A stretch of DNA of 32,143 nt from an uncultured Anaerolineae bacterium (GTDB taxonomy: Bacteria; Chloroflexota; Anaerolineae; JACIWP01): contig CALIBQ010000055.1 in the NCBI GenBank assembly GCA_938049385.1, forward strand, positions 1 through 32,143, in the 5' to 3' direction. Positions 1-32,143 of this stretch are shown piece after piece; within the stretch, counting starts at the first letter, position 1; each line of letters starts with the position of its first letter. Position numbers and translations under genes: made by a program. Below the pieces are notes generated by a model that was given only the letters and a program-made list of their open reading frames with translations, was not told the origin of the DNA and searched no databases.

Positions 1-2
1 GT

Positions 3-119
3 GTGCAGCAGGAGGTAGAGGCCTGGGCGAAGACCCGCAATGCGGCGCAGGCCACCGTCGAATGGCGCTTTACCACGACCGATGCTCGGCTTAAGTTCCA
101 TCGCCTATATCATCAATAA
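3..119 (+). CDS. IS630-family transposase, C-terminal fragment (cut by window edge)
   Basis: The reading frame is open from the window edge to a TAA at 117-119 and encodes about 38 residues. The fragment contains WAKTRNAAQATVEWRF followed by TTTDARLKFHRLYHQ. This is the typical end of IS630-type DDE transposases, where an RNA...I/V-x-W-x-FTT-x-DAR-x-K-x-x-x-LY pattern closes the protein. The catalytic DDE residues lie upstream, outside the window, so integrity cannot be judged. The element's end should fall between the stop codon and the ribosome-binding site of the next gene at 144, but I could not define its inverted repeat or target TA with confidence. Family assignment is by pattern recognition. 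Confidence 0.75.
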   Translation: MQQEVEAWAKTRNAAQATVEWRFTTTDARLKFHRLYHQ

Positions 120-154
120 TTATTGTGGTGAAGTACTAGTGCCAGGAGGAGATC

Positions 155-688
155 ATGCTGTTGACCAACTATGAGCCGGAGATCATCCGTCCGCCGTGCG
201 ATTATTCCCGGGAGACGGTGAATGCCATCGGGCATATCACCGGCGACATCAGCCCCGTCTTCCCCTACTTGAACGCCGTTATCCCGGGCGCGGAGTATCA
301 GCCGGCTGGCAAGGTACTGCGCTTCAAGTGGGAGGGACATGTGGTGACCCTGCGCCCGGACGAGATGGCGGCCGGCGGCTTCAACGACGCCGACGAAGCG
401 GTGGATTTCCTGGCGCGCCTGCAGAAGTTGATCAATGACACTTGGGAACGCCGGCATACCATCCAGCCCAGCGAGGTCCAGCGCAAGCGGCTGGTCGCTA
501 CCGATGTGTACCGCCTTCTGCCGCGCACCAACTGCAAAGCCTGCGGCCAGCCCACCTGCTTCACCTTCGCCGCCAAACTGACCATGGGAGAGGTGACCCT
601 GGAGGCGTGCCCGGTGCTGACAGAACCGCAGTTCGCCGCACAGCGTGCCAAGCTGGAAGAGATGATCGCCAATGCGGTCTTCCTCTGA
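155..688 (+). CDS. (Fe-S)-binding protein with a CdhE/AcsC/RnfB-type four-cysteine domain
   Basis: This 177-residue protein starts at ATG 155 behind a strong AGGAGGA Shine-Dalgarno at 144-150. Near its C-terminus it carries C127-x2-C130-x4-C135-x16-C152 within NCKACGQPTC and then a conserved FA..L..GE motif. That is the Fe-S domain pattern (PF04060 type) found in the large corrinoid Fe-S protein of CO dehydrogenase/acetyl-CoA synthase and in RnfB, and it binds a [4Fe-4S] cluster. The N-terminal 120 residues have no family I recognise, and the corrinoid-binding TIM barrel of AcsC is absent, so this is a stand-alone small Fe-S protein. No signal peptide is visible, so it is probably cytosolic. 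It lies 11 bases before a zinc-ribbon gene and the two are probably cotranscribed. Its electron or methyl-transfer partner is unknown. Confidence 0.7.
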   Translation: MLLTNYEPEIIRPPCDYSRETVNAIGHITGDISPVFPYLNAVIPGAEYQPAGKVLRFKWEGHVVTLRPDEMAAGGFNDADEAVDFLARLQKLINDTWERRHTIQPSEVQRKRLVATDVYRLLPRTNCKACGQPTCFTFAAKLTMGEVTLEACPVLTEPQFAAQRAKLEEMIANAVFL

Positions 689-699
689 CGGAGAGCGAC

Positions 700-990
700 A
701 TGGTGGCTGAGCCAGAAGAAGAGGCATTCGAGACCTCGGAAGAGTTTGCGGAACTTTCGGAGGAAGAGATACTCGCTATGGACCCGGAGGAGCGCCGGCG
801 GCGTCTCCTCTCCTGCTCCTGCATCAAGGACCCGTATGCCGATTTGCCGCCGGAGGCCCGGCCGGCAGGACCGTCTCCTATGCGCGGTCTGCGAAAGGTC
901 ACCTGCCCGGGGTGCGGCAAAGTCTACTGGACCAACCGCGAATCCGACTGGTGTTTCGACTGCGAACCCCGCCGGCCCACCGCCGGCTGA
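700..990 (+). CDS. Small acidic protein with a C-terminal zinc ribbon
   Basis: This 96-residue protein starts at ATG 700, a few bases after a GGAGAG Shine-Dalgarno (690-695) that lies just past the stop of the preceding Fe-S gene. The N-terminal 35 residues are very acidic (EEEAFETSEEFAELSEEE). The C-terminal part has C69-P-G-C72-G-K and C85-F-D-C88, a classic two-knuckle CxxC zinc ribbon. Two more cysteines occur at 39 and 41 (SCSC). The reading frame is open further upstream, but that part overlaps the Fe-S gene and lacks a start signal. I recognise no named family. The tight spacing suggests it works with the upstream Fe-S protein, perhaps as a metal-binding accessory, which is inference only. 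Confidence 0.65.
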   Translation: MVAEPEEEAFETSEEFAELSEEEILAMDPEERRRRLLSCSCIKDPYADLPPEARPAGPSPMRGLRKVTCPGCGKVYWTNRESDWCFDCEPRRPTAG

Positions 991-1065
991 CCCTTCCCCC
1001 AATTATACACTCTGGCCATATCCTCTGGTGGTGCAGAGCGAAAGCGCCCCCTGCTGTTCCATCCG

Positions 1066-1074
1066 TGCTATAAT
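1066..1074 (+). promoter_or_regulatory. Extended -10 promoter for the TPR gene
   Basis: TGC-TATAAT is a perfect extended -10 element, about 29 bases before the ATG at 1103. No good -35 hexamer is present, as expected for extended -10 promoters. An AGGGGG Shine-Dalgarno follows at 1091-1096. Confidence 0.6.
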
Positions 1075-1102
1075 AGGTGGGCAGACATTCAGGGGGCGTG
1101 CT

Positions 1103-2503
1103 ATGACACTGCGAGCACTGCGCTCCGCCGGCCTGCTCCTGCCGCTGGTACTGCTTGTCCTGGCGGCATCCGCGCCGGCAGATTGGCGCCTCATCGAAGC
1201 GCTCCGGCAGGGCGATGCGCATTTCGCGCGCGGCGAGTATTACGACGCCCTACAGGCGTATGCCCGGGCGGCGGAGCTGGCGCCGGCCGGCCAGGAGGTA
1301 CTGCTCCGCACGGCGCAGGCCCATCTGGCGCGCCATGAGATCAGCCAGGCTGTGTACCTTCTGGGGAAGCTCTATCCGTATGCTCGCGGCGATCGCCGGC
1401 AGAGGGTCCGGGAGGGCCTGGGCCAGGCGGCCTTCCTGCAGGGGGAGTGGAACGATGCCCGGCGCTGGTGGGAGCTGGCGCTGGGGGCCGGCGAGTCCGC
1501 CCCTGCCCATCGCGGGCTGGCGAGACTGGCCGAGGCGGATGGTGAGGATGCAGAGGCGGTCCAGCATTGGCAGGCCCTGCTGGCCCTTTCCCCAAGCGAT
1601 GGCGAGGCACGCTGTCATCTGGCGTGGCTCTCGCTGGCACGCTCGGATGGGCCGGACCGGGAGGCCCTTGTCCGCGCTGCGGCCGCAGGCAGTCCCTGCG
1701 CCGAGGCGGCCGGCGCACTGCTCCAGATTTTTGCCGCTTCTTCTCCAGACGCCCATGCCTTCGCGCAAGCCGGCATCCTCCTCTTCCAGCATGGGGAGCT
1801 GGGATTTGCCCTGCGCATGCTGGAGCGCGCCGTTGCCCTGGAGCCGGCCTATGCCGAGGCGCACGCCTACCGCGGCGCGGTGCTGGCGGAGCTGGGCCGG
1901 CTGGCCAGCGAGGCGTTCCAGCGCGCCCTGGAACTGGACCCTGACTGCCTGCTGGCGCATTACTTCCTCGGCCGCTATCACCTGCGTTTTGGGCTGAGCG
2001 GGCCGGCACGGGAGGAGTTCCTGACCGTCCTGCGTCTAGACCCCGATAACCCCGCGGTGTATGTGGATATTGCCCTGACTTATGCCGTGGAGGGGGATTA
2101 CGCCGGCGCGGAGGCGGCGCTGGGGCAGGCGCGCCGGCTGGCCCCCGATGACCCGGCCATGGCGCTGGCGGCGGCCCGGTTTTACGTGGAGCGGGCGTAT
2201 CAACTGCGGGAAAGGGGCATCCCCACCGCCCGGGAAGCCGTTCAGCTCAGCGGCGGCGCCGCGGAGGCGCTGGACCTGTTGGGATGGGGCTATTACCTGG
2301 CCGGCGAGCCTCGGCAGGCGGCCGAGGTGCTGTCCTTGGCGGTGGAGCGCGATCCGCGACATGCCGGCGCCTGGGCACATCTTGGTGCAGCGCGTCTGGC
2401 CGTGGGCGATAATGCCGGTGGGACGGAAGCGCTCCAGCGGGCAGTGGACCTGGCGCCGGGGAGCGCCGCCGCGCGCTGGGCGAAGCGGATGCTGGGGGAA
2501 TAG
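1103..2503 (+). CDS. Exported tetratricopeptide-repeat (TPR) protein
   Basis: This 466-residue protein has an N-terminal hydrophobic signal or anchor (LLLPLVLLVLAASAPA, about residues 11-26) and is then built from helical TPR units. Typical repeat signatures include A..Y..A...A.EL.P, AL.ML.RAVALEPAYAEAHAYRG, A...F..VLRLDPDNPAVYVDIAL and AA.VLSLAVERDPRHAGAWAHLG. The reading frame stays open upstream to about 746, but ATG 1103 has both a Shine-Dalgarno and a TATAAT promoter just in front and begins the signal peptide, so it is preferred. TPR proteins are protein-binding scaffolds; this one probably acts at the outer face of the membrane. It converges on the DUF2723 gene with only 7 bases between the stop codons and no room for a separate terminator. 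No specific function can be assigned. Confidence 0.8.
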   Translation: MTLRALRSAGLLLPLVLLVLAASAPADWRLIEALRQGDAHFARGEYYDALQAYARAAELAPAGQEVLLRTAQAHLARHEISQAVYLLGKLYPYARGDRRQRVREGLGQAAFLQGEWNDARRWWELALGAGESAPAHRGLARLAEADGEDAEAVQHWQALLALSPSDGEARCHLAWLSLARSDGPDREALVRAAAAGSPCAEAAGALLQIFAASSPDAHAFAQAGILLFQHGELGFALRMLERAVALEPAYAEAHAYRGAVLAELGRLASEAFQRALELDPDCLLAHYFLGRYHLRFGLSGPAREEFLTVLRLDPDNPAVYVDIALTYAVEGDYAGAEAALGQARRLAPDDPAMALAAARFYVERAYQLRERGIPTAREAVQLSGGAAEALDLLGWGYYLAGEPRQAAEVLSLAVERDPRHAGAWAHLGAARLAVGDNAGGTEALQRAVDLAPGSAAARWAKRMLGE

Positions 2504-2510
2504 GTGAAGG

Positions 2511-4922
2511 TTACGGCCAGGTAATCTTGGCCAATAGGACGGCATCCCCCAGAGGACGGCCGTACTCGTCGAAGGCCGGCAGTCTTTCCATCGTCTCCAA
2601 TCGGTACAGGCCCATGATGATGGCATATTCGCCCGCCGGCGTGTCCAGCTCGATGGGAAGGCGGTAGGCGTCTATCACGACCTCGCCCTTATCCCAGATG
2701 GATGTGGGGTAGGAGCCGCCGCGCGGCTGGCTGTCCGCCTGTGAGACAATGGTGCCGGCGCTGTCCACCAGGTGGACAAAGGTGGTGTAATTGATGTGCA
2801 TTTCTCGGAGCGCCTGCCACTCCAGGGTCAGCAGGATGGACTGCCCCTCCTTGCGGAACTCATACCCCCAAAGTTGAATGACATCCCCAAAGCGCACCTG
2901 AAGTGGGTGCGGCATGATGCGGGGGATGCTCTCGATGGTGGTCTTCACCCCCACAAAGCCCAGGCGGGCGTCGCCGAGGCGCTCCATGGATGGATAGAGG
3001 TAGAGGCCGGCGTATAGTTGGTAGGGGCCGGGCGGCAGGTCCGCCGGCACCGTGAAGTGATGGACGTCTGCCAGCCGCTCGCCCGGTTTCCACAGGCGGG
3101 TGGGGTAATAATCCCCGCCGGGCAGATGATCACTGCCGGCCACGCGGCTACCGGCCTGGTCCAGGAGCTGGACGAAACTGCTGTAATTGGCATTCATGCG
3201 TGCCAGCGGTTCCCAATATAACGTCACCGTAAGGTCCTGCCCTGGGACGACACTGTAAGGCGAGTGGTCGTATCCCACCAGGTGTATCACGCCGCCGATG
3301 GTCGCATCCGCCGGCCGCTGAGGCGGAGTTTCCGCCGCGTATCCCTCGACCCGCACGAGACCGCCGCCGGCCGCTGTCAAGCGGTATTTCACTTCCAAGC
3401 CGGGCATGGGTTTGATGAGGTAGACCGGCCGGCCGCTGGCCAGCGCCTGGTCCACTACCTGCCCGATATCCTCCCAGGCCGGGTCATTCATCACCACCTG
3501 GGGGAAGAGGCCGATGAGGTCGGTGCGCTCGCCCTCGATGTACTGGAAGTACCACATGGGCATGATTTCGTCGCGGTCATTGCTGATAAGCACCGCGCCG
3601 GCCGGCAGGGGCTGGGCTAGTATGCGTTTCCAGAAGAGCCATGCTTGCCAGTCGTCATGACGGTCCGCCTGGGGAAGCGTCTGGAAGAATAGGAAAATGG
3701 GCAGGGCGAAGAGCAGGCCGAGCACTACCAGGCCGGCGAAATGGTGGGAGCCAACGCTGAAGCGTCCGAAGCGCAGGAGGCCGTTGTGCGCCGAGCGGGT
3801 GCGCAGGCGCACCATCAGGTCGCCGGCCTGCCGGCAGAGCCAGGCCGCACCGAGGCCGATCCAAATCACCCAGATTTGATACACTGGGATGAAAAAGACC
3901 GCGATGTCGCCGATGTCGTACACGAGGTTGAAGCCCAGCAGGGGAAAGAAGGCGCCAGCGGTGATAGCCAGCAGGAGCCAGCGCCGCTCCCATACCATCC
4001 AGATCAATCCGATAAGGCCGAGGAGGATGCCGGCAGGGGTGAACTGCTGGTTGAGCAGGCCGGCGGCCATCTCGAACCGTGCCGGCGTGAGCAGTCGCAG
4101 GCGCACGGCGCCCTCGAACGAGCGTCCCAGCACATAATTGAGGAAGCCGGCCAGGGATGAGTCATACAGCCGCAGTGGCTCTTCTGTGCGCAGGGGGATT
4201 CCCAGATACGGCGTGGCCGGCGCTCGAATGGGTACGTACAGATAAGCCAGCAGGGGGAGCAAGGCCGGCGCCAGGAGCCAGGCCAGATGCTTCCACTCCA
4301 ACCGCTTCTGCCGGGCGCCGGCTTCCGCCAGCCAGACGGTCAGGACGATAGCCGGCAGCCACAGGATGATGGTGCGGTGGTGCGCCAGCCCCAGCCCGAA
4401 AAACAGGGCGGTGGGGATCAACCCCCTCCAGTCCCTGCCGGCCTGGAGCCATCCCAGGAGCGTGTAGAGCAGACCGGCGGTGAGCAGGGCGTTGAGCGCA
4501 TATACTTCAGCAACTACCGCCTGGCTCCAGAAAGTGGGGGAGAAGGCCAGGAGCAGGGCGGCGAGGAGGGCGATGCCGCGATGCAGGCCGGGATGGCGCA
4601 GGAAGCCGGCCAGACGGATGAGGCGCAGGGTGACCAGGTACATGATGGACACCGCCGCGGCGGCGAAGACGGCGGAAAGCAGGTTCATGCGGTAGGCCGG
4701 CGAGCCGAAGGGGAATATCCTGCTCCACAGCCAGCCCAGGATGAGATACAAGGGGTAGCCGGTGGGGTGGGCGATCGCCGCCAAGGGAGCGGCGAACTGG
4801 AATTCGCCGGCGTCTGCCATCAGCACCGAAGGGGCCAGGGTGGCAGAATACACCCAAAGGCTCAGCAGTCCAGAGGCAGCGGCGATGATGTGGTCGCTGA
4901 AGCGGCGAATCCAATCTCCCAT
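2511..4922 (-). CDS. DUF2723 (TMEM260-like) multi-pass membrane protein with two tandem C-terminal beta domains
   Basis: This 803-residue protein begins at ATG 4922 behind an AGGA site; a TTG at 4973 could add 17 residues but sits almost on the transcription start. The N-terminal half is a multi-pass membrane protein with the DUF2723 signature MADAGEFQFAA..AIAHPTGYPLY, in which an acidic luminal loop precedes the HP.GYPLY motif. This family resembles GT-C glycosyltransferases such as the O-mannosyltransferase TMEM260. The C-terminal part (roughly residues 520-800) contains two copies of a domain of about 130 residues. Each copy runs GDVIQLWGYE/GGVIHLVGYD, then LTVTLYWEPL/ILLTLEWQAL, then NY.(S/T)FV.L.D, then GG.YPT..W..GE. 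They are predicted to be beta sandwiches outside the membrane. Likely role: cell-surface glycosylation using lipid-linked sugars (inferred). Donor and acceptor are unknown. Confidence 0.8.
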   Translation of the reverse strand: MGDWIRRFSDHIIAAASGLLSLWVYSATLAPSVLMADAGEFQFAAPLAAIAHPTGYPLYLILGWLWSRIFPFGSPAYRMNLLSAVFAAAAVSIMYLVTLRLIRLAGFLRHPGLHRGIALLAALLLAFSPTFWSQAVVAEVYALNALLTAGLLYTLLGWLQAGRDWRGLIPTALFFGLGLAHHRTIILWLPAIVLTVWLAEAGARQKRLEWKHLAWLLAPALLPLLAYLYVPIRAPATPYLGIPLRTEEPLRLYDSSLAGFLNYVLGRSFEGAVRLRLLTPARFEMAAGLLNQQFTPAGILLGLIGLIWMVWERRWLLLAITAGAFFPLLGFNLVYDIGDIAVFFIPVYQIWVIWIGLGAAWLCRQAGDLMVRLRTRSAHNGLLRFGRFSVGSHHFAGLVVLGLLFALPIFLFFQTLPQADRHDDWQAWLFWKRILAQPLPAGAVLISNDRDEIMPMWYFQYIEGERTDLIGLFPQVVMNDPAWEDIGQVVDQALASGRPVYLIKPMPGLEVKYRLTAAGGGLVRVEGYAAETPPQRPADATIGGVIHLVGYDHSPYSVVPGQDLTVTLYWEPLARMNANYSSFVQLLDQAGSRVAGSDHLPGGDYYPTRLWKPGERLADVHHFTVPADLPPGPYQLYAGLYLYPSMERLGDARLGFVGVKTTIESIPRIMPHPLQVRFGDVIQLWGYEFRKEGQSILLTLEWQALREMHINYTTFVHLVDSAGTIVSQADSQPRGGSYPTSIWDKGEVVIDAYRLPIELDTPAGEYAIIMGLYRLETMERLPAFDEYGRPLGDAVLLAKITWP

Positions 4923-4981
4923 AGGCGGCTTTCCTGCCGGAATGGCCCTCCCTCGCGACCGGTATGCGGTCAAGCGGTGAC

Positions 4982-4990
4982 ATTATAACA
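4982..4990 (-). promoter_or_regulatory. Extended -10 promoter for the DUF2723 gene
   Basis: On the minus strand TGT-TATAAT forms an extended -10 about 60 bases before the ATG at 4922. A TTTGGC hexamer (5005-5010) sits 17 bases upstream as a weak -35 and lies inside the first copy of the 24-bp tandem repeat. Confidence 0.6.
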
Positions 4991-4995
4991 TAATC

Positions 4996-5043
4996 TGGTC
5001 AGATGCCAAACGAAAGAGGTGGTCAGATGCCAAACGAAAGAGG
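4996..5043. repeat. Two perfect tandem copies of a 24-bp unit upstream of the DUF2723 promoter
   Basis: The unit at 4996-5019 (TGGTCAGATGCC followed by AAACGAAAGAGG) is repeated base for base at 5020-5043 with no spacer. It lies between the histidine kinase stop codon and the DUF2723 promoter and covers the -35 position. It could be a duplicated regulator-binding site or simply a slippage duplication. Confidence 0.9.
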
Positions 5044-5067
5044 CGAGAGGGTGGGGGCGCTGAATCG

Positions 5068-7212
5068 CTAGTCTTTGGCGCTCAGCACCTGCTGGAGCGT
5101 GCGCACTACGTCGGAGATGTCGAAGGGCTTTGCCAGGGCGGCGGCGAAGCCCCATTCCTGATAGCGGCAGAAGGCTGGGTCATCCTGAAAGCCGCTGGTG
5201 ACGATGAGCCGCGCCTGGGGGTCTAGCTGGAGGATTCTCTGGGCGGTCTCCCGGCCGTCCATGCCGGCGCCGTGGATGAGCAAGTCCACGATGACCGCGT
5301 GGAACGGCTGGCCGGCGGCGCGCGCCTTCTCGAAGCGGACAAGCGCCTCTTCGCCAGAGCGCGCGCTTTCGACATAATAGCCGAGATAATTCAGGGCCAG
5401 GGTGAGGGAAAGGCACAGCGCCTCGTCATCATCCAGGAGCAGAACCCGGCCTTGGCACTCCTTCGCTGAATGATCGGCTGTTGGCGATAGAGCAGTGCTG
5501 GGCCGGGCCGCTTCGATCGCCGGCAAATAGATATGGAATGCGGCTCCCTGACCGGGGATGGATTCCACCGTCAAATGTCCGCCGTGGCGCTGGACCACGC
5601 TGTATGCCACGGACAGCCCCAAGCCGGTGCCGTCGGGCCGCGTGGTGAAAAAGGGGTCAAAGATATGCGGCAGGTCATGGGGCGGAATACCAGGCCCGTA
5701 ATCGCGGATGGTGATGTGCACATACGGGCCGGCCGGCAGTGGCGCTGCGCTGTTCTCCGGCAGGGCGACATTTTCCGCAAAGATGTCAATCGCGCCCTGG
5801 TGGGCCATAGCCTGCACAGCGTTGAGGACCAGGTTGGTGATGGCCTGGTTCATCTGGGTAACATCCATATAGACGGGCCACAGGTCCGGTGGGAGGGACA
5901 GCCGGCAGGCGACCGACGTGCCGCTGGTCGCCAGTTCGACAGCGCTGGTGATCACCTCGGCGATGGAAGCGGGAGTGCGCTGTGCCTCGCGGCCGCTGGA
6001 AAAGAGGAGCAGTTGTTCGGTGAGCGACTGCGCCAGCTTGACGCCCTGCCGCACGCGCCGGATGGCCTCGCGGGCCTCCGCCGGCTGGTCCAGGCACAGC
6101 TCCGCCAGCGAGGCGTTCGTCAGGATAGAAGAGAGGTAGTTGCGGAAGTCGTGGGCGATGCCGCTGGCGACCTTGGCCAGCGAGCCCAGGCGCAGGGCGC
6201 GCTGGCGCTCCTCTTCGAGCCGGCGCTGTTCGGTGATATCGCGGAACACCACGACGGCGCCGATGATGCGGCCGGCGTCGTCGCGGATGGGCGCGGTGGT
6301 CTCCAGCACGAGACATTCCTGACCATCCTTCCCCACCAGCAGACATTCGTAGCGTTCCAGCGGTTTCCCCTGGCCGTTGGGAAGCACAGCCAGCGTCCCG
6401 GGCGGCAGTGCGTCGCGGCTTGTCGGGTGAAGGGTATGCATCACCTCGTCAATGGGGAGTCCGAGTGCCTCCTCCTGGCGCCAGCCGGTCAGCTCCTCGG
6501 CGATAGGGTTCATCAGCAGGACCCGGCCGTCGACATCGGTGGTGATGACGCCCTCACCGATGGAGCGCAGGGTGACGCGCAGGCGCTCCTTTTCGGCGGC
6601 CAGCGCTATTTCGGCCTCTTTGCGAGCGGTGATATCATGGACATAGACGACCACGTAGGGGACGCCGGCCAGATGGACCAGGCGCGTACCCACTTCGGTC
6701 GGGAAGATGGAGTCGTCTTTGCGCTTGGCCTTTGCCTCTACCATGGCAAGGCCATTCTGGAGCTCCCTCTCAATAAGCGTTGGGAAGGTTTCTGCGATCT
6801 CAGGGGGGACCAGTTCGGCGGCGTTTTTCCCGCGCAATTCCTCCCTGGTGTAGCCCAGCATTTGCGCGGCGCGTTCGTTGCATTCTACCACAGTGCCGTC
6901 GAGCAGTTCGAGAAAGACGCCGGCCGGCGCCGCCTCGAACAGGGCGCGGTATCTCGCCTCGCTCTCCTCCAGCGCCCGCCGGGAACGCGCTCTCGCCTGC
7001 CACAGCACGGTGCTTTCCAGTGCCACGGCAAGCCCCAGGAACACCAACAGACCTCGCAGGATGTATTCATGGGGGTAGAGGGAGAGCAGTGCCTGCCAGA
7101 GGGTCTGTGAGGTGTAGCGCGCGTCCAGGACGGCGTCTACAAGCCAGATAAGGATGATGCAGGCCAGGCTGAGCAGGAGCACTTGGACATAGGTGCGGTA
7201 GTCCGGTTTCAT
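5068..7212 (-). CDS. Hybrid PAS-PAS sensor histidine kinase with C-terminal receiver
   Basis: The protein has 714 residues. Two membrane segments (about 9-29 and 51-70) are followed by PAS 1 (about 84-200, ending VVVYVHDITARKEAE), PAS 2 (about 208-332, ending AVVVFRDITEQRRLEEE), a HisKA dimerisation domain with phospho-acceptor H354 in GIAHDFRNYLSSIL, and a HATPase domain with N464 in the N box, DYGPGIP (504-510) and GTGLGL (528-533). The C-terminal receiver (about 590-712) has an acidic pocket DDDE (594-597), phospho-acceptor D643, the T/S switch at 672-673 and K695. The H box reads HDFRNYL instead of the common HDFNNLL. No DNA-binding output domain is present, so the signal must pass to another protein. 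Loops between the membrane segments are short, so sensing is probably cytosolic through PAS. It is probably transcribed alone from a promoter near 7312-7339. Confidence 0.9.
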   Translation of the reverse strand: MKPDYRTYVQVLLLSLACIILIWLVDAVLDARYTSQTLWQALLSLYPHEYILRGLLVFLGLAVALESTVLWQARARSRRALEESEARYRALFEAAPAGVFLELLDGTVVECNERAAQMLGYTREELRGKNAAELVPPEIAETFPTLIERELQNGLAMVEAKAKRKDDSIFPTEVGTRLVHLAGVPYVVVYVHDITARKEAEIALAAEKERLRVTLRSIGEGVITTDVDGRVLLMNPIAEELTGWRQEEALGLPIDEVMHTLHPTSRDALPPGTLAVLPNGQGKPLERYECLLVGKDGQECLVLETTAPIRDDAGRIIGAVVVFRDITEQRRLEEERQRALRLGSLAKVASGIAHDFRNYLSSILTNASLAELCLDQPAEAREAIRRVRQGVKLAQSLTEQLLLFSSGREAQRTPASIAEVITSAVELATSGTSVACRLSLPPDLWPVYMDVTQMNQAITNLVLNAVQAMAHQGAIDIFAENVALPENSAAPLPAGPYVHITIRDYGPGIPPHDLPHIFDPFFTTRPDGTGLGLSVAYSVVQRHGGHLTVESIPGQGAAFHIYLPAIEAARPSTALSPTADHSAKECQGRVLLLDDDEALCLSLTLALNYLGYYVESARSGEEALVRFEKARAAGQPFHAVIVDLLIHGAGMDGRETAQRILQLDPQARLIVTSGFQDDPAFCRYQEWGFAAALAKPFDISDVVRTLQQVLSAKD

Positions 7213-7311
7213 GGCATCTATCCGTCAGGGATCAAGCACCAGTTCACCTTTCCGCACCTCCTGCGGGGTATCGTCATCCCACCCATTTGAGCCGCCGGCA
7301 GTTCTGCAGTT

Positions 7312-7339
7312 ATTGTAGCCGGCATTATAAAAATGGCAA
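7312..7339 (-). promoter_or_regulatory. Candidate promoter for the histidine kinase gene
   Basis: On the minus strand TTGCCA (7334-7339), a 16-base spacer and TACAAT (7312-7317) form a plausible sigma70 promoter. A TATAAT also occurs at 7324-7329 but has no -35 at the right distance. The leader would be about 100 bases long. Confidence 0.4.
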
Positions 7340-7402
7340 GTGCGCGAAGAGACGGGACCGTCCGGCAGTCCCTGGCCTTATGGCATGTATGCAGATACAC
7401 CC

Positions 7403-8689
7403 TCACGCCGGCCGCAGGACCGGGCAGAGATCGCCGCCGTGCGTGATGACCAGCACTTTCGCATCCTCCCCCTGCCGGCCAAAGGCGCGCGCCAGGCCGG
7501 CCTCAATGCTCTCCGCCCGCGCATGCCCCAATATGGCCAGCTCCTCATCGCATAATCCACTCGACACCATCTGCACATAGGCCAGTTCGTTCACCCGCGC
7601 CGCCACTACCGCGGTGTTCAGCCCCGTCCAATCGGTGAATCCTCTGCGCAGGGCTTCATGCCGAATGGCCTTCGATGGCAGTCCCCGCGCCAGCCGCATG
7701 GCCTCCAGATGATGAGGATTGGTGGAAATCCCCTCCCGGCACGGGGAAGCGAGGATGATATCCCCGCCCCGCTTGACCACCAGCTCGGCGGCATAGAGCG
7801 CCTTGACGCCCTGCCAGTAATCCAGGTCGGCGGGATGCGAGGAGATGACCACGATGTCGGGCATGACCGGCACCGGCTGTACCCAGATCGGGGTCGCCAG
7901 CTCGACCGCCCGCCGGTGCGAGTGATAGGGGTCGCCGGCCACCACATGGACCACCTCCGCCCGCGCGTTCAGCACCGTATTGAGCATGAAATCCAGCCGC
8001 ACCCGCTGGACAATCGCCTCGATCTCCTGGCGGACGGGGTTGTCCAGCCGGCCCAGATGCGGCACCGGGCTGTACATGTTCAGCGCATGGGTGTGGTGCG
8101 TGGTCTGCTCGCCGCAGACGCCCGGCTGGATGATTTTCGCGCCGCCGGACCAGCCGGCCAGGCAGTGGGGCACTGTGTTGCCCACCGCCACCACCAGGTC
8201 CGCCTCCACCACGCGGCGGTTCACCACAATGGGCGTGCCGTTGGGTGTGGTGCCCAGGTGCACCAGGTTGGCCGGGTCCATGGCATCGTGATTGATGACC
8301 GGATAGGCGGATACCACCTGCCGGCCCACCTTGCGTTCGATCTCCGCCGGCGTCATAGCCCGATGGGTGCCGGTGGCGATGAGTATCTCGATATGGAGGT
8401 TCCTGCCAGCCGCCTCCAGCTCCTCCAGCAGAGGAGGGAGCAGGACATGCTGGGGGGTGGGGCGGGTCATATCGTCCACGATGATGACAATATGCTGGCC
8501 GGGCTGTACCATCTCGCGCAGGGGCGGCCGGCCCACCGGCTCCCGCATGGCCTGCCGCACGATCGCGGCGGGGTCCGCCGCGGCCGGCACCTCCGCCGGC
8601 GCCATGACGCCCAGCAGGTTGCGGCGGGACAGGCGAAAGGATAGGGAGGTATCCCCATACGGCAGGGCGATCAGGACGTCATCGGGCAT
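7403..8689 (-). CDS. larA: LarA-family nickel-pincer racemase (lactate racemase-like)
   Basis: The protein has 428 residues, the usual length for LarA. The family motifs are DDMTRPTP (72-79), GTHR (107-110), PHCLAGWSGGAKIIQPG (174-190), H201 and a YWQGVKAL segment with K296. H109, H175, K185, H201 and K296 line up with the residues known in Lactobacillus plantarum LarA as H108, H174 (proton transfer), K184 (covalent thioamide link to the cofactor), H200 (nickel ligand) and K298, so an active nickel-pincer enzyme is expected. LarA racemises D/L-lactate, but relatives act on other 2-hydroxyacids. It is the last gene of the glycolate/lactate oxidase cluster, 36 bases after glcE, which fits isomer conversion before stereospecific oxidation. 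The cofactor genes larB, larC and larE are not in the window. The substrate remains uncertain. Confidence 0.85.
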   Translation of the reverse strand: MPDDVLIALPYGDTSLSFRLSRRNLLGVMAPAEVPAAADPAAIVRQAMREPVGRPPLREMVQPGQHIVIIVDDMTRPTPQHVLLPPLLEELEAAGRNLHIEILIATGTHRAMTPAEIERKVGRQVVSAYPVINHDAMDPANLVHLGTTPNGTPIVVNRRVVEADLVVAVGNTVPHCLAGWSGGAKIIQPGVCGEQTTHHTHALNMYSPVPHLGRLDNPVRQEIEAIVQRVRLDFMLNTVLNARAEVVHVVAGDPYHSHRRAVELATPIWVQPVPVMPDIVVISSHPADLDYWQGVKALYAAELVVKRGGDIILASPCREGISTNPHHLEAMRLARGLPSKAIRHEALRRGFTDWTGLNTAVVAARVNELAYVQMVSSGLCDEELAILGHARAESIEAGLARAFGRQGEDAKVLVITHGGDLCPVLRPA

Positions 8690-8725
8690 GGGACATCACC
8701 GTACAGTACAATATGGGAACTGGGA

Positions 8726-10039
8726 TCACAGCCGGCCGATGAAGCGGCCGGGCGAGAGGATGCCGGCGGGATCAAAGCGCGCTTTGAGCGCCTGCATCAG
8801 CGGCCAATCGGAACGTGGAGTGCCCCAGACATCCAGGTGCACCTTGTGCTCCGGTGGGATGCGCTCGATGATGGCATGGCCTCCCATCTCGCCGGCCAGC
8901 GCCTGCAGGGTGGAGGCGATGGTCGACAGATGGGCATCCCGCGCCTGTGCCATCAGATACAATACGCCGAGACCAGGGCGCGCCAGCAGGTTCAAGCTGG
9001 CCTGGCCCTCCGCTTCCAGATGCTGGACGGCCGACCAGAGACTGCCCACTGCCGAGATAGGGACGTACAGCCGCACCACCAGAGGCTCTGGGGAAACCGC
9101 CGGCATATCCTGCACCAGCCGGCGGACCTGCTGGCCTTCCGGCTCCTCGTCGGCCAACTGCTCCACATGGCGGGCATGCGCACCGCCGGCCATGGTTCCC
9201 AGGTCCCGGTATTGGCGCTGGATAACCTCATGGGTCCCTTCCAGACTGATGATCCCCCACAGGGACACATCCGAGCGGTTCGGTACCACGCGTCCCTGCA
9301 CCAGATCGAGGGAGGTTGGGAGCAGGACAGAATCCAGCACCTTCTGCACGAAATCGAAGGCGTCGCCGGCGCGGTCGAAACCCACCAGCACCCAGCGGCG
9401 CTCAGGCGGCATGGGGAAGAGCCGGCAGGTTACCCGCGTGATGACCCCAAGGGTGCCGTAAGAGCCCACGAAGGCCTTGGTCAGGTCATAGCCGGCGACG
9501 TTCTTGACGGTTTTACCGCCTACATCAATCACCTCACCACTGGTCAGCGCTACCTGCAGTCCCAGCACGATGTCGCGCGCCGCCCCGTAGCGCAGGCGGG
9601 AGGGGCCGAAGGCGTTGGCGGCCACCACGCCGCCCAGCGTGGCCCGTTCGGCCGCCGGCGGGTCCAAGGGCAAGAGCTGGCGCTTGCCCTCGACGAGTTC
9701 CTGCAGGGAGCGCAGGGTACAGCCCGCGCCGGCGGTCAGCGTCAAATTGGCGGCGTCATAGTCCACGATCTCATCCAGCGCGCCCAGGTCCAGTGCCGCG
9801 TCGTAGCGGCGGGGGATGTTGCCGATGCCTATCTGTGTGCCGCTTCCCCAGGGGATGACCCCCCAACCTTCATGCGAGCAGAGCGCCAGCAGTTCTCCCA
9901 CCTCGCCGGCATCCTGCGGGCGCGCCACAATGGCCGGCCGTTTCCCGTCCACCTCACAGGCGGAGCACAAATCGGACGTGATCACCTGATGCGGGGAAAG
10001 CACCCGCCCCACTTTGGTCAGCATCTCTTCTGGGTTCAT
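8726..10039 (-). CDS. glcE: Glycolate/D-lactate oxidase FAD-binding subunit GlcE-like
   Basis: The protein has 437 residues from ATG 10039, whose ATGA overlaps the glcD stop codon (translational coupling). It has the FAD_binding_4 fold: IPWGSGTQIGIGN near residue 62, then a PPAAERATLGGVVAANAFGPSRLRYG segment, then VKNVAGYDLTKAFVGSYGTLGVIT, which is the GlcE/GlcD flavin-binding hallmark. The C-terminus ends DPAGILSPGRFIG as in GlcE. In E. coli GlcD, GlcE and GlcF together form membrane-associated glycolate oxidase; GlcE alone is not an oxidase. The protein is longer than E. coli GlcE (about 350 residues), the extra length being in the central cap region. The frame is open upstream of 10039, but that stretch overlaps glcD and is not used. 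Confidence 0.88.
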   Translation of the reverse strand: MNPEEMLTKVGRVLSPHQVITSDLCSACEVDGKRPAIVARPQDAGEVGELLALCSHEGWGVIPWGSGTQIGIGNIPRRYDAALDLGALDEIVDYDAANLTLTAGAGCTLRSLQELVEGKRQLLPLDPPAAERATLGGVVAANAFGPSRLRYGAARDIVLGLQVALTSGEVIDVGGKTVKNVAGYDLTKAFVGSYGTLGVITRVTCRLFPMPPERRWVLVGFDRAGDAFDFVQKVLDSVLLPTSLDLVQGRVVPNRSDVSLWGIISLEGTHEVIQRQYRDLGTMAGGAHARHVEQLADEEPEGQQVRRLVQDMPAVSPEPLVVRLYVPISAVGSLWSAVQHLEAEGQASLNLLARPGLGVLYLMAQARDAHLSTIASTLQALAGEMGGHAIIERIPPEHKVHLDVWGTPRSDWPLMQALKARFDPAGILSPGRFIGRL

Positions 10040-11430
10040 GCCGGGACTCCCTCGCTGGTCTGCGGCAGGACCTTGCCGGGGTTCAGCAGGCCAACCGGGT
10101 CGAAGGCTTCTTTCACCCACCGCATGTTCTGGATGGCGGCGGGCGAGGCGATCAGCGGCATACCGTGGATTTTTTCCAGCCCGATGCCGTGCTCGCCGGT
10201 GATGGTGCCGCCGGCCTCCACACAGATGCGCATAATTTCCGCGCCGGCGCGCTCCACCAGCTCCAGAATGCCCTCCTCGCGCGGGTCGAACAGGATGAGG
10301 GGATGCAGGTTGCCGTCGCCGGCGTGGAAGACGTTGCCGATCGGCAGACCGTAGCGCTGGCCGATTTCCCGCACCTGGCGCAGGACCTGGGGCAAGGCCG
10401 TGCGGGGCACGGTGCCGTCGTTCACCAGATAGGCCGGCTTGATGCGGCCAGTGGCGCCGAAGGCGCCGCGCCGGCCGGCCCACAGCTTATCGCGTTCCTC
10501 TGCAGTGCGGGCCACCTGCACCGCCCGGGCGCGGTTGCGCTGACAGATTTGCGCAATCCGGTCGGCGATCTCCTCCATGTCATCTTTCAAGCCGTCCAGC
10601 TCGATGATGAGCACCGCTTCGGCGTCCGTGGGATAGCCGGCATGGGTGGCTTCCTCGACGGCGCGCATCATCAATTGGTCCATCATCTCCAGCGTGGCGG
10701 GTACAATGCCGGCGGCGATGATGTCGGATACCGCCTGGCTGGCGCCGTCCAGGTCGTCGAAAATGGCCAGCAGGGTTTTGATGGCCTCCGGCACGTGCAG
10801 GAGACGCACCGTCACCGCCGTGACCACGCCCAGGGTGCCTTCCGAACCGACCAGCAGGCCCACCAGGTCATAGCCGGGGGTGTCAAACGCTTTGCCGCCA
10901 AGCTGGACCACCCGGCCGTCGTACAGCACCACCTCCAGTCCCAGCACGTGGTTGGTGGTGACGCCGTACTTCAAGCAGTGGGGGCCGCCGGCGTTCTCCG
11001 CCACATTGCCGCCCAGGGTGGAGACCTTCTGGCTGGCCGGGTCCGGCGCGTACAGGTAGCCGTACGGCGCCAGTATCTCCTGCAGGGTCAGGTTGTACAG
11101 GCCGGCCTCCACCACGGCGCGCTGATTGGGAATATCTATCTCGCGCACCTTTGTCATGCGCGAAAGGGTCAGCACAATGCCGCCCTGGGGAGCGACGGAG
11201 CCCCCGCTCAGGTTGGTCCCGCCCCCGCGCGGGATAACCGGGATATGGTGGGCATGTGCCAAAGCCATAACGCGGGAGACCTGCTCCGTGCTTTCCGGGA
11301 AGACCACCACATCCGGCCGGCCGGCATGGATGGACGCGTCATAGGCATAGAGCAGAAGGTCCTCCGGATCGGTCAGCACATGTTCGGGGCCGACAATCTC
11401 CTGTAGGGTTCGGATAATGCTCTCATCCAT
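10036..11430 (-). CDS. glcD: Glycolate/D-lactate oxidase catalytic FAD subunit GlcD-like
   Basis: The protein has 464 residues from ATG 11430, preceded by GGGAG; the longer upstream frame overlaps glcF and is ignored. The N-terminal FAD domain shows VIPRGGGTNLSGGSVAPQGG and TLGGNVAENAGGPHCLKYG, then FDTPGYDLVGLLVGSEGTLGVVT. The C-terminal FAD-oxidase domain shows NVFHAGDGNLHPLILFD and GTITGEHGIGLEKI, the His-containing motifs typical of GlcD and D-lactate dehydrogenases. It oxidises a 2-hydroxyacid (glycolate or D-lactate) to the 2-oxoacid and passes electrons to the Fe-S subunit GlcF. It lies between glcF and glcE in the same operon. Sequence alone does not separate glycolate from D-lactate as substrate: the adjacent larA argues for lactate, the adjacent aminotransferase for glyoxylate. 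Confidence 0.9.
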   Translation of the reverse strand: MDESIIRTLQEIVGPEHVLTDPEDLLLYAYDASIHAGRPDVVVFPESTEQVSRVMALAHAHHIPVIPRGGGTNLSGGSVAPQGGIVLTLSRMTKVREIDIPNQRAVVEAGLYNLTLQEILAPYGYLYAPDPASQKVSTLGGNVAENAGGPHCLKYGVTTNHVLGLEVVLYDGRVVQLGGKAFDTPGYDLVGLLVGSEGTLGVVTAVTVRLLHVPEAIKTLLAIFDDLDGASQAVSDIIAAGIVPATLEMMDQLMMRAVEEATHAGYPTDAEAVLIIELDGLKDDMEEIADRIAQICQRNRARAVQVARTAEERDKLWAGRRGAFGATGRIKPAYLVNDGTVPRTALPQVLRQVREIGQRYGLPIGNVFHAGDGNLHPLILFDPREEGILELVERAGAEIMRICVEAGGTITGEHGIGLEKIHGMPLIASPAAIQNMRWVKEAFDPVGLLNPGKVLPQTSEGVPA

Positions 11431-11452
11431 ACTGCATCGCTCCCTGCCGGCG

Positions 11453-12625
11453 TTACGCCGGCTCCTCCATCGCAGACAGCAGTAGCTCTGCCACATCCAT
11501 GACCGGCATGCGCACGCGCTGGCGCCGCGCCGCCATCCCCAGGGTGCGCTGACACTGCTGGCAGGCAGTGACCAGCACCTCCGCCTTGGCCCGCTGTGCC
11601 TGGGCCAGCCGCCGGCCGGCGATCTGCGCCGAAAGCTCCGGGTCAATGGACTCCAGGTTCCCGCCGCCCCCACAGCAGGTGGCCAGGGCATGGTGGGTGG
11701 ACATCTCCACCAGTTCCACCCCCGGCAGGGCGGTAATCACCCGGCGCGGCGCGTCGTACACGCCGCTCTTACGGCCCAGGTCGCAGGGGTCGTGATAGGT
11801 TACCCGCAGGGGGCCGGCCGCGTCGCCGGCCCGGCGCACTGTCGGCGGATGGGCCGGCCGAATCCGGCCCTCCTCTATCAGGGCCGCCAGCAGTTCTGTG
11901 GCGTGCATCACCTGGAACGATGTGGGCGGATAGATGGTTTTCCAGGTGTGGTAGCAGGAAGGGCAGGTGGTGACCAGCCAGCGCGCCCCGAGCCGCTCTA
12001 CGGCGGCGATATTGTGCTCCATGAGCGGGCCGGCGTCCCGGCCGGCGGAAATGAGGGGATAGCCACAGCACCACTCTTCCCCATCCAGCGCCGAGAAAGA
12101 GACGCCGGCGCGCTGGAGCACCTGGACGAAGGCTTGCGGGATGCTATAGACCATGGGGTACAGGCTGGCCACGCATCCGATGAAAAAGACCACTTCGGCC
12201 GGCTGGCCGGCAGGCACTTCCAGGTTCATGTTCTCCCGCCATAAGGTGCGGTGGGCATTGTCCTCGCCGGCGATGTTATGGCTGGCGAAGACGCGCTGTT
12301 CCAGCGCCTGGAGCGGCGCCGGCAGAGCACCCACATGGGCCAGCCAGCGCCGCGCCCCCTCGAAAATCTCATCGGTGTGCACCCCGCTCAGGCAGGTCTG
12401 CTGACACAGCCGGCAGTCCAGACAGCGGTACACGTAATAGCTGAGCTTCGGGCTGAGGTCCAGCCGGCCGTTCAGCACCGACAGCAGTAGCTGTATTTTG
12501 CCGCGCGCCACCGCCGATTCCATGCGCAGGGCGTCATACGTCGGGCATGCCGCCTGGCAGAAACCGCACCGCGTACAGCGGAGCATTTCGTCCATATAGG
12601 GGGCGAGCAGTTCCTTGAAGTCCAC
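11453..12625 (-). CDS. glcF: Glycolate/D-lactate oxidase Fe-S subunit GlcF-like
   Basis: The protein has 390 residues when read from GTG 12625, which has GGAGG six bases in front; an ATG at 12658 in the same frame falls inside a hairpin and lacks a ribosome site. Two [4Fe-4S] motifs open the protein: C17-x2-C20-x2-C23-x3-C27-P and C68-x2-C71-x2-C74-x3-C78. Two CCG domains follow, with EEWCCGYPL plus TTCPSCYHTW and HDPCDLGRKSGVYD...CCGGGGNLE plus TACQQCQ. This is the GlcF/heterodisulfide-reductase D layout, which carries electrons from the flavin subunits to the quinone pool. The stop codon is 22 bases before glcD. A strong hairpin lies between this gene and the upstream aminotransferase gene and may adjust relative expression. 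Confidence 0.9.
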   Translation of the reverse strand: MDFKELLAPYMDEMLRCTRCGFCQAACPTYDALRMESAVARGKIQLLLSVLNGRLDLSPKLSYYVYRCLDCRLCQQTCLSGVHTDEIFEGARRWLAHVGALPAPLQALEQRVFASHNIAGEDNAHRTLWRENMNLEVPAGQPAEVVFFIGCVASLYPMVYSIPQAFVQVLQRAGVSFSALDGEEWCCGYPLISAGRDAGPLMEHNIAAVERLGARWLVTTCPSCYHTWKTIYPPTSFQVMHATELLAALIEEGRIRPAHPPTVRRAGDAAGPLRVTYHDPCDLGRKSGVYDAPRRVITALPGVELVEMSTHHALATCCGGGGNLESIDPELSAQIAGRRLAQAQRAKAEVLVTACQQCQRTLGMAARRQRVRMPVMDVAELLLSAMEEPA

Positions 12626-12655
12626 CCCGCACCTCCGTGACAGGTCGTTGGGATG

Positions 12656-12688
12656 CACAGCCCCAGCCTGCTGTTGGCTGGGGCTGTG
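12656..12688 (-). other. Perfect 13-bp stem-loop between aminotransferase and glcF
   Basis: The arms at 12656-12668 and 12676-12688 (CACAGCCCCAGCC and its complement) pair perfectly across a 7-base loop. The hairpin begins 7 bases after the aminotransferase stop codon and ends about 30 bases before the glcF start. No T-tract follows on either strand, so it is more likely an mRNA-stabilising or attenuating element than a classical intrinsic terminator, but partial termination is possible. Confidence 0.75.
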
Positions 12689-12695
12689 AGATTCT

Positions 12696-13856
12696 TCAGC
12701 TCAGGAACACCTTTTGCGCGGCGGCCACGCCGGCACCGCGCTCGAAAGCATAGCCGCTGGCGGCCAGGGCGCTCTCCAGCGCGCCTAGCACCGCCAGGAT
12801 GTCGGCCGGCGTGTGGGCACCCATGTGCCCGATGCGGAAGTACTGCGCTCGACAGGCGGGATGCAGTCCGCCGGCCACGATGACGCCGGCGGCGCCGATC
12901 TTCCCCACCAGCGCGGCATCCACTCCCTCCGGATAATACGGCGCGGTCATGGTATGCGCCCGGCAGTGCTCGCGCGGCAGTTGGCGCAGGCCCAGCGCGG
13001 TGATGCCGGCTTTGCAGGCGTCGCTCATCTTGCGGTGACGCGCGATGCGGGCTTCCATGCCCTCGGCCAGTATCTGACCCAGGCTGACGTTCAGCGCGGC
13101 GATGAGATTGACCGCCGGCGTGCCGAAGTAGGCCGGCTTGCGCGCCTCATACGCTTCCATAATGGGGAGCCAGTTGCCGAAATCGGCGTAGTAATTGCAG
13201 ACCGGTGTCTTGCGCTTGCGCCAGGCTTCCAAGGCACGCGGGCCGGCCACCACCAGCGCCAGTCCCGGCGGCGCCCCAACGGCCTTCTGGGAGGCGGTCA
13301 GCGCCAGGTCCACCCCCCATTCGTCCATGCGCAGTTCCTCGCCGGCGACGGAGCAGACGCCGTCCACCACTGCCAATGCGCCGTATTGGCGCGCCAGCGC
13401 GGCCACGCCTTTGACGTCCGCCAGCACCCCCGTAGAAGTATCCACTTGGGTAACCGTCACCAGTTTATAGGACTGCTTGCGCAGGGCCTCTTCCACCTGC
13501 TCCAGGGCCGGCATATCGCCCACTTCCGCCCGCACATGGTCCACCTGCGCGCCGTAGCGCTCCATCAGCGCACCGAAGCGGTCGCCGAAATAGCCCGTGT
13601 TGACCACCAGCGCCCGGTCGCCTGGCTCGATCAGGTTGGCGCCGGCCATGTCCATAGCCAGGGTGCCGGTGCCGGCGACGATAAAGGGCTGTCCGCTGGG
13701 GGACATGAACACCTCGCGCATGCGCTCCAGCGCCTGGCCAAACTGCTCCATAAACCAGGGGTCCAGGTGGCTGGTAGTGGGTTTTCCCATCTCCCGCATG
13801 ACCGCCGGGTCGAACTCAATCGGGCCAGGAATCATGAGCAGTTTTCGACCTTTCAT
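12696..13856 (-). CDS. Class V aminotransferase, alanine/serine-glyoxylate (serine-pyruvate) type
   Basis: The protein has 386 residues, normal length for the family, with AGGAGAGAGG just before the ATG. It starts with LLMIPGPIEFDP, matching the substrate-binding GP motif of serine-glyoxylate and alanine-glyoxylate aminotransferases. Other marks are GTGT at 62-65 (phosphate binding), D165 in AVVDGVCSVAGEEL (pyridine N contact) and the Schiff-base lysine K191 in TASQKAVGAPPGLA. The PLP enzyme would transfer an amino group from alanine or serine to glyoxylate, making glycine. It sits directly before glcFDE, so glyoxylate made by GlcDEF is a sensible substrate. Relatives that cannot be excluded are 2-aminoethylphosphonate, purine catabolism and phosphoserine-type enzymes. 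It lies 48 bases after the MoaD-like gene. Confidence 0.87.
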   Translation of the reverse strand: MKGRKLLMIPGPIEFDPAVMREMGKPTTSHLDPWFMEQFGQALERMREVFMSPSGQPFIVAGTGTLAMDMAGANLIEPGDRALVVNTGYFGDRFGALMERYGAQVDHVRAEVGDMPALEQVEEALRKQSYKLVTVTQVDTSTGVLADVKGVAALARQYGALAVVDGVCSVAGEELRMDEWGVDLALTASQKAVGAPPGLALVVAGPRALEAWRKRKTPVCNYYADFGNWLPIMEAYEARKPAYFGTPAVNLIAALNVSLGQILAEGMEARIARHRKMSDACKAGITALGLRQLPREHCRAHTMTAPYYPEGVDAALVGKIGAAGVIVAGGLHPACRAQYFRIGHMGAHTPADILAVLGALESALAASGYAFERGAGVAAAQKVFLS

Positions 13857-13904
13857 GCACCTCTCTCCTAGAAAGAATGGGGCATGCCCGCCGGCCGGCG
13901 CGCG

Positions 13905-14156
13905 TCATCCACCGCCGATAGTCGGCGGGAGGATGTCAATCACATCCCCTTCCTGCACCACGTAATCAGGGGGAAGGGGCTTGGCGTCTTTCAAATATCG
14001 GTTTGCCCAGCGCGGGGGTATGCCAATGCGCTCACGAATCTGATCCAACGTCGTGCCGTCCTCGACCTGCAGGGTGAAATGGCCGTCGTAGCCCTGTTCT
14101 TGAGCGAACTTACGCAGGATAGAATAGAGCCGGATGTGCACGGTTGCCGGCGACAT
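13905..14156 (-). CDS. MoaD/ThiS-family ubiquitin-like sulfur-carrier protein
   Basis: This 83-residue protein starts at ATG 14156 behind GGAGG with 5-base spacing; the frame is open upstream but without a start signal. It has the beta-grasp pattern of small sulfur carriers: HIRLYSILRKFA at the N-terminus, FTLQVEDGTTLDQIRERIGIP in the middle, and VVQEGDVIDILPPTIGGG at the end. The terminal Gly-Gly, needed for adenylation and thiocarboxylate formation by an E1-like enzyme, is present as GGG. Its adenylating partner (MoeB/ThiF) and other molybdopterin or thiamine genes are not in the window. It lies between the UROD-like gene and the aminotransferase gene in a hydroxyacid oxidation cluster. Its target (molybdopterin, tungstopterin, thiamine, cysteine or the nickel-pincer cofactor) cannot be told from sequence. 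Confidence 0.82.
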   Translation of the reverse strand: MSPATVHIRLYSILRKFAQEQGYDGHFTLQVEDGTTLDQIRERIGIPPRWANRYLKDAKPLPPDYVVQEGDVIDILPPTIGGG

Positions 14157-14233
14157 GGTGCCTCCTCGGTCCAGCGCGTGAAATTCAGGGTAATTATACC
14201 CCGGATTGCTCCCCTCGCCAAACCGTGTGGAAG

Positions 14234-14275
14234 CTTCCCATCTCCCGGCCCCCTGCACGCAGGGAGAGGAGCCGG
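14234..14275. repeat. Intergenic C-rich/G-rich hairpin element, copy 1
   Basis: A C-rich arm, a TGCAC-containing centre and a G-rich arm form CCCTGC-AC-GCAGGG (14251-14264) with further C/G-rich flanks. Two similar elements lie at 22001-22041 and 26656-26697. It sits between the UROD-like and MoaD-like genes. Confidence 0.55.
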
Positions 14276-14306
14276 CGGCGCGAAAAGGGGTCTGCGCCAA
14301 GCCGGC

Positions 14307-15443
14307 TTACGGCTGATAGCTCGCGGCCTCATCCAGCATGGCCCAGATGTTTTCCGGCGGGACATCGTCCTGGATGTTGTGCACCGCCGCCAGCACATAC
14401 CCGCCGGAATGGTTCATCACATCAATGGTATGGCGTACGGCGGCCCGCACCTCTGCCGGCGTACCGCGCGGCAGGAGCCGCTGGGTGTCAATGCCGCCCC
14501 AGAAGGCCATGCGGCCGGCGAAGCGCGCCTTCAGGTTCTCCGGCGACATGCCAGCGGCCGAAACCTGCATCGGGTTCAGCGCGTCCACCCCGATCTCGAT
14601 GTAATCCTCCACCAGGTCCGCGATGCTCCCACAGGCATGGACGACGATTCTGGCGTCCGTGTGACGCCGGATCAGCTCCATGTAGCGGCGGTGGAAGGGC
14701 TTGACCATCTCTCGGTACAGCTCGGGGCTCAAGAGCGGGCCGGTTTGAATGCCCATGTCGTCGGAGACCATGACGGCATCCACATAGGGGCCGACTTCCT
14801 GGAGGAAGCGCTCCAGCCGGCGGAACTGAATCTGCGCCACCTTCTCCAGCAGTGCGAGCGCGAAGCCTGGGTCCAGCAGGAGGTCCATCAGAAAGCGCGC
14901 CGTGCCCCTCAGCCAGCAAGCGCGGTCGAACAGGGTGGTGTCCAGCGTCGAGGCACAGATGGCGAAGTCGGTGCCCTCGTGGAGCTGTCGCGCCTTCTCG
15001 CGCAAGCCGGCGTAGCGCCCTTCATCTTCTACGTCCGGCCCCTCGAAGCGTTCGACATCTTCCAACGTGGCCTCGGCCAGCGGATGGGCGATCATGTCGA
15101 ACTGCGGCCAGCCGGCCGGCCGGCGGTAGGTGATGCCCCATTCGTCCACGAAGGTGGCATCGTCCAGCCAGCGCGTGCGCGAGCGCGCCGGCGGGTTGAT
15201 GAATAGCGGGCGGGTGTCCACCGGCAGAAGCCGCAGGACGGCCTCATCCATTTCGACGATCTCGAAGGCCAAGTTGATCACCTTGGGGGAGGTAATGGGC
15301 ACCCCCAGAAATTCGGCCAGACGCAGATATGCCCCGGTGCAAATGGTGCTGTTGGGCGTGCCGCCGAGGTCTATGGGCACGCGGTCTACTTCCTGGTGAT
15401 TGAGCGCCGCCAGGACCCTCTGGCGCGGGGTCATGCTCGCCAT
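14307..15443 (-). CDS. Uroporphyrinogen decarboxylase-family protein (methyltransferase MtaA-like)
   Basis: The protein has 378 residues from ATG 15443, with GGAGGGAGA directly before it. TPRQRVLAALNHQEVDRVPID is the standard opening of UROD/MtaA-family TIM barrels. VMVSDDMGIQTGPLLSPELYREMVKPFHRR, the H269-A-C271 pair in IVVHACGSI and the C-terminal GGYVLAAVHNIQDDVPPENI support the family. In MtaA/MtbA-type methylcobamide:CoM methyltransferases a zinc ion is held by H-x-C plus a later Cys; here the later position reads AAVHNIQ, so the third ligand is changed or lost. It is therefore not a haem-pathway HemE by context and may be a methyltransferase-like or catabolic enzyme. It is the first gene of the seven-gene minus-strand cluster and has a good promoter in front. 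Confidence 0.8.
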   Translation of the reverse strand: MASMTPRQRVLAALNHQEVDRVPIDLGGTPNSTICTGAYLRLAEFLGVPITSPKVINLAFEIVEMDEAVLRLLPVDTRPLFINPPARSRTRWLDDATFVDEWGITYRRPAGWPQFDMIAHPLAEATLEDVERFEGPDVEDEGRYAGLREKARQLHEGTDFAICASTLDTTLFDRACWLRGTARFLMDLLLDPGFALALLEKVAQIQFRRLERFLQEVGPYVDAVMVSDDMGIQTGPLLSPELYREMVKPFHRRYMELIRRHTDARIVVHACGSIADLVEDYIEIGVDALNPMQVSAAGMSPENLKARFAGRMAFWGGIDTQRLLPRGTPAEVRAAVRHTIDVMNHSGGYVLAAVHNIQDDVPPENIWAMLDEAASYQP

Positions 15444-15493
15444 ATTCTCCCTCCTGCCTCCGCAGTGTTATGATGATCAGACCACCCGAGCGG

Positions 15494-15522
15494 AATGTAG
15501 CACAACAACGCCGGCGTGTCAA
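15494..15522 (-). promoter_or_regulatory. Sigma70-type promoter for the UROD-to-larA operon
   Basis: On the minus strand TTGACA (15517-15522), a 17-base spacer ending TGC, and TACATT (15494-15499) form a consensus -35 with an extended -10. It is about 50 bases before the UROD-like ATG and is the strongest promoter in front of the seven-gene cluster. Confidence 0.7.
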
Positions 15523-15606
15523 AGGCCCGCCTAAGGGTGGAAACTGCTAGGCAATGAGCCAATACCCGCAAATCGAGTGACTTTTTCCACACCCTCTTTG
15601 TCTTGG

Positions 15607-15635
15607 TTGACAAATCACATCGCGGACTTTATAAC
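15607..15635 (+). promoter_or_regulatory. Sigma70-type promoter for the YfhO-like gene
   Basis: TTGACA (15607-15612), exactly 17 bases, then TATAAC (15630-15635). The predicted start of transcription is about 15642, some 40 bases before the ATG. It is divergent from the UROD-operon promoter; the 84 bases between the two show no other structure. Confidence 0.75.
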
Positions 15636-15682
15636 CGTTTCAGCGTACTGTTCTGGGAACAAACGATGTAGAAAGGCATGGG

Positions 15683-17668
15683 ATGATCCGTTCGCTGTCA
15701 GCCCGCTACCGCCATCTCCTGGCCGCCGGCCTGCTCCTGGCACTGCCGTTCGTCATGTTCTGGCGCATTTGGTGGCCGGACCCCACCCTGCGCCAGGTCA
15801 TCACCTACGGCGACTTCGTCGAACAGCACTACCTGATGCGCGTCTTTGTTGCTCGCGAGCTGTCGCACGGCCGGCTTCCTTTATGGGACCCGTACGCGTT
15901 CGGCGGACAGCCGGCGGTGGCCGCCACGCTGTTCCAGGTGTTTTATCCTCTGGGCCTGTGGCAGATGCTTCTGCCGGACCCGCTCCCCTTTCTGGCGCTG
16001 GAGCTGGAGGTGCTGTTCCATCTGGGACTGGCCGGCCTGTTCACCTACCTGTTCGTCTACCGACTGACCCGTTCGTCGGGCGCCGGCCTGACCGCCGGCC
16101 TGGCCTTCGGCCTGGGGGGCTGGCTGACCTCTTATCCCATGCAGCAGATCAACATCTTAGAGACGGCGATCTGGCTGCCCCTGGGGCTGTGGTTGATGGA
16201 AGGGGCGGTGGAGCGCCGCTCGCTGGCCGGCCTGTTCCTCGCCGGCGCGGCCATGGGCATCAGCCTGCTGGCCGGCCATCCGCAGACCACGCTGTACATG
16301 GCCTATCTGGCCGGCGCATATTTCCTCTTCCGTGCCCTGGGGCGGCGGGCCGGCTGGCGCTTCATCGCGGCCGGCGGCCTGCTGATGCTCATCGGGGCGC
16401 TGGGCATCAGCGCCGCACAGTGGATACCCGGCCTGGAAATGCACCGCATGTCGCCGCGCGCCGGCCTCACGTACGCCGAAATCGCCCACGGCTTCCAATG
16501 GGAGGATTTGCTGGGCATCGTGCGTCCAAGGCCGGGCGAATGGTCGCCCCTGTATGTGGGACTGCTTCCCCTTCTCCTAGCGCTGGCAGGCCTGGCGGTC
16601 AAGCGGCAGGGGCCGGCCCCCTTCTGGGGGGCTGTCGCGCTGACGGCACTGCTCCTTTCCCTGGGCGGGAACGGGTTCCTCTTTCCCATCGCCTACCGCA
16701 TCCTGCCGGGGTTCAACCTGTTCCGCGATCAGGAGCGGCTGGCCTACATTGTGAGCTTTGCGCTGGCGGTGCTGGCCGGCTACGGCTACACGGCGCTGGC
16801 CGGCCGCTGGTACCCGGTGCGACGTGCGTTGCCGGCCCTGCTGGCGCTTACCGCCCTGGAACTGTACCTGGCGCACGGGGATGTCAACCTGCAGGCGGAG
16901 CCGCCCGGCGGATACTTTCCGATGACGCCGGCGGTGGCCCATTTGCTCAATGACCCCGACGAGAACTGGCGCGTGAGCAGTGAGGGGCTACTGCCGGCGG
17001 ACGGCAACGCCGGCCTGCTTTTTGAGATTCGCGATGTGGTGGGCAACGGCCCGCTTCATCTGGCGGCATACGACACCTTTATCGAGAAGGTGCCTGAATT
17101 TCGCTGGTGGCGTATGCTGAACGTGCGCTATGTGCTGACCCAGCGGACGCTGAGCCATGGGGGGCTTCTGCTGGTGGTGGACGAGGGGGGCCGCCGGCTG
17201 TATCAAACCTTCCTGGGCGCTCAGCCGGCCTGGATCGTACATGAGTACCGCCTGGCGCCGGGCCAGGATGCCGCCGTTCAGATGACCGCCGGCGATGACC
17301 TCGACCCCTGGTCTGTTGCCGTGCTCGAAGCCGTGCCGGAACCCCCGCCGGTGCTGGCTGGCGGCGCTGAATCCCTCGCTATCCGGCATTTCAGCGCCCA
17401 GCGCATTGTGCTGGACGTACAGCTCAGCGCACCGGGCATCCTGGTGCTGAGCGAGATCGCCTACCCGGGATGGACGGTGCGGGTGAACGGCCGGCCGGCT
17501 GTGCCCCTGCGCGCCTATGGGATACTGCGGGCGCTGGCCCTGCCGGCGGGCACCTGGCGTGTGGAATGGTCCTATCAACCGCCCAGGGTGTATGCCGGCA
17601 TGGGCATCAGCCTCTTGACACTATTGGGCATCGTTGGTATGGTTATGGCGAAGGGCCGGCGGATGTGA
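15683..17668 (+). CDS. YfhO-family multi-pass membrane protein
   Basis: This 661-residue membrane protein starts at ATG 15683 with GAAAGG seven bases ahead. The first 400 residues hold about ten hydrophobic segments, beginning LLAAGLLLALPFVMFW. Typical YfhO features are VITYGDFVEQHYLMRVFV with GRLPLWDPYAFGGQP just after (first extracytoplasmic loop), AGHPQTTLYM, and LPGFNLFRDQERLAYIVSFALAVLAGYG. The soluble C-terminal region includes MLNVRYVLT and ILVLSEIAYPGWTVRVNG, which are hallmark strings of this family, followed by a final membrane segment. In Firmicutes YfhO proteins glycosylate lipoteichoic acid. In this organism a role in transferring sugars to a cell-surface polymer is inferred. It resembles the DUF2723 gene at 2511-4922 in being a GT-C-like protein with a beta-rich tail. 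It is transcribed alone. Confidence 0.85.
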   Translation: MIRSLSARYRHLLAAGLLLALPFVMFWRIWWPDPTLRQVITYGDFVEQHYLMRVFVARELSHGRLPLWDPYAFGGQPAVAATLFQVFYPLGLWQMLLPDPLPFLALELEVLFHLGLAGLFTYLFVYRLTRSSGAGLTAGLAFGLGGWLTSYPMQQINILETAIWLPLGLWLMEGAVERRSLAGLFLAGAAMGISLLAGHPQTTLYMAYLAGAYFLFRALGRRAGWRFIAAGGLLMLIGALGISAAQWIPGLEMHRMSPRAGLTYAEIAHGFQWEDLLGIVRPRPGEWSPLYVGLLPLLLALAGLAVKRQGPAPFWGAVALTALLLSLGGNGFLFPIAYRILPGFNLFRDQERLAYIVSFALAVLAGYGYTALAGRWYPVRRALPALLALTALELYLAHGDVNLQAEPPGGYFPMTPAVAHLLNDPDENWRVSSEGLLPADGNAGLLFEIRDVVGNGPLHLAAYDTFIEKVPEFRWWRMLNVRYVLTQRTLSHGGLLLVVDEGGRRLYQTFLGAQPAWIVHEYRLAPGQDAAVQMTAGDDLDPWSVAVLEAVPEPPPVLAGGAESLAIRHFSAQRIVLDVQLSAPGILVLSEIAYPGWTVRVNGRPAVPLRAYGILRALALPAGTWRVEWSYQPPRVYAGMGISLLTLLGIVGMVMAKGRRM

Positions 17669-17677
17669 CGCGAGTTT

Positions 17678-17707
17678 TTGGCCTTTCTTCCCTTTTTCAA
17701 GTATAAT
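17678..17707 (+). promoter_or_regulatory. Promoter for lon
   Basis: TTGGCC (17678-17683), 18 bases, then a perfect TATAAT (17702-17707). Transcription would start near 17714, giving a leader of about 80 bases. I see no CIRCE (TTAGCACTC inverted repeat) or HAIR-type heat-shock operator here. Confidence 0.6.
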
Positions 17708-17721
17708 TGTTTGGAAAACTT

Positions 17722-17779
17722 GCGGCATTTATGCCGCCAATTACCTAAATTCTCAGCGAAAGTGCCCCAAATCTTGGGG
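17722..17779 (+). other. Two hairpins in the lon leader
   Basis: GCGGCA-TTTA-TGCCGC (17722-17737) and CCCCAA-ATC-TTGGGG (17765-17779) are perfect six-base stems within the predicted untranslated leader of lon. The second ends 12 bases before the start codon and covers the G-rich part that could serve as ribosome-binding site, so it might act as a translational or thermal switch. Regulation is inference. Confidence 0.5.
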
Positions 17780-17791
17780 GAATGTCGAGAT

Positions 17792-20293
17792 ATGTGGAGA
17801 ATGCAGAACGTGGATTGGGATTGGATTGACGATACCATTTTCTCGGAAGAGTTCCGACCTCATAAAGGCCGCGAGGGCAAGGCTGATACCCGGCCGGCGG
17901 CCGAAGAGGAAGCCGAATACATGGAGGAGCCAGAGCTGATCGAGGCACCGCTCATCCCTGTGCGGGACACAGTCATCTATCCTCATATGGTGGCGCCCCT
18001 CTTTATCGGGCGCGAGCGTTCCCTGCGGGCGCTGGAAGCGGCGGTCGCCGGCGACGGCATCGTCATCGTCGCCACCCAGCGCGACCCCGATGAGGAAGAG
18101 CCATCCCCGGAGGGTCTGTACGACATCGGTACCGAGGTCATTATTGGGCGCACCCTGCGTATGCCCGACGGCACCACCAACGTCCTGGGCCAGGGCCAGC
18201 GGCGCGTGCACATCGTGGAGGTCATCCACACCACGCCGTACATCCGCGTGCGCGCCGCGCCCATCGAAGAGCCGGAGGTCAGCGACGTCGCCACGGAAGC
18301 GCTGATGCGCGCCGTGCTGGCGCTGTTTGAGAAGATCGTTCAGCTCAGCCCCTCCCTGCCCGAGGATGCCTACGTCGCGGCCATGAACGTGGATGACCCC
18401 GGCTGGCTGGCGGACCTCATCGCCTCCATGATGGAGTTCGATGTGGAGACCCGCCAGGCCATCTTGGAAGAGATCAATCCGGCGGAACGGCTCCAGCGCC
18501 TCAGCATCCTGCTGGCCAAGGAGCTGGATGTGCTGGAGCTGGAGAACGAGATTCAGAGCCAGGTCCAGCAGGAGATGGACCGCTCCCAGCGGGAATACTT
18601 CCTGCGGGAGCAGATGCGTATCATCCAGAACGAGCTGGGCGAGCTGGACAGCCAACAGCAGGAGATCGAGGAACTGCGCGCCAAGCTCGAGGAGAAACAG
18701 CTCCCGGAGGAGGTGCGTTCGCGGGCGGAGAAGGAGCTGGAGCGGCTGGCGGCCATGCCGGCGGCCGCGCCAGAGGTCGGCATCATCCGCACCTACTTGG
18801 ACTGGATACTGGAGCTTCCCTGGACGGAAGAGACGCCGGACAACATGGACCTGGAGAACGCCGAGCGCATCCTGGAATCGGAGCACTACGGCCTGACGCG
18901 CGCCAAGGAACGCATCCTGGAGCACATCGCGGTGCGCAAGCTGGCCGGCTCTAAGATGCGCAGTCCCATCCTGTGCTTCGTTGGCCCACCCGGCACTGGC
19001 AAGACCTCCATGGGGCGCTCTATCGCCAAGGCGCTGGGGCGCAACTTCGTGCGCGTCTCCGTGGGCGGCATCCGCGATGAGGCGGAAATCCGCGGGCACC
19101 GCCGCACTTACATCGGCGCCCTGCCCGGCCGCATCATCCAGACCATGCGGCGCGCCAAGAGCATCAACCCGCTCTTCATGCTGGACGAGATTGACAAGCT
19201 CGGGACCGATTTCCGGGGCGATCCGGCGGCAGCCCTGCTCGAGGTGCTGGACCCCGAGCAGAACTACGCCTTCTCGGACCACTACCTGGAGGTGCCGTAC
19301 GACCTGTCCAAGGTCTTCTTTATAACGACGGCCAACACGCTGTACACCATCCCGCCGGCGCTCCAGGACCGTATGGAGGTCATCGAGTTTCCGGGCTATG
19401 TGGAGGAGGAAAAGCTGGAGATCGCCCGGCACTTCCTCATCCCACGGCAGATTGACCTGCACGGGCTGAACGGGCATTCTGTGCAGTTCTCGGACTCGAC
19501 CCTGCGCACCATCATCCGGGAGTACACGTATGAGGCCGGCGTGCGCAACCTGGAGCGCGAGATCGCCCAGATCTGCCGCAAGCTGGCGCGGCGTGTGGCC
19601 CAGGGGAAGACGGCACCGCACCGCATCACCGTCAAGTCCCTGCCGCAGTTCCTCGGCCCACCGGAGTTCACCTCCAGCAAAGTCGAGGAGGAGGATCAGG
19701 TCGGGATGGCGACCGGCATCGCCTGGACAGAGGCCGGCGGCGATATCATGCCCATCGAGGTGCTGATTATGGTCGGAAAGGGCAACCTGCTGTTGACCGG
19801 CCAATTAGGCGAGGTGATGCAGGAATCGGCCCAGGCCGCGCTGTCCTTCGCCCGCGCCAATGCTGAGCGCTTTGGCATCAAGGACGTGGATTTCGACAAG
19901 ATTGACATCCACGTCCATATCCCGGAGGGGGCCATTCCTAAGGACGGGCCGTCGGCCGGCATCGCCATCGCTACCGCCATGATCTCGGCGCTGTCCGGCC
20001 GGCCGGTGCGCCGCGATGTCGGCATGACCGGGGAGATCACCCTGCGCGGGCGCGTGCTCCCCATCGGCGGGGTGAAGGAGAAAATCCTGGCCGCCCATCG
20101 CGCCGGCCTGAAGACCGTCCTCCTGCCAAAAAAGAATGAGAAGGACCTTATCGAGGTGCCGCGCAAACTGCGCAAGGGCCTGCGGGTGGTCTTTGTCTCG
20201 CATATGGATGAGGTGCTGAAGGAAGCACTGCTGGACCAGCATATCAGCACGGCGCCGAAAAAGCGCGTGAGCCGGCGGAGAAAAGCCGCGTAA
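17792..20293 (+). CDS. lon: ATP-dependent protease Lon (LonA)
   Basis: The protein has 833 residues from ATG 17792; ATG 17801 is an alternative and neither has a strong ribosome site. Order: an acidic N-terminal extension of about 50 residues, the LON substrate-binding domain beginning [25 protein letters not shown], a coiled coil ([22 protein letters not shown] region), an AAA+ module with Walker A GPPGTGKT (398-405) and Walker [11 protein letters not shown], and a protease domain with the Ser-Lys dyad S721 (PKDGPSAG) and K764 ([14 protein letters not shown]). It degrades misfolded and regulatory proteins in the cytosol as a hexamer. All catalytic residues are present. It is monocistronic, with a terminator overlapping its stop codon. 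The acidic extension is longer than in E. coli Lon. Confidence 0.97.
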
Positions 20294-20318
20294 GGCTGGC
20301 CTCCGCCGGCCTTTCTTT
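20292..20318 (+). terminator. Intrinsic terminator after lon
   Basis: AAGGCTGGC (20292-20300) pairs with GCCGGCCTT (20305-20313) across a CTCC loop with one T-G wobble, followed by TCTTT. The stem begins inside the lon TAA stop codon. Confidence 0.8.
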
Positions 20319-20357
20319 CGCCGCCGGCCGTCGAACTAAACACAGGAGAAGGCGTCC

Positions 20358-21515
20358 ATGGGCCAGTCCGCATCTCCCCAAAATATCGGTTCCATCGTGA
20401 AGAACCTGACCAAGATGACGGTTGTGGGATGGCTGCTGGCGAATGTGTGCATCTGTCTGGCGCTGGCTCTTGCATGGCGGTTCGGATACATTGACATCAA
20501 TGTCTGGCGCTACCGGCTGGCCGATTTCTTCGCGAAAAAGGATTTCATCAACCCCCAAGAGCTGATCCCCGAGGGCATGAAGTTTCACAGCGTCCAGCGG
20601 CAGGACCTGGACGGGGACGGGGAGATGGAGCGGGTGGTTTTCTATCGGTATGACATCGTCAGCGGACGCTCCCCTTACGGCGCCATCGTGCTGGACCTGA
20701 ACAACTGCCGGCCGCGCGGCCTCGACACCTTTGAGCTGATCCCCATTGACCGGGATTACCTCAGCGAGGCGAACGTCGAGATTCAGGTCATGGATATACC
20801 GGACGTCGGCGGTTCCCAGGAAGTCCTGATCTGGGGCAAGACGGGCGACAATATCCGCACGGAGCTGGCTATTTTCATGTGGTACGATTACAGCCAGCCG
20901 TGCAGTCCGCCGGCGCCCGGCCAGCGCGGCTATTGGAACCTGGGATTTTTCCGCGGTACCGGCGGTATCAGCATAGACGGCTTGCGGGTGCGCGTCAAGG
21001 ACAGGGCCTTCGAGCGCTCACAGTTGGCGGTGACCCGGGTGTACGACCCGTTCAACGGCTCCTACCGGCAGTCTCCCGACGGCCCGATGCTGGAGCCGGT
21101 CAGCAAAGCGGTGGAGTTTACCTTCACAGCCCCCACGCCGGTGCCCCAGACATATTATCCCGAGAAGAGCGTGTTAGCCTTTTACCTGGCCATCGGGTTG
21201 AATACCGCAGAGGCGAAGGGATATCTTTCGCCGGAAGCGGCGGCACGGTTCATTGATGGGAATTATGGGCGCGACGTGGCGGAGCCAGGACAGCTCACCA
21301 GCATGGCGGAAGTGAAGGAGATCGCCTATTACCCGGACGTGGAAAAGGAGCGCCGGCATGAACGCATCGCCGTCGAGGTGCTGGTGGTGAACCGCCGGCC
21401 CGACGGCACCATCACCGGCCCCTTCCGCTATCGGGTGTGGGTGGAGGGGGTGCCGAAGAAGGGCGCGTATCCTTATGACTGCGAATGGCGCATTGTGGAC
21501 TTCCAGCCGATGTAG
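20358..21515 (+). CDS. Membrane-anchored protein of unknown function
   Basis: The protein has 385 residues with AGGAGAAGG before the ATG. One membrane segment lies at about residues 20-41 (MTVVGWLLANVCICLALALAW), with a short cytosolic N-terminus and a large outside domain. The outside domain includes DLDGDGEMERVVFYRYD (about 83-99), a calcium-loop-like pattern of the kind found in FG-GAP/VCBS repeats, then beta-rich sequence, a proline-rich link (APTPVPQTYYPEKS) and a C-terminal part with alternating strands ending CEWRIVDFQ. I recognise no named family; it may be a lineage-specific surface protein. It follows lon after a terminator and converges with the small gene at 21519, only 3 bases apart. 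I saw no clear promoter in the short gap after lon. Confidence 0.7.
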   Translation: MGQSASPQNIGSIVKNLTKMTVVGWLLANVCICLALALAWRFGYIDINVWRYRLADFFAKKDFINPQELIPEGMKFHSVQRQDLDGDGEMERVVFYRYDIVSGRSPYGAIVLDLNNCRPRGLDTFELIPIDRDYLSEANVEIQVMDIPDVGGSQEVLIWGKTGDNIRTELAIFMWYDYSQPCSPPAPGQRGYWNLGFFRGTGGISIDGLRVRVKDRAFERSQLAVTRVYDPFNGSYRQSPDGPMLEPVSKAVEFTFTAPTPVPQTYYPEKSVLAFYLAIGLNTAEAKGYLSPEAAARFIDGNYGRDVAEPGQLTSMAEVKEIAYYPDVEKERRHERIAVEVLVVNRRPDGTITGPFRYRVWVEGVPKKGAYPYDCEWRIVDFQPM

Positions 21516-21518
21516 CGC

Positions 21519-21857
21519 TCAGGGCCGGCGGATGCGCAGGAACTCCTCGGGGGATTTGCCCGGCGGCAGGGCCAGGAACCAGACCGGCTCGTCGGGCAGG
21601 CCTTGCTGAGCCATCCAGGTATGACAAGCCGCGATGACGATCTGATAATCCAGCGTGGGGGCAGGCACGACGATGAGCGGCCGGCCCTGTTCGTCGAGGT
21701 AATAACCTGGAGCGCGGCCGGCTTTCTCCGCCGCCGGCGCTGTCTCGACGATGAACGCAAACTGTACCCCGCCGTCCGGCGCGTCGGTGTAGATTTCCTG
21801 ACGCGTGATGCGGCCCTGGCTGTACTTGAAGTCGGTGCCGAAAGAATAAAACCGCAC
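21519..21857 (-). CDS. Small protein of unknown function, GTG start
   Basis: The protein has 112 residues, beginning VRFYSFGTDFKYSQGRITRQ and ending KSPEEFLRIRRP. The frame is open to about 21986, but a consensus promoter at 21904-21932 lies inside that upstream stretch and AAGGGG lies seven bases before GTG 21857, so the GTG start is chosen. The sequence looks like a small alpha/beta cytosolic protein with YYLDEQGRPLIVVPAPTLDYQIVIAACHTWMAQ in the middle. No signal peptide or membrane segment is visible and no family was recognised. It is transcribed alone and converges with the gene ending at 21515. Confidence that it is real rests on the promoter, ribosome site and normal amino acid composition. 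Confidence 0.6.
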   Translation of the reverse strand: MRFYSFGTDFKYSQGRITRQEIYTDAPDGGVQFAFIVETAPAAEKAGRAPGYYLDEQGRPLIVVPAPTLDYQIVIAACHTWMAQQGLPDEPVWFLALPPGKSPEEFLRIRRP

Positions 21858-21903
21858 GGACGAACCCCTTTGGCTCACGGAAGCAAATGCGCTGGTCAGA
21901 CGC

Positions 21904-21932
21904 ATCTTAACCGCTCTCATGAGCGCTGTCAA
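21904..21932 (-). promoter_or_regulatory. Promoter for the 112-residue gene, with an inverted repeat in its spacer
   Basis: On the minus strand TTGACA (21927-21932), exactly 17 bases, then TAAGAT (21904-21909). The spacer holds CGCTC-ATGA-GAGCG (21912-21925), an inverted repeat placed where a repressor could occlude polymerase. Confidence 0.65.
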
Positions 21933-22000
21933 ACGAATAGGGGTAAGGGATGTCGGAAGGTTGTACCTGCTACTCAAAGCCCACAAATCCCGTCCCTTAA

Positions 22001-22041
22001 TTTCCCCTCCCCGTGCACAGGGAAGGGAACAGGGGGTGGGG
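22001..22041. repeat. Intergenic C-rich/G-rich hairpin element, copy 2
   Basis: TTCCCCTCCC (22002-22011) pairs with GGGAAGGGAA (22020-22029) with one mismatch across a loop containing GTGCAC, followed by a GGGGGTGGGG tract. It resembles the elements at 14234-14275 and 26656-26697. A GGGGGTGGGG run also occurs near 30545. Confidence 0.6.
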
Positions 22042-22051
22042 TACCATAGTA

Positions 22052-22068
22052 CAGGTGACGGTCACCTG
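22052..22068. promoter_or_regulatory. Perfect 17-bp palindrome upstream of the epimerase gene
   Basis: CAGGTGAC-G-GTCACCTG is a perfect 8-bp inverted repeat around one base, 58 bases before the epimerase start. Its size and symmetry fit a dimeric regulator site. I saw no convincing -35/-10 pair beside it. Confidence 0.5.
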
Positions 22069-22126
22069 GTAGGCGACTGTCATCCCACAGCAAGAAGCAA
22101 CTTGGATATTGGGAGGTTCACGCGAC

Positions 22127-23059
22127 GTGAGGGTTTTGATCACTGGGGGAGCGGGGTTCATTGGTACGGCGCTGGCGAACCGGCTGGTGGAGCTGGGGCA
22201 TCAGGTGCGCGTGCTGGATGACCTGAGCGCCGGCGATCCCTCTCGCCTGCATCAGGATGTGCTGTTCAACCGCGGGGATGTGCGCGATCGGCCGAAACTC
22301 TGGACTATTTTACATAATATTGACTGTGTCTTTCACCTAGCGGCCCGCGTATCCGTCCCGGAGTCCATCCTCTACCCGCGCGAATATAACGACGTGAACG
22401 TGGGCGGCACGGTCAGCGTGATGGAGGCCATGCGCGATGTGGGGGTCAAGCGCGTGGTGCTGGCCTCTTCCGGCACGGTGTATGGGGAACAGCCGGCCCA
22501 GCCGGTGAAGGAATCCTTCCGCCCGAACCCGCGCGCCCCGTACGCGGTGAGCAAGATCGCCGCGGAGTACTACGTCTTCACCCTGGGGCAGTTGTACGGC
22601 ATCGAGACGGTCGCATTGCGCATTTTCAACGCGTACGGGCCGTATCAGCCCCTGCCGCCCTCTCATGCGCCGGTCATCCCGCTCTTTATGCGCCAGGTGC
22701 TGACCGGCGGCTCTGTGGTCATCTTTGGGGACGGCCGGCAGACGCGCGACTTCGTCTATATTGATGATGTGGTGGATGCCCTGGTGGCGGCCGCGCTGGC
22801 GCCTGATGTAGATCGGCAGATCATCAACGTCGGCTCCGGGCAGGAGGTCAGCGTGCGCGAGCTGGTGCGGCATATCGAACGGGTTACCCGCCGCAAGGCC
22901 AACGTCATCGAGAACGCCGGCCAGGACGGCGGCGTGTCCCGTCTGGTGGCGGACATCACCCTAGCGCACCAGAAACTGGGCTTTACCCCGAAGGTGGACA
23001 TCGAGGCCGGCCTGCGCTTACTGCTGGAGCTGGACCCGCGCTTCCGCCAACTACGCTGA
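22127..23059 (+). CDS. NAD-dependent sugar-nucleotide epimerase/dehydratase (GalE-like, extended SDR)
   Basis: The protein has 310 residues from GTG 22127, with GGGAGG at 22111-22116; a TTG at 22109 would add six residues and is less likely. The NAD-binding Rossmann motif is GGAGFIG (7-13). The catalytic residues of the extended SDR family are S114/S115 in LASSGTVYGE and Y139-x3-K143 in PYAVSKIAAEYY. NAYGPYQPLPPSHAPVIPLFMRQVLTGG, FGDGRQTRDFVYIDDVVDA and INVGSGQEVSVREL complete the UDP-sugar epimerase pattern. It likely interconverts UDP-glucose/galactose or the N-acetyl or uronate forms for surface polysaccharide; the exact substrate cannot be read from sequence. It is a single-gene unit convergent with the FAD oxidoreductase gene. 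Confidence 0.88.
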   Translation: MRVLITGGAGFIGTALANRLVELGHQVRVLDDLSAGDPSRLHQDVLFNRGDVRDRPKLWTILHNIDCVFHLAARVSVPESILYPREYNDVNVGGTVSVMEAMRDVGVKRVVLASSGTVYGEQPAQPVKESFRPNPRAPYAVSKIAAEYYVFTLGQLYGIETVALRIFNAYGPYQPLPPSHAPVIPLFMRQVLTGGSVVIFGDGRQTRDFVYIDDVVDALVAAALAPDVDRQIINVGSGQEVSVRELVRHIERVTRRKANVIENAGQDGGVSRLVADITLAHQKLGFTPKVDIEAGLRLLLELDPRFRQLR

Positions 23060-23072
23060 ACGGACGGTTGCC

Positions 23073-23134
23073 GGGGACTGCCCTCTACGGGACGGTCTTT
23101 TGGGGACCGTCCCCTACCGGGGACCGCCTTCTAC
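23073..23134. repeat. Four degenerate copies of a 15-16 bp unit containing a 9-bp hairpin
   Basis: Units at 23073-23088, 23089-23103, 23104-23118 and 23119-23134 share the pattern GG(G)GAC-x-G-x-C followed by CTAC or TTGG. Copies 2 and 3 form a perfect hairpin, GGGACGGTC (23089-23097) with GACCGTCCC (23105-23113). The last copy runs into the 3' end of the FAD oxidoreductase gene. It may serve as a two-way transcription end for the convergent genes, although no T-tract follows. Confidence 0.6.
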
Positions 23135-24430
23135 TTCTCCCAGCATCTGCTGTACCACCTTGCGCCCATAGAGCAGGGCATAGTTCATGCCGCGATCCTG
23201 GGGATAAATGGAGGCCATACAGGACAGCCACAGGTTGTCCACAGGGGTCTTGAGCGCCGGCCGAATTTTCGAGTAGTGCCGCAGGATGACCGGCTGGGTC
23301 CAGCGATCGCGCCAGGCCCATTTCTCCTCCACCCAAGACGCGTCGAACTCCGGGAACATCTTCCGGATGTGCGGCAGGTAAGCCTCGAAAAGCTCCTCGG
23401 ACGACATCTGATAGTAGGGGTCGTCCGCGTCCAGGTAGCGGGAGAGATAGGCGATGTGGGCGCCGCCGTACTCATCGGGCCTCTGCATGTTGGTATGCTC
23501 GATGAGTCCGACGAAGGGGATGGTCGGGTCGGCGATATTGAGCCAGTAGGTGGTGCTCAGGGAGCGCCTCAGCTTGAGTACTAGGCAGACGTTGGCCAGG
23601 TAGATGATCTGCTGGAGCTGATGGCGGTAAGCCTCGGGCAGGCCGGGGGCCATCTCGGCCAGGATGGCCGGCGCGGTGGTAACGATGACCTGATCGAAGG
23701 GTTCGAACCGGCCGGCGGCCACTACCCCCACGGCGCGCCCGTCCTCGATGCGGATATGCTCTACCGGGGAATTCAGGTGGATATCCACCCCCATCTCCCG
23801 CATCTTCTGCTCCCAGGCGATGAGGACCGGGCCGAAGCCGCCGCGCTGATAGCCGAGCTTCTCGGCCCCGCTTCGCACGTCGCGCGAGCCGCCCCGCAGT
23901 ACCAGTTTGTTCCATATCCAGACGGCCGCGACCTGGTCGTGGTAGTGGCCGAATTTGTTGCGCAGGAGCGGCTCCCACACCACCTCATAGACGCGGGGGC
24001 CGGCGTAGCGCAGGAGCCAATCCTTGGCGGTGATCGCCTCCAGCTTGTGCCAATCCCGGATAAAGCGCGGCCAGATGGCCAGCATGCCCATGCGGATGCG
24101 GTCGGGAAAGCTCAGCGGCTTGAAGCGCAGGACGTCCAGCGGCGTGGCCAGGCGGTAAATCCGCTGGACGTAATAGAGGCCGGTATTGGAGTCGTTCCAG
24201 ACGAACTGGTCCCCCAGCCCCAGCTCATGGATAAGCTCCACCATGGCGGTATCGGTGGTGAAGAGGTGGTGGTAGAACTTTTCCAAGTAGGTGTTGTTGA
24301 CCTTGAAGGAGCCGGCCAGGCCGCCCAGGGTCTCGTCCTTCTCGAACAGGGTGCAGGGGATGCCGCGCTTGGCCAGCTCATAAGCCGCGCTCATGCCAGT
24401 GATGCCGCCGCCGATGACTGCGACTCTCAT
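23114..24430 (-). CDS. FAD-dependent amine-oxidase-fold oxidoreductase (protoporphyrinogen oxidase/UDP-galactopyranose-mutase-like)
   Basis: The protein has 438 residues from ATG 24430. The N-terminal dinucleotide motif VAVIGGGITGMSAAYELAKRG (3-23), E31 in TLFEKDETLGGLAGS and the C-terminal FAD contact region (LWLSCMASIYPQDRGMNYAL) define the NAD(P)/FAD amine-oxidase superfamily. The KFYHHLF segment and the NLWLS..ASIYP.DRG ending resemble proteins annotated as protoporphyrinogen-oxidase-like or UDP-galactopyranose mutase-like and often found with surface polysaccharide genes. Its neighbour is a sugar-nucleotide epimerase, which supports a sugar or lipid-linked role, but the substrate is unknown. 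It is last in the eight-gene minus-strand run yet has its own promoter 35-63 bases upstream. Its 3' end overlaps a repeat. Confidence 0.78.
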   Translation of the reverse strand: MRVAVIGGGITGMSAAYELAKRGIPCTLFEKDETLGGLAGSFKVNNTYLEKFYHHLFTTDTAMVELIHELGLGDQFVWNDSNTGLYYVQRIYRLATPLDVLRFKPLSFPDRIRMGMLAIWPRFIRDWHKLEAITAKDWLLRYAGPRVYEVVWEPLLRNKFGHYHDQVAAVWIWNKLVLRGGSRDVRSGAEKLGYQRGGFGPVLIAWEQKMREMGVDIHLNSPVEHIRIEDGRAVGVVAAGRFEPFDQVIVTTAPAILAEMAPGLPEAYRHQLQQIIYLANVCLVLKLRRSLSTTYWLNIADPTIPFVGLIEHTNMQRPDEYGGAHIAYLSRYLDADDPYYQMSSEELFEAYLPHIRKMFPEFDASWVEEKWAWRDRWTQPVILRHYSKIRPALKTPVDNLWLSCMASIYPQDRGMNYALLYGRKVVQQMLGEVEGGPR

Positions 24431-24464
24431 AACGTCCGCGTCCTCCGTTGGTAATGCTGGGGAA

Positions 24465-24493
24465 AGTATACCACTGCGGGATAGCCGGCGCAA
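24465..24493 (-). promoter_or_regulatory. Promoter for the FAD oxidoreductase gene
   Basis: On the minus strand TTGCGC (24488-24493), exactly 17 bases ending TGG, then TATACT (24465-24470) form an extended -10 promoter. It lies in the 104-base gap after the HAD gene, so this gene can be expressed apart from the operon. Confidence 0.6.
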
Positions 24494-24534
24494 TTCGCGC
24501 TCGGCCGGCGGTGCATGTACAGCTCGCCTGGCCA

Positions 24535-25155
24535 TTACACCTGCAGGCTCATCTCGCGCAGTGCCTTCGCCAGCTCCACAGGCGTGGTGAACAGCAGGGC
24601 GCGCATGCCGGCCGCCCGCGCCGCCTCCACATTGCGCGCCTTGTCATCCACGAACAGTATACGCTCCATCGGCACAGCCAACTGTTCCGCGACCCAGCGG
24701 TAGGCGGCCGCATCCGGCTTGCGCCGGCCGATCTCCGCTGAAATCCCGATGACATCGAACAGGCGCGCCGGCCAGCCCAGCCGCTCCAGATGCTCCCGCA
24801 GGCTGATGGTGGCATTGCTGAGCAGGCCCAGCCGCACCTGCCCATACAGCCGTTTGGCCAGCTCCACCATCTCCCCGTTGATGGTCTCGAAGGGCAGGGT
24901 GCCGTGGCGAAAGCGCCTGAAGGCCGGCGGAAGCCGCCCTTCCCACTCGCCGGCGACCTGCCGCCAGTACTCCTCCTCGCCGATGGCCCCGACCGACACC
25001 GCCTCCCAGGCCGGCCCGCTTCCCAGCGCCTGCAGGAGCGCGCCGGCCGGCAGACCCAGGGCGCGTTCATACATCTCGAACTCGGGTTGAAGGGAGTCGG
25101 GGATGGTGAAGACCCCGCCGTAATCAAAGACGATGGCTTCTGGGCGTTCGGTCAT
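24535..25155 (-). CDS. HAD-superfamily hydrolase (YihX/phosphatase-like)
   Basis: The protein has 206 residues with AAGGA before the ATG. HAD motif I is IVFDYGGVFT with nucleophile D11; the second acidic position is Gly, as in the YihX/epoxide-hydrolase-N branch rather than the DxD type. Motif II is GLLSNAT (S113, N114), motif III is the K146 in GRRKPDAAAY and motif IV is LFVDDKARN (D170, D171). The insert between motifs I and II is helical (C1-cap type). The family removes phosphate from small metabolites such as sugar phosphates; the missing second Asp of motif I may lower phosphatase activity or shift substrate. It lies 24 bases after the GNAT gene. The specific substrate is unknown. Confidence 0.82.
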   Translation of the reverse strand: MTERPEAIVFDYGGVFTIPDSLQPEFEMYERALGLPAGALLQALGSGPAWEAVSVGAIGEEEYWRQVAGEWEGRLPPAFRRFRHGTLPFETINGEMVELAKRLYGQVRLGLLSNATISLREHLERLGWPARLFDVIGISAEIGRRKPDAAAYRWVAEQLAVPMERILFVDDKARNVEAARAAGMRALLFTTPVELAKALREMSLQV

Positions 25156-25179
25156 CGGGGAATCCTTCTTTACGGGGGT

Positions 25180-26040
25180 TCACAGCGCGGGTGAGAGCGG
25201 TTTGACTAGCGCCGGCACCTCGACGCTGACGCGCTCGAAGCCGAAGGCCTCGTACAGCCGGCGGGAGCGCAGGTTATCCGCCTGGGTGTTCAGGGTGATT
25301 GGGCGGATCCCCTGCTGGTCGAAGAACTCCAGCACGTCAGCCAGCAAGCGCCGGCCGATGCCGCGGCCCTGCCAGGCCGGCAGTACCGCCAGCCGGATGA
25401 TCTGCCCCTGCTCGGAGACGATATCGCCGGCGGCATAGCCAACCGGCGCCCCATCCCACTCCGCGATGCGGAAATAGGGCAGGCGGATGATCATGGCGGC
25501 GTGCAGGGCCGGCGGATAGCGCCACATCGGCTCAAAAGCCTGGGCGTCAATGCCGGCGGCGGTCTCTGCGTCCTGCAGGACTGCCGGCCGCAGACGCACC
25601 TGCGTACTGCCGGCATCGGGAATAGGTCCGCCCCAGCGCACGTAGGAGATGATAGAGGTGCGCGTGATGAAGCCCTGCCGGCGGAGCACCCGGACGAGCC
25701 AGGGCACATAGCCGATAAAGACCAGCTCCTGGGCGCCGGTCCGGGAAAGGCTCGCTTCATGCTCTGCCAGGAGCCGGCGAAACAGGGGCCCGGGCTGTTC
25801 CCAGGAATCCAGCGCGGCGTATATGACGCTGGCCACCGGCGGCCGGTCGAGGCCGCATCCCAGCACCCCGACCAGCCGGCCGGCGCGGTTGCGCGCCAGG
25901 TAGCCCGGCCAACGCAGGGCGGAGGTCTCGTCATAATCCGCATGGATAAAGCTCCAGATGGAGGAGCGCAGGAACGCCGCCACCGCCGGCTTATCCCGTT
26001 CCTCCACCGCTCGCACAGCGGGGAAATGTCCCATTTCCAT
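25180..26040 (-). CDS. GNAT-family N-acetyltransferase, probable tandem GNAT protein
   Basis: The protein has 286 residues from ATG 26040, with CTGGGG just before it; ATG 26034 is possible, and a longer frame to 26079 overlaps the upstream gene. The C-terminal domain (about 148-280) is a clear GNAT: RLAVLPAWQGRGIGRRLL with the acetyl-CoA loop QGRGIG at 224-229, then ITLNTQADNLRSRRLYEAFGFE. The N-terminal 140 residues show a weaker GNAT-like pattern (GRLVGVLGCG, then WLVRVLRRQGFI) but lack the acetyl-CoA loop, so it may be a degenerate first domain. It transfers an acetyl group to an amine; the substrate is unknown. The start is 14 bases after the upstream stop codon, so it is probably cotranslated. 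Confidence 0.8.
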   Translation of the reverse strand: MEMGHFPAVRAVEERDKPAVAAFLRSSIWSFIHADYDETSALRWPGYLARNRAGRLVGVLGCGLDRPPVASVIYAALDSWEQPGPLFRRLLAEHEASLSRTGAQELVFIGYVPWLVRVLRRQGFITRTSIISYVRWGGPIPDAGSTQVRLRPAVLQDAETAAGIDAQAFEPMWRYPPALHAAMIIRLPYFRIAEWDGAPVGYAAGDIVSEQGQIIRLAVLPAWQGRGIGRRLLADVLEFFDQQGIRPITLNTQADNLRSRRLYEAFGFERVSVEVPALVKPLSPAL

Positions 26041-26054
26041 ATGCCCCAGCCCGG

Positions 26055-26633
26055 TTATATCCCCAGGCGCGGTTTGCAAATGATTTCCAGCACCTGCAGG
26101 TCAAAGAGGTCCTGGGCATGCGCCGGCCGGATGACCAGCGCGGTATCGGCACCGCTTTTTGTGCCGGCGACGGTGATGATCTCCTGGTCACAGCGCACCA
26201 GGCCGGCGTCCGCCGCCATCACTGCCATCTCCACCCCCACCTTGACCCCCTGGCCGAAAATGCGCAGGGTGTAGGCCATAATCTCATCTACCTGATAGGT
26301 CGCCAGCTTGCGCCGGACGGCGCGCCCCACCCCGCCGAAGGCATGCGTGCAGGTCAGGATGGGCACGCCGGCGCGCTCGATGGCGGCGCGGTGCTCCGGC
26401 AGAAGCTCCTGCACGTTCGGCTCCGTGAAGCCGGCCGAATGGCTCACCACCACCAGCCGATCGGCCGGGAAAATCTGTGCCGCCCGGGCACCGGTGGCGC
26501 CGGAAGTGGTGGCCACCAGGACGCGCCGGATGTCCAGCTCCCGCATGCGCTCATATGCCAGGGCCAGGGTGCGCTCGGTGTTGGCTGGCCCAGGTTCGGC
26601 GAAATATACGGCCTGTACAGTGCGCTCTCCCAT
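26055..26633 (-). CDS. Pyruvate kinase alpha/beta-domain-like protein
   Basis: The protein has 192 residues from ATG 26633, with GGAGG six bases ahead. Segments such as TLALAYERMRELDIRRVLVATTSGATGARAAQIF, RLVVVSHSAGFTEPNVQEL and QEIITVAGTKSGADTALVIRPA resemble the C-terminal (allosteric) domain of pyruvate kinase standing alone, as in proteins annotated PK_C-like. The catalytic barrel of pyruvate kinase is absent, so it should not have kinase activity. THAFGGVGRAVRRKL lies in the middle. It is in the operon between iorB and the GNAT gene. A regulatory or small-molecule-binding role is plausible but unproven. The domain call is from pattern memory and should be confirmed by profile search. Confidence 0.65.
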   Translation of the reverse strand: MGERTVQAVYFAEPGPANTERTLALAYERMRELDIRRVLVATTSGATGARAAQIFPADRLVVVSHSAGFTEPNVQELLPEHRAAIERAGVPILTCTHAFGGVGRAVRRKLATYQVDEIMAYTLRIFGQGVKVGVEMAVMAADAGLVRCDQEIITVAGTKSGADTALVIRPAHAQDLFDLQVLEIICKPRLGI

Positions 26634-26655
26634 GCAGTGCCTCCTCGCTGAAACT

Positions 26656-26697
26656 TCCCCCCGATCCACTTCCCTACACACGGGGAAAGAGGAATGG
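26656..26697. repeat. Intergenic C-rich/G-rich hairpin element, copy 3
   Basis: TTCCC (26671-26675), a CACAC-containing loop and GGGAA (26684-26688) with C-rich and G-rich flanks resemble the elements at 14234-14275 and 22001-22041. It lies in the 91-base gap between iorB and the pyruvate-kinase-C-like gene, within the operon. Confidence 0.5.
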
Positions 26698-26724
26698 GAC
26701 ATTTGGGCAATCCCCATGATGCCT

Positions 26725-27327
26725 CTACCGTTTGCGCGCCTGGCCGGCCAGCGCGCGCCCGCGCCGGAAGGCTTCCAGGTTCACCTCCAGCGCTTTGGCC
26801 GGCACGTGCCGCGCCGCGGCCTCCAGCCAGATATGCTCCTCCACCGCCAGCCAGGCGGAAAGCGCCCCCAGTATTACCAGGTTGTGGGCGCGGGCATTGC
26901 CCAACTGCTGGGCAATCTCCACCGCCGGCACCAGCAGGTAATCCTTGGTCACCTGCTCCACAACCCCGATAAAGCGCGCCTGGGAGGGATATTCTGCCCC
27001 GCCGGAGGTCACCGCCACCGGCGGGATCTGATGCGTGCTCAGGATGGCACGCCCGCCCTGCCGCAGATACTCGATGTAGCGCAGGGCCTCCACCATCTCA
27101 AAGCCGAGCAGGATATCCACCTCGCCCTTGCCGGCCATGGGAGAGAAGACCTGCTCGCCCCAGCGCACATGACTGCTCACACTGCCGCCGCGCTGGGCCA
27201 TGCCGTGAATCTCCGACTTCTTGACATCATAGCCGGCGGCCAGGCCCGCGTCTGCCAGGATATTGGCGGCCAGCAGGGTGCCCTGACCACCGACGCCCAC
27301 CAGCATGAAGTTGATCGGTTCTTTCAT
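26725..27327 (-). CDS. iorB: Indolepyruvate:ferredoxin oxidoreductase subunit beta
   Basis: The protein has 200 residues, the usual length, with GGAGG ahead of the ATG. It opens with INFMLVGVGGQGTLLAANIL, the gamma-type 2-oxoacid:ferredoxin oxidoreductase motif, followed by VKKSEIHGMAQRGGSVSSHVRWG, which is diagnostic for IorB. IorB pairs with IorA to convert arylpyruvates (indolepyruvate, phenylpyruvate) to aryl-acetyl-CoA with reduction of ferredoxin, in the breakdown of aromatic amino acids by anaerobes. It follows iorA by 18 bases on the same transcript. All recognisable motifs are intact. Confidence 0.93.
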   Translation of the reverse strand: MKEPINFMLVGVGGQGTLLAANILADAGLAAGYDVKKSEIHGMAQRGGSVSSHVRWGEQVFSPMAGKGEVDILLGFEMVEALRYIEYLRQGGRAILSTHQIPPVAVTSGGAEYPSQARFIGVVEQVTKDYLLVPAVEIAQQLGNARAHNLVILGALSAWLAVEEHIWLEAAARHVPAKALEVNLEAFRRGRALAGQARKR

Positions 27328-27345
27328 GGCAGGTCCTCCGTGATG

Positions 27346-29163
27346 TCAGGATTGGCCGCCGGCGGGCGTGGGGGCCGGCGCGACCTCGGACCGGAACAGG
27401 ATGGCATGCTGAGGGCAGACCTGGGCGCACACCTCACAGCCGGTGCAGAGAAGCGGGTCAATGTCCGATTTCTGGCGCTTGTTCTTCTCGAAAATCTCAT
27501 CACTGCGGCGGATGGCGGGACAGCCCACCCGGAAGCAGGTCCAGCAGGCGATGCATTTCTGGCGGTCGACGCGCAGGGGCAGGTAGCGCTTGCGGGCCTC
27601 TGGCAGGAGGGCGCACTCGCGTCGGGTGATGATGACGGCCGGCTCCTCCTTCGCCAGCGCCTCCTCGAACGCCTCCTGCACCGCCTTCAGGTCATAGGCG
27701 TCCACGGTGCGCACATTGGGTATGCCCATGGCACGTACCAGCGGCTCCAGCTCGACCTCCACGGTCCTCTCGCCCTGCAGGGTGTAGCCGGTGCCGGGGT
27801 TCTGCTGGTGGCCGGTCATGGCGGTGACGCGGTTGTCCATGATGACTGTGATGGTCTTGCCGCGGTTGTAGGCGACGTTGAGCAGGGCCGGCATGCCCGT
27901 GTGGAAGAAGGTGGAATCGCCGATGACCGCGATCTGGCGCTCGGGGCCGCCGGCCTTGTCCGCGCCGTGCGCCACACCGATGCCGGCGCCCATGCACCCA
28001 CAAAAGTCAATGGTGGAGAGCGGCGGCATGGCGCCAAGCGTGTAACAGCCGATATCCCCCTGCACCGGTAGCTTGAACTTTTTCATTACGTAGAAGACGC
28101 CGCGATGGGGACAGCCTGGACAGAGCACCGGCGGGCGCGGCGGCAGGTCCCCCTTGATGGGGTCCGGCGGGACGACACGCTCCGACTCGGGGAGCAGGCC
28201 GGCGGCGATGGCGGCGTCGCGCACCACCTCGGGAGAGAACTCCCCGCAGATGGGGAAGATGCTCTTGCCTTCGACCGGGATGCCGAGGATGCGGATTTCC
28301 TCCTCCAGGAAGGGGTCCAGCTCTTCCAGCACGATGAGCCGGCGCACCTTGCCGGCGAAATCGGCGATGAGCCGGCGGGGGACCGGATAGGTCATGCCCA
28401 GCCGCAGGACCGAAGCGTCCGGGAACACCTCGCGAGCATATTGATAGGACACACCGCAGGTAACGATGCCCAGCTCCTGGTCGCGCAGTTCTACCCGGTT
28501 ATAAGGGAAGCTCTCCGCAAACTCCGCCAAGCGCTGGATGCGCTCTTCCAAGACGGGATGGCGCTTGCGGGCATTGACCGGCAGCATGACGTACTTCTCG
28601 AAGTTGCGGGGGAACTTCTCCACCTTCGGCGGGCGCTTCTGGCGTTCCCCCACCTCCACCGGCGAGTAGGTGTGCGCGATTCGGGTGGTGATGCGCAGGA
28701 GCACCGGCGTGTCGAACTGCTCGCTGATGTCCAGCGCCGCCGCTACCATTTCCTTGGCTTCCTGGCTGTCGCTGGGCTCCAGGCAGGGCACGCGGGCGAA
28801 TTTGGCGTAGCGGCGGTTGTCCTGCTCGTTCTGGGAGCTGTGCATGGCGGGGTCGTCGGCGGAGACGATAACCAGGCCAGCCTCGATGCCGGTCATGGAC
28901 GCATAGAAGAACGAGTCGGCCGCCACGTTCAGGCCGACATGCTTCATGCAGGTCATGGCGCGCCGGCCGGCGTAGGCCGCGCCGATGGCCACGTCCATAG
29001 CCACTTTCTCGTTGGTCGCCCATTCTGCATAGACATCCGGAAGGGTCGCAAATGTCTCCAGAATCTCGGTGCTGGGCGTGCCGGGATAGGCCGCGGCGAC
29101 TTCCACGCCGGCCTCCCAGGCTCCCCAGGCGATGGCCTCATTGCCGGATAGAATGCGCTTCAT
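27346..29163 (-). CDS. iorA: Indolepyruvate:ferredoxin oxidoreductase subunit alpha
   Basis: The protein has 605 residues, full length. The N-terminal pyrimidine-binding domain has AAYPGTPSTEILE and WATNEKVAMDVAIGAAYAG. A central VLCPGCPHRGVFYVMKK segment follows, and the thiamine diphosphate-binding region has CMGAGIGVAHG and IGDSTFFHTGMPALLNVAYN...DN. The C-terminus carries two ferredoxin-type motifs: C537-x2-C540-x2-C543-x4-C548-P and C573-x2-C576-x2-C579-x3-C583-P. It oxidatively decarboxylates indolepyruvate and related arylpyruvates, giving acyl-CoA, CO2 and reduced ferredoxin in the cytosol. It needs IorB, encoded immediately downstream. This points to an anaerobic amino acid-using lifestyle. 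Confidence 0.96.
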   Translation of the reverse strand: MKRILSGNEAIAWGAWEAGVEVAAAYPGTPSTEILETFATLPDVYAEWATNEKVAMDVAIGAAYAGRRAMTCMKHVGLNVAADSFFYASMTGIEAGLVIVSADDPAMHSSQNEQDNRRYAKFARVPCLEPSDSQEAKEMVAAALDISEQFDTPVLLRITTRIAHTYSPVEVGERQKRPPKVEKFPRNFEKYVMLPVNARKRHPVLEERIQRLAEFAESFPYNRVELRDQELGIVTCGVSYQYAREVFPDASVLRLGMTYPVPRRLIADFAGKVRRLIVLEELDPFLEEEIRILGIPVEGKSIFPICGEFSPEVVRDAAIAAGLLPESERVVPPDPIKGDLPPRPPVLCPGCPHRGVFYVMKKFKLPVQGDIGCYTLGAMPPLSTIDFCGCMGAGIGVAHGADKAGGPERQIAVIGDSTFFHTGMPALLNVAYNRGKTITVIMDNRVTAMTGHQQNPGTGYTLQGERTVEVELEPLVRAMGIPNVRTVDAYDLKAVQEAFEEALAKEEPAVIITRRECALLPEARKRYLPLRVDRQKCIACWTCFRVGCPAIRRSDEIFEKNKRQKSDIDPLLCTGCEVCAQVCPQHAILFRSEVAPAPTPAGGQS

Positions 29164-29181
29164 CGTGATGTGTTTCCTCCA

Positions 29182-29637
29182 TCAGCGGTGATGCAGATGT
29201 TTCATCAGTTCCTGGACCTGCACGGCCCGCCGGCGCTGTATCTCCGCGCCCTCCGCGAACAGCTTCCGCACCTCCTGGGTGAGGGAAGGATCGCCGGCGC
29301 GCTGTGCGTACCACTGCGCGGCGTGCGCGGCCCCCTGGCGCAGGAATTCCAGGCGGGCCAGCGGCGTGCGGCGGGAATAGAACTGCTTCAACAACTCGCC
29401 GGCGTCGGGCCGGAGGTCCACCGGCTGGCCGCGCCGGCGCAGGGCCTGCGCCAACCGTGCCATGAAGCCCTGGTCCTCCTCCAGTGCCTCCTGCAGGAAG
29501 GTGCGGATTTCCTCCGCGCCGGCCTGCGTCTGAAAGGCGCGGTACAGCACCACATAGGCCAGGCGCGAGGCGAGGTTCTGGCGCAGGGCGCCGATGTCGG
29601 CGGCAGTTGTGCGGGTCTGCGGGTCCGGTTCGGTCAT
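29182..29637 (-). CDS. Helical protein of unknown function upstream of iorA
   Basis: The protein has 151 residues with AAGGAAG before the ATG. The sequence is almost entirely alpha-helical and rich in A, E, Q and R. Helices such as RLAYVVLYRAFQTQAGAEEIRTFLQEALEEDQGFMARLAQALRRRG and LARLEFLRQGAAHAAQWYAQRAG suggest a four-helix bundle. Spaced E and H residues give a faint ferritin/rubrerythrin look, but the EXXH pair of that family is not clearly present. No membrane segment or signal is seen. It lies 18 bases before iorA and 12 bases after the deacetylase gene, so it is probably in the operon. No function is assigned. Confidence 0.65.
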   Translation of the reverse strand: MTEPDPQTRTTAADIGALRQNLASRLAYVVLYRAFQTQAGAEEIRTFLQEALEEDQGFMARLAQALRRRGQPVDLRPDAGELLKQFYSRRTPLARLEFLRQGAAHAAQWYAQRAGDPSLTQEVRKLFAEGAEIQRRRAVQVQELMKHLHHR

Positions 29638-29649
29638 AGAAGCGCTTCC

Positions 29650-30453
29650 TTATCCCAGGCCGGCGAACAGGTCACAGCCCTGGCGCGGCGGGTCCAGGGG
29701 AACGCCGGCGGCCAGCACAAAATGCTCGATGGCCATGAACCGTCGCTGTTCCTCTTCCGGCATCTGCTGGCGGGGCGCGTTAGGATTCGCCTGCGAACGG
29801 TGACAGGCCCAGGCCCGCAGTTTCTGCTCCAAGTAGGGCGAGTTATCCAGCGAAAGGGTGATCTGCTCGTCGGGGATGCCGGCGAACTCCAGCAGTTGGC
29901 CTTTCAGCTCCACCTTCAGCTCTGCGTACTGCCTCCAGCGCTGGACCATGCTTTGGCTGAGCCCGAAGTAGAAGAGGCGCGCCGGCTGGAACGGCGCCAG
30001 GCCCTCCGCAAAATGGGCGGGGAAGGCGGTCGGGTCGCCGGCGAGGTGCCAGGCCCGCGTGGTCAGGCGCGAGACCGCCACATGGTCCGGGTGGCCATAA
30101 ATGCCGTCCGGGCCGAAAGTGATGACGACGTCGGGGTGCTCCTGCCGCACCAGCCGCACGAGGGGTTCCAGCGCGGTTTCCTCGCAAAGCTGGACCGCGC
30201 CGTCGGCGCAGGCAAGGATGTAAGGAGGTTCCGCGCCCAGCACCTGACAGGCACAGCGCAGTTCCTGCTCCCGCACCTGGGCGATGTTTTCGGGAGTCGC
30301 CGCTGTGGGGTCAAAGATGGTGCCGGCCTCCCCGCGGGTGGCGGCCACGACGATCACGCGCGCTCCCTGCGCCGCATACCGGGCCAGGGTGCCGCCGATG
30401 ATGGATTCGTCATCCGGGTGAGCGCCCACCATCATCAATGTGCGCTGAGACAT
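29650..30453 (-). CDS. PIG-L/LmbE-family zinc-dependent N-deacetylase
   Basis: The protein has 267 residues with GGAAGG before the ATG. The zinc site is the family motif AHPDDE (11-16; H12 and D15 ligands) with the later H124 in YGHPDHVAV; D14 is the likely base. These enzymes remove acetyl or similar groups from GlcNAc conjugates: MshB and Mca in mycothiol, BshB in bacillithiol, PIG-L in GPI biosynthesis. The GIYGHPDHVAVSRLTTRAW context is typical of MshB/Mca-like members. No other thiol-synthesis gene (MshA/BshA, MshC/BshC) is in the window, so the substrate is open. It is the first gene of the eight-gene run, with an extended -10 promoter about 36 bases upstream. Confidence 0.85.
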   Translation of the reverse strand: MSQRTLMMVGAHPDDESIIGGTLARYAAQGARVIVVAATRGEAGTIFDPTAATPENIAQVREQELRCACQVLGAEPPYILACADGAVQLCEETALEPLVRLVRQEHPDVVITFGPDGIYGHPDHVAVSRLTTRAWHLAGDPTAFPAHFAEGLAPFQPARLFYFGLSQSMVQRWRQYAELKVELKGQLLEFAGIPDEQITLSLDNSPYLEQKLRAWACHRSQANPNAPRQQMPEEEQRRFMAIEHFVLAAGVPLDPPRQGCDLFAGLG

Positions 30454-30488
30454 CGGTACATCCTTCCATGAACGGTTTGCCGGCTTAT

Positions 30489-30497
30489 ATTATAGCA
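30489..30497 (-). promoter_or_regulatory. Extended -10 promoter for the deacetylase/iorAB operon
   Basis: On the minus strand TGC-TATAAT is a perfect extended -10. A weak TTGTCC lies 18 bases upstream. It is divergent from the mtnA promoter at 30577-30605. Confidence 0.6.
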
Positions 30498-30576
30498 CCG
30501 GGCCAGCCGGCGGGACAAATAGCGCCTCGGCCGGCCGGGGGTCGGGGGTGGGGTCAGCACGGCCCTGCAGGGTATT

Positions 30577-30605
30577 TTGACAAATCTGCTCCCTTATGCT
30601 ACTAT
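30577..30605 (+). promoter_or_regulatory. Sigma70 promoter for the SAM riboswitch/mtnA transcript
   Basis: TTGACA (30577-30582), exactly 17 bases, then TACTAT (30600-30605). Transcription would start near 30612, about 30 bases before the riboswitch P1 stem. Confidence 0.75.
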
Positions 30606-30640
30606 CAGCGCCGTACAATTCCATAATCTGGAAAGGCGGA

Positions 30641-30773
30641 GACTCTTATCCAGAGGGGTGGAGGGACCGGCCCTGTGAAGCCCCGGCAACCAGGCGTGGT
30701 CCACGCCATGGTGCCAATTCCGGCAGGAGCACAGGCGCGTGGATGCCTGTCTGCTACCTGAAAGATGAGAGGG
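30641..30773 (+). ncRNA. SAM-I (S-box) riboswitch aptamer
   Basis: The conserved S-box core reads CTTATCCAGAG, then GGTGGAGGGAC, then a GCCCTGTGAAGCCCCGGCAACC block, a P3 hairpin (GGCGTGG-TC-CACGCC), GGTGCCAATTCC, a P4 hairpin (ACAGGC...GCCTGT) and AAAGATGAGAG at the end. The P1 stem is CTCTTATC (30643-30650) with GATGAGAG (30764-30771), including one wobble pair. S-box RNAs bind S-adenosylmethionine and switch off methionine/SAM metabolism genes, here mtnA. The terminator follows 17 bases downstream. Confidence 0.93.
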
Positions 30774-30790
30774 GAGATGTCCGCGCAGGT

Positions 30791-30818
30791 AAGCTCTCCT
30801 CGGGAGAGCTTTTTATTT
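30791..30818 (+). terminator. Riboswitch-controlled intrinsic terminator before mtnA
   Basis: AAGCTCTCC (30791-30799), a TCG loop, and GGAGAGCTT (30803-30811) form a 9-bp stem followed by TTTATTT. The 5' arm can also pair with the GAGAGGGGAG segment at the 3' side of aptamer P1 (about 30768-30777), the usual antiterminator when SAM is low. SAM binding would free the terminator and stop transcription. Confidence 0.85.
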
Positions 30819-30843
30819 GTCGTTTACCGAACGGAGGCGGCCC

Positions 30844-31884
30844 TTGCGCACCATCGAATGGCATAACGGCCGGGTCAGGATGATTGACCAGCGTCTCCTG
30901 CCGCTCGAATATCGAGTGGTGGAGTACGATGATTATCATCAGGTGGCGGAGGCCATTCGGGATATGGTGGTGCGGGGGGCGCCGGCTATCGGCGCCGCGG
31001 CCGCCTTCGGGCTGGCGCTGTCGGCCAGGCAGAGCCGCGCGGAGAACGTGCCGGCACTCATGGCCGACCTGGAACAAGCGGCCGAGGTCCTGCGCCGCAC
31101 ACGTCCTACGGCCGTCAATCTGAGCTGGGCGCTGGAACGCATGCTGCGACGCGCTCGCGCCGGCCGTTGGGGGAGCGTGACCGAACTCACCACCGCGCTC
31201 GAGGCTGAGGCGCTGGCGATAGCGGATGAGGACGTGCAGGTCAACCGCCGCATTGGGGAGGTCGGGGCGGCTATCGTGCCGGACGGGGCCAACATCCTGA
31301 CCCACTGCAACGCCGGCGCCCTGGCGACGGTGGAATACGGCACGGCCCTGGGTGTGGTGCGCATGGCGGTGGAGCAGGGCAAGCGGGTGCATGTCTGGGT
31401 GGATGAGACGCGCCCGCGCCTGCAGGGTGCCCGGCTGACCGCTTGGGAATTGATGCGCGACGGCATCCCCATGACGTTAATCGCGGATAATGCCGCCGGC
31501 CACCTGATGCGCGCCGGCAGGGTTGACCTGGTGCTTTTCGGCGCCGATCGCGTGGCCGCCAACGGCGATGTGGCCAATAAAATCGGGAGCTATCAATTGG
31601 CAGTGCTGGCCAAAGAGAACGGCATACCCTGCTATGCGGTCTCTCCTATCTCCACCATCGACCTCTCGCTGGCCACCGGTGATGAGATTCCCATCGAGGA
31701 GCGCCCCGCGGAAGAGGTGACGGTGATTGACGGCCGGCGCATCGCCCCGGAGGGCGTGCCGGTGTACAACCCCGCCTTCGATGTCACGCCGCATCGCTAT
31801 CTGACGGGCATCATCACGGAAAACGGGATTGCCTATCCTCCGTACGGCGTCAGCCTGCGCAAGATGGTGAACGGAGGAGGATAG
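30844..31884 (+). CDS. mtnA: Methylthioribose-1-phosphate isomerase
   Basis: The protein has 346 residues from TTG 30844, chosen because GGAGG (30833-30837) is six bases in front; an in-frame TTG at 30817 falls in the terminator T-run. Family motifs: [19 protein letters not shown] near residues 39-57, [21 protein letters not shown] with the catalytic Cys, [44 protein letters not shown] with the catalytic Asp, and [22 protein letters not shown] at the C-terminus. It isomerises 5-methylthioribose-1-phosphate to methylthioribulose-1-phosphate in methionine salvage. Related aldose-1-phosphate isomerases (eIF2B-like) are the main alternative, but the SAM riboswitch in front strongly supports MtnA. 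No other salvage gene follows before the IS element. Confidence 0.95.
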
Positions 31885-31909
31885 CCGGCGGCTGTCTCAC
31901 ATCTAGAAC

Positions 31910-32143
31910 CTATTTCATAATTCGATCGATGCACCATAGAATGATGGCAATCAAGCAAAAGGCTTTATACATATGCACATCACGGTCATAGCGAACTACC
32001 ACACGACGGCAGTTGTCCATCCAAGCAAAACAGCGCTCCACAATCCACCGTTGCCTATAGCTAGGCCCCACGGTAATCGGTCGGCCCCGCTTGGGCTTGA
32101 CCCGTTTGTGTCGCTCAAAGGTGGGAATGACTGGCTTGATCCC
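31910..32143 (-). CDS. IS5-family transposase, C-terminal fragment (cut by window edge)
   Basis: The frame is open from the window edge to a TAG at 31910-31912 and encodes 77 residues. PKRGRPITVG is followed by RQRWIVERCFAWMDNCRRVV and RYDRDVHMYKAFCLIAIIL. The R-x-R-W-I/V-V-E-R-x-F-A-W pattern with the catalytic Glu, then RYxR and a hydrophobic AFCxxA helix, is typical of IS5-type (IS427-like) DDE transposases. Codon use is more AT-rich than in the neighbours, a sign of foreign origin. The element end is probably just past the stop codon (AGAACCTATTTCATAA near 31905-31920), about 20-30 bases after mtnA. The rest of the element is outside the window. Confidence 0.85.
   Translation of the reverse strand, partial: GIKPVIPTFERHKRVKPKRGRPITVGPSYRQRWIVERCFAWMDNCRRVVVRYDRDVHMYKAFCLIAIILWCIDRIMK

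Follow-up and report, generated by a model that had tools for sequence, protein, structure and literature searches.

A gene cluster joining LarA, GlcDEF and an aminotransferase in an uncultured Anaerolineae bacterium: a putative operon for 2-hydroxyacid oxidation and transamination

The stretch of DNA analysed here (the window; 32,143 nucleotides) corresponds to contig C55 in the genome assembly (3.37 Mb) of an uncultured Anaerolineae bacterium, and at positions 7403–15443 it carries seven open reading frames (ORFs), all on the minus strand, which in order of transcription are urod, moaD, a class V aminotransferase gene (AT), glcF, glcD, glcE and larA. The first, urod (14307..15443), encodes a 378-aa protein of the UROD/MtaA superfamily (PF01208, 97.2 bits), and is followed by the genes for an 83-aa MoaD-like ubiquitin-fold sulfur carrier that ends in GGG (13905..14156; PF02597 and PF14451 above cut-off) and for a 386-aa aminotransferase of the AGXT / serine-pyruvate type (12696..13856; PF00266). 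The next three ORFs encode a GlcF-like Fe-S subunit with a 4Fe-4S dicluster and two CCG domains (11453..12625; the GTG start at 12625 is favoured, and 12658 is possible), a GlcD-like FAD subunit (10036..11430; TIGR00387, 527.7 bits vs a cut-off of 567.9) and a GlcE-like FAD-binding subunit recognized by domain matches (8726..10039). The last, larA (7403..8689), encodes a 428-aa homologue of the nickel-pincer-nucleotide (NPN) 2-hydroxyacid racemases, in which both the Lar_N (PF09861, 222.1 bits) and LarA_C (PF21113, 40.6 bits) domains score above their cut-offs. From urod to larA the intergenic gaps are 150, 48, 70, 22, -4 and 36 bases, the negative value being a four-base overlap of glcD and glcE; an earlier note on this DNA had described seven minus-strand genes with short gaps and this overlap, which the ORF positions and domain searches bear out.

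An identical seven-gene order was found in two other genomes (species) of the same Anaerolineae genus, at ~90–98% protein identity, and comparison with these congeners gave dN/dS values of 0.03–0.11 for each of the seven genes, indicative of purifying selection; the cluster is therefore real and is maintained within the genus. The full order is known only from this one genus (three species), so that the conservation looked for in relatives holds among close ones of the same genus but not beyond it.

A promoter-like site, P1 (TTGACA-17-TACATT; 15494..15522, minus strand), lies upstream of urod and is kept in all three species, with hexamers and spacing constant while the surrounding sequence diverges. 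The earlier note had this site leading the whole set as a single strong promoter; the site does exist and is conserved, but a second one, P2 (TTGGCG-17-TATAAT, 10/12; 14193..14221, minus strand), is situated in the urod-moaD gap and is likewise kept in all three species. The 150-base gap between these two genes folds better than its shuffles (z -3.0), in agreement with the hairpin noticed there, but the hairpin-rich stretch of ~70 bases is missing in both congeners (where the gaps measure 81 and 90 bases) and is thus not part of the system. From these conserved sequences we infer, as the simplest reading, two transcription units, urod and moaD-AT-glcFDE-larA. A unit of UROD and MoaD apart from the remaining genes had been named as the finding that would count against a single system; UROD is probably a transcription unit of its own, whereas the position and conserved sequence of P2 would group moaD with AT-glcFDE-larA.

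By sequence, UROD belongs to the same fold family as the UROD/MtaA/CmuA methyltransferase superfamily and keeps its H-x-C motif, but it scores below the cut-offs of both the HemE equivalog (22.9 of 302.95 bits) and the MtaA/CmuA subfamily (63.1 of 235.4 bits). Residues H269, C271 and H355 are invariant among its orthologues, and the candidate third ligand is His355, which we take to occupy the site of the third Cys ligand in MtaA-type enzymes. These residues would suit the zinc-dependent type, and UROD is a predicted zinc/corrinoid-type methyltransferase-like protein. The AlphaFold model of the protein was poor (mean pLDDT 57) and was not used as evidence, and literature searches for roles of UROD-family proteins in Chloroflexi returned nothing relevant. 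A single seven-gene pathway with an undescribed step could be built on this enzyme, in which UROD would transfer a methyl group from an O-methylated or corrinoid-bound substrate, and thereby free a 2-hydroxyacid for LarA, GlcDEF and AT, with MoaD supplying sulfur for the cofactor of that step. Such a pathway would agree with the tight spacing and common order in three species, the strong purifying selection at urod as well as moaD, the retention of H269-x-C271 and H355, and the eight corrinoid-protein-type domain matches in the genome. However, the conserved P2 site parts urod from the remaining genes, at the loci of six urod orthologues (67–68% identity) none of the other cluster genes is present, and a genome of another, unrelated family (G060) carries genes for an aldehyde oxidoreductase (AOR), MoaD, AT, GlcD and LarA in a single run without UROD. 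Outside the genus, LarA and UROD genes lie within 4 kb of each other once among the matches listed, against 0.7 expected, and we consider the seven-gene pathway quite unlikely. Neither LarA-UROD nor UROD-AOR linkage was retained as a general rule, the counts among the matches listed being near expectation. Rather than marking an undescribed step, as had been proposed, UROD, with its own conserved promoter-like site, its orthologues standing apart and its absence from the G060 run, is most likely a neighbouring gene with its own promoter.

In LarA, alignment places D73, R76, H109 and H175 at D72, R75, H108 and H174 of L. plantarum LarA, and K185, H201, Q293 and K296 at K184, H200, Q295 and K298. 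Genes larE, larB and larC adjoin one another on a different contig of the same genome (G000:C24:19722-22455), and with the catalytic and NPN residues kept and these cofactor genes available, a working nickel-pincer enzyme is plausible. The pocket loop behind the catalytic His is Cys-Leu (H-C-L), a loop common to the window LarA and its two 57–60% identical orthologues, and a W replaces Y294. Among characterised members of the LarA family, a Phe-Phe loop is the signature for lactate and Tyr-Lys that of the malate racemase Mar2, whereas the loop of a short-chain aliphatic LarA-type enzyme carries Leu or Phe, then Met (PMC7583248). The window loop is neither F-F (LAR) nor Y-K (Mar2), and its pocket (C-L, W) matches none of the characterised signatures in the text of that paper. 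Scores for the curated equivalogs also fall below the cut-offs, at 312 of 460 bits for lactate racemase and 349 of 500 bits for malate racemase. We rejected malate racemase as an assignment: LarAH6/MAR is the best HMM, yet both its cut-off and its pocket signature are missed and the malate racemase Lys is absent. Malate thus appears an unlikely substrate, and as far as the alignment goes the pocket points to no characterised one. An orthologue with the same pocket (L038) adjoins transketolase-like and sugar-isomerase-like genes, a hint that the substrate could be a sugar acid. Together with its 57–60% identical orthologues (H-C-L, W), the window LarA might even form an uncharacterised subgroup acting on a 2-hydroxyacid that is not so far known to serve LarA enzymes as a substrate, in which case the cluster would be a new salvage route by which this acid, supplied by UROD, is turned into an amino acid; this we consider very unlikely.

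The GlcD, GlcE and GlcF families are represented by three contiguous subunits, the same adjacent families (FAD, FAD, Fe-S) as in the GlcDEF glycolate oxidase of E. coli; in contrast to that enzyme, the window subunits all miss the curated equivalog cut-offs (GlcE 159.1 of 284 and GlcF 100.9 of 333 bits, with GlcD as given above), stand in the order glcF-glcD-glcE, and are joined to a racemase and an aminotransferase. The solved chain nearest to GlcD is labelled 'Glycolate oxidase', and the best solved matches of AT are an alanine-glyoxylate aminotransferase (2bkw) and a serine-pyruvate aminotransferase (3zrp), while its score against the aspartate-glyoxylate equivalog BhcA (225 of 650 bits) is below cut-off. 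Because no curated equivalog cut-off is reached by LarA, GlcD, GlcE, GlcF or AT, these five are assigned at family level only, and the substrate would, at that level, be sought among lactate, glycerate, glycolate and similar acids. Glycolate has no isomers, which would make lactate, glycerate or a similar acid the likelier choice.

Across the class, 78 of 298 genomes encode an AT orthologue, a single one each above threshold and mostly without these neighbours, and the nearest larA orthologues lie at loci lacking the other six cluster genes. Both observations would fit housekeeping genes that came together fortuitously in one genus and share no pathway, a reading against which stand the four-base overlap and short gaps kept in three species, the independent recurrence of AT-GlcD and MoaD-AT-GlcD-LarA, and a second larA-glcF-glcD unit in the window's own genome (L042); we regard a chance gathering as unlikely. 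GlcD lies directly downstream of AT on the same strand at 10 of the 46 AT loci examined, from five other families, and the paired GlcD there is of a different subgroup (~41–43% identical to that of the window), which suggests an independent origin, or refilling, of the pair. A fixed class-wide partner of AT was rejected, since most AT loci share no common neighbour and only the GlcD pair recurs. In G060, LarA exceeds the lactate racemase cut-off (501.9 vs 460 bits). LarA and AOR genes lie within 4 kb of each other in three cases among the matches listed (0.76 expected); since a single genus contributes two of these cases, we make no claim of linkage. That LarA homologues have GlcF/GlcD-type COG0247 and COG0277 proteins as recurrent neighbours is already a published pattern (PMC7583248); the window shares with those modules LarA beside GlcD-/GlcF-type oxidoreductases and the catalytic residues, and differs in adding GlcE, an AGXT-type aminotransferase and MoaD, as well as in its C-L and W pocket, which lies outside the signatures in the paper's text. 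Literature searches for LarA-GlcDEF-aminotransferase clusters found nothing relevant.

The MoaD-like protein matches the ThiS/MoaD family and has the C-terminal GG, and because a separate moaA-moaD-moaE set is present on contig C34 of the same genome, it is not the main molybdopterin copy. Five of its relatives outside the genus (L106, L141, L142, L143 and L144) are directly preceded by AOR genes, all of one clade, and another (L145) adjoins a ThiF-type gene instead. Members of the AOR clade represented in G060 are 63–72% identical. A published assignment gives MoaD proteins encoded next to AOR a role in making the tungsten cofactor (PMC1779556), and although the window's MoaD is of the same type, its seven-gene cluster contains no AOR gene; the genome as a whole has 15 AOR-domain matches. 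A tungsten-cofactor role of the AOR-linked type is the best reading. Its thiocarboxylate might instead provide sulfur for NPN assembly by LarE, tying MoaD directly to LarA, an idea that draws on the operon-like runs of moaD with larA in the window and in G060, and on the need of LarE enzymes for a sulfur source (PMC9283937, available text). Yet larE-larB-larC form a run of three on another contig, no MoaD/ThiS match is present anywhere on that contig, the closest MoaD relatives track AOR, and the LarE sulfur routes given in the available text of PMC9283937 are the enzyme's own cysteine or an Fe-S cluster. A part for MoaD in NPN assembly is therefore unsupported and, in our view, highly improbable. 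The suggestion that MoaD marks an undescribed step is not upheld either, the protein being of the AOR-linked type and recurring with AT-GlcD-LarA beside AOR in G060.

Taken together, we favour, with a probability of about 0.6, a 2-hydroxyacid oxidation and transamination operon expressed from P2, next to which urod forms a unit of its own, and with MoaD as an accessory to AOR. Transcription from P2 would cover moaD-AT-glcF-glcD-glcE-larA, while urod would be driven by P1, with read-through possible. LarA, supplied with its nickel-pincer cofactor by LarE-LarB-LarC from their separate locus, would convert a short 2-hydroxyacid between its L and D forms, and in the direction of flux that we infer GlcDEF would oxidize the D form to the 2-oxoacid, passing electrons via GlcF to the quinone or redox pool. 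The AGXT-type aminotransferase could then form glycine, alanine or serine from this 2-oxoacid (glyoxylate, pyruvate or hydroxypyruvate), whereas MoaD, with an AOR as its presumed client, would carry sulfur for the tungsten/molybdenum pterin of that enzyme, as an accessory protein and not as a catalyst of the pathway. The earlier note's proposal of a 2-hydroxyacid module that handles its own isomers is thus supported for aminotransferase-glcF-glcD-glcE-larA by the protein families, the LarA residues and the lar cofactor genes.

The core of this operon fits the known LarA plus GlcD/GlcF theme, with the aminotransferase as an addition. A false lead is also removed, as UROD and MoaD need not belong to a new biochemical step. 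If the proposed reading is right, an aminotransferase outlet would join the known LarA-plus-GlcD/GlcF theme in uncultured Anaerolineae, and these bacteria would offer an untested type of LarA pocket.

A larA orthologue at a comparison locus (L038:17-4052) has pocket residues (the H-C-L loop and W) identical to those of the window LarA; immediately downstream of it come a transketolase-like gene and one for a TIM barrel protein resembling sugar isomerases. At L106:8427-10358, in a genome from another family (G060), a PF05635 (23S rRNA-intervening-sequence-type) domain is found at the N-terminal end of the GlcD open frame, representing either a fusion or merely an in-frame extension upstream.

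Elsewhere in the window, a SAM riboswitch (RF00162, 91 bits, 30643-30771) precedes a gene for 5-methylthioribose-1-phosphate isomerase (30817-31884), genes for the alpha and beta subunits of indolepyruvate ferredoxin oxidoreductase occupy 26725-29163, and a perfect 24-base tandem duplication (4996-5043) sits between two minus-strand genes.

On other contigs of the same assembly (G000), a moaA-moaD-moaE set is preceded upstream by an amidohydrolase gene and two UROD genes, all on one strand (L047, C34:1-8101), and a match to the AFOR_C domain of a tungsten aldehyde oxidoreductase (AOR) is followed, approximately 25 bases on, by the start of a paralogous UROD gene on the same strand (L048, C73:32182-34464), a possible AOR-UROD pair.
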